DNA of 62,473 bases from assembly GCA_020860565.1 (NCBI GenBank), contig JAJBUA010000056.1, positions 1-62,473 of the forward strand, given 5' to 3'. Position numbers and translations under genes: made by a program. Of this stretch, positions 1-62,473 are shown piece by piece. Source of the DNA: Clostridiales bacterium. Its GTDB lineage: Bacteria; Bacillota; Clostridia; Lachnospirales; Lachnospiraceae. Position 1 is the stretch's first letter. Each line of letters opens with the position of its first letter. The notes beneath the pieces are model-generated. The model had not been told where the DNA came from. It did not search any database and worked only from the letters and a program-made list of their open reading frames with translations.

Positions 1-60
1 CGTCTTCATCGTCATCGTAGTCTTCGTCGTCGTCTTCATCGTCATCGTAGTCTTCATCTT
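1..60. repeat. 30-bp tandem repeat, two copies, encoding an Asp/Glu tract
   Basis: Positions 1-30 and 31-60 are nearly identical: the first 25 bases match and the last five differ at two places. The unit encodes an Asp/Glu/Tyr run in the partial surface protein on the minus strand. More units may lie beyond the left edge. Likely a slippage-prone coding repeat. Confidence 0.8.
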
Positions 61-697
61 CGTCATCATATTCATATTCATTCCTGTAATCATAATCATA
101 CGAAAAATCAGACTCTTTAACGGAAGAATCTTCGACGGTTTCCTTCGTCCCCTGGACTACGCCTTCAAAATAAACCGTACCGGAGCTGCCGCTGCTGCCG
201 GACGAATCCGGTCCACTCACGCTGCTGCCATCAGAACTCTTCCCTGTAATCCGACCGCTGCTCTCCACGGAATAAGTCACGCCGTCCAGTTCAAAAGAGG
301 TATCCAACATAGCGCCGCTGTCATTAAAATAATACTGCACACCGTCGATCACGCTGAACCCGATCTCCATAATGCCGTCTTCATCAAAATGATACCAGAC
401 GCCGCCCACCTGTCTCCATGCGCCGCAGACAGTCTCGCCATCCTCATAGTATACCCAGCTTGAATTTTCCAGCTGATACCAGCCGTTTCCCGAAGTTGCG
501 CCGTCATAGGTTATCGCACCCGGTCCCGTTGTGCGGGCAGCTTCTTCCTCGTCCCACTCGTCATCGGCTTCTTCTTCATCGCTTTCTTCTTCCACATAGG
601 GATTGTCCGATACCGTGTCCGTATCTGCGTAAACGGTCGCCGCCGAAGCCAGGATGCATATACCTGCTGTTAATACCAATGCCAATCTCTTTTTCAT
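1..697 (-). CDS. Secreted acidic protein with cell-wall-binding-like repeats (C-terminus off window)
   Basis: Reading on the minus strand from ATG at 697, preceded by a good AAGGAG ribosome site, gives a signal peptide (MKKRLALVLTAGICILASA..). An Asp/Glu-rich stretch follows. Then come aromatic/glycine repeats of the choline- or cell-wall-binding type (WYQLENSSWVYYEDG, WYHFDEDG, QYYFNDSG). After a Ser/Gly linker there is a second, very acidic Asp/Glu/Tyr tail that runs off the left edge. Known: such repeats bind wall polymers. Inferred: a surface-anchored or wall-associated protein of unknown activity. The acidic tail is encoded by a near-perfect 30-bp tandem repeat, so its length may vary between strains. 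The product cannot be named further because the C-terminal domain is missing. Confidence 0.7.
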   Translation of the reverse strand, partial: MKKRLALVLTAGICILASAATVYADTDTVSDNPYVEEESDEEEADDEWDEEEAARTTGPGAITYDGATSGNGWYQLENSSWVYYEDGETVCGAWRQVGGVWYHFDEDGIMEIGFSVIDGVQYYFNDSGAMLDTSFELDGVTYSVESSGRITGKSSDGSSVSGPDSSGSSGSSGTVYFEGVVQGTKETVEDSSVKESDFSYDYDYRNEYEYDDEDEDYDDDEDDDEDYDDDED

Positions 698-784
698 GTT
701 CTGTTCTCCTTTCCTTGTGATTTCTATTTTTGAGTTATAATCCCTTTCGAACAAAGGATACGCCCTGCCCGGAAGGCTTTTTAT

Positions 785-809
785 CTTATAGGACAGATTT
801 TCCTATAAG
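785..809 (-). terminator. Stem-loop after the aminopeptidase gene
   Basis: CTTATAGGA and TCCTATAAG form a perfect 9-bp stem with a 7-base loop, about 30 bases past the stop of the minus-strand aminopeptidase. There is no clear T-run after it on the minus strand, so it may be a weak terminator or a 3'-end stabiliser. Confidence 0.5.
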
Positions 810-838
810 GGGAAAAACTATGGGTAACATAGTAATTC

Positions 839-2998
839 TTACAGATTCTCGTTTAACGCCTCTGTCCCCGGCACTGCAAAGCGGCCCTGCCGGATCACCG
901 CAAGCTCTCTCCCATCCTCGCATACAGCCGTGATATCGCCCAGTTCGGAATACGGAATTGTGATATCCGTATGGCACCCGAAATAGGCTCTCGCCGGATC
1001 CTCCTTCCGCAGCAGGGAGATCTCGTTATCTCTGGCGATCACTTCTTTCCCATCCGGATTCCGCATCGGTTCATCTTCACTCCAGCTGTAACAGGTATCG
1101 CCGACCGCAAAATGAGGTCCCATCTTTTCCGCGATCAGGATCGGCAGCTTCTGCGCGATCCCATAGCGCTCCGCCATGGCGTATGCCGCCGTATTGGTTC
1201 CGATCGCAAACTCTCCCAGCGGCAGAAAATCATGATTTTTCAGAATTTCCTGTCGGATCAGGTCTCTCCCCTCCTGCGGATTTGCAAAATTGGCACAGGA
1301 ATAATCCGTCACTCTCCCATCGGTAAAGGTCAGCTTCAAGTCCTGATACCGGACATTGCCCAGATAAACGCTGCGCACATGCAGAAGACCGTTCGTCCCC
1401 GAAAGCAGCGGCGACGTAAAAACTTCTCCCACCGGGATATTGACGTCCGCCACACAGTTCTCAAAATTCGTCTCGCGCGCCGCATCCTGCAGCGGATGCA
1501 GACGCACAATGATATCGGTCTCGTTCTCCCCGCGCCCGGTCACGTGAACACAGCTTCCCTGATCCAGCACATCGATCAGCTTTTGCTGAATCTGCTGATA
1601 CTGCTCATTGTCCAGCGTATTCAGCCGTATCGTCTCATCAAAGATCTCCGGATAAGGATCTCCGATCGCCGGCACCGGAAACGCGATAATCGTAAAACTG
1701 GTCTCCCGTCCGGGGATATAATGGTCCGTCAGGGCCATCGTCTCACTGGTATCCTGATTGAGCCACTCCTCCTGCTTCTTTGTCAATGACAAAGCCTCTT
1801 CTGCAGGAACCGGACGGAAAGGCTCCTCCCCAAAGGTCTCGATCACCGCAGGTCCCGCGTACTGCGCCGCGAGTTCACGAAGCTCCTCATAAGCGGTCCG
1901 CAGGATTCCCTGCCTGCGTTCTTTCAATGCCTTATCAAAATAGATCGCCATATCATAGCGATGATCATAATCGTACTGTCGATTCGGGGAAGCCCCATGA
2001 TAACCGATCCTGCGGTTCGGCGTCATAGACACCGACCACACCGGCGCACGATAAATAATCGGCTCCAGTCCTAACCGTCGAAAACGAATCACCGCCGCGC
2101 GGACCATCCGTTCAAAACCCAGCTCATACCGAATGGCGACTGTCTTTTTCCGGGAGAGATCACGCCCCATAACGGCAAATCCCCTCCGATATCCTTCCAC
2201 ATAGGTATCCGCCATCCGGTCGATCGTCTCCTGCGGCTGTTTTGCAAGGAAATCCGCGATCTCCATCTGCGTCGCCGAAATATATTCCCCAAAACGATAC
2301 AGATACCTCGGATCTGACAGATCCTCTTCCATAATAATATCCTTTGCAAAAGTAAGAGAAGGATCCAGCTGTTCCCGCAGCCGATAAGGAATCGTCACAT
2401 CCGCGTAATCGCTGTGAAACCAGTAAAGAATATCCCGCACGGACTTACTCTCCGGAATCTCTTCTTCGTATTGATTATAAATCTCAATCAGTGTTTCCGC
2501 AAGGATGGTCAGTTCCTCTTTTCTTCCCTCATATGCGAAAACGACCGCCGCGCGAAGCTGCGCGTAAAATGCTGACAGAAGCGGGCCATGCTCCGCTCCC
2601 AGCATCCGGACCGCATACCGCGGATTGGCAAAGCTTTCGTCATAATGCTCCGGTAAAAGATCCTCATAAAGTTTCCGATTCCACTCACCGAGTTCTTCCT
2701 GCGACAGAACATCAAAATCTCCCCTCTGCAGGCCCCCGGCTGTCTGCTCAACAAGCAGCATAAACTCCGCCATGTTCACAAAACAGGAACGGTAAGGCTC
2801 CTGTACCAGATCTTCCTGTGGGATCTGGCGAATCCGTTCAAACGAAAGTGCATATCTTTCACACAGCAGATCCATTAAACTTTCCAATTTTTCATTTTCT
2901 GTTTCCAAATTATTTTCTTCCAAATTATTTCTTTCCAAAATATCTCTTTCCTGATCCTTTGCTCTTAAATCTTCCGTCTTCCTGAACTCCTTCTGCAT
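839..2998 (-). CDS. M29-family metallo-aminopeptidase with long N-terminal extension
   Basis: The C-terminal ~400 residues match the thermophilic metalloprotease family M29 (AmpS/AmpT/PepS), which cleaves N-terminal residues from peptides using two metal ions. All expected ligands are visible: Glu525 (GEVFTSP), Glu596 (GEFAIGTN), His629 (GPHFAVG), Tyr637 (TCYSW), and His676 and Asp678 (GCHTDI). M29 enzymes are usually about 410 residues; this one is 719, so roughly 300 extra residues precede the catalytic part and have no family I recognise. The first ATG (2998) has no good ribosome site. An ATG near 2874 is preceded by GGAAAG at proper distance and would remove a charged, repetitive N-terminus (ERNNLEENNLETENEK), so the true start may be there. 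It is a single gene followed by a stem-loop. Confidence 0.82.
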   Translation of the reverse strand: MQKEFRKTEDLRAKDQERDILERNNLEENNLETENEKLESLMDLLCERYALSFERIRQIPQEDLVQEPYRSCFVNMAEFMLLVEQTAGGLQRGDFDVLSQEELGEWNRKLYEDLLPEHYDESFANPRYAVRMLGAEHGPLLSAFYAQLRAAVVFAYEGRKEELTILAETLIEIYNQYEEEIPESKSVRDILYWFHSDYADVTIPYRLREQLDPSLTFAKDIIMEEDLSDPRYLYRFGEYISATQMEIADFLAKQPQETIDRMADTYVEGYRRGFAVMGRDLSRKKTVAIRYELGFERMVRAAVIRFRRLGLEPIIYRAPVWSVSMTPNRRIGYHGASPNRQYDYDHRYDMAIYFDKALKERRQGILRTAYEELRELAAQYAGPAVIETFGEEPFRPVPAEEALSLTKKQEEWLNQDTSETMALTDHYIPGRETSFTIIAFPVPAIGDPYPEIFDETIRLNTLDNEQYQQIQQKLIDVLDQGSCVHVTGRGENETDIIVRLHPLQDAARETNFENCVADVNIPVGEVFTSPLLSGTNGLLHVRSVYLGNVRYQDLKLTFTDGRVTDYSCANFANPQEGRDLIRQEILKNHDFLPLGEFAIGTNTAAYAMAERYGIAQKLPILIAEKMGPHFAVGDTCYSWSEDEPMRNPDGKEVIARDNEISLLRKEDPARAYFGCHTDITIPYSELGDITAVCEDGRELAVIRQGRFAVPGTEALNENL

Positions 2999-3041
2999 TC
3001 AAAAGCTTTTATTTGCGCCAGTCCGCTCTTCCCACAGGTTA

Positions 3042-3362
3042 TCATCTCACGCCGGCTATCAACATGCTGGCCCAGAAAATAAGCAGACAGCCGCTGATTC
3101 CCATGCCGATCTTTGACAGCAGATAATTTTTCTCCTGCTCGACAAAGGAAAGGGCGCCATACCCCAGCGCCGCCACGGCAAAAATCATACTGGATACTCC
3201 CCAGGCGGCAATATTTAATTCGCCCTGCCCCTCATGGGCAACACTGAGTCCCAGACTGACGCCGGCAAAAATCAACGCCAGCAGGGAGGTTCCCAGACTA
3301 TAACGGCTCTTATCTGCAAATGGTTTCTTTACATAAGATATTTTAAAGCCTTTATCCTTCAC
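3042..3362 (-). CDS. Small membrane protein, DUF6142-like
   Basis: 106 residues with about three hydrophobic segments after a basic N-terminus (MKDKGFKISYVKKPFADKSRYS). The pattern resembles a small conserved membrane-protein family of Lachnospiraceae (DUF6142-like, assignment by eye). It overlaps the upstream VanZ-family gene by about 11 bases, so the two are probably translationally coupled. The function is unknown. Confidence 0.6.
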   Translation of the reverse strand: MKDKGFKISYVKKPFADKSRYSLGTSLLALIFAGVSLGLSVAHEGQGELNIAAWGVSSMIFAVAALGYGALSFVEQEKNYLLSKIGMGISGCLLIFWASMLIAGVR

Positions 3363-3819
3363 GTCTGCGCCTCCCGGCTCTCAGAGCCTGAACCATCCGG
3401 TAACTGATATATCCCAGAATCCCACCGATGGTATTTAAAAAAATATCATCGATATCAAAGCTTCCCACGCGGAAAATCAGCTGAGTCAATTCAATGCAGA
3501 GACTGAACGCAAAACAAAGGCATATCGTATTCCCTGCCTGTTTGCTCCTGCGGCTGACAACCGGCAGGAAAAAACCACATGGCATAAAAGCCACCACATT
3601 TCCCACATCATTTAACAGGAACGCTTTCATACCAAGCTGTTCCCGATAAATATAAAATCTTCTGATTTCCTTAAATAAGGTCAGATTATAAGCATACTCC
3701 GGCTGCACAATATCTCTGCCCAGTGATTCGGCAAAGATCAGGAAATAAACCAGAAACGCCAGATAAATGATAAAAAGCACCCATCCAAGTTTCTGATTTC
3801 GTGTCGTGTTTCTGATCAT
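3352..3819 (-). CDS. VanZ-family membrane protein
   Basis: 155 residues with hydrophobic segments and the VanZ signature region: NDVGNVVAFMPCGFFLP, then a segment with IELTQL, and RVGSFDIDDIFLNTIGGILGY near the C-terminus. VanZ-family proteins are integral membrane proteins; the founding member gives low-level teicoplanin resistance, but most chromosomal members have no known role. The downstream small membrane protein overlaps it, which suggests a two-gene unit. There is no van gene cluster nearby, so resistance is not implied. Confidence 0.8.
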   Translation of the reverse strand: MIRNTTRNQKLGWVLFIIYLAFLVYFLIFAESLGRDIVQPEYAYNLTLFKEIRRFYIYREQLGMKAFLLNDVGNVVAFMPCGFFLPVVSRRSKQAGNTICLCFAFSLCIELTQLIFRVGSFDIDDIFLNTIGGILGYISYRMVQALRAGRRRREG

Positions 3820-3846
3820 AAAATCTCCATATACCAGGTGCGGCTG

Positions 3847-3996
3847 CTAAAACTCAAGATCGGATTTACGTTTCAGCAGGATACTGCCATATACGATTGA
3901 CAGTACGCCCATCGTAATTCCCGTTATAATCAGGATAATTCCAATCGCGATATTAACCGCGCCCGCATTTTTCATCGTATGATAAATCCTCTCCAT
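3847..3996 (-). CDS. 49-residue single-span membrane protein
   Basis: A short ORF from ATG at 3996 to TAG at 3847, with AGGGG eight bases upstream. The product (MERIYHTMKNAGAVNIAIG.. ending KRKSDLEF) has one or two closely spaced hydrophobic segments (residues ~13-41) and a charged C-terminal tail. It lies just upstream of the VanZ-family gene in the same direction. The strong ribosome site, clean length and membrane pattern support a real gene. The function is unknown. Confidence 0.65.
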   Translation of the reverse strand: MERIYHTMKNAGAVNIAIGIILIITGITMGVLSIVYGSILLKRKSDLEF

Positions 3997-4197
3997 CGCT
4001 ATTACCCCTCTCACTCTCTGTTCATCCCTCTGAAACAGGAATCTGATTCATTCTACCATAACCAAAAGTTGCTTTCAAGCAAAACACTTGCAATCCATCC
4101 TTTTTTTACTTATACTCTGCTCAGAGTTTATTTTTATTCCTTCGATTCGATGAAAACTCTCCTGCGACCCCATGAACGATTTTTCTCCGGAGGGCTT

Positions 4198-5004
4198 ATG
4201 TTGTCATCCTCTTATTATATGGAAAAAACTGAAAATCTGAATGCCGCGCAAAGCCGTGCACTCCGGACTCTGACCGCTTTGTCCGACAGAGAAGATACGC
4301 GAACGGTATCTTATCCTCAGGATGAGGAAGATGCTCTGCATTACCTGCTGTGGATCCGTAAGCCAGAGGGCGACAGCCCGGAACTGATCGGTGCTCTCGC
4401 CATCCTGCCTCTGGATGAGACTATGGTCGAATGTATCGCCCTCATCCATCCCTCTGCCCGACGGAAAGGCTTCTTTACCCGGCTCCTTCAACGTGCACGC
4501 AGAGACTTTGCCCGGTTTGATTTCCTTTTCCCTGTTCCCGAGGAAGTCGGCAACATAACGGCTTCCCTGCAGGCGATTGGCGCGCAATATGACCATACTG
4601 ATCTTATGATGGAATGTCTGACCGCCGAATGGCCGGACGTCCAGATACTGCCGGACGCCCTCATTCCGGAGAATCTTATTCCAGAAGAGCACCTCCCGGA
4701 AGTCTTTCTCTGGCCTGAGGATACGGATACGCCCATCGGCTCCTGCCGCGTTATCCCCCTTTCCCCAGACTGCGTCTGTCTCTGTCAGGTTGAGATTTCC
4801 CCTGCCCTGCGCGGTCTCGGCCATGGCACTGCGATGATTCGCCGCCTGCTCAGTCTGCTGCGTCAATGCGGTATCTGCCGGGTCCTTCTGCATGTAGAAA
4901 AAGAAAATATTCCCGCGGTCGCCCTGTATAAAAAGACAGGATTCCGCGTCATCGAAACCCTGTCTTACTGCCTGCTGTCCTCCGCCAGCCGGACGGACGA
5001 TTAA
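4198..5004 (+). CDS. GNAT-family acetyltransferase with two GNAT-like halves
   Basis: The start at 4198 is chosen because GGAGG lies six bases before it; a longer reading from 3979 has no such site. The 268-residue product has an N-terminal half with a degenerate acetyl-CoA-binding loop (HPSARRKGFFTRLLQRARRDF) and a C-terminal half with the classic RGLGHGTAMIRRLL motif and the ENIPAVALYKKTGFRV strand-helix-strand. Known: GNAT enzymes transfer acetyl from acetyl-CoA to amines. The substrate cannot be told. The stop overlaps the stop of the convergent alarmone synthetase gene (5001-5004). Confidence 0.8.
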   Translation: MLSSSYYMEKTENLNAAQSRALRTLTALSDREDTRTVSYPQDEEDALHYLLWIRKPEGDSPELIGALAILPLDETMVECIALIHPSARRKGFFTRLLQRARRDFARFDFLFPVPEEVGNITASLQAIGAQYDHTDLMMECLTAEWPDVQILPDALIPENLIPEEHLPEVFLWPEDTDTPIGSCRVIPLSPDCVCLCQVEISPALRGLGHGTAMIRRLLSLLRQCGICRVLLHVEKENIPAVALYKKTGFRVIETLSYCLLSSASRTDD

Positions 5005-5738
5005 TCTACCATTACAATTCCGCCCTGTTGCTCAATATTCTTGCGGATCCTCAGCATCTGCTGATCCGTATTGGCAATCACGTCCGCACACTGGCGAAGC
5101 TCCTCTGTAATCTGCTGCGAGTCCTGTACAATATCCTTTTTATATTTCAGCTGATGATCCAGGCTCGCCCAGAAATCCATCGCGATCGTACGGATCTGTA
5201 CCTCAACCCTCATGTTTTTCTTTTCATCAGAAAAATACACCGGTATTTCCAGAATCAGATGATAACTTCGATAGCCGTTCGGTTTGGGATTTTTGATATA
5301 ATCCTTTACCGTCACCACCTTCACATCATCCTGTCTCACCAGCATATCCGCTACCGTGTAAATCTCATCCAGAAAAGAACAGATCACACGGATCCCGGCC
5401 ACATCGTCCAGATGCCCCATCATGGACTCCACAGTCACCGGATATCCCTTCCGACGGAGTTTTCCCACGATACTGCTCGGCTTTTTTACACGAGACTTAA
5501 TCAGTTCAATCGGATTTCTCTGATTGCGAATCGAGAGATCGTCATTCAGCACCTCCAGCTTTGTCTTCACCTCGCGGATCGCGCATGAATACATCATCAG
5601 CGCCCGCTGAAATTCTTTTGCCTGACGCCCAAAATCATCCGGAACCTGCGCCAGATTCGGTACATTCACTGTAGACAGATGCAGTTCGCTGTTCGGATTC
5701 GGGTTCAGATTCCCATTATCACTCAGATTTGTGTCCAT
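5001..5738 (-). CDS. Small alarmone synthetase (RelA/SpoT synthetase domain only)
   Basis: 245 residues from ATG 5738, chosen for the AGAGGTG ribosome site six bases upstream; a longer in-frame reading to 5873 would run through the promoter. Residues ~90-200 are a RelA/SpoT nucleotidyltransferase domain: KSRVKKPSSIVGKLRRKG, DDVAGIRVICSFLDEIY, KPNGYRSYHLILEIPV and RVEVQIRTIAMDFWASLDHQLKYK. No hydrolase, TGS or ACT domain is present, so it should make (p)ppGpp from ATP and GDP/GTP, like RelP/RelQ. It has its own promoter (5845-5873) and about 100 bases of 5' untranslated region. Confidence 0.9.
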   Translation of the reverse strand: MDTNLSDNGNLNPNPNSELHLSTVNVPNLAQVPDDFGRQAKEFQRALMMYSCAIREVKTKLEVLNDDLSIRNQRNPIELIKSRVKKPSSIVGKLRRKGYPVTVESMMGHLDDVAGIRVICSFLDEIYTVADMLVRQDDVKVVTVKDYIKNPKPNGYRSYHLILEIPVYFSDEKKNMRVEVQIRTIAMDFWASLDHQLKYKKDIVQDSQQITEELRQCADVIANTDQQMLRIRKNIEQQGGIVMVD

Positions 5739-5844
5739 TCGCACACCTCTTGTTATGAAAATATTCCAGATGCGATTACCACGCTTACAGCCGGCACATC
5801 GATATCTTCCGTCCATGCCCCTGCCATTCTGGATTCTTATCTTC

Positions 5845-5873
5845 ATTATAAGAGGGTTCTGAACAAATAACAA
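5845..5873 (-). promoter_or_regulatory. Sigma-A promoter of the alarmone synthetase gene
   Basis: On the minus strand, -35 TTGTTA (5873-5868), a 17-base spacer and a perfect -10 TATAAT (5850-5845). The start codon at 5738 lies about 100 bases downstream. Confidence 0.7.
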
Positions 5874-5968
5874 GGTTAAAAGTGTGAATTTTTCAGTAAT
5901 TTTTCATAAATATTTCATCTGACAGGAACGATCTTCCCTGAGGGAAATCGGCCGTGTCATAAAACGGC

Positions 5969-7333
5969 TCAATACAGCTGTGCCGTCCTCCGATACCGGT
6001 TATAGACATAGAACGAGATCGCGGTCACAATCACATCTGATACCAGCTGCGACCACACCAGACCGTAAATGCCAAACAGCGCGTTCATCACAAACAACAT
6101 CGGGATGTTGACAACCGCCCACCGGGTAACTCCCAGAAAAAGTGCTTTCTTCCCTTCGCCGAACGCGTTAAAGATATGTACCGTCGAAAAGCACAGAAAC
6201 ATCCACGGCGTCGCGAGGATCCTCACCCGGATAAAATCCACTCCCAGACGCACGGTTTCTGCATCGGAGATAAAGAAACGCATCAGAGCCACCGCTCCCA
6301 GCTCGTAAAGGCAGATGCTCACGATACCGATCACAAGGCCAAGCTGTCTGGCATAGCGGATGATACTGTTCATTCTTTTATAATCGCGAGAGGAAAAATT
6401 GTATGCAGTCAGCGGCACGATGCCCTGACAGATACCAATCCCCACATTTAAAGGAAGTCTCTCTGCCTTTAATACGATGCCGATCGCCGCAAGCGCAATA
6501 TCTCCGTACGCGACCATCAGCCGGTCCAGAATTACATAGTCCAGATCAAATAAAAATGTCGCGATCGAGGAGGGGACTCCCACCCAGAAGATGGATTTGA
6601 TGCTGTCCTTTGACGGCATCCCCTTTTTGAGATCCAGAGAAATGACATGTTTCCCCCGCGTCTGATGCAGTACCCGCAGGAAATAACCGCATGCGGTGCA
6701 GTTGGAAATGCAGGTCGCAATCCCGACTCCCAGCGCCTCCATCCCCCGCGGCAGAATCAAAAACATCATCAGCGGATCCAGCACAATATTTAAGATGCCG
6801 CCCATCGCAATGCCGAAACTGGCGTTTTTGGAATATCCGACGCTTCTCAGCAGATTGGACAGCACGTTCGACATGACTGTCGGGATGCCGCCGATCACAA
6901 TCACACAAAATGTATATTGTCTGGCGTAGCCGATCGTATTTTCCCCCGCGCCCAGCATTCTCAGAAGCGGATTCATGAAACATGCCATGCTCAGTGAAAA
7001 AAGCGCCGCAATGATAATTGCCAGATAAACGCTGAACACGCTGACCCGCTCCGCCTCCTCTTCACAGTCCTTTCCCAGCAGACGCGAGATCAGAGTCCCG
7101 CCGCCGACACCGGTCAGTCCGGCGATCGACAGGGACAGATTAAATATCGGCAGGATCATCGAAATCCCCGCCACCATATAGGGATTATTGGTTCTGCCCA
7201 CATAAAACGTATCCGCCATGTTGTAAATCAGCACAATCACCTGACTGATAATCATGGGTACCGCCATCAGGCGCACGGCCTCAGGCACCGGCAGTTCTTC
7301 AAAGATTTTCTTTTTTTCTGCTGTTTGTTCCAT
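5969..7333 (-). CDS. MATE-family efflux transporter
   Basis: 454 residues with about 12 hydrophobic spans and MATE hallmarks: PMIISQVIVLIYNMADTFYVG near residue 26, GVGGGTLISRLLGK near residue 75, and LDPLMMFL in the first half. The second half repeats the fold (ILDRLMVAYG, PLTAYNFSSRDYKRMN). Such proteins export cationic drugs or metabolites in exchange for Na+ or H+; the substrate is unknown. The start at 7333 follows AAAGGAG. It is transcribed away from the thiamine locus. Confidence 0.9.
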   Translation of the reverse strand: MEQTAEKKKIFEELPVPEAVRLMAVPMIISQVIVLIYNMADTFYVGRTNNPYMVAGISMILPIFNLSLSIAGLTGVGGGTLISRLLGKDCEEEAERVSVFSVYLAIIIAALFSLSMACFMNPLLRMLGAGENTIGYARQYTFCVIVIGGIPTVMSNVLSNLLRSVGYSKNASFGIAMGGILNIVLDPLMMFLILPRGMEALGVGIATCISNCTACGYFLRVLHQTRGKHVISLDLKKGMPSKDSIKSIFWVGVPSSIATFLFDLDYVILDRLMVAYGDIALAAIGIVLKAERLPLNVGIGICQGIVPLTAYNFSSRDYKRMNSIIRYARQLGLVIGIVSICLYELGAVALMRFFISDAETVRLGVDFIRVRILATPWMFLCFSTVHIFNAFGEGKKALFLGVTRWAVVNIPMLFVMNALFGIYGLVWSQLVSDVIVTAISFYVYNRYRRTAQLY

Positions 7334-7512
7334 TTTGCTCCTTTCACCGCCGTCCGTCCATGTATAAATACCATTTTGTGGTAAAATTGTTTCGTCGATA
7401 TTATAACAATTATCGATTTGAAATTCAATCCATGATTACATTTGCCGAAATCCGTCTCCGCTTCCATAAAATAACCGGAAGATTTCTTCCAATCATTTTT
7501 CCGGAAAAGGGA

Positions 7513-7541
7513 TTGCTTTTTCTCCCCGGCTTTCGTATAAT
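7513..7541 (+). promoter_or_regulatory. Promoter of the thiamine locus
   Basis: -35 TTGCTT (7513-7518), a 17-base spacer and a perfect -10 TATAAT (7536-7541), placed a few bases before the TPP riboswitch. Confidence 0.8.
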
Positions 7542-7554
7542 ATTCACTATAACC

Positions 7555-7648
7555 AAGGAGATGGGGAGCTGGCTGTAACCGGCTGAGAGGAAGCTGCATC
7601 GCTTCGACCCTTAACCTGATTTGGATAATGCCAACGTAGGGAATTCCG
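7555..7648 (+). ncRNA. TPP (THI-box) riboswitch
   Basis: The conserved parts of the thiamine-pyrophosphate aptamer are present in order: GGGGAGC, CGGCTGAGAG, the P3 stem GAAGC/GCTTC, ACCCTT, AACCTGAT, and GGATAATGCCAACGTAGGGAA. It lies between a strong promoter and an intrinsic terminator and precedes thiW-thiD-thiC, so it should switch off this locus when thiamine pyrophosphate is plentiful. Confidence 0.96.
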
Positions 7649-7667
7649 TAAGCTGACGAGCGATAAA

Positions 7668-7691
7668 GAGGTGCCTGCGCACCTTTTTTTA
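7668..7691 (+). terminator. Riboswitch-linked intrinsic terminator
   Basis: AGGTGC-CTGC-GCACCT (7669-7684) followed by a run of seven T. It sits ~20 bases past the TPP aptamer and is most likely its expression platform. Confidence 0.85.
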
Positions 7692-7725
7692 TTTCTGAAA
7701 GACAGTCTGCGAGGTCAGGCACGAG

Positions 7726-7749
7726 AGTTCCGCTTTTGCGGGACTTTTT
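7726..7749 (+). terminator. Second terminator-like hairpin before thiW
   Basis: AGTTCCGC-TTTT-GCGGGACT with one G.T pair, followed by TTTT. It lies between the first terminator and thiW. Two terminators in series after the aptamer would tighten repression, or it may be a remnant of a duplicated platform. Confidence 0.6.
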
Positions 7750-7828
7750 CATTTGATGAAAAAACCTTTTTATTAAAAGTTTTCATCCGGGAAAAGTCCT
7801 TCGTGCAGGAAAGGAGAGTTTTATTTTT

Positions 7829-8332
7829 ATGAGAAGCAACGACACAACCAGAAAACTGGCACTTGCCGGAGTTCTGACAGCGGTTGCTGTCGCCGGGAGC
7901 CTGCTCAGCTTTCCCGTGGCGGGGAGTAAATGCGCCCCGATCCAGCATATGGTCAATGTTTTTGCCGCTGTAGCGCTCGGCCCGTGGTGGGGATTTGCCA
8001 TCGCCTTCTGCGCGAGTCTGCTGCGTAATCTGATGGGGCTCGGCAGCCTGATGGCCTTCCCCGGCAGTATGCTTGGCGCGCTGTGCTGCGGTCTTGTCTA
8101 TGCCGCCACGAAAAAGATCGGTCCGACCTGCTTTGCGGAAGCTTTCGGGACCGGCATTCTGGGGGGACTCGCGGCGTATCCGGTCGCGCGGTTCCTGATG
8201 GGCATCCACCCGGCGGGGTTATTTGTCTACATGATCCCGTTCCTGATTTCCACGGTTGCAGGAAGCATCCTGGCATTTGTACTGCTGGGGATCCTGGAAA
8301 GAGGCGGAGCGTTAAGCAATATCCGTGGATAG
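7829..8332 (+). CDS. thiW: ThiW, predicted ECF-transporter substrate-binding (S) component for a thiazole precursor
   Basis: 167 residues, five to six hydrophobic spans. The sequence fits the ThiW family: MRSNDTTRKLALAGVLTAVAVAG.., VAGSKCAPIQHMVNVFAAVALGPWWG, SLLRNLMGLGSLMAFPGSMLGA. Known: ThiW is predicted from riboswitch context to be the membrane S component that brings the thiazole moiety (or relatives) into the cell, sharing an energising module encoded elsewhere. The GGAG site is rather far (~12 bases) from ATG 7829. First gene after the TPP riboswitch and followed by thiD, so uptake of one half of thiamine would be paired with synthesis of the other half. Confidence 0.85.
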   Translation: MRSNDTTRKLALAGVLTAVAVAGSLLSFPVAGSKCAPIQHMVNVFAAVALGPWWGFAIAFCASLLRNLMGLGSLMAFPGSMLGALCCGLVYAATKKIGPTCFAEAFGTGILGGLAAYPVARFLMGIHPAGLFVYMIPFLISTVAGSILAFVLLGILERGGALSNIRG

Positions 8333-8408
8333 CGACTATGAAAAATAGCGGATTGGGGGCACCACTTTCCGCGGCTGTTATTACATTACAATTCACAGGA
8401 GGTTTCTC

Positions 8409-9212
8409 ATGATGAAAACAGCTTTAACGATCGCTGGAAGTGATTCCAGCGGAGGCGCCGGCATCCAGGCAGATATTAAGACGATGACGGCTCATGGAGT
8501 TTATGCCATGAGTGCCATCGCCGCTCTGACTGCCCAGAATACGACCGGCGTTTATGATATCATGGAGGTGACACCGGAGTTTCTGGCCACACAGCTGGAC
8601 TGCATTTTTACCGATATTTATCCGGACGCGGTAAAGATCGGGATGTTATCTTCCAGAGAAATCATGAAAACGACGGCGGATAAACTCCGCTCCTATCAGG
8701 CAAAACATGTTGTCCTTGATCCGGTTATGGTAGCGACCAGCGGCTCCCGGCTGATGCGGGAGGACGCGGCGGAAACCATGGTTGCTGAACTTTTTCCGCT
8801 CGCAGAGGTGATTACGCCCAATATTCCGGAAACGGAGATTCTCTCCGGCATGGCGATCCATGATGCTGCGGATATGGAAAAGGCCGCTGCTCTTCTGTAT
8901 GAACGCTGCCACTGTGCCGTGCTCTGCAAAGGCGGGCACCGGATCAATGACGCTAATGATCTGTTGTTTGCCGACGACAAAGCGATCTGGCTTGAGGGGC
9001 GCCGCATCGACAATCCCAATACGCACGGAACCGGCTGCACGCTTTCCAGTGCCATTGCCAGCAACCTGGCGCTTGGCGCCGATCTGGTGACAGCTGTGCG
9101 AAATGCCAAGGAATATCTCTCCGGGGCGCTCGAAGCGCAGCTGAACCTTGGTAAGGGTTCCGGACCGTTAAATCATGCTTACGCGATCCAGCCGCCTGTT
9201 TCCATCAACTAA
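8409..9212 (+). CDS. thiD: ThiD, hydroxymethylpyrimidine / phosphomethylpyrimidine kinase
   Basis: 267 residues with the ribokinase-like fold: LTIAGSDSSGGAGIQADIKT at the N-terminus, VLDPVMVATSG near residue 105, and the anion-hole motif NTHGTGCTLSSAIASNLA near residue 205. ThiD phosphorylates HMP to HMP-P and then HMP-PP for thiamine synthesis. AGGAGG precedes tandem ATGs at 8409 and 8412. It lies 76 bases after thiW under the same riboswitch; the ThiC product (HMP-P) is its substrate. Confidence 0.95.
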   Translation: MMKTALTIAGSDSSGGAGIQADIKTMTAHGVYAMSAIAALTAQNTTGVYDIMEVTPEFLATQLDCIFTDIYPDAVKIGMLSSREIMKTTADKLRSYQAKHVVLDPVMVATSGSRLMREDAAETMVAELFPLAEVITPNIPETEILSGMAIHDAADMEKAAALLYERCHCAVLCKGGHRINDANDLLFADDKAIWLEGRRIDNPNTHGTGCTLSSAIASNLALGADLVTAVRNAKEYLSGALEAQLNLGKGSGPLNHAYAIQPPVSIN

Positions 9213-9261
9213 CTGACAATCAGGAATAAACGGCCGCGAAGCCAGTTCACAACAATATAAC

Positions 9262-9351
9262 TTATCGGAAGTTCCGTTAGGAACTGCCGATAAAGGGGGC
9301 ATTAGCCCCGTCCATCGATTATAGGGTTCTGCGTCAGCAGGTTCCTATAAT
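9262..9351 (+). promoter_or_regulatory. Structured leader with three hairpins upstream of thiC
   Basis: Three stem-loops follow one another between thiD and thiC. (1) 9262-9293: TTATCGG and CCGATAA plus AGTTCC/GGAACT around GTTA, one mismatch in 14 pairs. (2) 9296-9309: GGGGC-ATTA-GCCCC. (3) 9318-9351: ATTATAGG/CCTATAAT enclosing CTGC-GTCA-GCAG with a symmetric GTT/GTT internal loop. None is followed by a T-run. It does not match a TPP aptamer. It could be a processing or stability element setting thiC expression apart from thiD, or an unknown regulatory RNA. Confidence 0.6.
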
Positions 9352-9388
9352 ATCAATTACTCACAAAATTTCAATGGAGGATAACACA

Positions 9389-10699
9389 ATGGAAGCTTAT
9401 ACCACACAGATGGATGCTGCGAGAAAGGGCATCCTTACCCCGCAGATGAAAATCGTCGCCGAAAAAGAACATATGTCAGAGTCCCCGCTCATGAAGCTGG
9501 TCTCTGAGGGCAAGGTCGCTATCTGCGCCAACAAACATCATACCTGCCTGAACCCGGAAGGCGTCGGCAGCGTGCTCCGCACCAAAATCAATGTCAATCT
9601 TGGCGTTTCCCGCGACTGCAAGGATTATAATATCGAAATGGAAAAGGTTATGAGTGCGGTCAACATGGGCGCGGAAGCAATCATGGATCTCTCCAGCCAC
9701 GGAGACACGCAGCCGTTTCGCCGCAAGCTGACTCATGAGTGCCCAGCCATGATCGGCACGGTTCCGGTCTATGACAGTGTCATTCATTATCAGCGGGATC
9801 TTTCTACTCTGACGGCTCAGGATTTCATCGACGTCGTGCGGATGCATGCGGAGGACGGCGTTGATTTCGTCACGCTGCACTGCGGCATCACGCGCAAGAC
9901 CATTGACCAGATCCGCCGCCATAAGAGGAAGATGAACATTGTCAGCCGCGGCGGCAGTCTGGTATTTGCCTGGATGAGCATGACCGGTGAGGAAAATCCT
10001 TTTTATGAATATTTTGATCAGATTCTCGATATCTGTGAAGAACATGACGTTACGATCTCGTTAGGCGACGCCTGCCGCCCGGGCTGTCTGGCCGATGCTA
10101 CCGACGTCTGTCAGATCGAAGAGCTGGTGCGTCTGGGCGAATTGACCAAGCGCGCGTGGGATCACAATGTCCAGGTCATGGTCGAAGGCCCCGGCCATGT
10201 GCCGTTAGATCAGATTGCCGCCAATATGCAGGTACAGAAAACCATCTGCATGGGCGCTCCCTTCTATGTCCTCGGTCCACTGGTGACAGATATCGCTCCC
10301 GGTTATGATCATATCACATCCGCTATCGGCGGCGCGGTAGCCGCCATGAACGGCGCGGCATTTCTCTGCTATGTGACCCCGGCGGAACATCTCGCCCTGC
10401 CAAATGTCGACGACGTCAAACAGGGTATTATCGCTTCCAAGATCGCCGCTCACGCCGCGGATATCGCAAAAGGAATCCCCGGCGCACGCGATATTGATGA
10501 TAAGATGGCGGACGCACGCCGCGCCCTCGACTGGGACGCGCAGTTTGCCTGTGCGCTGGACCCGGAGACCGCCAAGGCGATCCGCGACAGCCGCAAGCCG
10601 GAGGACGATCACAGCGACACCTGCAGTATGTGCGGCAAATTCTGCGCGGTCCGCAGTATGAATAAGGCGCTTGCAGGCGAATATATCGATATTCTGTAA
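9389..10699 (+). CDS. thiC: ThiC, phosphomethylpyrimidine synthase
   Basis: 436 residues from ATG 9389 (GGAGG eight bases upstream), preferred over the ATG at 9374 that would overlap the ribosome site. Conserved blocks include [60 protein letters not shown] and [20 protein letters not shown]. The C-terminal 4Fe-4S/SAM motif is CSMCGKFC, i.e. CX2CX3C as in the short clostridial ThiC, one residue tighter than the common CX2CX4C. ThiC converts aminoimidazole ribotide to HMP-phosphate by radical SAM chemistry. It lacks the long N-terminal domain found in many aerobes. A strong palindromic terminator follows. Confidence 0.97.
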
Positions 10700-10728
10700 T
10701 GCGAAAGTTTTTTCTATTTCTGTGCATA

Positions 10729-10762
10729 CAAACGAGCAGGAGAGCTATCTCCTGCTCGTTTG
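10729..10762. terminator. Palindrome with GAGCAGGAG stem after thiC (copy a of a dispersed family)
   Basis: A perfect 15-bp stem, CAAACGAGCAGGAGA / TCTCCTGCTCGTTTG, with loop GCTA. It lies between the convergent ends of thiC and the minus-strand gene 10803-11228 and should stop transcription both ways. The stem core GAGCAGGAG recurs in other intergenic regions of this window. Confidence 0.85.
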
Positions 10763-10802
10763 TGCAATTTCTTACTTGTGCAGACTCTTATCAAACACCC
10801 TT

Positions 10803-11228
10803 TCAGCTGACACTATGTGAACGGTAATCGGAATCAATCATTTCCGAAATCATCTCATCAATCGTCTCCCGCAGTTTCCTGAGGCCATAAGGATGAGTCT
10901 CAGAACCCTTCTTCGTCTTTTCCATGAGTTCTTTCACAGAGTTCCAGCTTTCTTCCTGCGCCACACGGCAAATCTCGAACCAGTAATCCTCATCCGATTC
11001 ATAAAAACCCAGACCCGTACTTTGAATCGTTTTTTCAATGATACGTTTGAATTCCGGACGATACGCTTCCAGCAGCGCCCGCAGCGCTCCCCGGTATTCT
11101 TCTTCCTGTCCTGCAGGTTCGTCGTCCGCGTGCCCCATCTTTTTAAAGATTTCCGACAGTGCCATTGCCAGCGCCACAATCCCCGTGAAAATGCCAAATT
11201 CCACAACTGCAAATTTTTTCTTTGCCAT
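10803..11228 (-). CDS. Unknown protein with N-terminal membrane anchor
   Basis: About 141 residues from ATG 11228 (MAKKKFAVVEFGIFTGIVAL..); an in-frame ATG at 11261 with AGGA upstream would add 11 basic residues. One hydrophobic segment near the N-terminus is followed by a charged, mostly helical region (residues ~25-141: EEEYRGALRALLEAYRPEF, ELMEKTKKG). No enzyme motif is visible. It converges on thiC with a shared terminator. Function unknown. Confidence 0.55.
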   Translation of the reverse strand: MAKKKFAVVEFGIFTGIVALAMALSEIFKKMGHADDEPAGQEEEYRGALRALLEAYRPEFKRIIEKTIQSTGLGFYESDEDYWFEICRVAQEESWNSVKELMEKTKKGSETHPYGLRKLRETIDEMISEMIDSDYRSHSVS

Positions 11229-11372
11229 TTCTTCTTTCCCCTTTCTGCTGCTCTTTATCATCTTGTTTCCTGTAAAATCCCATCTGCTTCCGATGAGATT
11301 TTGCTTCTTTTTTGTTTCAGACCGGCTGCCCGTGCATAAAATATTTCAGAAAACCATCCGGAGGGCTTATTT

Positions 11373-12140
11373 ATGGCTCATAAACTGACCGTTAAAAATC
11401 TATCTTATGCCTACCACTCGATGGAGGGAGAAACACCGGCTCTGAAAGAGCTTTCGTTCGACGTAGAAAACGGTGAATTTCTCTCTGTTATCGGACCTTC
11501 TGGCTGCGGAAAATCCACGCTCCTGTCACTTCTCTGCGGCCTGCTGACAGCCGAAAGCGGCGAAATCCTGATCGACGGAGAGCCGGTCGAAGACCATCGG
11601 TCCACGATCGGATATATGCTCCAGCGCGACCACCTCTTTGAATGGCGAACGATCCTGGCAAACGCAGCTCTCGGTCTTGAAATCCAGAAAAAAAGGAATG
11701 CCGAAAGCGAAAAGGAGTTGTCCGAAATGTTTGCTGCTTATGGCCTGAACGGCTTCCAGAACGCGAAACCATCCGAACTCTCCGGCGGTATGCGGCAGCG
11801 CGCTGCCCTGATCCGGACACTTGCCCTGAAACCGGATCTGCTGCTTCTGGATGAACCTTTTTCCGCGCTGGACTACCAGACCCGGCTCTCAGTCTGCGAT
11901 GATATCAGCGGCATTATCCGCATTACAGAAAAGACCGACATTTAAATCAGACATGATATCTCCGAAGCCATCAGCATGTCAGACCGGATCCTCGTACTGA
12001 CCAAAAGACCCGGAACCATCCGAACTCTCATGAAGATTTCCTTTTCCCCCGAATACGACACACCTCTCAAACGCCGCAACGCCCCGGAATTTGCAGGCTA
12101 CTTTCAGAAGCTCTGGGAATACCTGCGCGAAGACACATAA
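11373..12140 (+). pseudogene. ABC transporter ATPase (SsuB/TauB/ThiZ type), interrupted by an in-frame stop
   Basis: The frame runs 256 codons from ATG 11373 (GGAGGG upstream) to TAA 12140 but has TAA at 11943-11945. Before it are the Walker A GPSGCGKST, the Q-loop, the signature LSGGMRQRAALIRTLAL and the Walker B LLLLDEPFSALD. After it the same frame continues with the H-loop region (RHDISEAISMSDRILVLTKRPG) and the usual C-terminus. Without suppression the product ends at residue 190, before the H-loop His, and should not function. The partner permease gene is also broken (17860-18561 and 12229-12327), so the whole transporter looks lost. Family members import nitrate, sulfonates or thiamine precursors; the nearby thiC makes the last plausible but unproven. 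Confidence 0.85.
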
Positions 12141-12172
12141 ATTCCCTTACCCGGCTCTGCGCATAAAACGGT

Positions 12173-12205
12173 ATGCCGTCAGTCTAAACCCTGACGGCAT
12201 TTTTC
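12173..12205 (+). terminator. Intrinsic terminator after the ABC ATPase gene
   Basis: ATGCCGTCAG and CTGACGGCAT form a perfect 10-bp stem with an 8-base loop, followed by TTTTCTTT. Confidence 0.85.
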
Positions 12206-12228
12206 TTTGCAGCAGGATCTTTTTTTAC

Positions 12229-12327
12229 TCAGGAAAATTTCTTTTCCAGCCACGTGATTCCCTGATACAGCCCCGCGGAAACCAGGCACAGAATTACGAT
12301 TGACATCATTACCATATCCAGTTGGAA
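12229..12327 (-). pseudogene. 3' fragment of the split ABC permease gene
   Basis: On the minus strand these 33 codons read FQLDMVMMSIVILC.. to ..WLEKKFS and a stop, which is the normal last membrane span and tail of SsuC/TauC/ThiX-type permeases. The fragment has no start of its own. It joins in frame, at the codon TTC, to the 5' part that ends at 17860, 5.5 kb away. Joined, the permease is 266 residues, the usual family length. The insertion between the two parts is the serine-recombinase element. Confidence 0.88.
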
Positions 12328-12342
12328 GCGGTGGCGAGGCAT
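12311..12342. other. attL: left junction of the serine-recombinase element
   Basis: Host permease sequence (..CATATCCAGTTGG) meets element sequence (GCGGTGGCGAGGC..) at the dinucleotide AA, 12326-12327. The same AA is found at the right junction (17858-17859). A two-base shared core is what large serine recombinases leave behind. Confidence 0.8.
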
Positions 12343-12546
12343 AATGAAAATCTTACTATCCTCATTTTACCACAGCTGGATTCTTTTTACTATCGCATAA
12401 ACAGTAAAAAAGAAAAGCCGCATATAGAATCTTATTTTGACTCTTGCGATCACTGTTTCGCTATGCTAAAGTATCTGTAGATTCAAAATTATGGTGTGAA
12501 GAATTTCTGATTTCTTTTTGTTGTAGATTTTTCGGAGGGATAAAAA

Positions 12547-14136
12547 GTGGGCACCTATTTAAATCCAGGCAATGACGGCTTTCAGACCATAAGGAACGGC
12601 ATCTATGTGGACAAAACCGGACTGATCGATTATATTAACCGCACGATTTCTACCTCATCAAAGCTGACCTGTTTCAGCCGTCCCAGACGTTTTGGAAAGT
12701 CGTTCGCGGCAAAAATGCTCTGTGCTTATTATGACAGAAGCTGCGATTCTAAAACGTTATTTACCGGGCTGGAAATCTCAAAAATGGATTCTTTTTCCCA
12801 GTATCTTAACAAATATGATGTAATTTTCCTTGACATTACATGGTTTATTTCCACGACAACAGATATCCGCCATGTTGTTTCCGATCTGCAAAACAATGTC
12901 ATCCGGGAGCTGCAGGCGGCCTTTCCTGACGCCGCGGATTACACAGAGCCATCTCTGCCCCGCGTTCTTTCCGATATTTCAGATAAAACAGGAAAGCGCT
13001 TTGTGATTATCATCGATGAATGGGATGCGCTGTTTCGCGAAGCAAAGCATGACGATGCGCTGCAAAAAGAATATATTCAGCTGTTGCGCGGACTATTTAA
13101 GGGCGGAATCTCCACAGACCGAATGATCGCGGCAGCCTATATGACCGGCATCCTCCCGATCAAAAAATACGGCACAGAATCTGCTCTGACCGACTTCAAT
13201 GAGTTTTCCATGACCAATCCTTCCAAACTGGCCCGCTATGTCGGTTTCACGCAGGACGAGGTGCAAAATCTTTGCCAGACCTTTCATATGGACTTTGAGA
13301 CAATGCGCATCTGGTATGACGGTTACGCGTTCAGCCGGGTTCGGCACGTATACAGTCCAAATTCTGTGATTAAAGCATTACAGAACGAAGAATATCAAAA
13401 TTACTGGACCAGTTCCGAGACCTATGAATCACTGAAAAGCTATATCAGCATGAACCTGGACGGATTAAAGGACACTGTCATCGCCATGCTGGGTGGTCAG
13501 CCGCAAAAAGTGGAAACCCTTTATTTTCAAAATGATCTGACCAGCCTTACCAACAAGAATCATGTTCTCACCTTGCTGGTACATCTGGGATATCTGGCCT
13601 ATGATCAGAAAACCAAAGCCGTTTCCATCCCCAACCTTGAAGTGGCCGACTCCTTCCGACTCGCCGTCCAGGACTCCGGCTGGGAAAAGATTGGCGCAGC
13701 CCTTGAAAACTCTGAAGATTTACTGGCTGCCACAATCCGGGGAGACTGCCGCGCAGTTGAAAATGCTCTCGAGGAGATTCATTACGCAAAGTCCTCCATC
13801 CTGGAATATAATAACGAAAATTCACTGGCATGTGCCATTACTATCGCTTACTACACAGCTAAAAGATTTTATGAAATATTCCGTGAACTCCCTTCCGGTA
13901 AAGGTTTTGCTGACGTTGTATTCCTTCCACACAAGGATACCGATAAACCTGCTATTCTTATCGAATTAAAATACAATAAATCTGCTGACGCTGCTATCCA
14001 GCAGATTAAAGACCGACGTTACACCGGCAAGCTCAGCGATTATAAAGGGAATCTTCTTCTAGTCAGGATTAATTATAATAAGGACAGTATCGGCAAAAAA
14101 CACGAATGTGTCATGGAATGGTTTCAGCAGTGCTGA
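12547..14136 (+). CDS. AAA-ATPase-like protein with C-terminal PD-(D/E)XK nuclease-like domain
   Basis: 529 residues starting at GTG 12547, seven bases after GGAGGG. The N-terminal half matches the AAA-ATPase-like family: FQTIRNGIYVDKTGLIDYIN, a Walker A-like FSRPRRFGKSFAAKML near residue 40, and a Walker B FVIIIDEWDALFRE near residue 155. The C-terminal ~130 residues fit the DUF1703/PDDEXK_9 nuclease-like fold, with Asp in GKGFADVVFLPHKD and the E-x-K of AILIELKYN. Known: these proteins are common and multicopy in gut bacteria, but their role is not established. It is the leftmost gene of the serine-recombinase element, so it is probable cargo. Confidence 0.85.
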   Translation: MGTYLNPGNDGFQTIRNGIYVDKTGLIDYINRTISTSSKLTCFSRPRRFGKSFAAKMLCAYYDRSCDSKTLFTGLEISKMDSFSQYLNKYDVIFLDITWFISTTTDIRHVVSDLQNNVIRELQAAFPDAADYTEPSLPRVLSDISDKTGKRFVIIIDEWDALFREAKHDDALQKEYIQLLRGLFKGGISTDRMIAAAYMTGILPIKKYGTESALTDFNEFSMTNPSKLARYVGFTQDEVQNLCQTFHMDFETMRIWYDGYAFSRVRHVYSPNSVIKALQNEEYQNYWTSSETYESLKSYISMNLDGLKDTVIAMLGGQPQKVETLYFQNDLTSLTNKNHVLTLLVHLGYLAYDQKTKAVSIPNLEVADSFRLAVQDSGWEKIGAALENSEDLLAATIRGDCRAVENALEEIHYAKSSILEYNNENSLACAITIAYYTAKRFYEIFRELPSGKGFADVVFLPHKDTDKPAILIELKYNKSADAAIQQIKDRRYTGKLSDYKGNLLLVRINYNKDSIGKKHECVMEWFQQC

Positions 14137-14184
14137 CAATCAAAAGAGAGGAAAAGTCACATCATCCACGTCTTTTCCTCTCTG

Positions 14185-16092
14185 CTATCCGTCATCGGGG
14201 CCTTCATGCACAATCCACTCCCCATGCCCTCCCCGCCCGGCAAAGGTAACGATTCCTTTTTTCTTCAGTTGCCGGATTCTGGCGTTGATCGCAGATACAC
14301 TGACCTGCTCTTTCTGCGCAATCATTTTTGCAGTAATCCGCGGATTTTCCCTCATGTACTGCACGATCCGCTCCCGCTCCGCTTCCTTTCGCCCCTCATA
14401 GAAGAATTCTTTTTCTAATGCTACTTCCCACTGCACTCCCTTTTCCAGACTATCTGTACCTGTTGCAAGAGACTTTGCCTGCCCCCGCGTATCTTCCATC
14501 ATCTGTGCATCAATCCCCGGCGCCTGATCCGGCCGAAATGTAATCCGAAGTTTATCCTCGTATACCTCGATCTGACGGATGCTGTCCAGTATCTCAGCTG
14601 TCATTGCCTGCCTCAGTATATCTGTTTCCAACCGTTCACAGATGATCTGCAGGCGCTGCTCCGCCAGGGGCTGTTCTTTTTGGCTATTCTCCTGACGATC
14701 CTGTATCGCCTTCTTTTTCTCCGTCAATTTTTTTATCTTATCCGTCAGTTCCTGATTCCGCTTCTTATAATCCATATCAGAAATCACCTCGGCCAGAAGC
14801 TTATCCAGAAGTTTACTGCGTTGCTGCTCATATCTGTCGATACTTCTCTGCAGCTTTTTGATTTCCGACGATCCGTCCTCCTCTCCTAAAACTTCTTCAA
14901 GCAGACGGATCGCCTTATTCATAATCGTCTGGTAATCTGGCACTGACTTCCCATAATACTGCTCTGCCACCTTTTCGAGCAGATGATACAACTGTTCCTC
15001 TTCCAGGTGAACATTATCACAACCTCTTCCGGGTTTGATTTTAACAGTTCGAACAGAATCGCGTTTCTTATCCTCACAGTTTCTCCCATACTGCAGATAG
15101 CGTTGGCATTTCCACTCAATCACCGGTTTTCTGCTTCGACAAGCCCTGCGTCTGGTCCGATAATACGGGCCTTTGCATACCCCGCAGCGGATCTTTCCCG
15201 ACAGCTGGTATTTTCCTGTGTTAACACCTCTTAAATACTGGTTTTGTTCTTTACTCCCCGTCGATCTCCTGTCCATAGCCTCATTTGCTTCTCTCCACTC
15301 ATCTTCCGTTACGGCAGCCGGGACAGCGTTCCTATGTATCACCCACTCACTCTCCGGCACACTCACCGGCTTCTTTGTCTGGAAATCGAAATGCTTCCGA
15401 TTCTGTACCACCATTCCGCAACGGATTGGATTCCGTATGATCCTTCGGACAGCCTGTGAGTCAACCGGCTTCCCATTTCGATTGCGATAGCCGTTTTCCT
15501 CCAGATAATGTGCGATGGAAGTACACCCCATATCTTTACTCAGGGCAAAGATGATGCGGATCACCTCCATCTCTTCTTCGACCGGCACGAAATTCCCATT
15601 CGCATCTTTCTGCAAACCGAAGGTTTGGGGCGGCAGGAGAAAACTCCTGCCGTCCTTCTGCCGATGTTGGTGGGCGTTATTGATCTTTTTGGAGAGCTCC
15701 TTACTGAACTCCTCTGCCAGGATCGCCTTAATGCCGGTAATCAGGGCATCGTCAGCAGAATAAAATTTCCGTTCGAGGTAAAGATACAGGCGCTTCCCAT
15801 TTGACACCAGACGGTCAATGAAGAGATACCAGTCCTTCGTATTCCGCATCAGCCGGTCCTGTGACTTCACCTGCACAATATCGAACTGATCCGTCTGTAA
15901 ATCCTCAAAGAGCCGGTTATACTCACCCCGTTTCTCCGTCGTTGTGCCGCTCCTGGCCTCGATATACTCGCCAACCACGAGCCAGCCCTGCTGCCTGACA
16001 CATTGCCGGGACTCGATCACCTGCTGCTGGAGCGCGTTCTGCTGGGCTTCCTCCTCAGTACTGCATCGGCAATAGATAACCGCCCGGAGCAT
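14185..16092 (-). CDS. Large serine recombinase (site-specific integrase/resolvase family)
   Basis: 635 residues. The resolvase-type catalytic domain (residues ~1-150) begins AVIYCRCSTEEEAQ, with catalytic Ser11, and has QDRLMRNTKDW and FSKELSKKINNAHQHRQKDG. The recombinase domain (~155-270) is followed by a zinc ribbon (CGVCKGPYYRTRR..EWKCQRYLQYGRNC), a coiled coil (~400-490) and a C-terminal winged-helix-like segment (ITAKMIAQKEQVSVSAINARIRQLKK). Such enzymes join attP and attB with a 2-bp crossover. Its ATG overlaps the stop of the small ORF upstream (TAATG). The catalytic residues and full length look intact, so the element could still be active. Confidence 0.93.
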   Translation of the reverse strand: MLRAVIYCRCSTEEEAQQNALQQQVIESRQCVRQQGWLVVGEYIEARSGTTTEKRGEYNRLFEDLQTDQFDIVQVKSQDRLMRNTKDWYLFIDRLVSNGKRLYLYLERKFYSADDALITGIKAILAEEFSKELSKKINNAHQHRQKDGRSFLLPPQTFGLQKDANGNFVPVEEEMEVIRIIFALSKDMGCTSIAHYLEENGYRNRNGKPVDSQAVRRIIRNPIRCGMVVQNRKHFDFQTKKPVSVPESEWVIHRNAVPAAVTEDEWREANEAMDRRSTGSKEQNQYLRGVNTGKYQLSGKIRCGVCKGPYYRTRRRACRSRKPVIEWKCQRYLQYGRNCEDKKRDSVRTVKIKPGRGCDNVHLEEEQLYHLLEKVAEQYYGKSVPDYQTIMNKAIRLLEEVLGEEDGSSEIKKLQRSIDRYEQQRSKLLDKLLAEVISDMDYKKRNQELTDKIKKLTEKKKAIQDRQENSQKEQPLAEQRLQIICERLETDILRQAMTAEILDSIRQIEVYEDKLRITFRPDQAPGIDAQMMEDTRGQAKSLATGTDSLEKGVQWEVALEKEFFYEGRKEAERERIVQYMRENPRITAKMIAQKEQVSVSAINARIRQLKKKGIVTFAGRGGHGEWIVHEGPDDG

Positions 16093-16205
16093 TATGTCTT
16101 TCCCCGACGAATACGTTCAATCAGGCGATGTTCTTCGTCTATCGTAATCAGATGCTCATTACGCAGCATTGCGATCATCCGAATCAGGATTTCATTTTCC
16201 CTCAT
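16092..16205 (-). CDS. 37-residue SHOCT-like protein coupled to the recombinase
   Basis: Read from ATG 16205 (AGGAG eight bases upstream) to TAA at 16094-16092, which overlaps the recombinase ATG as TAATG. The product, starting MRENEILIRMIAMLRNEHLI and ending ERIRRGKT, resembles the short helical SHOCT domain (x-L-x-x-G/E-x-I-x-x-E-E). An upstream ATG would give 41 residues. Translational coupling suggests it works with the recombinase, for example as an accessory or directionality factor, but that is inference. Confidence 0.6.
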   Translation of the reverse strand: MRENEILIRMIAMLRNEHLITIDEEHRLIERIRRGKT

Positions 16206-16288
16206 ACCTTCGTCTCCTGCTTCATTCATGCCTTATCGGCACACCTTACAACACAACATATGCCGACAGGGCTTGTCATCATCCCACT

Positions 16289-16320
16289 CTTACTAAGCAA
16301 ATAACTTACTAAACAAACGA
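16289..16320. repeat. Two adjacent 16-bp direct repeats upstream of the recombinase operon
   Basis: CTTACTAAGCAAATAA at 16289-16304 and CTTACTAAACAAACGA at 16305-16320 match at 13 of 16 positions, head to tail. They lie ~85 bases upstream of the small ORF start, where an operator or recombinase-accessory site could be. Confidence 0.6.
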
Positions 16321-16514
16321 ATTGATTAACAATAGCCCTGATTCCACACGGTCAGCATGTTTCATTTCCGGGACTGAGAAAGTGGGTTTTCGCCTCATGC
16401 ACACCCCCCATTTTCGAGAAAAACAAAATCATAATTTATTTTATCCGGATTATTTCTGATCGTCAATTTAAAATTGTAAAATAATACTTAAAATATCCAG
16501 CTTGCCCGTTTTTA

Positions 16515-16543
16515 CTGACATTTTCGTTTGCTTATGCTACAAT
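16515..16543 (+). promoter_or_regulatory. Promoter of the PNPOx/TerD fusion gene
   Basis: -35 CTGACA (16515-16520), a 17-base spacer and -10 TACAAT (16538-16543), each one base from consensus. It points to the fusion gene starting at 16626. Confidence 0.75.
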
Positions 16544-16625
16544 GAATACACAATGATACAAACAGAAAGGAAGTGAACAGCCGGGACCTATTACCCTCGG
16601 CACTATTATGATCGGTGACAGACCC

Positions 16626-17822
16626 ATGCGAAGATTTGACGCACAGATTCATGACCGGGAGCTGATCCGTGAGATTCTGGATCAGATTATGGTCGTCCAT
16701 ATCGGGGTGCAGGATGGTGATTACCCCTATATCGTTCCTCTGTATTTTGGTTATGAGATAACGGAGGATAAACTGCTTATCTATGTACACGGAGCCCGTG
16801 AAGGTCATAAAATCGACCTTTGGAAGAAAAACCCGAAGGTCAGCCTGACTTTCAGTATGTTTACCAACCATCCGGGAATCATGTATAAAGGAAATAATCA
16901 TGATTATCGCAGCATCATGGCTAACGGTCTGATGCGTAAGGTCGAGCGCAATAAAAGCGGAGGTCAGCACGGGAGAGCCGTGCAGGCGATCCTCAGACAT
17001 TATGGCCGCGGCCGAACCGAATTCAGCGTTCCTCACTATATGTTCATGGATATTTATGTCGCAGAATGTGACTGGAGCCATGTGACGGCAAAAGCCGGTA
17101 TCCCGTTTCTAAGTGCCGATGAAGTCGCCTTCCCCGACCGGAAAACCATGCTCGCCAGCACAGAACCTCCCTGTGACTACGGCTTTTTCTTCTGCCGGAA
17201 ACCTTATGAAAAGACAGCCGGCGCGGCAATATCCACATTTTCCGTTCCTGACGGACTGCCGGATCTCCCCGCGAAGACTGATATCCGCTTTCCAGCCGAC
17301 GCCCGGCTAAGCCTTCGCTTCTTCTGGCAAAGCCGACAGGAGCAAATGCCGGATTATGACGTGATCGCTTTTGTGCTGGATCAAGACGGAAAGATCCCCC
17401 GACGGTACGACATCGCCTTTTATAATCAGACGAAGGACCGAAGTGGGATGGTCTGTCATCTCGGCGATGATATTCTGCAGACAGACGGTCAGGAGGAACT
17501 TTGGGTCGATCTGGAAAAAGCACCGGAATTCTGTGGACAGGTTCTCTTCCTGCTGACTACCTACGAGGCAGACACCCGGGCAGTAAATCTGGACGATTTA
17601 AGCGGAATCGGACTGGAGATTCGGGATAGAAACACAGATAAAAAAGAATTGGCCTATGCGATCTGCCCTGAGCATACGGGGAAAAAGACAATGGTACTGG
17701 CAACCCTGACCCGGCAGGACGACGGCAGCTTCCTTCTGGGAGGACCGAACGGCGCTGCCTACGACGTCTGGCGGGCAACCGATCTTTTTCCGCTCTACGG
17801 ACTTGTACGGTGGAAGGAATAA
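16626..17822 (+). CDS. PNPOx-like flavin-binding domain fused to a TerD domain
   Basis: About 398 residues. ATG 16626 is chosen because a weak GGTGA lies before it; ATG 16608 in frame has no ribosome site. Residues ~1-155 match the pyridoxamine-5'-phosphate-oxidase-like/NimA-like family (VVHIGVQDGDYPYIVPLYFGYE, LLIYVHGAREGHKIDLWKKNPKVSLTF, EFSVPHYMFMDIYVAE), which binds flavin. Residues ~195-398 fit TerD: DYDVIAFVLDQDGKIPR, YDIAFYNQTKDRSGMVCHLGDD, and a second half ending LFPLYGLVRWKE. TerD folds bind calcium and are linked to tellurite and stress resistance. The fusion is unusual to my knowledge. It is the rightmost element gene, 37 bases from attR. Confidence 0.75.
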   Translation: MRRFDAQIHDRELIREILDQIMVVHIGVQDGDYPYIVPLYFGYEITEDKLLIYVHGAREGHKIDLWKKNPKVSLTFSMFTNHPGIMYKGNNHDYRSIMANGLMRKVERNKSGGQHGRAVQAILRHYGRGRTEFSVPHYMFMDIYVAECDWSHVTAKAGIPFLSADEVAFPDRKTMLASTEPPCDYGFFFCRKPYEKTAGAAISTFSVPDGLPDLPAKTDIRFPADARLSLRFFWQSRQEQMPDYDVIAFVLDQDGKIPRRYDIAFYNQTKDRSGMVCHLGDDILQTDGQEELWVDLEKAPEFCGQVLFLLTTYEADTRAVNLDDLSGIGLEIRDRNTDKKELAYAICPEHTGKKTMVLATLTRQDDGSFLLGGPNGAAYDVWRATDLFPLYGLVRWKE

Positions 17823-17842
17823 AGGATATCTTTTTTATCATA

Positions 17843-17874
17843 CAGCCTTCTCACTGCAACACCTGACTTCCATA
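17843..17874. other. attR: right junction of the serine-recombinase element
   Basis: Element sequence (..CCTTCTCACTGC) meets host permease sequence (CACCTGACTTCC..) at AA, 17858-17859. Joining the host flanks of attL and attR at this AA gives ..CCAGTTGG-AA-CACCTGAC.., the inferred attB, which restores the permease codon TTC. Confidence 0.8.
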
Positions 17875-18561
17875 GATAATCAGATATCCCAGCCCTTTCT
17901 GCGCCGCAAGGAATTCCCCGATGATGACTCCCACCAGGCAGAGGCCTATATTGACCTTCATATTGCTGATGATCAGCGGTGCGGAACCTGGCAGCAGGAC
18001 TTTTACCAGAACGTCTGCGCGCGTCCCGCCCAGTGACTCGATCAGCCGGATCTGATCCGGATCGGTACCTGCAAATCCATTGTAAAGCGTCATCACGGCT
18101 CCAAATACCGCCACGGATACCGCCGCCGTCACGATAGTCCGCGTATGGCTGCCCAGCCAGACGATCAGGATCGGCGCCAGGGCTGATTTGGGCAGGCTGT
18201 TCCCGATCACCAGATAGGGCTCCAGGATCTGCGCGCCGCCGCGGCTCAGCCACAGCAGCACCGCCACGGTGATTCCCAGAACTTCTGTCAGCAGAAAGCT
18301 GAGCAGCGTCTCTCCCAGTGTAATCCCGATATGTCCGAAGATACTCCCGTCCGCTGCCATGCGGATCAGGCAGCGGACGACCCGCGTCGGCGAACTGAAA
18401 ATAAAGGCATCCATCATGCCCAGCCTCGTGCAAAGCTCCCACAACGCAAGCAGGAGAATCAGCAGCATCGCTCGGCAGATCCTGACTGTTCTCCTGTGAA
18501 ATATTTCTCTCTCAATATATTTTTGCTGAGCCGCGGTCGGCCCCGGTCTCCCTCGTTCCAT
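17860..18561 (-). pseudogene. 5' part of the split ABC permease gene
   Basis: 234 codons from ATG 18561 (AGGAGG seven bases upstream) encode a SsuC/TauC/ThiX-type permease: five or so hydrophobic spans and the ATPase-contact loop ESLGGTRADVLVKVLLPGSAP. The natural end LGYLIIYGSQV is followed by LQ and a stop supplied by the inserted element, so the last span is lost. The missing end is at 12229-12327. Normal function would be import of a small oxyanion or thiamine precursor together with an ATPase and a binding protein; the ATPase gene at 11373 is also broken and no binding-protein gene is seen here. Confidence 0.9.
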
Positions 18562-18585
18562 AGCATGACCTCCTGTCAATAAGAT

Positions 18586-18617
18586 CGAGCAGGAGGAATC
18601 TTGTCGACTCCTGCTCG
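18586..18617. terminator. GAGCAGGAG palindrome (copy b)
   Basis: CGAGCAGGAG / CTCCTGCTCG, a perfect 10-bp stem with a 12-base loop, between the sulfatase gene end and the split permease start. It carries GATC directly before the stem, as do copies d and e. Confidence 0.75.
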
Positions 18618-18680
18618 GTGTTTACCTTATCTTATGCGCCCGGAGAGAGCGTCCGTGACATCGGCCGCGCAAAATCCAGC

Positions 18681-20570
18681 TTACTTTTCTACGATATCAA
18701 ACAACCGGTTCGCCTTATTTTTATCCATGCTGTGATTGAATTCCATACACTCATAATCCAGAATCAGGTCGCGGTACGGACAGGCCTGCGTACTCCCTTC
18801 CTCCCACTCGTAATGCGAACCGTCTGCCGCATAAAATCCAAACTTGTGTGCCACCGGCAGCGTCTCGGACATTTTGAGCAGGAAATACTGGTAAGGACTC
18901 ATGTCCAGATGAGCCAGATCCAGCATTTTCGGGGCGAGATAGATCGCGCTCAGGCGCCCCATATCCTCGGACGGCTGTTCGTAGTTTGTCCAGATGATAA
19001 ACGGCGTCTCATACCACATCAGATGCTCCTCCATCGGGACGTCCACGCTCTTCATGCCCGCAATCTCATCGTAAAATTCATCCTCAATCGCCGGCTGGTG
19101 ATCACCGAACATCACGATCATCGTCGGCTCGTCATAGTCCGCAAAATATCCCAGCAATCCCTCCAGTGCCTCGTCGGATATCTTCATTAACGACAGATAC
19201 TGATCCGCCATCGGATATTTACCTTCCAGATCACCGGTCAGGTGAATGTCCGCCCATTCCGCCAGTTTCTCATCCTCCACCAGATATCCCCCATGGTTCT
19301 GCATCGTGACATTAAATACAAACAGCCGGTCGTCCGGTTTTTTCTTATCTTCTACCAGTTCGATAATCTTCTGGTAATCTGCCCGGTCGGTGATATACGT
19401 CCGCAGCGTCTCCAGATTCGTGTAATATTCCTCCGCGTAAAATTCGTCAAATCCCATATTTGGGTAGCAGACGTTCCGGTTCCAGTTTTCCGCCGGGTAA
19501 GGATGCATCGCAACCGCCTCGTATCCCTGTGACTTCATGGTACTCACCAGAGAGCGGCAGCCTTCTTTGACATAAAACTGGTACGCAGTCGTGCCCACAG
19601 GGAGATATGCCATCGCGTTGCCGGTCAGAAATTCATACTCCGAATTGCTGGTTCCCGACCCATACACAGGCACGCACAGACGGCCCCGCACCGTGTTTTC
19701 CGTCAGACTGTTTAAAAATGGGAAATACTCTTCATTGACGGTAAAATCACCGGCTACGCTGAGATCCGAAAGACTTTCGTTCATAATACAGATCACATTC
19801 ACCGGCTGAACGGCATTTTCTTCGTCTTTTTCCGCTTTCTCCTCCTCCATCTGCCCGGTGATTTCCTCGTACAGGTCGTTCAGTTTGGCCTGTGAATAAC
19901 CGGCCGGCGGAGACTGCACCAGATAAGTCATCAAAAGGGCGGTTGTCAGCACATATCCGTCATAAGTATAGTTAATCCCGATCTCCCAGAGATTGAGCGT
20001 CATATTGTGTCCCGGGACAAAATACAGATAAAAAGAAGCTCCGATCGCCGCCGCCGCGCCCAGACACCCGGTCGCGGACGCCAGCCGCACCTTCCATCCT
20101 TTTACATGGATCGGAGCGGTAAACAAAATGAGGTTCAGAGTTAACAGAATCAGACCGGAGCGAACCATCTCCGGCGTCAGCGTCAGGTCATACTGCCCCA
20201 CAACCGTCAGCACAGTCCCCGTAGCCAGGATATCTGACGGCATGATCGGCATCCCACGATACAGTTCCACAAAGGTATCCGCGAGCGAAAACACATAAAA
20301 AAACGCGGACGCCAGCGGCACAGACAAACGCGTAGTTCCCGTAATGCCAAATAAGATCAGATAAACCGCGTAATACCACATGATATTCAGGCGGCAAAAA
20401 AATTCTTTAATATTCAGCAGATTTCCCGTAACGGTTTCAAACAGCACAAAAGAGACCACGGGCATCGCCAGGATGCACGCGCCCCCTATCATGCGCCAAA
20501 GGATGATCCAGTTCCTTTTATTTTTCACTTCTGTAATAATTTTCTCAAACACCGGAATTTTCTGTCCCAA
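18681..20570 (-). CDS. LtaS-like sulfatase-family membrane protein (phosphoglycerol transferase type)
   Basis: 629 residues. About five or six membrane spans fill residues ~20-225, followed by an extracellular sulfatase-fold domain with VNVICIMNESLSDLS near residue 260, GSGTSNSEYEFLTGNAMAYLP (the nucleophile is the Thr in GTSNSE), QNHGGY, and MFGDHQPAIEDE. Relatives transfer glycerol phosphate or similar groups to envelope polymers such as lipoteichoic acid. It could equally modify another glycopolymer. The first codon seems to be TTG at 20570 with no Shine-Dalgarno and a very short leader from the promoter at 20591-20619, so a start slightly downstream is possible. Confidence 0.85.
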   Translation of the reverse strand: MGQKIPVFEKIITEVKNKRNWIILWRMIGGACILAMPVVSFVLFETVTGNLLNIKEFFCRLNIMWYYAVYLILFGITGTTRLSVPLASAFFYVFSLADTFVELYRGMPIMPSDILATGTVLTVVGQYDLTLTPEMVRSGLILLTLNLILFTAPIHVKGWKVRLASATGCLGAAAAIGASFYLYFVPGHNMTLNLWEIGINYTYDGYVLTTALLMTYLVQSPPAGYSQAKLNDLYEEITGQMEEEKAEKDEENAVQPVNVICIMNESLSDLSVAGDFTVNEEYFPFLNSLTENTVRGRLCVPVYGSGTSNSEYEFLTGNAMAYLPVGTTAYQFYVKEGCRSLVSTMKSQGYEAVAMHPYPAENWNRNVCYPNMGFDEFYAEEYYTNLETLRTYITDRADYQKIIELVEDKKKPDDRLFVFNVTMQNHGGYLVEDEKLAEWADIHLTGDLEGKYPMADQYLSLMKISDEALEGLLGYFADYDEPTMIVMFGDHQPAIEDEFYDEIAGMKSVDVPMEEHLMWYETPFIIWTNYEQPSEDMGRLSAIYLAPKMLDLAHLDMSPYQYFLLKMSETLPVAHKFGFYAADGSHYEWEEGSTQACPYRDLILDYECMEFNHSMDKNKANRLFDIVEK

Positions 20571-20590
20571 TCTTAAAATTTACATCTGTT

Positions 20591-20619
20591 ATCTTACTTT
20601 TTTATTACGGAAAAGTCAA
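20591..20619 (-). promoter_or_regulatory. Promoter of the LtaS-like gene
   Basis: On the minus strand, -35 TTGACT (20619-20614), a 17-base spacer and -10 TAAGAT (20596-20591). The predicted transcript starts only ~10-15 bases before the annotated TTG. Confidence 0.7.
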
Positions 20620-20730
20620 CATTAACACGAAAATTACACAAATTTTACACAATAAAATAGCGCTGTTGTTCCGATGCACACAAAAAATCAGAATAAAAAC
20701 ATTTTTCCGTACTGATATTTCCGGAGTCAA

Positions 20731-22329
20731 TCAGTCCTCCCCCGTATCCTTCGCCGGATAATTCCAAATATGATGATCTTCTCTGGTATCTGCCGTCATC
20801 GCCTTCATCTTTACGAGATAAGAGCTTCCGGAATCAAATCTCTGCCAGAGCTGATAAGCCCTGTCGGATGTCGCTTCGTCCCAGTCCGTCTGATTCCCCG
20901 CACAGTAATCATAATAAATATCCGCGTATAATTCGCCCATCTCGTCCTGGAGATATTGCGGAATTGACGTCGCCTTTGAGCGGACCTGATTGCGGATCAC
21001 CGTCTTTGTCAGCTCTTTCGCCGTCTGCGCAAACGTGCCGGTCCCGTCCATATGCTCCGTCAGCAATGTCGTTGTAAAACTCATACCGCCCTCTTCATCC
21101 CATGAAAGCGTCCCGTACTGACAGGGCGCAATGGAAAATGGCGCCATCACGATCTCCGTCAGTCCGTAGGCATCATCCGACACACCAGGCTCTGATTTGT
21201 GCTTTTTGATCCGCTGCGCATGCAGATGTCCGCTGATAAAAAGCGGGATCTCATGCTGCTCCAGCAGCCCGATCACTACATCATAGTTTTCCATCACGCA
21301 TTCTGTCGTATAGATCCGGCTCTCGGACAGCAGGTTATGATGAGCTACCGGCAGTACGCACGCCCCGGTCTCCTCTGCCTGCTTGAGAATCTCCTCCATC
21401 CACAGAAGCGTCTCTTCACGGATCCGGCCGCCGACATGATTGCGGTCCTCGTACTGACACGAATCCAGCATCAGCATCCAGTGCGTTTCATCGAGTGCAT
21501 ACACATAGCTCAGTGACGCCGGATCGCAGGAAAAGGCCTGATCATAACCAAAGGAATGATAAATTTCCAAAAATTCCTCTGCGGAGTACAGATACTCCGC
21601 AGATTCTTTCTCTTCACCAAAATATACCGCGGCATTGGTATTCTGGATATCGTGATTGCCCGGTATCAGCAGCACCGGGACGCCTGCCTCCTGCAGCTGA
21701 GCAAGCTTTTCTGCCAGACGCTCATGGTTTTCCCGCTCCCCGTTCAGCGTATTATCTCCCGCCATCACCAGCGCGGACGGCATCTTCTCCATCGCTTCCT
21801 CCAGCAGCGCATCCAGAATATCGTCACTGTAGGGACTCAGCTTGCCGTCGTCTTCAGCCACCAGCTGCTGAAACGCCCCTCCGTCGTCATGCATCGTATC
21901 GCTGATATAATGGAGATCAGAAATGATCATGATCGTCGGGGGTATGTATTCTTCTTCCTCGGCTGCCGGCTCCTCCTGTGACTGTTCCCACAAACGTTTG
22001 CGGTATTCCGCGTAACGTTCCTGTCTCTCACGGATGCGCCGGGCTTCCTCCAGCTCTTTTTCCAGTTCTTCCCTGGCGCGTATATCATTCGTCTCGCCAG
22101 GTACTGTTTCTTCCCTGCTTTCATCACTTTTTCCGGCTTCTTCTCCGGATCCTTTTCCCGGTTCTTCCGGCAGAGTCTCCTCAACTGTCACTCCCTGGGT
22201 TTCTGCTGTCTGTCCGCCGGAATTGCCCTTCCTCATGTTGACCAGATCCGTAATCAGCCAGACAGCCACAGATCCAAGTATCAGCAACAAAAAGAGCTGT
22301 ATCCAGATATGATTCTGAAATTTTTTCAT
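20731..22329 (-). CDS. Membrane-anchored or secreted calcineurin-like metallophosphoesterase
   Basis: 532 residues. An N-terminal hydrophobic anchor (residues ~8-27) leads to a long Glu/Ser/Lys-rich linker (~35-130). The phosphoesterase domain has the metal motifs in order: IMIISDLHYISD near residue 152, VMAGDNTLNG near 200, LIPGNHDIQ near 225, PVAHHNLLS near 345 and FISGHLHAQR near 375. Such enzymes hydrolyse phosphate esters with two metals; the extracellular substrate is unknown. It lies between the LtaS-like and CapA-like genes, which suggests an envelope role. Confidence 0.88.
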   Translation of the reverse strand: MKKFQNHIWIQLFLLLILGSVAVWLITDLVNMRKGNSGGQTAETQGVTVEETLPEEPGKGSGEEAGKSDESREETVPGETNDIRAREELEKELEEARRIRERQERYAEYRKRLWEQSQEEPAAEEEEYIPPTIMIISDLHYISDTMHDDGGAFQQLVAEDDGKLSPYSDDILDALLEEAMEKMPSALVMAGDNTLNGERENHERLAEKLAQLQEAGVPVLLIPGNHDIQNTNAAVYFGEEKESAEYLYSAEEFLEIYHSFGYDQAFSCDPASLSYVYALDETHWMLMLDSCQYEDRNHVGGRIREETLLWMEEILKQAEETGACVLPVAHHNLLSESRIYTTECVMENYDVVIGLLEQHEIPLFISGHLHAQRIKKHKSEPGVSDDAYGLTEIVMAPFSIAPCQYGTLSWDEEGGMSFTTTLLTEHMDGTGTFAQTAKELTKTVIRNQVRSKATSIPQYLQDEMGELYADIYYDYCAGNQTDWDEATSDRAYQLWQRFDSGSSYLVKMKAMTADTREDHHIWNYPAKDTGED

Positions 22330-22366
22330 CCACTCGCCTCATATTTGCCCGTGTGCATAAAATCAA

Positions 22367-22406
22367 TTACAGGCCACATACCGTCTCTCCGGTTTGTGAC
22401 CTGTAA
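22367..22406. other. Layered stem-loop between the CapA-like and phosphoesterase genes
   Basis: TTACAGG/CCTGTAA on the outside, then CACA/TGTG and ACCG/CGGT further in. No T-run follows, so it may be a processing or stability structure in a shared transcript rather than a terminator. Confidence 0.5.
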
Positions 22407-22427
22407 ACTTTAACATAAAGCCGATGA

Positions 22428-23621
22428 TTATTCAAGACTCTTCACAGTTCCATCACTTTCCAGACGAATCCCCTCCGATATTCCTTCCATATACTGAAAA
22501 AACTCATTTCTTTTTGATTCATCCGTCAGTATCTGAGTATATCCTGACGCGGAAGTTCCCGGAAGGAGTGTGAGTACGGGAGACGCCTCTCCCGTCCATG
22601 TCACCTTTAAGAGCGCTGTTCTGGGAATCGAACTCCCGAAAATAAAATTTCCCAGGCTGTAAACAATCGGTTTCCCCTGATAATATTCAATCCCCTGCAG
22701 CACATGCGGATGCGCCCCGATCACCAGATCTGCCCCCGCATCGATCAGCTGTTTCCCCATCGTACGCTGATAATCCTGCGGAGTCTCATCCCGCTCGATC
22801 CCCCAGTGCAGATAAGCGATCACGGCCTGATACGCTCCACTCTGAGAGAGCGCACGAACCTGTGAAATCAATGTCGACGGATCATATGCCGACAACATTC
22901 CCGTCCACGAAGTTCCTGCCGCCCAGTCAGCCTGCGGGATCACCCGCGTTGCCCCGACCACAGCAATCTTAGCACCGGACGCGGTAAATACCGCGGGCTG
23001 CATGGCCGCTTCCAGATTCTCTCCCGCCCCGGTATGCTGAATGCCCGCCTGATCCAGCGTCTCACAGGTATCCAGCAGTGCTGTCCGTCCATAATCCAGC
23101 GCATGATTATTTGCCAGTGTGACGCCCTCGATTCCCAACTCCTGAAAGATCGCCACCCGCTCCACAGGCAGTCGAAATGTATACTGCTTATCCGCCGCCG
23201 CTTCTCCGCGGTCACTGAACGGAAATTCTTCATTCGCGAAGAAAAAATCGGCATCCTGTATCTCCTGCCGGTATCCGGCATCCAGCACGCCACTGATCCC
23301 GCCGGCTCTCTGGTATGCATCCAGTACATACTCTGACAGATAAATATCTCCGGCGAAGAGCATCGTCACGGAATCAGCATCGGCTTTCTTCTCCGTCTCC
23401 ATGACAGTCTCGCTCCTGATTCCGTCCTGCGCATTCTCTGTCTGAGTTCCTGTCTGGTCAATTTGAATTTCTATAACTGCTGTCATCTCCGCCCCGGCGC
23501 CCTCTGTCTGCTCTACCCGCTCATATTGACGAAAACCGCATCCTGTAAATAAAGATGCGGTTCCAATCAAGACGCAAATAAGAAAACCTTTTTTGAGACT
23601 TTTTTTCCTGTCCAGATCCAT
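22428..23621 (-). CDS. CapA-family (poly-gamma-glutamate synthesis-like) lipoprotein
   Basis: 397 residues from ATG 23621 (GGAG upstream); reading further upstream to 23732 has no ribosome site and would bury the signal peptide. The N-terminus has a lipoprotein signal (FLICVLIGTASLFTGC). The PGA_cap metallophosphatase-like domain follows: MLFAGDIYLSEYVLDAY near residue 107, FANEEFPFSD, VTLANNHALDYG, IAYLHWGIE and IGAHPHVLQGIEYYQGKPIVYSLGNFIFG. CapA-type proteins are needed for poly-gamma-glutamate in some species, but most members have unknown roles. No capBC is seen here. Confidence 0.88.
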   Translation of the reverse strand: MDLDRKKSLKKGFLICVLIGTASLFTGCGFRQYERVEQTEGAGAEMTAVIEIQIDQTGTQTENAQDGIRSETVMETEKKADADSVTMLFAGDIYLSEYVLDAYQRAGGISGVLDAGYRQEIQDADFFFANEEFPFSDRGEAAADKQYTFRLPVERVAIFQELGIEGVTLANNHALDYGRTALLDTCETLDQAGIQHTGAGENLEAAMQPAVFTASGAKIAVVGATRVIPQADWAAGTSWTGMLSAYDPSTLISQVRALSQSGAYQAVIAYLHWGIERDETPQDYQRTMGKQLIDAGADLVIGAHPHVLQGIEYYQGKPIVYSLGNFIFGSSIPRTALLKVTWTGEASPVLTLLPGTSASGYTQILTDESKRNEFFQYMEGISEGIRLESDGTVKSLE

Positions 23622-23675
23622 AATTCTCCATCCCGAATATTCCGATGAAATATTCTGACTTTCATGCGTGGTGGA

Positions 23676-23693
23676 GCGCCGCGAGAGCGGCGC
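23676..23693. terminator. GC-rich hairpin between degV and the CapA-like gene
   Basis: GCGCCGC-GAGA-GCGGCGC, a perfect 7-bp stem, with only a short AT stretch after it. A weak terminator or attenuating hairpin. Confidence 0.4.
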
Positions 23694-23741
23694 ATATCGG
23701 TTTAACATATTACACTGAGCATCCAGAGCCAAATATACAAA

Positions 23742-24590
23742 TCAGGATCGCTGTCCGACCGTCAGGATCAGACCGCCGTCTCCGGCGTACATCGTCGATA
23801 CTCCCGCCGCTTCTGCCACTTCAACCCCGGCAAACTGCGCCCTTTTCTGCAGTTCCGCGCAAAGCTGCGCAGCCCGTTCCGGCGTATTAACATGAGTAAT
23901 CACTACCCTCGCCTCTTCGGGATGTGCCGTCTCGCTGAGGGCAATCTCGCTCATCCGCGCAAGTGCTTTACTCAATCCCCGCGTCTGGCTCTTCTGGATA
24001 ATCACTCCGTGGTCGGCTCCCATAATCGGCTTGACATTTAATGTCGTCGCCAGAAATGCTTTCAGGCCGGTCAGCCGTCCGTTTTTACGGAGCGGCTCCA
24101 GAGTATCAAGCACAAAATAGGTCTTCATCTGGTCGCGATATTCCAGAATCTGTCTGGAAACCTCTGCAAACTCCAGCCCCTGCTGATAAAGTTTTGCAAT
24201 TTCCAGCGCGATGTTTGTCTCACCGGCCGCCGCGCTCTCGCTGTCGATCACCAGGATGTTTTTCTCTCCGTGTTCTTCCCGGTACAGTTCCCTCGCCAGA
24301 CAGGCGCTGTTATAGGAACCGCTCAGGTGGCTCGAAAGCGTAATCACAAAGATATCGTCCGCCTCGCGGTCAAACGCTTCCAGAAAGGCCTCCGGAGACG
24401 GACATGAGCTTTTCGGACAGTTTTCACTTTTCTTCAGCTTTTCGATAAAGGCATGCTGATCGAAACTCTCGTCGTCAATCACGGTTATGTCGTCTATCTG
24501 GAGCGTCAGCGGCACCCGCCGGATCTGGCCGCTCTTTTTCAGCTCTTTGGTCAGATCCAGGCAGCTGTCTCCTATTATCTGGTAGCTCAT
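23742..24590 (-). CDS. DegV-family fatty-acid-binding protein
   Basis: 282 residues, the usual length. It has the DegV pattern: IIGDSCLDL at the N-terminus, KSSCPSPEAFLEAF near residue 60, ITLSSHLSGSYNSACLA near residue 81, and VLDTLEPLRKNGRLTG near residue 155. DegV/FakB proteins bind a fatty acid and present it to the FakA kinase for entry into phospholipid synthesis. fakA is not in the window. It is a single gene between the CapA-like gene and htpG. Confidence 0.92.
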   Translation of the reverse strand: MSYQIIGDSCLDLTKELKKSGQIRRVPLTLQIDDITVIDDESFDQHAFIEKLKKSENCPKSSCPSPEAFLEAFDREADDIFVITLSSHLSGSYNSACLARELYREEHGEKNILVIDSESAAAGETNIALEIAKLYQQGLEFAEVSRQILEYRDQMKTYFVLDTLEPLRKNGRLTGLKAFLATTLNVKPIMGADHGVIIQKSQTRGLSKALARMSEIALSETAHPEEARVVITHVNTPERAAQLCAELQKRAQFAGVEVAEAAGVSTMYAGDGGLILTVGQRS

Positions 24591-24682
24591 AGATGTCTCC
24601 TCAGTCTCCTTATTATTTTTAACTAATCAAAAGCTATTTTATTGGCTAAACGACCGTCCCTGAGAGAAAAGATTCTCCTCCA

Positions 24683-26683
24683 TTACTCTCCCGCCATGAT
24701 CATCATGAGTTCGTTTGTCCGGTCGATGAATCCGGTCATGCGTTCGGGTGTCAGGCTGCCGTGGGCCAGCAGTGCCAGATCGTAGAGCTGCTCGCAGAAT
24801 TTTGGCGTATTTTCTGCGTCTTTGTGGTTTAAGACGTACTGAACCAGCTTATGGTTGGCGTTCAGTACCAGAGTCTGGCCGTATCCGCCGAACATGGACG
24901 GATCTCCGCCGTAGCTGTACATTTTCATCATTTCTTCCATCCGTCGGCTCTCTTCGGATACGGTCAGCATGGCGGATACGCTCTCGTCTTTCAGTTTTTC
25001 TACTTTGATCTGGATATTGTCATTTTCCAGAGCTTTTTTGAAGATCTCTGTCAGGGACTCGGAGACTTTCTTGAACTCTTCATCGTCTTCTTTGACTTCT
25101 TCTTTGAAAGTCTCGTTGAGATCTGCATCGATGCGCAGGAACTTGAGTCCTTCATTTTTCTGTTCCAGATGATTGATGAACGGGCTGTCGATATTATGCG
25201 GCAGGATCACTGCATCCAGTCCTTCTTTCTTGAACATATTGATGTACTGGCTCTGTTCCTTCTCATCGGTGACATAGAAGACGGTGTTCTCGTGTTTCTC
25301 CTTGTTTTCTTCCAGACAGTCTTTTAAGGTCAGATACTTGTAGTCCAGATTCTTAAAGAGGATGTAATCGTTCATCTTCTCGGCGAATTTTTCATCCTTC
25401 AGGCAGCCGTATTTGATGAACGGAGCGATATCGTCCCAGTATTTCTCATAATTCTCACGGTCGGTCTTGCACATGCCGGTCAGCTTGTCTGCAACCTTCT
25501 TGGTGATGTAATCGGAAATCTTCTTGACAAAGCCGTCGTTCTGCAGTGCGCTCCGGGATACGTTGAGCGGCAGATCCGGGCAGTCAATCGCACCCTTCAG
25601 GAGCATCAGGAATTCCGGGATCACTTCCTTAATATTATCTGCAATAAACACCTGATTATTATACAATTTGATCGTTCCTTCGATCGAATCATACTCGGTA
25701 TTGATCTTCGGGAAGTACAGGATACCCTTTAAGTTAAACGGATAATCCATATTCAGGTGGATCCAGAAGAGCGGTTCGCGGAAATCGCGGAATACCTTGC
25801 GGTAAAATTCCTTATATTCTTCCTCCGTACATTCATTGGGATGCTTGCTCCAGAGCGGCGTGGTCTCGTTTAACATCTCCGGACGTTTTAAGATCTTGTA
25901 GCGTTCTCTGGACGGCTCGATCTCTACCGTCTCCTTCTCGCCATTTTCATTTTCCTTTTCTTCGGTCTTTGCCGGCTCGACCACAGTCTCGACAATCGTA
26001 TCCTTCTCCTGCAGTTCTTCTTTGTCAATCGTCTGGTACTGCGGTTCCGCCTTCTCGTTATTTAAGAAAATCGGAATCGGCATGAAGGAACAATATTTCT
26101 CCAGAACTTCACGCGCACGATACTCGTTGCTGAACTCATAGCTGTCTTCGTTCAGATACAGTGTGATCGCCGTGCCCTGAGCGGTGCGGTCGCTGTCGCT
26201 CATATCGAAGGTCAGACCGCCTTCGGACTCCCAGTGTACTGCTGTGCTTCCTTCCTTATAAGAAAGGGTATCGATTGTTACCTTGTCCGCCACCATAAAC
26301 GCGGAATAAAAGCCCAGTCCGAAATGGCCGATGATCTGATCTTCACTCGCCTTATCCTTGTATTTGGTCAGGAAATCCTGTGCGCCGGAAAATGCGATCT
26401 GGTTGATGTATTCCTCTACCTCATCAGCGGTCATACCGATGCCGTTATCTGTGACGGTAATGGTCTTGTCATCCGGATTGACGGTTACCTGAATCTTGTA
26501 TTCCATATCATCCGGTCTGGTATATTCGCCCATCAGCTCCAGTTTTTTCAGCTTGGTGATCGCATCGCAGCCGTTGGAGATCAGCTCACGGTAAAAAATG
26601 TCGTGGTCCGAATACAGCCACTTTTTGATGATTGGGAATATGTTTTCACTGTTAATGGATAAATTGCCTGATTTATTTGACAT
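24683..26683 (-). CDS. htpG: HtpG, HSP90-family chaperone
   Basis: 666 residues with the GHKL ATP-binding domain at the N-terminus (ELISNGCDAITK, TDNGIGMTADEVEEYINQIAFSGAQDF, IGHFGLGFYSAFMVADKV), a middle domain (ETTPLWSKHPNECTEEEYKEFYRK, NVSRSALQNDG) and a C-terminal dimerisation part. An acidic loop (KTEEKENENGEKETVEIE) lies between N and middle domains. HtpG folds and stabilises client proteins using ATP. AAAGGAG precedes the ATG. A CIRCE element and a good promoter lie upstream, so it should be under HrcA control. Confidence 0.97.
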   Translation of the reverse strand: MSNKSGNLSINSENIFPIIKKWLYSDHDIFYRELISNGCDAITKLKKLELMGEYTRPDDMEYKIQVTVNPDDKTITVTDNGIGMTADEVEEYINQIAFSGAQDFLTKYKDKASEDQIIGHFGLGFYSAFMVADKVTIDTLSYKEGSTAVHWESEGGLTFDMSDSDRTAQGTAITLYLNEDSYEFSNEYRAREVLEKYCSFMPIPIFLNNEKAEPQYQTIDKEELQEKDTIVETVVEPAKTEEKENENGEKETVEIEPSRERYKILKRPEMLNETTPLWSKHPNECTEEEYKEFYRKVFRDFREPLFWIHLNMDYPFNLKGILYFPKINTEYDSIEGTIKLYNNQVFIADNIKEVIPEFLMLLKGAIDCPDLPLNVSRSALQNDGFVKKISDYITKKVADKLTGMCKTDRENYEKYWDDIAPFIKYGCLKDEKFAEKMNDYILFKNLDYKYLTLKDCLEENKEKHENTVFYVTDEKEQSQYINMFKKEGLDAVILPHNIDSPFINHLEQKNEGLKFLRIDADLNETFKEEVKEDDEEFKKVSESLTEIFKKALENDNIQIKVEKLKDESVSAMLTVSEESRRMEEMMKMYSYGGDPSMFGGYGQTLVLNANHKLVQYVLNHKDAENTPKFCEQLYDLALLAHGSLTPERMTGFIDRTNELMMIMAGE

Positions 26684-26746
26684 GTTTCTCGCTCCTTTGC
26701 CTGTATTTTATGTGGGGGAGGATAGGCCCTCCTGATCAATACTGAC

Positions 26747-26775
26747 ATTTTAACGCCTGCGGGAGGAAATGTCAA
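26747..26775 (-). promoter_or_regulatory. Promoter of htpG
   Basis: On the minus strand, -35 TTGACA (26775-26770), a 17-base spacer and -10 TAAAAT (26752-26747), about 60 bases before the htpG start. Confidence 0.8.
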
Positions 26776-26782
26776 TAAAAAA

Positions 26783-26809
26783 TTAGCACTCGTGGTTGGT
26801 GAGTGCTGA
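26783..26809 (-). promoter_or_regulatory. CIRCE element (HrcA operator) upstream of htpG
   Basis: TTAGCACTC - nine bases - GAGTGCTGA, one mismatch from the CIRCE inverted repeat. It lies 8 bases upstream of the htpG -35 box. Known: HrcA binds CIRCE to repress groESL and dnaK operons; htpG is often controlled otherwise, so this is a notable variation. Confidence 0.88.
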
Positions 26810-26823
26810 CAAATCGTCCTCGC

Positions 26824-27321
26824 TCACTCATCTGTAACCGGCATCGCATTCTCTCTAAGATACTGCCTCACATACTCGTCCCACTCCTGCTCCAGGCGGC
26901 GGTCGGGGAGGAAGATCTTGACGGAGGTTCCTGTGATGATGTGGAGGGTTTCTTTTTCGTAGCGGAAGTTCAGGTACAGGCCGCTGATCTGCTCTTCGTC
27001 GTAGTCCAGGCCGGCTCTGGCAAGAAAGCCTGTGACTCCGGCCGGCGGGAGCTGCAGTGTGATACGAAAGCTTTCCGGCAGTTTTTTGCCTTTGATCAGT
27101 TCAAAGCAAAACGGGCGGATCATTTTCCATGTTGACAAGGCTTCGATCTGCTTTTCCTCCAGTTCCTCATCGGAATAATATCCCTGGCGGATGTGTCCGT
27201 CGATCGTAAACGTATTGAATGTCACGATTACCGCTTCCCGCAGAAGCCACCGCTCAAAGGTGTCTTTTACAAAAAGGCGGGAAGTCGCCGATTTTAAATC
27301 TTCTGATTTTAATGATATCAT
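26824..27321 (-). CDS. DUF5721-like protein
   Basis: 165 residues from ATG 27321, with a G-rich ribosome site (GGGGG..AGGG); a longer reading to 27414 would overlap the upstream gene. The sequence (MISLKSEDLKSATSRLFVKDTFERWLL.., FNTFTIDGHIRQGYY, WKMIRPFCFELIKGKKLPESFRI, QISGLYLNFRYEKETLHIITGTS) fits the DUF5721 family known from Clostridia; assignment by eye. No catalytic motif or membrane span is visible. It starts 28 bases after the parvulin lipoprotein gene ends and may be co-transcribed with it. Confidence 0.7.
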   Translation of the reverse strand: MISLKSEDLKSATSRLFVKDTFERWLLREAVIVTFNTFTIDGHIRQGYYSDEELEEKQIEALSTWKMIRPFCFELIKGKKLPESFRITLQLPPAGVTGFLARAGLDYDEEQISGLYLNFRYEKETLHIITGTSVKIFLPDRRLEQEWDEYVRQYLRENAMPVTDE

Positions 27322-27349
27322 CCCTGTATCCCCCATCTTTGTGCCTGTA

Positions 27350-28318
27350 TCATGGATTGCGGTATTCCTGATACATGGTGAAAAAGGCTGTTGTCGTAGA
27401 ATCTTCTCCCTCATGGATCACTGATCCGTCCCAGATCCTGCTCTCAATCTCCGCCTGACTGCGCACTGCAAATTCATCGTAGATCCGGCGAAATGCCTGA
27501 TTTTTGCGCTGAAGGGCGAGCCGGTCCTTGCGTTCCTGAGTCGCTTCCTCGTCGTAATCATCAATTACCTTTACCACATAATACCGGCCGTCCTGCTCGA
27601 TCACATCGCTGATCTGACCTTCCTCCAGCCAGAATACGATGTCCTCATAGTCCTTCTCCGACTCTCCGCGCCCAACCTGACGCTCAACGGTCTCTTCTTC
27701 TGAATAAGACCGTGCCAGAGACGCAAAATCTGCTCCCTCTGCCATAACCATTTCGTGAAGCTGCTTCGCTGTCTCCTCATCACTCACAATGATCTCCTGC
27801 ACGGTAATGACTCTGGCTTCGCTGTCGCTGATCTCCAGATTAACATCCTTTGTCAGTTCCTCGACTAACTTATTGGCCCGGTCATACTGCTCGTACAGTC
27901 GTTCGATCTCCTCCTCACCGGCTCCTATATACTGAAGATCCTCCTCTGTCAGCGTCTCATAATATTGATGGGCAAGCTCCTGCATCTGTTCTTTTTCCTG
28001 TCCGGTCAGGCGTACGCCCTTCTCGTCCGCCAGAAGATTCATCATTTTTAATTCCGTTATGAAATCACGAATCTCGTTCAGCAGATACGTTTGAAACGTT
28101 GTTCCGTTCCCGTCCACTTCTACTTCCCAGATCTGATCCGTATAAAGCTCCCGGTAACGGTTCCTCTCTGTCGCCACGATCACCATGATCTGGCCGTCGC
28201 TGTAAGTCTCGCCATCCGCCGTCTCCTGTCCCCCCGCCAGTCCGGCATCGCAGGCGGTAAGCATGATAACCACCCATACCAGACACAGAACCATGCCCTG
28301 CCTGAGCTTTCTATACAT
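27350..28318 (-). CDS. Parvulin-type peptidyl-prolyl isomerase lipoprotein (PrsA/SurA-like)
   Basis: 322 residues from ATG 28318 (GGGG eight bases upstream); longer readings to 28378 lack a site. An N-terminal lipoprotein signal ends in VIMLTAC. Residues ~85-180 are a helical SurA-like chaperone region, and ~190-275 a parvulin domain (VQEIIVSDEETAKQLHEMV, DFASLARSYSEE, VFWLEEGQISDVIEQDGRYYVVKV). Such proteins help fold exported proteins outside the membrane. The domain order and lipobox agree with PrsA, although sequence is divergent. Confidence 0.82.
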   Translation of the reverse strand: MYRKLRQGMVLCLVWVVIMLTACDAGLAGGQETADGETYSDGQIMVIVATERNRYRELYTDQIWEVEVDGNGTTFQTYLLNEIRDFITELKMMNLLADEKGVRLTGQEKEQMQELAHQYYETLTEEDLQYIGAGEEEIERLYEQYDRANKLVEELTKDVNLEISDSEARVITVQEIIVSDEETAKQLHEMVMAEGADFASLARSYSEEETVERQVGRGESEKDYEDIVFWLEEGQISDVIEQDGRYYVVKVIDDYDEEATQERKDRLALQRKNQAFRRIYDEFAVRSQAEIESRIWDGSVIHEGEDSTTTAFFTMYQEYRNP

Positions 28319-28597
28319 ATCCATTTCCCCGTTTCGGTTCTCGAACATACGCGATCTTCTCAATTCTGTCAACTTCATATATCTTTTCGTAAGTTTTAAT
28401 CATGCCCGACTATCCTTTACTCATAATTATTAAGAAACCTTTCATCGATGGACGGCGCAAAACCATGCGCCTTTGATCGGAAGTTGCTGACGCTGCTTCC
28501 GGTAAGTCCTGTCATCATCATAGGATGCAGGCGGCAAAATGTCAATCAAAGATTGATCCCGGCCGGAAAAGACTAAACTTCGCGATATACAAATTTC

Positions 28598-28626
28598 TTG
28601 ACATTGTACCGCGTTTATCATATGAT
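28598..28626 (+). promoter_or_regulatory. Strong promoter of codB
   Basis: A perfect -35 TTGACA (28598-28603), a 17-base spacer and -10 TATGAT (28621-28626). Downstream, 28648-28670 holds a hairpin (CCGCGGGC/GCCCGTGG) with no T-run. The 28380-28597 stretch has two further weak hairpins but no ORF I can support. Confidence 0.85.
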
Positions 28627-28702
28627 CTATCTCGGAATTTTAAGGCAGAATCCGCGGGCAATCCGCCCGTGGAGAGTAAAAGAAAAGAGAGGATAAAAGG
28701 GA

Positions 28703-29950
28703 ATGGGACACACGAAAGGGAACGCGGGAACAGACGCTGATTACGCGGCGTCGGCAGTACCGCAGGAAAGCAGAAGAGGACTTCTGACCATGTTTATGAT
28801 CATGCTGGGATTTACATTTTTCTCAGCCAGCATGTGGGTCGGCCAGGAGATGGCCGCCGGACTGGATTTTGCAGGATTTATGGGCGCACTCATCCTTGGC
28901 GGCATCATTCTCGGCCTTTATACCGGACTGCTCGGCTATGTAGGAGCAAAGACCGGTCTGAGTCTGGATCTGCTCGCTCAGAAAGCTTTTGGCATCAGAG
29001 GCTCTTATCTGCCGTCTGCAATGATCAGCCTGACGCAGATCGGATGGTTTGGCGTGGGACTCGCAATGTTCGCGATTCCGGTGGCAAATGAGCTGTTGGG
29101 CGGGAGCACCACCGCACAGTGGGCGCTGGTCATCATCGCCGGGATCTGTATGACCGGTTCTGCTTACTTTGGCATTAAATCGCTCACGATTGTCAGCTAT
29201 GTAGCGGTACCCCTTGTGGCAATCCTGGGCACGGTTTCCATGATTCTGGCTGTCCGTCAGGGCAATGGCACCATCGTTGACCAGTTCGCGGTATCGAGCG
29301 GTACTCTGAGTGTAGTCGGCGGCGCTGGTCTGGTCGTGGGTTCTTTTGTATCCGGCGGAACCGCGACTCCAAACTTTACGCGATTTGCAAAAAGCGGGGT
29401 CAGTGGACTGGTTACCACCGTTGTTGCGTTTTTCATCGGCAATTCACTGATGTTCTTTTTTGGAGCGGTTTCCTATATCTTTGTCGGCGGCAACGATATC
29501 TTTGAGGTTATGATCCGCCTGAACCTGTTCTATCTGGCGGTACTCGTACTCGGCCTCAATATCTGGACGACCAATGACAACGCGCTCTACTCGGCAGGAC
29601 TCGGTCTGGCGAATATTTTCCATCAGGAGAAGAAACCGATGGTCCTGATTTCAGGTATCATCGGCACGATTACGGCTGTATGGCTGTATTATAATTTCTG
29701 CAACTGGCTCAATGTCTTAAACTGCACGCTCCCGCCGGTGGGCATCATTCTGGTGCTGGGTTATTTCATGCATCAGAAAGACTATCAGCCGGGAGCAAGG
29801 AACACCAAAGATATTGACTGGTTCGCGGTTGCCGGCGTTATCCTGGGCGCGATTGTCGCGAATCTGCTGAACTGGGGCGTTGCCTCTATCAACGGGATGG
29901 TAGTCGCCGCGGTGTGCTACTGCGCAGGCCAGGCTGTAAAGGGCAGATAA
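28703..29950 (+). CDS. codB: CodB-like cytosine/purine permease (NCS1 family)
   Basis: 415 residues with about 12 membrane spans, in the nucleobase:cation symporter-1 family. Recognisable parts: MIMLGFTFFSASMWVGQEMA, LLGYVGAKTGLSLDLLAQKAFG, SLTQIGWFGVGLAMFA, FVSGGTATPNFTRFAKS and NIWTTNDNALYSAGLGLANI. CodB imports cytosine; relatives import HMP or other pyrimidines. No codA deaminase follows, so the substrate is open. A consensus promoter and a leader hairpin precede it. Confidence 0.85.
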   Translation: MGHTKGNAGTDADYAASAVPQESRRGLLTMFMIMLGFTFFSASMWVGQEMAAGLDFAGFMGALILGGIILGLYTGLLGYVGAKTGLSLDLLAQKAFGIRGSYLPSAMISLTQIGWFGVGLAMFAIPVANELLGGSTTAQWALVIIAGICMTGSAYFGIKSLTIVSYVAVPLVAILGTVSMILAVRQGNGTIVDQFAVSSGTLSVVGGAGLVVGSFVSGGTATPNFTRFAKSGVSGLVTTVVAFFIGNSLMFFFGAVSYIFVGGNDIFEVMIRLNLFYLAVLVLGLNIWTTNDNALYSAGLGLANIFHQEKKPMVLISGIIGTITAVWLYYNFCNWLNVLNCTLPPVGIILVLGYFMHQKDYQPGARNTKDIDWFAVAGVILGAIVANLLNWGVASINGMVVAAVCYCAGQAVKGR

Positions 29951-29986
29951 GACAGAATATGCGCCGCCAGGCGCACCATGATAAGC

Positions 29987-30016
29987 GAGCAGGAGACGAT
30001 TTATCGCCTCCTGCTC
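29987..30016. terminator. GAGCAGGAG palindrome (copy c) after codB
   Basis: GAGCAGGAG / CTCCTGCTC with an inner CGAT-TT-ATCG stem, between the convergent ends of codB and the kinase-like gene. A small hairpin TGCGCC-GCCA-GGCGCA lies just before it (~29960-29975). Confidence 0.8.
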
Positions 30017-30115
30017 ATTTACGTGGTACTGAATATCTACTGCATATCCGCCGGACATCTGTTTCGCCCGACCGGAGCGAAGCATAAACCCGGGTACGGC
30101 ATTTTCCAACGAACA

Positions 30116-31168
30116 CTATTTTTTCTTCTTCCAGTCTCCGATCATCTCAAGAATAAAATCAACCGTTCCTTCTATCCCATAACTGGCGCTGTTGATACAC
30201 AGATCATAATTATTCGCATGTCCCCATTCTCCTCCGGTATAAAAGTTAATATACTGTCTGTGCTCCTGATCCGCTTTCCTGATCATGCGCTGTGCCTGCC
30301 TTACGCTCAGCCTGCTGTTGATCTCCATGATACGGCGCACGCGCTGTTCCATCGGAGCGCTGATAAAGATACTGATATGGGGAATGCGGTTATTAGTCAT
30401 CACCGTCTTTGCGCAGTGTCCCATGATCACAAAATCTTCCTGCTTTGCCATCTCGCACAGCAGGTCGCTCTGGTTAAAGAAGATCGCATCCTGCTTGGGC
30501 AGTCCATGATAACGACTGAACTCACGCATCCGTTGACGCAAGGTCACAGGCATATCCGTTCTCAGCGCTTCACTCAGGTTCAATACCTCCGGATGGGACT
30601 GAGCGGTATCATTCGGATTCGCTTTGGCCGAAGCCTGTATCAGTTCCAGATCCTTCTGTGCATCGAGACGTTTCAGCACCGCCTCCAGGATCTCTTTGTC
30701 ATAAAAATTAATCTTCAGCCGGTCCGCCAGACGAAATCCGATGTCTGCCCCGCCGCTCCCGTAGGCCCAGCTGATGCAGATGATCATGTGATCATCATCT
30801 GAAAAACGATTGCGCAGATTGAATCGGTTCAGTCTCGCCTGCTCCAGATTGATCACATCGCCGCCGGAAAAGCTGTCCGGCAGGTCACTGACTGCCTGAA
30901 TGATCCGGTTATATTCCGTCATCACAAGCTTTCGTTCCTGTTTATCCGGAATGGTACGGGCCATATTGCTGATTAAGGCAAGCTCGCTGCGAATCACCTT
31001 GGATTCGGAGCGGGTGACCAGCAGATGCACAATCTCATTGACACAATGCTCCCGGTCCCGCGTATAGACGCGTCCTATGGAGGAGCCGAGCTGACTGTAT
31101 ACTTCCGCATCCAGATCATAGATGCATTCCGCAAGTTCTTTTATCTTATTTGCTTCCTCATTCATCAT
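30116..31168 (-). CDS. Cytidylate-kinase-like family protein with N-terminal helical domain
   Basis: 350 residues from ATG 31168, eight bases after AGGAGG; the in-frame GTG at 31177 lies inside the ribosome site. Residues ~125-345 fit the cytidylate kinase-like family: ICISWAYGSGGADIGFRLADRL (modified P-loop), NFYDKEILEAV, DFVIMGHCAKTVM, RVRRIMEINSRLS and INFYTGGEWGHANNYDLCINSASYGIE. The first ~120 residues are helical and charged and are not part of the kinase. Its substrate is unknown. It ends next to codB but converges on it. Confidence 0.75.
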   Translation of the reverse strand: MMNEEANKIKELAECIYDLDAEVYSQLGSSIGRVYTRDREHCVNEIVHLLVTRSESKVIRSELALISNMARTIPDKQERKLVMTEYNRIIQAVSDLPDSFSGGDVINLEQARLNRFNLRNRFSDDDHMIICISWAYGSGGADIGFRLADRLKINFYDKEILEAVLKRLDAQKDLELIQASAKANPNDTAQSHPEVLNLSEALRTDMPVTLRQRMREFSRYHGLPKQDAIFFNQSDLLCEMAKQEDFVIMGHCAKTVMTNNRIPHISIFISAPMEQRVRRIMEINSRLSVRQAQRMIRKADQEHRQYINFYTGGEWGHANNYDLCINSASYGIEGTVDFILEMIGDWKKKK

Positions 31169-31180
31169 GGAATTCACCTC

Positions 31181-32211
31181 CTACAGAAAGAAAATCAGCG
31201 TATCCAGCGCAAAGACCGGCACGAGGATACACAGGGACCAGAGCAGATAACCGAAAAACGAAGGCATCCGGACACCGTTCTCATCCGCGATTGACTTCAC
31301 CATAAAGTTCGGCGCATTTCCGATATATGTATTGGCACCCATGAATACGGCTCCGCAGGAAATCGCCATCAATACTTTTAACGGTATGGTTCCCAGCACT
31401 GTCTTCATCCCGTCCGCAAATCCCAGCGAACCGGCTGTTGTCAGAAACACCAGATACGTAGGCGTGTTGTCCAGAAAGCTCGACAACATACCCGTTGCCC
31501 AGAACATCTCAAACGGACGCGTCAGCCCAAGACTCGCCCCGCGGGTTTTCAACAGCATCAGAGCCGGCTGCATGGTGATGAAAATACCGATAAAGAGCAC
31601 AGCCACTTCTTCAATCGCGCCCCAGGTGAAATGGTTTTCCCGGCGGATTCCCGCATCTGTCGTCCGGAACGATAAAAATGCCGCAAGTAGAATAATGACA
31701 ATCTCCAGCACGGACGGCCAGGATAACGTTACCTCTCCGAATACAGGCAGCCCCAGCACATTTCCCCCGGCATCCTGAAACATCGGCAGTGACGGAAGTG
31801 TCCCGCTTAATATAACCGTCGCCACGATCATCACCAGAAAGATCAGATTATGCGCACCGCGAAGCTTCACCTCTGTCCCCGGTTTACTGATATCCGGATG
31901 CAGGCCGCCCGCGATGTCCCGGCGGTATGCCCGACGGTCGATCTGATAGAAAATAAAAAGCAATACAACCATATTCACCAGCAGCACCGGCGCCAGATGC
32001 AGGCTCCAGAAAAACGGCACACCCCTCATAAATCCCATCAACAGCGGCGGGTCACCGATCGGCGTCAGACACCCTCCGATATTTGAGACCAGAAAATCAC
32101 TGCGTGAAGCCGGTGGCTCTCCCACCATTCACTCCGGATCAGCGGTAAGATCGCAATACAAAGCAACATTCCCACAAAAGGGACACATAGAAATAATAAA
32201 TTCAAGTCCAT
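31181..32211 (-). pseudogene. NhaD/ArsB-like sodium:proton antiporter, broken by an internal deletion
   Basis: The first ~34 codons from ATG 32211 read MDLNLLFLCVPFVGMLLC.. to ..RSEWWESHR, a normal N-terminus for a NhaD-like antiporter. The frame then stops after a short nonsense stretch. In another frame the protein resumes at FLVSNIGGCLTPIGDPPLLMGF and continues normally to 31181. About 100 or more residues that family members have between these points are absent. An internal deletion therefore removed several membrane spans and shifted the frame. The remaining long frame (31181-32128) has no ribosome site. Function is probably lost. Confidence 0.82.
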
Positions 32212-32356
32212 TCCTCCTCAAGTCAATTCGGTCCTGAGTTCTCCTCAGAGCCGGATTTTGATTATAGTCCCTCTTTTTTCCAGTTTTAAGTAGGTTTTTT
32301 TTAAAAAACTCCAATCAGCTGACTCTTGCCATATGGCAACACTAACTTTCGGATAT

Positions 32357-32384
32357 GTAAAAAGGCGATGATCTCTCACCGCCC
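32357..32384 (-). terminator. Terminator of the AI-2E family gene
   Basis: On the minus strand GGCG-G-TGA-GAGA-TCA-T-CGCC is followed by TTTTT. It overlaps the stop codon of the gene at 32376. Confidence 0.75.
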
Positions 32385-33527
32385 TCTTTCTCTGTATTCT
32401 CTTATCATCTCCATGAGTTCCCTGATACTCCTCACCCATTCATCAAAAATCCCCTGCTCCGCAAGCCGCAGAAGCAACAACCCGACCGGTACCGCAAGGA
32501 TCATGCCGGACACCCCGTGCCAGCGATAGCCCAGATACAGAAACAGCAGTGTCCACATTGGTGAAAGTCCCAGGGTATCTCCGACGATCTTAGGCTGAAT
32601 GGTCTGACGGATCACCTGTGTAAGCACATACAGCAGCGCCAATCCGGCCGCCAGTGTATATTCTCCAGCAATCACTTTCCAGACCGCCCATGGGATCAAC
32701 ACCGTTCCGGTTCCAAAAAGCGGAAGAAAATCCAGAAAAGCAATCAAAATTCCCAATACAACGCTATAATTCACGCCCAGTATCAGAAATCCTGCAATCA
32801 GTACAATGGCTACCACTACCATGATCTTTGCCTGCGCAAGGAAATACCCGACTACCAGCCGTCTCCACTCTTCCTTAGTACAGAGCCAGCAGCGTTTCCA
32901 GCCTTCCGGTATATAAGGAGTGAGCTGGATTCGCGTAAATTCACGCATCATCTCCTGCCCGGCGATCATAAAATACGCGGACAGTATCGTAATCACCGTA
33001 TACACCAGCACATCCGGGATCCTCTTTGCTACCGTTCCGGCCACTTCCACCGTCGGCGACGCGATCTGCTCCGCGAGAAGCCCGGCCGCTGCGCCGAGAT
33101 CTCCGGTAACCTGTAATAACGTCTGACGCACTGCCAGCGGCAGCATATTAAAGAGCCGGTTGTACCGCAGAAAAAGTTCCTTCGCTTCCAGAGAAACCGC
33201 ACGATAGATCGCTGGCAGATCCCCCGCCAGTTCCAACGCCTGCCTTACCGTCCAGGAGATCAGCAGATACAAAAGAAAAATCACCAGCCCCAACGTCAGC
33301 ACAATGATCATCATCGAGCTATGTTGACGCACGATGCGAAGTCTTTTTTCCATAAGCTTCACCAGCGGATTCGTCAGCTGTGCCAGGATCCAGCCGATCA
33401 CAAATGGCAGGAAAAATATCAGCAGCCGCGGCGCGGCGTACAAAAATATCGCGGTCTCAAGTAACGGAACCGCGATATTCAGGAGTATACGAATCAGTCT
33501 TCTGCTATTATCCACCGATTGCCACAA
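32376..33527 (-). CDS. AI-2E family permease (YtvI-like)
   Basis: 383 residues with seven to eight hydrophobic segments and family features: PFVIGWILAQLTNPLVKLMEKR near residue 40, a long amphipathic middle, and VLGILIAFLDFLPLFGTGTVLIPWA near residue 265, then QTIQPKIVGDTLGLSPMWTL. Members include the sporulation protein YtvI and transporters of small molecules or ions; which applies is unclear. The frame seems to begin with TTG at 33527 close after AAAGGA; GTG at 33515 is an alternative. It lies 13 bases after hisC and is probably co-transcribed. Confidence 0.82.
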   Translation of the reverse strand: MWQSVDNSRRLIRILLNIAVPLLETAIFLYAAPRLLIFFLPFVIGWILAQLTNPLVKLMEKRLRIVRQHSSMMIIVLTLGLVIFLLYLLISWTVRQALELAGDLPAIYRAVSLEAKELFLRYNRLFNMLPLAVRQTLLQVTGDLGAAAGLLAEQIASPTVEVAGTVAKRIPDVLVYTVITILSAYFMIAGQEMMREFTRIQLTPYIPEGWKRCWLCTKEEWRRLVVGYFLAQAKIMVVVAIVLIAGFLILGVNYSVVLGILIAFLDFLPLFGTGTVLIPWAVWKVIAGEYTLAAGLALLYVLTQVIRQTIQPKIVGDTLGLSPMWTLLFLYLGYRWHGVSGMILAVPVGLLLLRLAEQGIFDEWVRSIRELMEMIREYRERGR

Positions 33528-33540
33528 AATCCTTTCTTAA

Positions 33541-34593
33541 TTAAAGATACTCCTCCAGAAACGCAAATAATGCATCCATCTCCTCATCCGAGCCAACGGT
33601 AATCCGCAGATAATCATCCAGCCGCGGACCATTGAAGTGTCTCACATAAATGCGAGCCTTCTTCAGATCCTCAAAAAGCTGCGCTCCCGGAACGCTTTCA
33701 TGAGCGGCAAAGATAAAGTTCGCCTTCGAATCCGGAAAAGAAAATCCCAGTTCCCGCAGTTTCCCCTTCGCCCGTTCTCTCGTCGCAATAATCTTTGCCG
33801 TCGTCTTCTTAAAATATGCCTCATCCTTCACCGCGGCCACACCGGCGCGAATCGATGGCAGATTCATCGTATAAGAATTATACGAATACTTGACATCATT
33901 TAATGCACGAATCAGGCGCGGATTCCCAATCGCAAAGCCGATCCGCATCCCCGCCATCGAACGGGACTTGCTGAACGTCTGCACCACAAGGAGATTCTCA
34001 TAACGCTCCAACAATTTTAGCGCCGACACTCCGCCAAAATCAATATACGCCTCATCGACAATCACAATGACATCCGGATTGCCCCTGACGATTGCTTCTA
34101 CTTCACTCAAAGGAAGCAGCACCCCGGTCGGCGCATTGGGATTCGGGAATATAATCCCACCATTCTCTCGAAGATAATCTTCCCCGCGGATACAAAAATT
34201 CTCATCCAGCGCCGGCGTCTCATATGGAATCCGAAACAAATCCGCCCACACCTTGTAAAAGGAATAACTGATATCCGGAAACAGAATCGGCTTCTCTGAA
34301 TTAAAAAATGTCAGAAAGCTCATCGCGATCACATCGTCCGAACCAACGCCCACAAAGACCTGATCCTCGCCCACACCATAATACTCTGCCAGGGAACGCA
34401 CCAAATCGTGCGCCGTCGGATCCGGATACTTGCGCAGACCCTCCACAGACATCTGTGCCAGCGCCTCCGCCACGCCCGGCGCAGGCGGATAAGGATTCTC
34501 ATTCGTATTTAACTTAATCAGATTCCCGCCCCGCGGCTGCTCCCCCGGAACATACGGAACCACCCGCCGGATATTTGCTTCCCAAGCTCTCAT
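33541..34593 (-). CDS. hisC: Histidinol-phosphate aminotransferase
   Basis: 350 residues with type-I PLP fold and HisC features: LIKLNTNENPYPPAPGV near residue 25, GVGSDDVIAMSFLTF near 80, PNPNAPTGVLLP near 148, VDEAYIDFGG near 178, and the PLP-binding Lys in VVQTFSKSRSMAGMRIGFAIG near 205. It converts histidinol phosphate and 2-oxoglutarate to imidazole acetol phosphate and glutamate, or the reverse. No other his genes are nearby. GGAGG precedes the ATG. Confidence 0.88.
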   Translation of the reverse strand: MRAWEANIRRVVPYVPGEQPRGGNLIKLNTNENPYPPAPGVAEALAQMSVEGLRKYPDPTAHDLVRSLAEYYGVGEDQVFVGVGSDDVIAMSFLTFFNSEKPILFPDISYSFYKVWADLFRIPYETPALDENFCIRGEDYLRENGGIIFPNPNAPTGVLLPLSEVEAIVRGNPDVIVIVDEAYIDFGGVSALKLLERYENLLVVQTFSKSRSMAGMRIGFAIGNPRLIRALNDVKYSYNSYTMNLPSIRAGVAAVKDEAYFKKTTAKIIATRERAKGKLRELGFSFPDSKANFIFAAHESVPGAQLFEDLKKARIYVRHFNGPRLDDYLRITVGSDEEMDALFAFLEEYL

Positions 34594-34606
34594 TATTTAC
34601 CTCCGA

Positions 34607-35806
34607 CTATTTTATCAGCTGATAATCCCTCGCCAGCTTCTCAAACGCCGGCAGCGCTCTCTCAATCTGCTCATAGGACACACAGTACGCAACCCGAACA
34701 TACCCCGGACACGCAAACGAACTCCCCGGAACCACCAGCAGATGATATTTCTTTGCATGTTCACTGAATGCCTTCTCATCCGGCTCCGGCGATTTCAGGA
34801 AAAGATAAAACGCTCCTTCCGGTTTCGTACATGTGAATCCGAGCTTCTTTAATCCCTCATACAGAAGGTTTCGGTTGCGGTCATACGCCGCCAGATCTAC
34901 CTGCGCCCCCTTCTCGATACACCGCTTAATCACACGCTGCATCAGAGACGGCGCATTCACACTGCCGAGAATACGATTCGCGATCGTTGCAGCCGTGATA
35001 ACCTCTGCGCTGTCTGTTACTTCATCCGGAATCACAACATATCCGATACGCTCACCCGGCAGCGACAGGGATTTACTATAAGAGTATCCAACGATGGTAT
35101 TCGCGTAATACTTTGTCACATAAGGCACCTCTGCTCCATCATACGCCAGTTCCCGATATGGTTCATCGGAAAACAGGATGATATCCGTCCCAAATTCCTT
35201 TTCCTTTGCCTCCAGAATCGCCGCCATTTTTTTCAGTGTCGCATCCGAATAAATCACACCGCTCGGGTTATTCGGCGAATTGATAATAACCGCCTTTGTC
35301 TTTGCGGTAATCTTAGACTCAAACTCCGTAAGATTCGGCTGGAAACTCTCCGTATCCGGGGAAATGACGACAATATTTCCATCATAATTTTTTACATAAT
35401 TATTGTATTCCACAAAATACGGCGCAAACGCAATCACCTCATCGCCGGGATTTAAAATCGTCTTAAAAACGATATTCATGCCGCTGGCAGCACCCACAAC
35501 CATAATAATGTTATTCAGATGGAAATTCGTACCAAAACGTTGATTCAACGACTCTGCGATCGTCTCTCTTACATCTTCATAACCCGCGTTGCTCATATAT
35601 CCGTGGACAAAAGTGGACTCCTCTTCTTCCAGTGTTTCCAGAATCGCCTCTTTCACCTCTTTCGGCGCCGGTACATTCGGATTACCCAGGCTGAAATCAT
35701 ATACATTTTCAGCGCCAAATTCCGCCGCCATGGCTTTTCCTTCTTCAAACATAGCACGAATCACGGAATTATTATTCACCATCGGTTTCATTTTCTCAGA
35801 AATCAT
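34607..35806 (-). CDS. PLP-dependent aminotransferase (aspartate aminotransferase-like)
   Basis: 399 residues, class I/II aminotransferase. It has YDFSLGNPNVPAPKEVKEAI near residue 37, MVVGAASGMNIVFKTIL near 105, NSPNNPSGVIY near 175, FSDEPYRELAYDG near 212 and the PLP Lys in VGYSYSKSLSLPGERIGYV near 240. Substrate is not determinable; aspartate, aromatic amino acids or alanine are all possible for this class. AAGGAG precedes the ATG. It ends 13 bases before hisC, so the two are likely co-transcribed. Confidence 0.85.
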   Translation of the reverse strand: MISEKMKPMVNNNSVIRAMFEEGKAMAAEFGAENVYDFSLGNPNVPAPKEVKEAILETLEEEESTFVHGYMSNAGYEDVRETIAESLNQRFGTNFHLNNIIMVVGAASGMNIVFKTILNPGDEVIAFAPYFVEYNNYVKNYDGNIVVISPDTESFQPNLTEFESKITAKTKAVIINSPNNPSGVIYSDATLKKMAAILEAKEKEFGTDIILFSDEPYRELAYDGAEVPYVTKYYANTIVGYSYSKSLSLPGERIGYVVIPDEVTDSAEVITAATIANRILGSVNAPSLMQRVIKRCIEKGAQVDLAAYDRNRNLLYEGLKKLGFTCTKPEGAFYLFLKSPEPDEKAFSEHAKKYHLLVVPGSSFACPGYVRVAYCVSYEQIERALPAFEKLARDYQLIK

Positions 35807-35921
35807 TTTTCCTCTCCTTTTATTTCATCACAGGTATTCCTGCGGAATTTTCGTTCTCCATATTACGCTAATCATCGTTATTTTTCAGACAGCAATCTGA
35901 CCGTCCACATCAGACAATCCT

Positions 35922-37217
35922 TTAATACCGCCTCGCCGCCAGGCTATAAGCCAGCGCCATCACCCCGGTAAGAATCAGATAAAACCACGTTGTTGTATTG
36001 CTGAACCACGTTGTAAAAAACGACAGCATCAGATATGCCGCGATCTGCGCGTACAGCAGATATCCGAGCGGATTACGCATTTCCCGGAGCTTGATCACCA
36101 GCAGATACGCCACAGCCCCCAGCAGGCAGGCAAACACCAGTACCCCGATCCAGCCAAAATCATAATACGCGTCATAGAACAGCGTCAGCGTCGTCAGTTC
36201 TTTCTTATCCACATAAATCGGATAAGAGATCAGCTGAGGGAAGAAAAACTTCAGTCCCGTCAGCGCCCACAGCGAAAAGAGTCCCCGGATCCCAAAGGAA
36301 TGTCCCGGAAGCGCCTCCACCATACAGTTAAAATTATCATAATTATTTGCCACATACATATAGGGCTGTGTGATAAAGATCGGCATGCTCTCCGACTTCA
36401 TCTCAAAAATACTGTTTAAATAAGCAACGTCGTGGCTTCTGGCCACCGTCAGAATCACATAAACCGGGATCATCAGCACCACGATTACGGCCGCCCAGCC
36501 CGGATGAAAAATTTTCTGCAGGGAGATAAAGGTAAATAATGCCAGCAGCACCGCAAATACAAACTGGAACCGCGACACACATAAAATCGGAATAACCAGA
36601 GAAATCACGGTCAGAGCCACCGCAACTGCTGATTTGCGCTCACTCCCGCGGCCATTTTCCATATGGAAGAAAAGCACCGTCAGAGACGGAACCAGCACGC
36701 AGGAAACCGTAAAATAATGCACGCCCGTCAGATGAAATTCCGAATATGCGTGCGGCACGCCCCTCACCAGAAACGGGATATACCCCAGCACTGCTGCCTC
36801 CGCCGCAAACGCGATCACAGAAACTGCCGTCAGTCCACAGATCATCCAGAATACCGGTCTCGGATCTCCCGCATATCTCCTCCATCGGCCATAGTTGTCA
36901 TATCCGGAGCCGCACATTCTTACCAGCACCTCAAACACCACCCAGAAGCCGATCAGCGCCAGCGCGAAGCAAAACCAGGTCATCAGACTCCAGTCGCTTG
37001 CCAGACGGCTCAGTTTCAGGCAGGCCAGTCCCTGGCCGCCGACCCATGACAGAGAAAACAGCCCGCGCAGATGGATCAGATTTTTGGTTCTCCGATAATC
37101 GCACCAATACAGCCAACCGGCCGCCGCGATCAACAGCAGGCCAGACAGGATATAATGTTCAAACCGCGACAAAAGGAAACTTGCCGCGTAACAGACCAGA
37201 TACACGATCATACTCAT
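35922..37217 (-). CDS. O-antigen/oligosaccharide repeat-unit polymerase-like membrane protein
   Basis: 431 residues with about 11-12 hydrophobic segments, a long outside loop (residues ~265-330: NSIFEMKSESMPIFITQPYMYVANNYDNFNC) and the pattern of Wzy-type polymerases (LFYDAYYDFGWIGVLVFACLLG near the end). Such proteins join oligosaccharide units of surface polysaccharides. No other glycan synthesis genes are adjacent, so the role is inferred only from topology and local similarity. ATG 37217 or 37211 could be the start. Confidence 0.65.
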   Translation of the reverse strand: MSMIVYLVCYAASFLLSRFEHYILSGLLLIAAAGWLYWCDYRRTKNLIHLRGLFSLSWVGGQGLACLKLSRLASDWSLMTWFCFALALIGFWVVFEVLVRMCGSGYDNYGRWRRYAGDPRPVFWMICGLTAVSVIAFAAEAAVLGYIPFLVRGVPHAYSEFHLTGVHYFTVSCVLVPSLTVLFFHMENGRGSERKSAVAVALTVISLVIPILCVSRFQFVFAVLLALFTFISLQKIFHPGWAAVIVVLMIPVYVILTVARSHDVAYLNSIFEMKSESMPIFITQPYMYVANNYDNFNCMVEALPGHSFGIRGLFSLWALTGLKFFFPQLISYPIYVDKKELTTLTLFYDAYYDFGWIGVLVFACLLGAVAYLLVIKLREMRNPLGYLLYAQIAAYLMLSFFTTWFSNTTTWFYLILTGVMALAYSLAARRY

Positions 37218-37244
37218 TGCAGGCTACCATCCCATCTTTTTTCA

Positions 37245-37276
37245 GGGCAGGAAACCGGATGAACGGCTTCCTGCCC
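37245..37276. other. Strong stem-loop between ptsI and the polymerase-like gene
   Basis: GGGCAGGAA/TTCCTGCCC with an inner CCG/CGG. On the minus strand it is followed by an A-run and not by T, so it is not a classical terminator for ptsI. Confidence 0.55.
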
Positions 37277-37289
37277 GATACTCACTGCT

Positions 37290-39008
37290 TTACTGTACGC
37301 TCTTTACGTACTCTCTCATATACTCTTCTACTTCCTTAGCAGTCACAAAGCTCATCGCCTTATCCTCGACGGCCTTCAGATCCGCCTTGCTGGAATTGCA
37401 GATGATCTTTCTCGACTGAAGGATCGCAGACGCGCTCATACTGAATTCGTTCAGGCCAAAGGAAAGCAGCAGCGGGATCATCAGCGGATCGGATGCCGCC
37501 TCGCCGCACATGCCTACCATGATGCCGGCCTCATTCGCACAGCTGATAATACGCTTGATGCTGCGCAGCACCGCCGGGTTAAACGTGCTGTACAGATAAG
37601 AGATCTGCTCATTGCCGCGGTCACACGACATCGTGTACTGGGTCAGATCATTGGTGCCGATGCTGAAGAAATCGACTTCCTTTGCAAATACATCCGCCAT
37701 CAGGGACGCCGCAGCGGTCTCAACCATGATGCCGACTTTGATGTCCTTGTTGTAAGGAATATTCTGGCGATCCAGTTCCATCTTCATCTCTTCGATCAGA
37801 TGCTTTGCCTCACGGATCTCGTCGATGCAGGTAACCATCGGGATCATAATGCGGATATCGCCATAGGCGCTGGCACGCAACAGCGCACGCAGCTGCGGTT
37901 TGTAGATATCGTCCTTGCGGTCCAGGCACAGACGGATCGCGCGATAACCCAGGAATGGGTTTTCGTCTTTGGCGATACCCATATACGGGATCTCCTTGTC
38001 GCCGCCGATATCCAGCGTACGGATAATAACCGGTTTGCCCTTGAGCGACTCAGCCACCGACTTATAAGCCTCATACTGCTCGTCCTCGGTCGGCATGGAA
38101 TCCCGATCCATAAAGAGGAACTCGGTACGGAACAGGCCGACGCCCTCGCCGTCATACTGGAGAACCTTCTCCACATCCGCCGGTTTGCCGATGTTGGCAA
38201 CGATCTCAACCTTGACGCCGTCCTTTGTGATGCTCTCCTTGCCGATATACTGCTCCAGTTCTTTTCTTTCTTTCAGATATTTATCGCGTTTATCCGTATA
38301 TTCATTCAGCACCTTATCTTCCGGAGCCAGATAAACGACGCCCTCAGAACCATCCACAATCACGGTATCGCCGTTCTTTGCTTCCTTCAGGAAATCAGTC
38401 ACTGCCACAACCGCCGGGATCTCCATCGCTCTGGCAAGGATCGCGCTGTGAGAGGTCTTTCCTCCGAGCTCTGTTACGATACCGACGATCTTCTGCGGAT
38501 TGATGCCCGCTGTCATAGAAGGAGTCAGATCCTTTGCCACCAGTACCGTCCCGCTCGGCAGAGAAGCCACATCAACAGACTCTACGCCAAGCAGCACTTT
38601 CTGCATGCGGACCTTGATATCCTTCATATCCGTCGCTCTCTGCTGGAACATCTCATTATCCATCGAGGCAAACATTTCCGCGTACATGTTGCAGACATTC
38701 TCCACAGCCATTTCCGCGTTCATGCTCTCACCCTTGATCTGATTCTCAATTTCTCCGGTCAGAGACGGATCCATCAGCAACATCATATGGCCCTGCATAA
38801 TCTCTGCTTCCTTTTCGCCCACGCGCTCCGCCAGATCAGCCGCCATCGCCTCGGTATCCTTCATGGTCTGATCCAGAGCCGCTTTAAAGCGATCCACTTC
38901 GGCGGCCACGTTCGCAACAGATCTCTGTTCGATGACCAGCTTTGTCTCTTCTACGATAACGACAGAACCAATGCCGATACCTGCGGACGCGTTTGTTCCT
39001 TTAAACAT
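37290..39008 (-). CDS. ptsI: PTS enzyme I (phosphoenolpyruvate-protein phosphotransferase)
   Basis: 572 residues from ATG 39008 (AAGGAGG upstream); the extra 15 codons to 39053 have no site. The phospho-His domain has GGKTSHSAILARAMEIPAV near residue 185, with the active His. The C-terminal PEP-binding barrel has GVGLFRTEFLFMDRD, GYRAIRLCL, IMVETAAASLMA, FSIGTNDLTQYTMSCDRGN and GMCGEAASDP. Enzyme I passes phosphate from PEP to HPr for sugar uptake. It lies 74 bases after ptsH, in the same direction. Confidence 0.97.
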   Translation of the reverse strand: MFKGTNASAGIGIGSVVIVEETKLVIEQRSVANVAAEVDRFKAALDQTMKDTEAMAADLAERVGEKEAEIMQGHMMLLMDPSLTGEIENQIKGESMNAEMAVENVCNMYAEMFASMDNEMFQQRATDMKDIKVRMQKVLLGVESVDVASLPSGTVLVAKDLTPSMTAGINPQKIVGIVTELGGKTSHSAILARAMEIPAVVAVTDFLKEAKNGDTVIVDGSEGVVYLAPEDKVLNEYTDKRDKYLKERKELEQYIGKESITKDGVKVEIVANIGKPADVEKVLQYDGEGVGLFRTEFLFMDRDSMPTEDEQYEAYKSVAESLKGKPVIIRTLDIGGDKEIPYMGIAKDENPFLGYRAIRLCLDRKDDIYKPQLRALLRASAYGDIRIMIPMVTCIDEIREAKHLIEEMKMELDRQNIPYNKDIKVGIMVETAAASLMADVFAKEVDFFSIGTNDLTQYTMSCDRGNEQISYLYSTFNPAVLRSIKRIISCANEAGIMVGMCGEAASDPLMIPLLLSFGLNEFSMSASAILQSRKIICNSSKADLKAVEDKAMSFVTAKEVEEYMREYVKSVQ

Positions 39009-39082
39009 GTTGAAACCCTCCTTATAAATGTGATGATTTACTATGTGAAACATACTTCAGCTGTATGCGTTCCCATACCCCT

Positions 39083-39364
39083 TTACTTCGAAACACCGTA
39101 TTCTTTCCCCAGACCGTTGCGGATCAGCCCGACAACGGCATCCAGCGCTTCCTGCTCATCCGGTCCCTCGCACACAATCGTAATCTCAGAACCATTTTGT
39201 ACATGGGCGCTTAACACACTCAATATGCTTTTCGCATTTCGCAGCGAATTACCAAACTCAAACTTAACAGACGATTGATACTTAACCGCCTCGTTGCACA
39301 GTATGTTTGCCGGTCTTAAATGCAGCCCCAGAGGGCTCGTCACAATCACGCTCTCTCTAACCAC
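39083..39364 (-). CDS. ptsH: HPr-like phosphocarrier protein
   Basis: 93 residues from GTG 39364, five bases after GAGGG. It has the active His in PLGLHLRPANILCNEA and the regulatory Ser region NAKSILSVLSAHVQNG, the site used by HPr kinase in Firmicutes. HPr carries phosphate from enzyme I to sugar-specific EIIA proteins, and in Ser-P form drives catabolite repression. Followed by ptsI; the cdaR gene ends 80 bases upstream. Confidence 0.93.
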   Translation of the reverse strand: MVRESVIVTSPLGLHLRPANILCNEAVKYQSSVKFEFGNSLRNAKSILSVLSAHVQNGSEITIVCEGPDEQEALDAVVGLIRNGLGKEYGVSK

Positions 39365-39444
39365 AATGTCCCTCGCTTTCCCGGCATCCCTTTCTCAGAA
39401 TAACCTGATTTCCTGCTATGATGCCGGTCTTTGCTGTCAGATTT

Positions 39445-40911
39445 CTATTCGCTGTCTCCGGTATTGTTTTCGCTCGCTTCCGTATGAGCGACCGCAGCCG
39501 CCTGCGTATGATCTTCCGTTGTCTCCCCTGTATGAACCGCTGTCGTCTCTGCCGCAGACTCGCTTTCCGCTTCGTCAGTCTCTCCCTCCGCGCTGCTTTC
39601 ACGCGGCTGTGCGGCAGCCTCCTCGGCCTCTTCTGCCTCAGTCGTCCTCTCCTCTGGCGGAGCTGAGATCCCAGGTCCTACCGCCCGTCGGCTTACCTCG
39701 ACCTGCACGGTATCCGCCTGAGTAACCTGATACACCTCGCTTCCCAGATATCCCAGTTCGGCATCATAAGTTCCCTCTTCCATCCCGGATACGTCAACCG
39801 TAATGCCGAGATCCTCCACACGGACATTGTCTACATCGCTCGCCAGTCCCTGGATCGTCACGGACACATAAGTCGGATGCAGCCGGTACGTCAGTGTATC
39901 CTCCGTACCGATCAGTTGAATCTCGGATTCTGACAAACGGATCGTTTTCGACGCCAGCGCCTCCACATTCAAGGTCACATCGATCACTCCGCTTTCCTGA
40001 GACGCCAGTACAATTCCCTCCGGCAGATAGTCACTGATATTTATGGCAACCGACTTGCTCGTGCTCGCCCCGTCGACATTTAACGCATCTGACTGAACCG
40101 TGATCTGCGTCAGCGAACTCAGGATTTCATTATCTCCGCTTACCTGAACACTGTCAGCCGTTGCCTCATACCCCGTATAGCGGTATCCGTCCGCCACTGT
40201 CCCCGTTGGCTCAAACACCACCGGAATCTCCCGGATCCGGTTGATCGAAACGTGATAAGAGATCTCGCTGCTGTCCATGGTCACCCGGCTTACGGAACTC
40301 AGCACGTTGCCGTTTGCGTCATAAAATACCGGCTCCGCAATCCCTGAGACATCGTCCCCGGATTGTGCCACATCGATCTCCACACCCACCGAATTGATCA
40401 GGCCAACCTCAGAGATCGGTCCTTCCACCGTAATTGTCGACGGCTCCAGCACGATCTGGTTCACTGAGTAATTTTCCATCGGACGGCCATTGATATTCAC
40501 CGCCAGATCAAATTCCTTCGATTGGAGTTCTTCTGTCGATACCCGGACAACAGTAGGCTTTGCCGCCACGTTGCGGATCAGATTGGAATTATTTAACACT
40601 TCCACCTTGACCACCACAGAACCGGTCACATCATAGAGCTCCGACAGATCCACATAAGCACGAAAATCTGACGCCCGGATCTGATATTCATCGAGCGTGT
40701 GGATATCATAAGTCACCGACACTGTACGCCGGTTTAACTCATATGCCTTGTTCGCATCCGTCAGGAGCGAACCATTTTCTATCTCCAGCGTCACCTCCTG
40801 ACTGCGCGATACCTCCGGATTGGAAACATTCACCACCAGCAGCCAGATAAAAAAGGCAATCAGGATGGAAAGGATCTTAAGTCCCAGGTTGTTAGTCAGC
40901 CTTTCTTTCAT
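39445..40911 (-). CDS. cdaR: CdaR (YbbR-domain regulator of diadenylate cyclase)
   Basis: 488 residues. One N-terminal membrane span (LKILSILIAFFIWLLVV) is followed by about four extracellular YbbR repeats (residues ~45-405, each like VSGDNEI../VEGPISEVGLINSV..) and a low-complexity Glu/Ala/Thr tail (~410-488). Known: CdaR binds CdaA in the membrane and adjusts c-di-AMP production. Its ATG overlaps the end of cdaA by 20 bases, so they are coupled. The long acidic tail is not typical of the family core. Confidence 0.93.
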   Translation of the reverse strand: MKERLTNNLGLKILSILIAFFIWLLVVNVSNPEVSRSQEVTLEIENGSLLTDANKAYELNRRTVSVTYDIHTLDEYQIRASDFRAYVDLSELYDVTGSVVVKVEVLNNSNLIRNVAAKPTVVRVSTEELQSKEFDLAVNINGRPMENYSVNQIVLEPSTITVEGPISEVGLINSVGVEIDVAQSGDDVSGIAEPVFYDANGNVLSSVSRVTMDSSEISYHVSINRIREIPVVFEPTGTVADGYRYTGYEATADSVQVSGDNEILSSLTQITVQSDALNVDGASTSKSVAINISDYLPEGIVLASQESGVIDVTLNVEALASKTIRLSESEIQLIGTEDTLTYRLHPTYVSVTIQGLASDVDNVRVEDLGITVDVSGMEEGTYDAELGYLGSEVYQVTQADTVQVEVSRRAVGPGISAPPEERTTEAEEAEEAAAQPRESSAEGETDEAESESAAETTAVHTGETTEDHTQAAAVAHTEASENNTGDSE

Positions 40912-41785
40912 TCTTCTTTCTTCCCTTCCAGATCATAAAACGGTTTCCACCGGCATCTTCTTCTTTCTGCAGGATCTCCAGTTCACCTCTCAGCGTCTCG
41001 ATATTGCGGATCGTGCGCAGAGAACCTCCCTCCGCCAGGGATACCCGCCCTGTCTCCTCCGATACTACGACGGTAAGACTGTCTGTCACCTCACTGATTC
41101 CGACTGCTGCGCGATGCCGTGTCCCCAGATCCTTACTGATCATCATGTTGTCGGATAACGGCAGATAACAGGTCGCCGCAGTTACCCGGTTTCCGCGGAT
41201 CACAACCGCCCCGTCATGCAGAGGCGTATTGTGCTCAAAAATATTGATCAGAAGCTGGCTCGTAACCAACCCGTCAACCTCAATCCCGGTCTGCTCAACC
41301 TCTCTCAGAGAGGACTGTCTCTCGATCACAATCAGCGCACCGGTCTTTACAACCGCCATCTCAAAGGTGGCCCTTGCGATCTCCGCCGCAGTGCGCTCCG
41401 TAAATTCCCACCGCTTCCGGTTGTCCTCAAACACCAGAAAATCCGTCAGGAAATTCTTGCTTCCCAGCTGTTCCAGCGCTTTGCGAAGCTCCGGCTGAAA
41501 AATGATAATCAGCGCAATCACGGCAATCGTTGCGATATTTTCCAGAATCCATAAAATCGTATCCAGATGGAGCACAGCCGCAAGGAACGTAAAAGCGAGA
41601 ATTACCAGAATGCCCTGAAGCAGATTCCATGCCCTTGTATTTTTAATCCAGAGCAACATCTTATAAGAAAGAACAGCTATAATAATAATCTCAAATATAT
41701 TTCTTAAGGTAATCCTGGGCAGAAACGTAAGCCATGACTGCAGTCCCTGCAGCATGTCCGCCAGCCCGAGAACGGTGCCTGTCAT
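40892..41785 (-). CDS. cdaA: CdaA, membrane diadenylate cyclase
   Basis: 297 residues from ATG 41785, nine bases after GGAGGG; ATG 41806 is an alternative. Three membrane spans fill residues ~15-95. The DAC domain has the catalytic motifs HDGAVVIRGN (DGA) and LGTRHRAAVGISE (RHR). It makes c-di-AMP from two ATP. In Firmicutes c-di-AMP is needed for potassium and osmotic balance. cdaR follows with overlap. glmM, the usual third gene, is absent here. Confidence 0.97.
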   Translation of the reverse strand: MTGTVLGLADMLQGLQSWLTFLPRITLRNIFEIIIIAVLSYKMLLWIKNTRAWNLLQGILVILAFTFLAAVLHLDTILWILENIATIAVIALIIIFQPELRKALEQLGSKNFLTDFLVFEDNRKRWEFTERTAAEIARATFEMAVVKTGALIVIERQSSLREVEQTGIEVDGLVTSQLLINIFEHNTPLHDGAVVIRGNRVTAATCYLPLSDNMMISKDLGTRHRAAVGISEVTDSLTVVVSEETGRVSLAEGGSLRTIRNIETLRGELEILQKEEDAGGNRFMIWKGRKKNERKAD

Positions 41786-41819
41786 CGCAACATACCCTCC
41801 CATCAAACATTTCCGGCCG

Positions 41820-42776
41820 TCAGTCCTGACTCCCTCCCCGGCGGAATCCGCGCGGATTATTCATCCGCTGCACCCGGACATCGGATTTCGACACTGCCAC
41901 CTTCGGCACAGCTTTCACATAATAAACATAGTCATCATCTTCAAACTGCATAAATTCCGTCCTGGAGTAATCCACTGCAAACACAAAGAAATGATATACG
42001 CCCGCGATCACCACGGAAATCAGCATACCGATCAGAATATTTCCCAGCGACAATGCCACATCGAGGAAGATATCTCCCACAAATACAACAGCAAACTGCC
42101 CGATCGTCCCCAGCGCGATCGCAATGATCCACGCATAATCCACCGACAACGTGCGCACCAGATACACGATCAGGATGCCGGCCGCACAGGCAGCAAGAAA
42201 CACCATCATCTCATGATTGGAGATCATGGCCCGCAGCATCTGCACACATTTTTGCGTAACATCTGCGGTCGTGTCATTCGTTAATACGCCCGCGTTTTGC
42301 TTTACATAGGAGATAATATAATAAATCACAATCCCGAAACCCACCGGAAAAATGCCGATCAATGTGCCGGAAAGTCCGGCCAGCAACGGGATCGCATAAG
42401 GAATCTTCAAAAAGAACGCCAGCGGAGTCAGGATCAGCCAGTAACTGTCGCCCGGCTGAAATCCGTAATACAACAGCATCACAATCACCATAAACGCCGC
42501 CGTCAAAAGCGCAATCTCAAGAGACACCATATAGATATGCCCCAGCAGCACCGCCGCCATCACAAGGCAGATCGCGCCATATGGCAAAATCGCGCACACC
42601 AGTGATAAAACAGCCATGACAACAATACTGTCCATCTGCTCCATAAATCCCAGATTACTGTTTAAAACCCAAAGGGTAAAAAAGCTGAGCATAAACCTGA
42701 TCAGGGCAGTCACCGGAACTGAAAATCTCGCGTACAGTACTTTTAAATTTTCTTTAAGTTCGAGAAGTATCATCAT
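41820..42776 (-). CDS. Unknown multi-span membrane protein upstream of cdaA
   Basis: 318 residues with about eight hydrophobic spans (residues ~20-265) and a cytoplasmic basic tail (~270-318, ending RVQRMNNPRGFRRGGSQD). I do not recognise a family. A long segment (SYVKQNAGVLTNDTTADVTQ) lies outside or inside between spans. AAGGAGG precedes tandem ATGs. It overlaps the upstream gene by 23 bases and lies ~35 bases before cdaA, so it is probably in the cdaA operon; a role tied to c-di-AMP or envelope pressure is inference only. Confidence 0.8.
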   Translation of the reverse strand: MMILLELKENLKVLYARFSVPVTALIRFMLSFFTLWVLNSNLGFMEQMDSIVVMAVLSLVCAILPYGAICLVMAAVLLGHIYMVSLEIALLTAAFMVIVMLLYYGFQPGDSYWLILTPLAFFLKIPYAIPLLAGLSGTLIGIFPVGFGIVIYYIISYVKQNAGVLTNDTTADVTQKCVQMLRAMISNHEMMVFLAACAAGILIVYLVRTLSVDYAWIIAIALGTIGQFAVVFVGDIFLDVALSLGNILIGMLISVVIAGVYHFFVFAVDYSRTEFMQFEDDDYVYYVKAVPKVAVSKSDVRVQRMNNPRGFRRGGSQD

Positions 42777-43200
42777 TGCGGATGTCCTCCTTCGTCAGTT
42801 CCTTGGAACGGCTCTGGTACTCATACCGCTTCTCCAGTCTTTTCAGCTTGGCCAGATATACATTAACGCCGCGTCTGGCATATTCATAGCGTTTCCTGTA
42901 AATCAGCCATGTAATCAGCAGATACAAAAACAATCCTGCGGCATAAAGAACCACACCTGTTTTCAGGATGTCTCCGATCTCCTCAAGGTCAACGACATTC
43001 AGCAGGGTTTCGCTGTTATACAAAATCCAGGCGGATGCACACAGAGCATAACAGACCGTGTAAGAAAAAAAACCGAGCAGCATATGGCCGCTGATATAAT
43101 CACTACGGAAACGATGGTTGGCCGGGGAAATCTTCTTTCCCTCCTTTTTTTCAAACATCGCTATCCCTGTCATGAGTTTAATTTTGTCTTCATTAAGCAT
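42754..43200 (-). CDS. Unknown membrane protein, first gene of the cdaA operon
   Basis: 148 residues from ATG 43200 (GGTGAT upstream; 43212 is an alternative). Two hydrophobic spans (residues ~43-64 and ~82-103) lie between a basic N-terminus and a highly charged C-terminal tail (RRGVNVYLAKLKRLEKRYEYQSRSKELTKED). The end overlaps the next gene by 23 bases. No family recognised. A -10-like TATACT lies just upstream on the minus strand (~43237-43242). Confidence 0.7.
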   Translation of the reverse strand: MLNEDKIKLMTGIAMFEKKEGKKISPANHRFRSDYISGHMLLGFFSYTVCYALCASAWILYNSETLLNVVDLEEIGDILKTGVVLYAAGLFLYLLITWLIYRKRYEYARRGVNVYLAKLKRLEKRYEYQSRSKELTKEDIRNDDTSRT

Positions 43201-43308
43201 AGTCATCACCATCCTGTGATTCCATCAATTTAGTATAACATAAAATTCCCACTGATGCCATACTTAGCCGCTGTTTTTTCCATATCGTAAGCAAAGAATC
43301 TCTGTGAT

Positions 43309-43339
43309 CGAGCAGGAGGCGGCTTTTGCCTCCTGCTCG
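43309..43339. terminator. GAGCAGGAG palindrome (copy d)
   Basis: CGAGCAGGAGGC / GCCTCCTGCTCG, a perfect 12-bp stem with a 7-base loop, preceded by GAT. First of four hairpins in the 43201-43477 intergenic region. Confidence 0.8.
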
Positions 43340-43340
43340 C

Positions 43341-44971
<1,631 letters not shown>

Positions 44972-44991
44972 TTAACTCTTATTATTTGCAT

Positions 44992-45020
44992 AGTATAGCG
45001 AATTTCCTAACTTCCGTCAA
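44992..45020 (-). promoter_or_regulatory. Promoter of guaB
   Basis: On the minus strand, -35 TTGACG (45020-45015), a 17-base spacer and -10 TATACT (44997-44992). The leader contains an imperfect stem (TATGCAA../..TTATTGCATA) that ends just before the ribosome site. Confidence 0.8.
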
Positions 45021-45110
45021 GCACATTTCCCCATAAGTTTCCAGTTCTTCCGTCCGTCTTCTCCTTGATTTATTACCTGTTTTTCGGCCATTCATCCCGC
45101 CGTTTATCCA

Positions 45111-47531
45111 TTATGATCCTGCACCGGCAAACTGCCGGATCGCTCCCGCTCCTACAAACTTCTCCGTAACGCCGCCCTCGACAACAACCAGCGTCGGTGC
45201 CTGACGGATCCCATACTTTTCTACCAGTTCCGGCCACTCCTCGGCATTTCTTACCTCGTAGGAGACCCCCGCGTCATCCAGCTCATATCTGGCAATCTTA
45301 CAGTTTGGGCAGGTTGTCGTGGTAAATAAAAGCATCTGGTCATTCTTCCCAGCCATAGATGCCTCTTTCTGCGTATCAGCGGACTGTGTGCCGGCAGACT
45401 CTTGATCCATGGAAACTGCCATGCGTTCACGATCACTCAAACGCCGTCCCGCGATCTCAGAAGTCTCCGGTACGTACTCCCTCCGGTCCTGAAATTCCTG
45501 AACCTTGCCATCGTTCCAGTTCTGAACCGGACGATAATAGCCCGTAATCCGGCTCCAGACCTCCGTAGCCGCACCGCAATACGGACAGGTCGGCTGCTCC
45601 CCGGTCAGATACCCATGCTCATGACAGACGGAATAGGTAGGCGACATCGTATAATAAGGCAGTTTAAAATTCTCGGCAATCTTGCGCACCAGATTGGCCG
45701 CGGCCTTCCAGTCCGGCAGTTTTTCGCCCAGAAACGCGTGGAAAACCGTACCGGAGGTATACAGAGTCTGCAAATCATCCTGAATCGCCAGTGCTTCAAA
45801 GATATCGTCGGTAAAGCCCACCGGCAGATGAGAGGAATTGGTATAGTACGGCGTGTCCCCCTCACTTCTGGCAGCGGTGATGATATCCGGATAGCGTTCT
45901 TTATCATGCTTTGCCAGACGATAGGTCGTCGATTCCGCCGGCGTCGCTTCCAGATTGTAAAGATCACCATATTGCTCCTGATAATCCGACAGGCGCTCTC
46001 TCATATGATTCAGGACATCTTTCGCAAACGCCTGCGTCTCCGGATGCGTCAGATCCTTACGCAGCCATCTGGCATTCAGCCCCGCCTCATTCATGCCGAT
46101 CAGACCTATGGTAGAGAAATGATTATCAAACGTGCCAAGATAATGTTTCGTATAAGGATACAGCCCTGCCTCCATCAGGCGAGTGATCACGGTACGCTTC
46201 GTCTTTAACGAACGGGCCGCGATATCCATCATCCGGTCCAGCCTCTGATAAAACTCCTCCGGCGTCTCCGACAAATAAGCAATGCGGGGCAGATTGATCG
46301 TTACGACACCTACGGAACCGGTCGATTCGCCGGAACCAAAGAATCCGCCGGACTTCTTGCGCAGTTCCCGCAGATCCAGGCGCAGACGGCAGCACATGGA
46401 ACGGACGTCCGAAGGCTCCATATCCGAATTAATATAATTGGAAAAATAAGGAGTTCCGTACTTGGCCGTCATCTCAAACAAAAGCCGGTTATTCTCCGTA
46501 TCGCTCCAGTCAAAATCCTTCGTGATCGAATACGTGGGAATCGGATACTGGAATCCATGGCCTACCGCGTCGCCCTCTGTCATGATCTCAATAAACGCCT
46601 TATTGATCATGTCCATTTCTTTTTTACAGTCACCGTAAGTAAAATCCATCTTCTTACCGCCGACAATCGCCGGAAGGCCGGCAAGATCCGCCGGAACCGT
46701 CCAGTCAAGCGTGATATTGGAAAACGGAGCCTGCGTCCCCCAGCGGCTGGGCGTATTCACACCGTAAATAAATGACTGAATGCACTGTTTTACTTCTTTC
46801 TGAGACAGCCTGTCCACCCTGACAAAAGGCGCCAGATAGGTATCAAAAGAGGAAAACGCCTGCGCGCCGGCCCACTCATTCTGCATAATGCCGAGGAAAT
46901 TAACCATCTGATTACATAGCGTAGACAAATGGCTGGCCGGCGAAGAATTAATCTTGCCGGGGATTCCCAGTCCCTGCTCGATCAGCTGTTTCAGACTCCA
47001 TCCCGCACAGTATCCGGTCAGCATAGACAGGTCGTGCAGATGAATGTCGCCGCTTTTATGCGCCTCAGCGATCTCCGGATCATAAATCTCGCTCAGCCAG
47101 TAATTGGCGGTAATCGCTCCGGAGTTGGAGAGAATCAGTCCGCCCACAGAATAAGTAACCGTGGAATTCTCTTTTACCCGCCAGTCATTGATTTGTAGAT
47201 AGTTGTCCACCAGATCCTTATAATCCAGCATGGTCGTCTTCAGGTTACGGATCTTTTCCCGCTGCTTACGGTACAGGATGTAGGCCTTGGCGACCTCCTC
47301 ATAACCGGCGCGGGACAAAACAGCCTCCACACTGTCCTGAATGTCCTCCACGGTAATCTGACCATCTTTGACTTTCCCCTGATAATCAGCCGTAACCTTC
47401 AACGCGATAAAATCGATAATATCCGGCGTATACTCTGTGTTCGTAGCTTCAAATGCCTTTGTGATCGCTCTGCTGATCTTAGTAAGGTCAAAATCAGCGA
47501 TCGTACCATCCCTCTTTGTCACCTGATACAT
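45111..47531 (-). CDS. nrdD: Anaerobic ribonucleoside-triphosphate reductase with C-terminal thioredoxin-like domain
   Basis: 806 residues from ATG 47531 (AAGGAGG upstream; the reading to 47609 crosses the promoter). An ATP-cone domain (residues ~1-90) precedes the class III reductase core (GDIHLHDLSMLTGYCAGW, SSFDTYLAPFVR, IYGVNTPSRWGTQAPFSNI). Near the C-terminus are a CPYC metal motif and the glycyl-radical site RITGYYRPVQNWNDG. A Ser/Gln-rich linker then leads to a ~75-residue thioredoxin/glutaredoxin-like domain with CPNC (LLFTTTTCPNCKIARYEL). It reduces NTPs to dNTPs without oxygen. The fused redoxin may be its own electron donor. Tandem NrdR boxes overlap its promoter. Confidence 0.96.
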   Translation of the reverse strand: MYQVTKRDGTIADFDLTKISRAITKAFEATNTEYTPDIIDFIALKVTADYQGKVKDGQITVEDIQDSVEAVLSRAGYEEVAKAYILYRKQREKIRNLKTTMLDYKDLVDNYLQINDWRVKENSTVTYSVGGLILSNSGAITANYWLSEIYDPEIAEAHKSGDIHLHDLSMLTGYCAGWSLKQLIEQGLGIPGKINSSPASHLSTLCNQMVNFLGIMQNEWAGAQAFSSFDTYLAPFVRVDRLSQKEVKQCIQSFIYGVNTPSRWGTQAPFSNITLDWTVPADLAGLPAIVGGKKMDFTYGDCKKEMDMINKAFIEIMTEGDAVGHGFQYPIPTYSITKDFDWSDTENNRLLFEMTAKYGTPYFSNYINSDMEPSDVRSMCCRLRLDLRELRKKSGGFFGSGESTGSVGVVTINLPRIAYLSETPEEFYQRLDRMMDIAARSLKTKRTVITRLMEAGLYPYTKHYLGTFDNHFSTIGLIGMNEAGLNARWLRKDLTHPETQAFAKDVLNHMRERLSDYQEQYGDLYNLEATPAESTTYRLAKHDKERYPDIITAARSEGDTPYYTNSSHLPVGFTDDIFEALAIQDDLQTLYTSGTVFHAFLGEKLPDWKAAANLVRKIAENFKLPYYTMSPTYSVCHEHGYLTGEQPTCPYCGAATEVWSRITGYYRPVQNWNDGKVQEFQDRREYVPETSEIAGRRLSDRERMAVSMDQESAGTQSADTQKEASMAGKNDQMLLFTTTTCPNCKIARYELDDAGVSYEVRNAEEWPELVEKYGIRQAPTLVVVEGGVTEKFVGAGAIRQFAGAGS

Positions 47532-47586
47532 GACAATTCCTCCTTGTTTTCCCAAAGCGAAAATCCCAATTTTAAGTCCGGGTTTT

Positions 47587-47635
47587 ATTATACCATATAT
47601 TGAGCTCATGTCAATTCGAAAATACCATATCTTGA
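47587..47635 (-). promoter_or_regulatory. nrdD promoter with two NrdR boxes
   Basis: On the minus strand, perfect -35 TTGACA (47614-47609) and -10 TATAAT (47592-47587), with a 16-base spacer. On the plus strand ACCATATATTGA (47592-47603) and ACCATATCTTGA (47624-47635) are 32 bases apart, about three helical turns, as is typical of paired NrdR boxes. One box covers the spacer and -10 edge, the other lies upstream of -35. Confidence 0.85.
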
Positions 47636-47637
47636 TT

Positions 47638-48342
47638 TCAGAACCCTCGAATTTTCACCTGTTCAAAATAGGGCCGGACGGCAGCGGCCATCTCCTCCAT
47701 TTCTTCCAACAAAAAACCATGAAATCCCGTGCCAATGAGATTACCCGAATCTTCAAAATTCTGCAGGAAATAACGCGGCGCCCCCTGCAGCCAATGCCCG
47801 ATGGTCGCAATATCTTCCAGCCTGTGAAATTCCCGGATGACTGTGGTGCGGAATTCATAATCAACCCGACCTTCCCTCAGAAGCATCAAACTGTTTTCAA
47901 CCGGTTTCAAATCAAAGGATGATGTTCCTGTAGTCTGAGCATATTTTTCCGGAGTATTTTTGATATCCATTGCGATATAATCCGCCAGTCCCCTGTCCAG
48001 AATATCGGCAAGAACAGCCGGATAACACCCATTCGTATCAACTTTAATCAGAAATCCCAGTTCCCTGATCGCCTGCAGGAATTCGATCACGCCCTCCTGA
48101 AGCAGCGGCTCGCCGCCGGACAAAACCACCCCATCCAGCAGTCCTCTGCGTCTGCGAAGGAATTGCAGAACATCCTCTGTATCCAGCTGCGGCGATTCGG
48201 AAAGCCGTGTCACCAGCAGGGCATTGTGACAAAACGGGCAGCGCAGATTGCAGCCGCCCGTAAATACCGTGGCAGCGATCTTTCCAGGATAATCAACCAT
48301 AGATAACTTTTGCAGACCGTGAATCCTTATCGTATTTCCCAT
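47638..48342 (-). CDS. nrdG: Anaerobic ribonucleotide reductase activating protein (radical SAM)
   Basis: 234 residues with a radical-SAM motif CNLRCPFC near residue 31, SGGEPLL near 75 and KVDTNGCYP near 100. It makes the glycyl radical on NrdD using SAM and a 4Fe-4S cluster. AAGGAG precedes ATG 48342. It lies directly upstream of nrdD; nrdD has its own promoter in the 106-base gap, with a NrdR box two bases after the nrdG stop, so the two can be expressed separately. Confidence 0.95.
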   Translation of the reverse strand: MGNTIRIHGLQKLSMVDYPGKIAATVFTGGCNLRCPFCHNALLVTRLSESPQLDTEDVLQFLRRRRGLLDGVVLSGGEPLLQEGVIEFLQAIRELGFLIKVDTNGCYPAVLADILDRGLADYIAMDIKNTPEKYAQTTGTSSFDLKPVENSLMLLREGRVDYEFRTTVIREFHRLEDIATIGHWLQGAPRYFLQNFEDSGNLIGTGFHGFLLEEMEEMAAAVRPYFEQVKIRGF

Positions 48343-48372
48343 TTTTACTTTCTCCTTAAGCGAACAATCTTA

Positions 48373-48401
48373 ATTCTATCCGGATAATCGCAGGAAAGCA
48401 A
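48373..48401 (-). promoter_or_regulatory. Promoter of nrdG
   Basis: On the minus strand, -35 TTGCTT (48401-48396), a 17-base spacer and -10 TAGAAT (48378-48373). I see no NrdR box here, unlike at nrdD. Confidence 0.65.
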
Positions 48402-48418
48402 GAGTCTTACAGATGCCT

Positions 48419-48452
48419 GACGCCTGTCAAAGATTTCTCTTCAACAGGCGTC
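48419..48452. terminator. Hairpin after the superoxide-reductase-like gene
   Basis: GACGCCTGT / ACAGGCGTC, a perfect 9-bp stem with a 16-base loop, no strong T-run on the minus strand. Confidence 0.5.
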
Positions 48453-48487
48453 TTAAATCATGGTTGGTTATAAATCCTGTCTGATCA

Positions 48488-48733
48488 TCAGGCTTTCCAA
48501 AGGCCATGGATGTTGCAGTACGCGTAAACCTCCTCGACTTCGTCTCCCTCACTGAGAGCAAAGCTGGCGCACGGTTTGTCCTCTGGCTTCAGATACTTGA
48601 TCTGAACACCCTCCTTCGTCTTCAAAGCGATCCACTCGATATAATGCACAGCCAGCATCGGGTGATCAACCGAGCCCACATTGACCTTAACGAGATTTCC
48701 TTCCACCTTATAATCCGGAACATGCTTCTCCAT
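48488..48733 (-). CDS. Minimal superoxide-reductase (desulfoferrodoxin C-domain) protein
   Basis: 81 residues from ATG 48733 (MEKHVPDYKVEG..). All iron ligands of superoxide reductase are visible: His in EKHVP, two His in HPMLAVHYIEW, and Cys/His in YCNIHGLW at the C-terminus. The enzyme reduces superoxide to peroxide without making oxygen. It lacks the N-terminal desulforedoxin-like zinc/iron domain usual in desulfoferrodoxins. The start overlaps the end of the NifX-like gene in another frame by 26 bases and has only a poor ribosome site; ATG 48754 in frame is an alternative. It may be translated by coupling, or the junction may be a deletion scar. Confidence 0.65.
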   Translation of the reverse strand: MEKHVPDYKVEGNLVKVNVGSVDHPMLAVHYIEWIALKTKEGVQIKYLKPEDKPCASFALSEGDEVEEVYAYCNIHGLWKA

Positions 48734-49031
48734 GGCCACCGCAGCCCTCTCCATGATGATGCTCTCCGCACCCTTCCCCGTGATGATGCTCCTCATGATG
48801 GCTGCACCGCACATCCGGTACATAGGCAAGATTTCCCGCGAGCAACGCCTGTACCGCCTCGTCAGCGTCACCGCTCACTCCACCATACAATTGGATTCCC
48901 AGGGAACTCAGAGCCGCCTGCGCTCCGCCTCCGATACCTCCGCAGATCAGTACATCTGCCTGCAGCGCACGCAGAATCTCCGCCAATGCGCCGTGACCTT
49001 CGCCATTAGTACTGACCACCTCTGAGGACAT
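48708..49031 (-). CDS. NifX/NifB-type cofactor-binding protein, N-terminally short, with His/Cys-rich tail
   Basis: 107 residues from ATG 49031. The core (SSEVVSTNGEGHGALAEIL, DVLICGGIGGGAQAAL, IQLYGGVSGDADEAV) matches the dinitrogenase iron-molybdenum cofactor family. The tail has HHEEHHHGEGCGEHHHGEG, a likely metal-binding stretch. Normal members begin ~25 residues earlier with MxIAVxYENGxVFQHFGHTEQF; that part is absent. The in-frame sequence upstream (LIKEDGKI) seems to be the rest of the family, then the frame enters the terminator hairpin of the preceding gene. So a 5' deletion is likely. No nitrogenase genes are near; these proteins are common in non-fixing anaerobes. Confidence 0.6.
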   Translation of the reverse strand: MSSEVVSTNGEGHGALAEILRALQADVLICGGIGGGAQAALSSLGIQLYGGVSGDADEAVQALLAGNLAYVPDVRCSHHEEHHHGEGCGEHHHGEGCGGHGEACSGL

Positions 49032-49057
49032 GATCTTTCCATCCTCTTTTATTAAAA

Positions 49058-49120
49058 ACAAGCAAAAGAAAAGGAAGCAGCCTGACCAGATCATCTCAGT
49101 TCTGGTCCTGCTGCTCCTTT
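49058..49120 (-). terminator. Terminator of the groESL-downstream unit
   Basis: On the minus strand AAGGAGCAGC-A-GGACCAGA pairs with TCTGGTC-A-GGCTGCTTCCTT, followed by TTCTTTTGCTTGTTTTT. It stops transcription after the small membrane protein gene at 49139. Confidence 0.85.
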
Positions 49121-49138
49121 ATCATCTTACAGCATTAT

Positions 49139-49636
49139 TTATTTTACAACTTTCCTCGGTGCGGACTGCCAGAGGCAGGTGAGCATTTTCTCGTCAGGCT
49201 CGAAAATAACCTCCCTCTGCCCGTTTCGTGACGCGACAATCACGGAATATGTCTTTGCGTGTGGCATATGGGAACCGAAATCTACGATTCTCTCACTGCC
49301 GGTCCGGTAATCCTTCAGGACATCGGAATCGGATGGCGCAATGATCCGGATGTCGGTCATATTGATATCGCAGATCTTTTTGCGCTTTGCCCTGCCCATA
49401 ATCTGCTCCACCGTAAGCTGTCCGTCGATCACCAGATATTCAAATTCCACATAGGAATTGCGGAAAATGAGATAGGTGCAGAAGCTTACCGCGCAAAACA
49501 GCAGGATGGAAAATCCGTTAAACGTAAAGGCAAGAAACAGGCTGATCAGGGTCAGCACCACCATCATGGCGTTGACCAGATATGCGCTGACCGGAGTTTT
49601 TCGTTTGATCAGGTGTTCGGCATAGGAATCGTTCAT
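49139..49636 (-). CDS. Small membrane protein, DUF6106-like
   Basis: 165 residues. Two hydrophobic spans (residues ~18-60) follow a short N-terminus (MNDSYAEHLIKRKTPVSAYLVN). The rest is a soluble PH-like domain (YLVIDGQLTVEQIMGRAKRKKICDINMTDIRIIAPSDS..). It fits the DUF6106 family of Clostridia by eye. Its ATG is directly next to the groEL stop, so it is probably transcribed as the last gene of groES-groEL. Function unknown. Confidence 0.65.
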   Translation of the reverse strand: MNDSYAEHLIKRKTPVSAYLVNAMMVVLTLISLFLAFTFNGFSILLFCAVSFCTYLIFRNSYVEFEYLVIDGQLTVEQIMGRAKRKKICDINMTDIRIIAPSDSDVLKDYRTGSERIVDFGSHMPHAKTYSVIVASRNGQREVIFEPDEKMLTCLWQSAPRKVVK

Positions 49637-49637
49637 A

Positions 49638-51284
<1,647 letters not shown>

Positions 51285-51299
51285 TTATTAAAATTCTGA

Positions 51300-51584
51300 T
51301 TACTCGATAACAGCCAGAATATCATTCTGCTTTACAATCACATATTTCTCCTCATCCAGCTCTACTTCTGTACCGGAATACTTGGAATAGATAACCTGAT
51401 CGCCGACCTTTACCTGCATCGTGATCTCTTTTCCGTCTACAATGCCGCCCGGTCCTACTGCGATTACTTCTGCCTGCTGCGGTTTCTCTTTTGCCTGACC
51501 CGGAAGAACGATCCCTGACTTGGTGGTTTCTTCCGCTACCAGCTGTTTTAATACAACCCTGTCAAATAATGGTGCTAATTTCAT
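51300..51584 (-). CDS. groES: GroES co-chaperonin
   Basis: 94 residues with the mobile loop EETTKSGIVLPGQAKEKPQ near residue 17, the roof region and the C-terminal KYVIVKQNDILAVIE. It caps GroEL during folding cycles. First gene of the groESL operon, behind a consensus promoter overlapped by CIRCE. Confidence 0.98.
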   Translation of the reverse strand: MKLAPLFDRVVLKQLVAEETTKSGIVLPGQAKEKPQQAEVIAVGPGGIVDGKEITMQVKVGDQVIYSKYSGTEVELDEEKYVIVKQNDILAVIE

Positions 51585-51662
51585 GGATAAATGCCTCCTT
51601 GATCAATTTATAAGCAGCCGTTTCCGGCTCCCTTTTCTTTCCTGTTCTGAAACACAATACTA

Positions 51663-51691
51663 TTTATACCACGTACTGTTAGCACTGTCAA
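51663..51691 (-). promoter_or_regulatory. Promoter of groESL
   Basis: On the minus strand, -35 TTGACA (51691-51686), a 17-base spacer and -10 TATAAA (51668-51663). The -35 box lies inside the CIRCE element. Confidence 0.88.
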
Positions 51692-51705
51692 GCATTGAGT
51701 GCTAA
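51679..51705 (-). promoter_or_regulatory. CIRCE element (HrcA operator) of groESL
   Basis: TTAGCACTG - nine bases - GAGTGCTAA, one mismatch from the CIRCE palindrome. It overlaps the groES -35 box, so bound HrcA would block RNA polymerase. Confidence 0.95.
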
Positions 51706-51811
51706 TTTTATAATTTTTTTACATCTCACTGCTATTTCCCCCTTTTCTTTTTCTCCCTTTCATATTAAAATATACACAAGTCTTTTAAAATTTATCAAAA
51801 GGAGTATGGTT

Positions 51812-52492
51812 ATGGCAAAAAAATTGGGAAAACTGGTTACACTCGCGGCTGTTGCCGGAGCGGCCGCAGCCGGCGCTGCTTATCTCAAAAAATCGAAAGA
51901 GTTTGAGGAAGCGATGGACAGCGAAGACGACGAAGAGGATTTCATCGATGAAGAGGACGTGGAGATCGAAGGCTCTGACGAAGAAGACGCTGAAGACGAA
52001 GACATGATCGATGATGAAGAGGATATCGAGGCATCTCCGAAAGAGCGCATCTATGTCTCCTTAAACGCAAATAAGGAAGACTTTCTGGATGCCGCCGGCA
52101 CGATGCTTGCCGGAGCAAAGGGCCTCGCCGGCGTCGTGAAAAATGTCGCGAAGGAAGCTGCCTCCATCGTAGCCGATTCTACTCAGGGTCCGCTCTCTAC
52201 CGCAAAGGATACCGTCACCGCAGCAAAAGATACCGTTATGCACGCGGCTGAGGAAAAATTCGGCGTTGTCAAAGAAGCTCAGGAAGATGCTGAGGATGTC
52301 CTCGAGGAAGCAGCAAACGCAGTCGAAGAGGCTGTCGATGACGCCGCGCAGGAAACTGCTGAGATCGTAGAAGAAACCGCCGAAGACCTTGTCCAGGACT
52401 CTTCTGAGGACGCCGCACAGGATACCACTGACACCGCTGCAGAAGCCGCACCGGAAGCAGACAAAGAAGAGGCAAGTATCACCGAAGAATAA
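51812..52492 (+). CDS. Acidic Ala/Glu/Asp-rich helical protein of unknown function
   Basis: 226 residues from ATG 51812 (AAAAGGAG upstream). A basic, Ala-rich N-terminal segment (MAKKLGKLVTLAAVAGAAAA..) could be a membrane anchor. Residues ~35-75 are almost all Asp/Glu. The second half is a long run of Ala/Glu/Asp/Thr helices resembling LEA or apolipoprotein-like repeats (TAKDTVTAAKDTVMHAAEEKFG, AANAVEEAVDDAAQETAEIVEE). It is divergent from groES. Stress protection is a guess from composition only. Confidence 0.7.
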   Translation: MAKKLGKLVTLAAVAGAAAAGAAYLKKSKEFEEAMDSEDDEEDFIDEEDVEIEGSDEEDAEDEDMIDDEEDIEASPKERIYVSLNANKEDFLDAAGTMLAGAKGLAGVVKNVAKEAASIVADSTQGPLSTAKDTVTAAKDTVMHAAEEKFGVVKEAQEDAEDVLEEAANAVEEAVDDAAQETAEIVEETAEDLVQDSSEDAAQDTTDTAAEAAPEADKEEASITEE

Positions 52493-52513
52493 CACCTGTA
52501 TCATTACATTCTG

Positions 52514-52600
52514 TCAGACAGAAGATAACATCTTTGCTCCCTGTCTGTAACGATCAAGCGGGAGACGTCTTCCACCATGGAAGTTGTCTCCCGCTCGATC
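52514..52600. terminator. Two hairpins, including a GATCGAGCGGGAG palindrome (copy e, variant)
   Basis: (1) CAGACAG at ~52515 pairs with CTGTCTG at ~52541. (2) 52551-52600: AGCGGGAGAC / GTCTCCCGCT with inner CTTCCA/TGGAAG. Read on the minus strand it begins GATCGAGCGGGAG, one base from the GATCGAGCAGGAG of copies b and d. It lies between convergent gene ends. Confidence 0.75.
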
Positions 52601-52601
52601 A

Positions 52602-54014
52602 TTATCCCCAGCACTCCGTCAGACGCTGCACTCCCCGGACAATCTCCGCTTCGTTCCGGTTCGCAAATCCGATCAGCACCGTCCCCGGTCTGTGTTCCCT
52701 TAACGGATCGATATAATAACTGCTCATTCCGTACACCCGGACCTGTCTGCTTTTTGCCAGCTCTGTCAGTTCTTCTTCCGTCCGCCCCTGGCGATCAGTC
52801 AGCAGGATATGCAGTCCGGCATTTTCTCCATGAATATCAAAAATCTTTTCCAGAGGCCGCAGCGCCGTCAGCAGTGTATCATGCTTACTGCGGTAGATCC
52901 CTCTCATGCGGTTTAAATGTCTCTCAAAATATCCCTGCGACAAAAACTGATATAAAATATGCTGGTCGATCCGTGATACAGTCGAAGCGTAAAAGCCTGC
53001 TTTTTCCCGGTAAACCTGCAGCAGCTTCTCCGGAAGCACCATATAGCTGACACGGATTGCCGGCGCAATGCTTTTGGAAAAGGTTCCGATATAGATCACC
53101 GTTCCTTCCCGATCCATTCCCTGGAGCGCAGGAATCGGTTTCCCCTTATACCGGAACTCACTGTCATAATCATCCTCGATCAGGTAACGTCCCGGCTCCT
53201 CAGCCGCCCAGTTTAACAGTTTCTGGCGCCGGCCCACCGGCATGATAATCCCTGTCGGATACTGATGCGCCGGCATGATATACGCAACATTCGCTCCGCT
53301 TTGCGCGAGTTTCTCCGGATTCATGCCGAACGCATCCATACTGACCGGATATACCGGATGTCCCTGACTGCAAAAAACCCGATAAGCCTGCTTGTAGGTC
53401 GGATTTTCCATCGCGATCCCCTTCTCATGTCCCAGAATCAGCGACAGCAGCATCAGCAGGTATTCACTTCCCGCGCCGATGATGATCTGTTCCTCCGCAG
53501 CATTCACACCTCTTGCCGCATGGAGATAGGCAAGGATCGCGGTACGCAGCCCCGGCTCTCCCTGCGGTGTACCGGAATGAAAATATTCTTTATTATCATC
53601 CACCAGCGCGTTTTTTGACAGCTTGCGCCAGGTGTTATAGGGAAAATGATCCAGATCGATCCCTCTCGGTGAAAAATCAATCCAGTCTCCGGCGCTTTTC
53701 TTTTCATCCGGGATCTCCCGCTCCATCTGCATCAGAACCGGCGTACGCTGTTCCACGCGGACCAGGCCGCCGATATGCGCCACATAATTTCCACGGCATG
53801 GCCGGGCTTCGATATACCCTTCCGCAATCAGCTGCTCATACGCCATCTGCGTCGTGCTCCGGCTTACCTTCAGATTTTCCGCCAGCCTGCGGGTAGAAGG
53901 GAGACGCTCTCCTTCTCTCAGATTTCCCCTGCGGATCTCCTCGCGGATATAGGTATAAATCTGTTCGTAAATCGGTTTCTTTGAGTGAACCTCAAGCGGC
54001 ACCAGCAGTTCCAT
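52602..54014 (-). CDS. MocR-type regulator (GntR DNA-binding domain fused to aminotransferase domain)
   Basis: 470 residues. Residues ~10-80 are a GntR winged helix (KPIYEQIYTYIREEIRRGNL, GERLPSTRRLAENLKVSRSTTQMAYEQLIAEGYIEARP). The rest is a class I aminotransferase fold with IIIGAGSEYLLMLLSLIL, MPAHQYPTGIIMP, IEDDYDSEFRYKG and the PLP Lys in IYIGTFSKSIAPAIRVSYMVLP. Known relatives such as PdxR and GabR sense PLP or amino compounds. The target here is unknown; no vitamin B6 genes are adjacent. Confidence 0.92.
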   Translation of the reverse strand: MELLVPLEVHSKKPIYEQIYTYIREEIRRGNLREGERLPSTRRLAENLKVSRSTTQMAYEQLIAEGYIEARPCRGNYVAHIGGLVRVEQRTPVLMQMEREIPDEKKSAGDWIDFSPRGIDLDHFPYNTWRKLSKNALVDDNKEYFHSGTPQGEPGLRTAILAYLHAARGVNAAEEQIIIGAGSEYLLMLLSLILGHEKGIAMENPTYKQAYRVFCSQGHPVYPVSMDAFGMNPEKLAQSGANVAYIMPAHQYPTGIIMPVGRRQKLLNWAAEEPGRYLIEDDYDSEFRYKGKPIPALQGMDREGTVIYIGTFSKSIAPAIRVSYMVLPEKLLQVYREKAGFYASTVSRIDQHILYQFLSQGYFERHLNRMRGIYRSKHDTLLTALRPLEKIFDIHGENAGLHILLTDRQGRTEEELTELAKSRQVRVYGMSSYYIDPLREHRPGTVLIGFANRNEAEIVRGVQRLTECWG

Positions 54015-54029
54015 GCCTTCCTCTCCTGT

Positions 54030-55721
54030 TTATAACTTAAACGAGCTCTTCAATGATACGATCCGGTTAAAGACCGGCGCGCCCTCCCTGCTGTCCTTGC
54101 AGTCCACGCAGAAATATCCGTTGCGCATAAACTGGAAACTGTCGTAAGCTTTTGCCCTGGCCAGCTCCGGTTCCACATAACAGTTTTTCAGAACTGTGAG
54201 TGAATTGGGATTGAGATTCAGTGTCCCATCCGCGTTCAGCTTGCCCTTTTCCTCGTCGACGATATTTTCATACAGGCGGCATTCGACCTTCGTAGCTTCT
54301 GCGGCATATACCCAGTGGATGGTGCCCTTTACCTTACGCCCGGTAAATCCTGAACCGGACTTCGTCTCCGGATCATAGGTTGCGTGTACAACGGTCACAT
54401 TGCCGTCCGCGTCCTTTTCGCACCCGGTGCATTTCACAAAATATGCCCCCATCAGGCGCACCTCGTTCCCCGGGAAGAGACGGAAATATCTGCGCGGCGG
54501 ATTCTCCATAAAATCGTCTCTCTCGATATACAGCTCTCTGCCGAAAACGACCTGACGGGAACCCAGCTCCTCATTTTCCAGATTATTCGGAATCTCCAGA
54601 ACCTCTGTCTGTCCCTCCGGGTAATTGTCGATCACCAGCCGGATCGGATTTAAAACAGCCATCAGACGCGGTTTCTTTAATTTCAGATCCTCGCGGATAC
54701 AATATTCCAGCATCGCATAGTCCACGGAACTGTCTGCTTTCGCAACGCCGACCAGATCGACAAATCTGCGGATGGATTCCGGTGTATAGCCGCGCCGGCG
54801 CAGACCGGCGATCGATACCAGCCGCGGATCGTCCCATCCGTCCACGATGCCGTCCTCGACCAGCTTTTTGATATAGCGTTTCCCGGTCACGACATTGGTC
54901 AGATAAAGCTTCGCGAATTCAATCTGACGCGGCGGATTTGCAAATTCGCATTCCCGCACCACCCAGTCATATAACGGGCGATGATCTTCAAATTCCAGCG
55001 TACAGATTGAATGTGTGATATGCTCGATCGCGTCCTCGATCGGATGTGCAAAATCATACATCGGATAAATGCACCACTTGTCACCGGTATTGTGATGGCT
55101 CATATGCGCCACACGGTAAATTACCGGATCTCTCATATTGATATTGGGGGAAGCCATGTCAATCTTCGCGCGGAGCACCTTCTCACCGTCCGCGTACTTC
55201 CCTTCTTTCATCTCCTCAAACAGCCGAAGATTTTCCTCAATCGAACGATTGCGGTAAGGGCTTTCTTTCCCCGGCGTCGTAAAATCTCCGCGGTACTCCT
55301 TAATCTCATCCGCACTCAGATCGCAGACAAATGCCTTGCCCTTTTTGATGAGCAGCACCGCGCATTCATACATCTGCTGAAAATAATTTGACGCAAAAAA
55401 CAGCCGGTCTTCAAAATCTGCCCCCAGCCACTGGACATCCGCCTTGATTGACTCGACAAATTCAATCTTTTCCTTTGTGGGGTTGGTATCATCAAAACGC
55501 ATATTGAACTTACCACCATATTCCTGAGCCAATCCGTAGTTTAACAGAATCGACTTGGCATGTCCGATATGCAGATATCCATTCGGCTCCGGCGGGAAAC
55601 GCGTCTGTACGTGATCATACACACCTTCCGCCAGATCCTTATCAATCTCCATTTCAATAAAATTTCGAGAAACTGTTTTCTTTTCTTCCGATTTGTCCAC
55701 GACAGCCGTATCCTTTTCCAT
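54030..55721 (-). CDS. glnS: Glutaminyl-tRNA synthetase
   Basis: 563 residues. Class I signature [19 protein letters not shown] near residue 50 (HIGH motif), [10 protein letters not shown] near 78, and [37 protein letters not shown] near 250-285, where TGKR stands in place of the usual MSKR of the second motif. The C-terminal anticodon-binding barrels follow ([30 protein letters not shown]). It attaches Gln to tRNA-Gln. AAAGGAG precedes ATG 55721. The tRNA-Thr gene lies just upstream with its own terminator. Confidence 0.95.
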
Positions 55722-55756
55722 GGCTTTATCTCCTTTTCCGATAAAATTATGAAATG

Positions 55757-55790
55757 AAAAAGGGAAAGTCTAAATGACTTTCCCCTTTGA
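55757..55790 (-). terminator. Terminator after tRNA-Thr
   Basis: On the minus strand AAAGGGGAAAGTC-ATTTA-GACTTTCCCTTT followed by TTCATTTC; 12 base pairs with one unpaired G. Confidence 0.85.
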
Positions 55791-55793
55791 ACG

Positions 55794-55866
55794 AGCTGCT
55801 GACGAGAATCGAACTCGTGACCTCCACATTACCAATGTGACGCTCTACCGACTGAGCCACAGCAGC
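55794..55866 (-). tRNA. tRNA-Thr (anticodon GGT)
   Basis: 73 nt on the minus strand: acceptor GCTGCTG/CAGCAGC, D-stem GCTC/GAGC, anticodon stem TCACA/TGTGG with loop TTGGTAA giving anticodon GGT, and T-arm with GTTCGATTC. CCA is not encoded. Confidence 0.96.
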
Positions 55867-56003
55867 TTAGTCTTTCAGACGACTCATTTATACTATCATG
55901 ATGAATTTATTTTGTCAACGGATTTTTACAGTTTTTCCTCTGGTTTTTTTGCACAGGTTTTGTTTTCTCTCATAAAGTAAATTAAAAACCCATGAGGTAC
56001 TCT

Positions 56004-56960
56004 ATGGCTGACAATAACATGCATTACAACAGGATCTACTCCCAGACTCCGGCTACCACGGCAGGAGGTCCGGTCCCGGGAACCGGTTTCAATCCGCCGG
56101 TTCCGGATGCCCCTGGCTCTGACAGGCCCGGTTCCAATCCGCCGCCTTCCGGCTCTCCGGGTTCTGACAAACCCGAAAATCCGGCTCCGCCGCAGGATCA
56201 GAAACCCCCGACGCCATCCCAGCCACCGCAGCTTCCTGGTGCTCCCGACACTCCTTCGCGACCGTGGATGCCGCCTTATTCAGCCGCGCCCATCTATCCT
56301 GTCACTCCAACGCAAAATTACGGTCAGGTCCGCTTCCTGAATGCGTCAACCGGGTCTTTTCCTGTCAATGTGTCCATTGATGGAAGTTCCTACTTTTCCG
56401 GTTCCGGATTTGCTTCTCTGTCGGCGTACGACTGGATCAGCGACGGGTTTCACACCGTGACTGTCCGCAGCGCTTCCGGTCTGCGCTCCATCCTGCTCCA
56501 GCAGACCTTTCCTTTCCTGGCAGGGCAGAAGGTAACCCTGGTTCTGACCGACGCGACTGACGGCAGTCTGGATCTGATCCGCATCGTTGATACCGGATGC
56601 AGCAACCTGCCGTCCAACTCCGCCTGCTTCCGTTTTGCCAATATGACATGGCCGGGGTCCAATCTGGATCTGATGCTCGGAAATGAAACCGTTTTCCGCA
56701 ACATCAGTTACCAGTCCGTTTCTTCCTATAAACAGGCAATCGCAGGCAACTACCAGTTTACGGTCGTTGCTGCTGCCGGCTACGCATTCATCCGCGAACT
56801 GCCACTGATCATTCTGGGCGCCGAAGGCATTTCGATCACTGCTCATGAGTCGCTCCTTGTTTTCTCCGCGGCGATTGCCGCCGGAAACGATTACACGGCC
56901 TATCTGATCGGCAACACCTGGTCGAGCGCAGGCCTGCAGGTGCTTCTCGCGCAAGACTGA
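56004..56960 (+). CDS. DUF4397-like protein with Pro/Gly-rich N-terminal region
   Basis: 318 residues from ATG 56004 (GAGG six bases upstream). Residues ~20-110 are low-complexity Pro/Gly/Ser/Asp (VPGTGFNPPVPDAPGSDRPG..). Then a DUF4397-like fold: GQVRFLNASTGSFPVNVSIDG near residue 112, LSAYDWISDGFHTVTVRS, and a second, similar half (SACFRFANMTWPGSNLDLMLGNETVFRNISY). There is no signal peptide, so it may be cytoplasmic or spore/surface-associated. Flanked by oppositely oriented genes; function unknown. Confidence 0.75.
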   Translation: MADNNMHYNRIYSQTPATTAGGPVPGTGFNPPVPDAPGSDRPGSNPPPSGSPGSDKPENPAPPQDQKPPTPSQPPQLPGAPDTPSRPWMPPYSAAPIYPVTPTQNYGQVRFLNASTGSFPVNVSIDGSSYFSGSGFASLSAYDWISDGFHTVTVRSASGLRSILLQQTFPFLAGQKVTLVLTDATDGSLDLIRIVDTGCSNLPSNSACFRFANMTWPGSNLDLMLGNETVFRNISYQSVSSYKQAIAGNYQFTVVAAAGYAFIRELPLIILGAEGISITAHESLLVFSAAIAAGNDYTAYLIGNTWSSAGLQVLLAQD

Positions 56961-56995
56961 CTGAGAACGGTTAAATCCGACTGCGCATACAGATG

Positions 56996-57940
56996 CTACA
57001 GTTCCTCATAATTCTCTCGTAAAACCGTACAGGACACCGCAAACCGCTCAAGCTCTTTTTCATCCAGCCTGAGCTCCACAATGCGTTTTACTCCATCCTT
57101 ACTGATAATGCAGGGAACGCCGATAAAAACATCGTTTTGACCATATTCGCCACGCAGCCGTGCGGATACGGTCAAAACACTGTTTTCCCCTCCCAGAATT
57201 GCCTTTGAGATGCGCGTCATCGCCATGCCGATGCCATAATAAGTCGCATGCTTTGCTTCAATAATCTTATAAGCGGCACCTTTGACCTCTGCTTCAATCG
57301 CCTCCAGCCGCTCCATCTCTTCCGTGTGATCACAGATATTCAGAATATCACAGATGGGCCGGGTTCCCAGCATCGCCTGACTCCACGGCACAAATTCACT
57401 GTCGCCATGTTCTCCCATGACATAAGCATGAATATTGCGCGGATCGACATCCATATAATCGCCCAGCAGATATCGCAGCCGCGCAGAATCCAGCGCCGTT
57501 CCCGTGCCGATCACACGGCTGGCGTTAAATCCGGACAGGTCATACGTGATACGCGTCATGAGATCCACCGGGTTCGTCGCCACCAGAAAAATCCCGTTAA
57601 ATCCCGACTCCGTCACCGGAATGATGATCGACTGGAAAACCTGCCGGTTCCGTTTTAACAGATCCAGTCTGGACTCCCCTGGCTTCTGCGCCGCCCCCGC
57701 GCAGACCGCCACAATATCTGCGTCTTTGCAGTCTTTGTAATCTCCCGCGTAAATTTTCATATTGGTCGGAGAAAAGGCAAGGCCATGATTCAGATCCATA
57801 GCCTCGCCTTCCGCTCTTTTCCGGTCAATATCGATCAGCACCAGTTCGTCAAATACACTCTGGTTCAGCATGCTGTAAGCATAGCTCATTCCCACCATAC
57901 CGGCGCCAATCAGGACAACCTTTCTATTATCGCTCCTCAT
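56996..57940 (-). CDS. ldh: L-lactate dehydrogenase
   Basis: 314 residues from ATG 57940 (GGAGGG 11 bases upstream; ATG 57973 precedes that site). NAD-binding GAGMVGMSYAYSML near residue 11, the substrate loop CAGAAQKPGESRLDLLKRN with Gln at the position that marks lactate over malate, VATNPVDLMT, GTGTALDSARLRYLL and active-site GEHGDSEFVPWS. It reduces pyruvate to lactate, re-oxidising NADH in fermentation. Single gene with a hairpin region upstream. Confidence 0.95.
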   Translation of the reverse strand: MRSDNRKVVLIGAGMVGMSYAYSMLNQSVFDELVLIDIDRKRAEGEAMDLNHGLAFSPTNMKIYAGDYKDCKDADIVAVCAGAAQKPGESRLDLLKRNRQVFQSIIIPVTESGFNGIFLVATNPVDLMTRITYDLSGFNASRVIGTGTALDSARLRYLLGDYMDVDPRNIHAYVMGEHGDSEFVPWSQAMLGTRPICDILNICDHTEEMERLEAIEAEVKGAAYKIIEAKHATYYGIGMAMTRISKAILGGENSVLTVSARLRGEYGQNDVFIGVPCIISKDGVKRIVELRLDEKELERFAVSCTVLRENYEEL

Positions 57941-58027
57941 CGTATCGGTTTCCCTCCTTCTGTTTATGCACACGGACGTATAAGGAAAAGGCTGCTTACG
58001 CAGCCTTGCGTCCGGCGCACTCGTAAA

Positions 58028-58053
58028 TGACTAAAGTCTTTTACGATAATATA
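58028..58053. terminator. Palindrome after rlmB
   Basis: TCGTAAA-T-GACT-AA-AGTC-T-TTTACGA, nearly perfect, just past the rlmB stop. A second structure at 57973-58015 nests GGCTGC-TTAC-GCAGCC inside CGGACG/CGTCCG. Confidence 0.6.
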
Positions 58054-58079
58054 ACCAGAAAAAGAGTTTTTTAACCGCG

Positions 58080-58823
58080 TTACTTTTTTAACCGCTGTCT
58101 CACTATCTCATAGGCGAGAACCCCCGCCGCGACCGACGCGTTCAGCGAATCAATCTCTCCCTTCATCGGAATCGCCGCCGTCATATCACAATTCTCACGG
58201 ACCAGTCTTCCGACTCCGCTTCCCTCACTGCCGATCACCAGTCCGATCGGGCCCGTCAGATCCAGCCGGTACATCTCTTCCCCGCCCATGTCCGCGCAGA
58301 CAAACCACAGGCCGCATTTTTTCAGACTTTCCATCGTGCTTACCAGATTGGTCACTTTCGCCACCGGTGTGTAATTCAGCGCTCCGGCAGACGCCTTGGC
58401 GACCGTTGCCGTCAGGCCCACCGCACGGTTTTTCAGAATAATCACCCCATGCGCTCCAGCCAGATTAGCCGTACGGATGATTGCTCCCAGATTATGCGGA
58501 TCTTCGATCCCGTCCAGCAGAATCACAAATGGCGGTTCGCCCTTTTCCTCCGCATTCTTTAAGATATCCTCGACCTCCGCATACTCATAAGCCGCCGCAT
58601 AAGCGATCACTCCCTGATGTTTCCCTGTCTCGGATATCTGATCCAGCCGTTCCTTTGTCACGCGGCGCACAATCGTGTCGTGCTTTTTTGCCTCCCGCAG
58701 GATCGTCTGCATCGGGCCGTCCTTGCTGTTTTCCTGTATAAAAAGCTTATCGATCGTTTTTCCCGAACGAAATGCTTCCAGAACAGCATTGCGCCCCTCT
58801 ATGGTAAATTCTTCGTATCGCAT
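58080..58823 (-). CDS. rlmB: 23S rRNA (guanosine-2'-O-)-methyltransferase RlmB / TrmH family
   Basis: 247 residues. A small substrate-binding N-domain (IEGRNAVLEAFRSGKTIDKLFI) precedes the SPOUT knot with LLDGIEDPHNLGAIIRTANLAGAHGVI, VIGSEGSGVGRLVRENCDM and IPMKGEIDSLNASVAAGVLAYEIVRQR. It methylates the 2'-O of a 23S rRNA guanosine. Its start overlaps the end of mrnC by 25 bases, forming the cysS-mrnC-rlmB cluster common in Firmicutes. Confidence 0.95.
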   Translation of the reverse strand: MRYEEFTIEGRNAVLEAFRSGKTIDKLFIQENSKDGPMQTILREAKKHDTIVRRVTKERLDQISETGKHQGVIAYAAAYEYAEVEDILKNAEEKGEPPFVILLDGIEDPHNLGAIIRTANLAGAHGVIILKNRAVGLTATVAKASAGALNYTPVAKVTNLVSTMESLKKCGLWFVCADMGGEEMYRLDLTGPIGLVIGSEGSGVGRLVRENCDMTAAIPMKGEIDSLNASVAAGVLAYEIVRQRLKK

Positions 58824-59254
58824 GATAATTCTCCCATCTTTTCCAGACCGTCGTGAAGCAGCCGCAGCAGGCGCTCCGTCTGCCCCGTAAGATACAGATA
58901 TCCCATCAACGCCTCAAGCCCTGTCGCCATCCGGTAATCCGTGATGGTCGCGTGCTTTGCCGCTGTCACCGATTTGGCGTTGCGTCCCCTCTTAAAGATC
59001 ACCGTTTCTTCCTCTGTCAGTTCCTCCATCAGCGCCTTAATCATATCCGCCTGTGCCTTGGCCTGTACCAGGCTGGCAGTCTTTTTATGCATCTTATTGA
59101 CCTGCATACTGCCGTGGTTCATCACCTTCGTGCGGATCAGAAGCTCATAAACCGCGTCGCCGATATACGCCAGAGCAAGCGGCGAATAGCTGTGGACATC
59201 TACCTCCTGAAGTTCGAGCTCCTGCTTCACCCGTTCCCTTAAGCCCGTTTCCAT
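58799..59254 (-). CDS. mrnC: Mini-ribonuclease III
   Basis: 151 residues: an RNase III catalytic domain without a dsRNA-binding domain. Key parts are SPLALAYIGDAVYELLIRTKVM (catalytic Asp) near residue 23, KRGRNAKS near 90 and TGLEALMGYLYLTGQ near 112 (catalytic Glu). It matures 23S rRNA ends in Firmicutes. It overlaps cysS upstream by 16 bases and rlmB downstream by 25, so translation is coupled. Confidence 0.95.
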   Translation of the reverse strand: METGLRERVKQELELQEVDVHSYSPLALAYIGDAVYELLIRTKVMNHGSMQVNKMHKKTASLVQAKAQADMIKALMEELTEEETVIFKRGRNAKSVTAAKHATITDYRMATGLEALMGYLYLTGQTERLLRLLHDGLEKMGELSCDTKNLP

Positions 59255-60648
59255 TTTACACCTTCTCTGGTATCCTCCAGAATGATTCCCATATCCGAAA
59301 GCTGGCTGCGGATCTCGTCGGCACGGGCAAAATTTTTCGCCTTGCGCGCCGCCTGACGCTCCACGATCAGAGCTTCAACCGCGTCCTCAAGCGATTCCAT
59401 CCTGCGCCCGGTAATGATGCCAAGCACATCGCAGAGCTTTTCGACCGTTTCCGTCATATAAGCGACAAATTCCTTCGCATCGGTTCCCGTAAGCGTCGAA
59501 TTGCTCAGTTTTACCAGTTCAAACAGCGCGGCAATCGCGTCAGCGGTATTAAAGTCATCATCCATCGCGGCCTCATACTTCGTAACCAGCGTCTTTACCT
59601 CATCTGCTGCCGCCAGCTCCCGCGCGTTCATCTCCCGGTCCTCAGCGGTCCTGGCCGCATCTTTTAACCGGTCGACCGCCGTAAGGATCCTCTCCAGTCC
59701 GTTTTTTGCCGCTTCCATCAGTTCCGCACTGAAATTCAGCGGACTGCGGTAGTGCGCGCTCAGCATAAAGAACCGCAGAACCTGCAGATCATACTTTTCA
59801 CTGATCTCGCGCACCGTAAAGAAATTACCCAGAGATTTGGACATCTTCCGGTTATCTATATTTAAAAATGCGTTATGCATCCAGTAATTGGCAAAGGTTT
59901 TACCATTCGCCGCTTCAGACTGCGCGATCTCATTTTCATGATGCGGGAAAATCAGATCCTCGCCGCCTGCGTGAATATCAATCTGCTCTCCCAGATACCG
60001 TTTGGACATCACCGAGCACTCAATATGCCAGCCCGGCCGCCCCTCACACCACGGGGAGGACCAGCTCGGTTCTCCCTCTTTCTTCGGCTTCCAGAGAACA
60101 AAATCCGAGGGATTCTCCTTATTCTCCTCACCGGTCACCTTGATTTCCCGAAACCCAGACATCATCTCGTCCAGATTCTTGTGGGACAGCTTTCCGTATT
60201 CCTGGAAAGAGGAAACCCGGAAGTACACCGTACCGTCCTTTGCCACATAGGCATGTCCCTTATCAATCAGCGTGCGGATCATTTCCAGCATACCCGGAAT
60301 CTCCTGAGTTGCTTTGGGGTGGGTTGTCGCCGGCCGCACATTCATCCCCGCCATATCCTTTTTGCATTCCTCAATATAACGCTCCGAAATCACTTCGGAA
60401 TCCACGCCCTCTTCCATGGCCTTTTTAATGATCTTATCATCGACATCGGTAAAGTTCGATACATAATTGACTTCGTAGCCTTTATATTCGAAATAACGGC
60501 GAACGGTGTCAAACACGATCATCGGACGCGCATTTCCGATATGAATATAGTTATAAACGGTGGGACCGCAGACATACATCCGGACCTTCCCCGGTTCCAA
60601 CGGAACAAATTCTTCTTTTCTCTTCGACAAGGTGTTAAATATTTTCAT
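59239..60648 (-). CDS. cysS: Cysteinyl-tRNA synthetase
   Basis: 469 residues with class I motifs: MYVCGPTVYNYIHIGNARPM (HIGH-type) near residue 24, WHIECSVMS near 208, IDIHAGGEDLIFPHHENEIAQSEA (zinc site) near 225 and NRKMSKSLGNFFTV (KMSKS) near 267. It charges tRNA-Cys. First gene of the overlapped cysS-mrnC-rlmB group; ispF lies 33 bases upstream in the same direction, probably the same transcript. Confidence 0.98.
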   Translation of the reverse strand: MKIFNTLSKRKEEFVPLEPGKVRMYVCGPTVYNYIHIGNARPMIVFDTVRRYFEYKGYEVNYVSNFTDVDDKIIKKAMEEGVDSEVISERYIEECKKDMAGMNVRPATTHPKATQEIPGMLEMIRTLIDKGHAYVAKDGTVYFRVSSFQEYGKLSHKNLDEMMSGFREIKVTGEENKENPSDFVLWKPKKEGEPSWSSPWCEGRPGWHIECSVMSKRYLGEQIDIHAGGEDLIFPHHENEIAQSEAANGKTFANYWMHNAFLNIDNRKMSKSLGNFFTVREISEKYDLQVLRFFMLSAHYRSPLNFSAELMEAAKNGLERILTAVDRLKDAARTAEDREMNARELAAADEVKTLVTKYEAAMDDDFNTADAIAALFELVKLSNSTLTGTDAKEFVAYMTETVEKLCDVLGIITGRRMESLEDAVEALIVERQAARKAKNFARADEIRSQLSDMGIILEDTREGVKWKRA

Positions 60649-60681
60649 AACTTTTTTGCCTCCTCTTCTCTGATTTTCCTC

Positions 60682-61224
60682 TTATTTCTGCCCCGCCATC
60701 GGACAGCTGCCGCAGCCTCCGGACATCAGACGATCGTCCGTGCCGTAATCCCGGATATCCATGAGCAGCGCAATCGCCTGTGCGCTGATTCCCTCTCCTG
60801 TCCCGGTAAAACCAAGGCCCTCCTCCGTCGTCGCCTTGACATTTACCTGGCTGACCTCCAGACGCAGCGCCTCCGCGATCATCTCCTTCATCTTCGGGCG
60901 GTACGGCGCCAGCTTTGGCCGCTGGGCAATGATCGTTGCGTCGATATTTTCAATCACATAACCCGTTTCTTCCAGAAGCTCTCCGACCTTTTTTAACAGC
61001 AAAATGCTGGAAATCCCCTTATACTGCGGATCTGTATCAGGAAAATGCTGTCCGATATCTCCCAGAGCGGCCGCTCCCAGCAGCGCGTCCATCACAGCGT
61101 GCAGCAGCACATCCGCATCGGAATGTCCCAGAAGCCCCTTCTCATACGGGATCTTCACTCCACCCAGAATCAGCTCACGGCCCTCCACGAGCCGATGAAC
61201 ATCATATCCCTGTCCGATTCTCAT
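60682..61224 (-). CDS. ispF: 2-C-methyl-D-erythritol 2,4-cyclodiphosphate synthase
   Basis: 180 residues from ATG 61224 (GTGAGG upstream; ATG 61236 is too close to it). Metal ligands are in GQGYDVHRL at the N-terminus and [20 protein letters not shown] near residue 37; [15 protein letters not shown] and [21 protein letters not shown] complete the family pattern. It closes the ring in the MEP route to isoprenoids. A C-terminal extension with Gly/Cys ([13 protein letters not shown]) goes beyond the usual ~158-residue protein and could bind metal. Confidence 0.96.
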
Positions 61225-61272
61225 AATTTTCCTCACTACTGATTTTTATTAATCCAAATATTCCCGGTTCCA

Positions 61273-62196
61273 TCAGACAATCATCCGGATTTTTCTTTCC
61301 CTGCAGCTTATCATGATATCCGTCTGACAGCAACAGCTTTCTCCATCTACATGTACCGGCATCGGCCGGTCCAGATGGATTTTCAATTCCCGGCATCGAT
61401 AGCGTCGGATGCCAACCCTCTTTGATGACTGATTTCTCCATGCATCGGCAATCATCGGCAGAATCATCAGCTTTGACGTCGCATGAATCACCTTTACTTC
61501 CAGCTGATCCTCCCGCGTATCTTCCCGCGCGCGATGCCATAAATTTTTCTTTTCATGCGAATGGGTATAAGCGGAAACCACATAGATCCGGTTTAATTCT
61601 ACTTTCTTTACCCCGTCAAGAACCAGATATCCTTTCACCGGTTCGCTTTTGCAAAGCAGCGCCAGCCCCCGTACCGCATAACTGACACGTCCTGCATACA
61701 GTACGTGTCTGCCGGTGCCCGGTTTTCTGTCCAGCATACTATGATATACGGCCGCATCCAGTCCGATCCCACAGTTCTCTATAAACCGCCTGTGCATGGG
61801 AATATCTTCTCCGTAAGACAAAACGCCATAACCCATCGGCTGATACCTGGGCTTTTCGATTTTTTTGAGACATTGTTTCCAGTTCAGAGGAAGCCTGAGG
61901 CTGCGTGCAAGATAATTACCGATACCGGCCGGGATAAAACCAAGTGTCACCGGAGCGTTGAAGACGAGGCCGTCGATGACCTCATTCATCGTTCCGTCTC
62001 CTCCCACGACTATGATGTTTCGCGAATCAGCTGCAGATTCTGTCAGACACTGTGCGAGAGTCCTGGCGTCACCGCATTTTTCTGTCAGCACAGCCTCATA
62101 CTCAAATCCTGTTTTTTTCAGGCGGCGTTCGATTTTTTTCCACAATTTATACGCACGGCCGCAGCAGGCGTCCGGATTCACGATAAAATAATGCAT
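61273..62196 (-). CDS. Diacylglycerol-kinase-family lipid kinase
   Basis: 307 residues in the YegS/DagK family: N-terminal FIVNPDACCGRAYKLWKKIE, the catalytic glycine loop IIVVGGDGTMNEVIDGLV near residue 82, GFIPAGIGNYLARSL near 107 and a C-terminal lid with VHVDGESC. Such enzymes phosphorylate diacylglycerol or related lipids, recycling lipid left from lipoteichoic acid synthesis. The normal GTGND motif is altered to GIGNY, so activity or substrate may differ. Confidence 0.88.
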   Translation of the reverse strand: MHYFIVNPDACCGRAYKLWKKIERRLKKTGFEYEAVLTEKCGDARTLAQCLTESAADSRNIIVVGGDGTMNEVIDGLVFNAPVTLGFIPAGIGNYLARSLRLPLNWKQCLKKIEKPRYQPMGYGVLSYGEDIPMHRRFIENCGIGLDAAVYHSMLDRKPGTGRHVLYAGRVSYAVRGLALLCKSEPVKGYLVLDGVKKVELNRIYVVSAYTHSHEKKNLWHRAREDTREDQLEVKVIHATSKLMILPMIADAWRNQSSKRVGIRRYRCRELKIHLDRPMPVHVDGESCCCQTDIMISCRERKIRMIV

Positions 62197-62276
62197 GACT
62201 CCTCCATACTTTCAGTCTATCAGAAAGTATAACACAAAAGTCATGAAATACATATAAAAAATCATAAACTGGCAAT

Positions 62277-62313
62277 AAAAAAAACCTGAAAACTTCTGGT
62301 TAAAGTTCTCAGG
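62277..62313 (-). terminator. Terminator of the tRNA-Val/tRNA-Met unit
   Basis: On the minus strand CCTGA-G-AACTT / AAGTT-T-TCAGG with a 7-base loop, followed by eight T. Confidence 0.9.
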
Positions 62314-62323
62314 CTATTCATCA

Positions 62324-62397
62324 TAGCGGAAGGGAGATTTGAACTCTCGACACCACGGGTATGAACCGTGTGCTCTAGCCAACTGAGCTATTCCGCC
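62324..62397 (-). tRNA. tRNA-Met (anticodon CAT)
   Basis: 74 nt on the minus strand: acceptor GGCGGAA/TTCCGCT, D-stem GCTC/GAGC, anticodon stem CACGG/CCGTG with loop TTCATAC (anticodon CAT), T-arm GAGAG..GTTCAAATC. The 1:72 G-U pair and the lack of initiator-type GGG/CCC pairs in the anticodon stem favour an elongator; a lysidine-modified tRNA-Ile with CAT cannot be excluded. Confidence 0.92.
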
Positions 62398-62404
62398 AAA
62401 GATA

Positions 62405-62473
62405 TGGGGCCTACAGGGCTCGAACCTGTGACCCTCTGCTTGTAAGGCAGATGCTCTCCCAGCTGAGCTAAGA
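62405..62473 (-). tRNA. tRNA-Val (anticodon TAC), 5' end cut off by the window
   Basis: On the minus strand: last three acceptor bases TCT, D-stem GCTC/GAGC, anticodon stem TCTGC/GCAGA with loop CTTACAA (anticodon TAC), T-arm ACAGG..GTTCGAGCC, and acceptor 3' strand AGGCCCC. The first four bases lie beyond position 62473. Seven bases separate it from tRNA-Met. Confidence 0.95.

Follow-up and report, generated by a model that had tools for sequence, protein, structure and literature searches.

An ABC permease gene of Lachnospiraceae split by a serine-recombinase element, and relatives of this element at the same codon

The interrupted permease and the inserted genes

The window analysed here, a stretch of 62,473 nucleotides from a Clostridiales bacterium of the Lachnospiraceae, contains an ABC permease gene in two pieces on the minus strand. 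The 5' piece (17860..18561) comprises codons 1-234 and was recognised by Pfam as BPD_transp_1. The 3' piece (12229..12327) ends with the stop codon and, judged from the topology, encodes the last transmembrane segment. The break is located after codon 234, and the following codon starts with TT. According to the junction sequences, this core dinucleotide is present on both sides of the insert, at 12326..12327 (C side) and 17858..17859 (N side). Fusion of the pieces at the shared AA (TT in permease sense) regained 266 codons, as had been claimed in a first-pass annotation. The inserted element proper, delimited by the empty sites of 17 congeners and by the symmetry of its arms, spans 12328..17857; with one core copy (12328-17859) it amounts to 5,532 bp. 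Its G+C content is 47.3% vs 51.5-51.6% in the flanks. The 40 bp adjoining each core copy inside the element are the attP half-sites. The gene is split such that precise excision would restore the frame, as in gene-intervening elements of the skin or gin type. The observation is thereby confirmed to the base, and the reading of an ABC permease gene interrupted by a serine-recombinase element is supported.

The permease of a relative was nearest to SsuC, SaoP and TauC in NCBIfam, all below cut-off; the interrupted gene is thus best termed an SsuC/TauC-like permease. Thiamine transport was considered as its role, given a TPP riboswitch, thiW, thiD and thiC close to the locus, but is unproven in view of these matches. 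Next to the 3' piece and outside of the element is an ABC ATPase gene on the plus strand (11373..12137), which has an in-frame stop at 11943-11945.

The four inserted genes were those described initially. The largest (14185..16092, minus strand) encodes a large serine recombinase (LSR) of 635 amino acids with the Pfam domain order Resolvase, Recombinase, zinc ribbon and C-terminal winged helix. Among 62 members of its family Resolvase and Recombinase matched in all 62, the zinc ribbon in 60 and HTH_24 in 56; the catalytic S11 was invariant (62/62). In the predicted structure (mean pLDDT 82, pTM 0.55) residues 439-504 form a long helix, and the winged helix is located at about 565-628. In a fold search with this model the SPbeta and phiC31 integrases were leading, with low whole-chain TM-scores. 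Coiled coil and fold of the model are those expected of a large serine integrase. The domains and the invariant serine, together with a symmetric attP, a different attB and a shared core (see below), likewise argue for membership in the LSR class. The best NCBIfam match was XisF, the excision recombinase of the fdxN element (NF041201), at 90 bits and so far below the cut-off of 375.

A 45-amino-acid ORF on the same strand (16092..16229) overlaps the recombinase start. With a profile of 14 ORFs of this kind it was detected in 76 of 86 loci; when the seed species are set aside, the figure is 60 of 70. Shuffled ORFs gave no match. The protein is a candidate directionality factor for excision. A SHOCT identity was considered and dropped, as Pfam on seven examples returned only two weak, implausible matches. 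The other two genes, both on the plus strand, are cargo: a protein with AAA-ATPase_like and PDDEXK_9 domains (12547..14136, Pfam) and a Pyridox_ox_2-TerD fusion (16608..17822, Pfam and NCBIfam). The element is devoid of relaxase and conjugation genes by Pfam and NCBIfam, and of phage-structural and packaging genes by Pfam.

One codon as a recurrent insertion site

The first-pass annotation had called for a search for an intact permease with an empty site in close relatives. Using one genome per species, the gene was found in 24/24 searched genomes of the genus. In 17 it was whole, without a stop through the site, and these relatives keep the segment corresponding to 12229-12327 in frame; its absence from relatives, which would have spoken against the insertion, was not seen. 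The remaining seven were split at the same codon, each with the recombinase on the permease strand (7/7). G014 counts among the whole ones because its TGA precedes the start codon. In a genus-level permease tree, in which 5 of 21 inner branches were strongly supported, the split/whole state requires at least six changes. In the wider family the permease was present in 206 of 397 sampled genomes, and among the matches listed only four end short (G000, G621, G569 and G502). Occupancy of the site across the family is sporadic.

When seven recombinases were used to scan named genomes, 157 relatives emerged, of which the best 80 were retained; five of these 80 are genus members already counted above. 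By their record titles the relatives are mostly Lachnospiraceae or related clostridia. Within the flanks examined, 73 of these best 80 loci had a permease piece (5' piece 67, 3' piece 49, both 43). Among the remaining seven loci, L143 corresponds to the contig of G010, where the pieces are further out, and six are on contigs of 3-12 kb and were unplaced. Three order-level matches (L156, L157 and L161) also adjoin the permease, and two relatives at 34% identity (L195 and L196) are located elsewhere. The search of other genomes thus uncovered a large family of elements that occupy this codon, with the small ORF as a conserved partner and with cargo that differs between elements.

The TT core was present in 71/71 N-side and 50/50 C-side junctions read, therefore the shared junction is not due to chance. 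In 44 loci with both ends 61.5% of positions 3-32 agreed between an element arm and its inverted partner, compared with 27.5% in shuffled arms (sd 1.2%, 500 shuffles) and 23.9% in host arms. The attP is therefore symmetric, and the attB differs from it. The recombinase has the orientation of the permease in 13 of 73 loci and the opposite one in 60; with symmetric attP arms this mixture need only reflect the gene order inside the cassette. Taken together, the permease codon looks like a dedicated docking site.

Cargo and movement

The element had been considered very small for a carrier of a serine integrase. This holds in comparison to prophages; within its own family, however, the size is ordinary, as 43 bounded elements measured 3.1-11.1 kb with a median of 6.1 kb, a sample biased low by the 10-kb flanks. 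The largest two elements measured, G004 (20.4 kb) and G010 (33.8 kb), lie outside the cargo scan. The 43 bounded elements contain 141 ORFs of at least 120 amino acids besides the recombinase. The Pfam scans took in 127 of these, with two of the family lists giving 25 out of 29 and 25 out of 30 entries; of the other 14 ORFs 13 belong to L075 and L128, both with several families in common with L132, and one is the AAA protein of the window. Among the Pfam families listed were those for transport (TRAP, PTS, FecCD, SSF), for enzymes (shikimate dehydrogenase, POR, AMP-binding) and for signalling (GGDEF, EAL, MCP, histidine kinases), in addition to AAA-ATPase_like/PDDEXK_9 and DUFs. The commonest cluster was AAA/PDDEXK with 14 ORFs in nine elements. 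Also among the listed families were one ParA/AAA_31-like protein, a single match to IS110 and three to PDDEXK_2, a transposase-type family. Phage-structural, relaxase and conjugation families were absent among those listed for the 127 cargo ORFs.

Pairwise comparisons suggest that cargo is swapped behind a constant module of recombinase and ends. The permease 5' pieces of L106 and L119 are nearly identical (dS 0.03) and the recombinase modules 97.6% identical, and the elements measure 7.7 vs 3.4 kb. G000 and G019 are alike at both ends and across the recombinase region (89.7%); their AAA genes are 66% identical and in opposite orientation. For the Pyridox_ox_2-TerD gene of the window, the G019 element has no counterpart beyond the last bases of the gene.

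Recombinase and permease identities fall together (Spearman 0.53, 68 loci). Among 2,278 pairs recombinase identity exceeded that of the permease by 10.7 points at most, and all 16 pairs with recombinases at 78% identity or above have permeases at 82% or above (16/16). By these paired identities, wide recent transfer is therefore not seen. The correlation suggested strict vertical inheritance, a view which is weakened by the synonymous distances. In G000/G019 dS was 0.25 for the recombinase, 0.31 for the permease 5' piece and 0.47-0.86 for the other flanking pieces. In L121/L122 the recombinase was closer than the permease (0.27 vs 0.75), in L105/L117 more distant (0.55 vs 0.18). In some pairs, then, synonymous distances part the element from its host, which points to recent movement.

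Interpretation and relation to known systems

Very probably, we are dealing with a site-specific serine-recombinase gene cassette of the SCC or gin kind that docks at a permease codon and swaps its cargo. The LSR would recombine the symmetric attP of a circular cassette with one fixed attB in the SsuC/TauC-like permease gene, at the codon that precedes the last segment, with the crossover at TT (AA on the plus strand). Insertion truncates the permease. Excision by the same LSR, probably together with the 45-amino-acid protein, should rebuild the permease exactly. As transfer genes were not recognised in the cassette, it is presumably carried along by other elements or taken up as DNA, and this mainly between close relatives.

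Possibly the cassette is a gene switch: like skin, SPbeta and gin with their sporulation genes, it would be excised in a regulated manner, the permease would be whole again in certain cells or conditions, and the transporter would thus be under its control. Its boundaries are precise and frame-restoring, and none of the 68 split N-pieces contains a stop (68/68), though young insertions could account for that, given the recent movement in some pairs. The neighbouring ABC ATPase is free of interruptions in four further genomes with a split permease (G019, G012, G022 and G004), in favour of a switch; its in-frame stop in the window argues against one. A single case in favour, G117, combines a broken recombinase with a second, whole permease copy; in L202, however, the gene is still split though the recombinase is truncated. 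The sporadic occupancy, four short ends among the matches listed for 206 permease genomes, also argues against control of the transporter. So does the dN/dS, with medians for split vs whole pairs of 0.102 vs 0.083, 0.245 vs 0.166 and 0.170 vs 0.131 in three dS bins; as mixed pairs were also high, sampling may share the blame for this difference, and dS nears saturation. The count of whole pairs excludes L190 (the window) and L179 (the L078 sequence), both split, and L164, a duplicate of L051. On balance a switch is unlikely. The same low probability is assigned to an extended proposal, in which a vegetative transporter gene of many Lachnospiraceae serves as a reversible dock where cassettes enter and leave, switch the transporter and swap metabolic and signalling cargo, aided by a new class of 45-amino-acid directionality factors and an LSR with its own winged helix.

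Equally doubtful is a reduced IME or ICE mobilised in trans. Spread among close relatives requires some carrier for an element without own transfer genes, and one cargo protein matches ParA/AAA_31; on the other hand, relaxase and conjugation families are absent among the Pfam families listed. Phages and plasmids were rejected as carriers since all matches in 301 phage and 144 plasmid records were below 60% identity. Of six relatives in IMG/VR with 36-57% identity none was beside the permease. Judged by its genes, the phage record MT836003.1 is a fragment of bacterial chromosome that contains a truncated copy.

We give a slightly smaller chance still to a fixed relic island, in which one-way insertions inactivated a dispensable transporter and are no longer mobile. 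The stop in the ATPase of the window, the damaged recombinases of G117 and L202 and the higher dN/dS of split pairs would fit. Against this, the recombinase frame is open in 85 of 89 loci, in a scan which favours intact copies, and the other four, without a fitting ORF, have no stop inside the match. The stop-free split pieces, the scattered distribution and the cargo turnover also speak for mobility. Lastly, an assembly artefact or two unrelated genes, conceivable as the window assembly consists of 125 contigs, is refuted by junctions recurring in many separate assemblies, e.g. of the isolates Eisenbergiella tayi DSM 26961 (L084) and Faecalicatena orotica (L100), and by the whole gene in 17 congeners.

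The site-specific cassette, as we prefer to view it, shares features with several known systems. In SCC the attB sits in rlmH. Here it is in an ABC permease gene, and the recombinase is not a Ccr, as the CcrB, CcrA and CcrC models scored 52, 43 and 34 bits with cut-offs of 900, 700 and 900. In lifestyle SCC is nevertheless nearest: a serine-recombinase cassette with one chromosomal dock, variable cargo and no transfer genes, as also described in PMC5595907. In plan, the nearest is gin in gerE of Bacillus cereus ATCC10987 (PMC5595907). It, too, is a non-phage serine-recombinase element that splits a coding gene, with AA in the core and a symmetric element site, and its excision needs a second small factor, for which we have a candidate. 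It differs by its sporulation gene, three recombinases and 31 genes, and its excision is proven whereas that of the permease cassette is deduced. In the skin element of C. difficile and in SPbeta LSR-type excision similarly rebuilds a split host gene (PMC5025042, PMC4191935); these are prophages or prophage-like, the targets are sporulation genes, and excision was demonstrated. The target here is the SsuC/TauC-like permease, not a sporulation gene. Durrant et al. (PMC10083194) described site-specific clusters in which diverse LSRs use one conserved coding target; ComM-type and prolyl isomerase targets are named there, and 'permease' and 'Lachnospir' are absent from the main text. A literature search by title and abstract opening, with supplements and preprints outside its range, retrieved no report on this docking site.

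The data thus point to a cassette system with a single site that is widespread among gut Lachnospiraceae and has metabolic and signalling cargo, without recognised phage or conjugation genes. They offer an LSR family whose attB and attP sites are clear, the conserved small partner being a candidate directionality factor, and a natural test case for the switching of a transporter by mobile cassettes outside of sporulation.

Atypical loci at the permease dock

The permease dock, i.e. the fixed codon with the TT core at which the recombinase cassettes split the ABC permease gene, is partly duplicated and decayed at one locus (L194, genome G117, contig C3, 6129-13480). The recombinase there is broken. 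On one of its flanks lies a whole permease copy together with a short stretch that repeats the 5' junction; the opposite flank carries an orphan 3' piece of the permease. L073 and L199 are labels of one contig, identified by its equal length and matches with that of genome G569; its two permease pieces are on opposite strands, a pattern that an inversion or a misassembly would leave. The permease is also split in MT836003.1 (L202), a record filed as 'Bacteriophage sp.', where the recombinase is truncated and about 276 residues remain. By its genes this record looks like a piece of bacterial chromosome.

A distant recombinase relative in another gene

A distant relative of the recombinase with 34% identity (L195, genome G333, contig C41, 5926-11149) has a part of one penicillin-binding-protein gene on either side. 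By eye, this gene looks spoVD-like. Two congeners have it as a long open frame, of 588 amino acids in one and 586 in the other.

Cargo families and the window's surroundings

One of the family's cargo proteins, in batch A6, matched Antibiotic_NAT (PF02522; E 2.7e-62). For AAA-ATPase_like (PF09820), the whole genome of the window (G000) yielded eight matches above cut-off, one of which is the cassette's own. Outside the cassette, a TPP riboswitch and, after it, thiW, thiD and thiC (7552-10699) lie a short way upstream of the ABC ATPase gene with the in-frame stop (11373-12137, forward strand; stop at 11943-11945).
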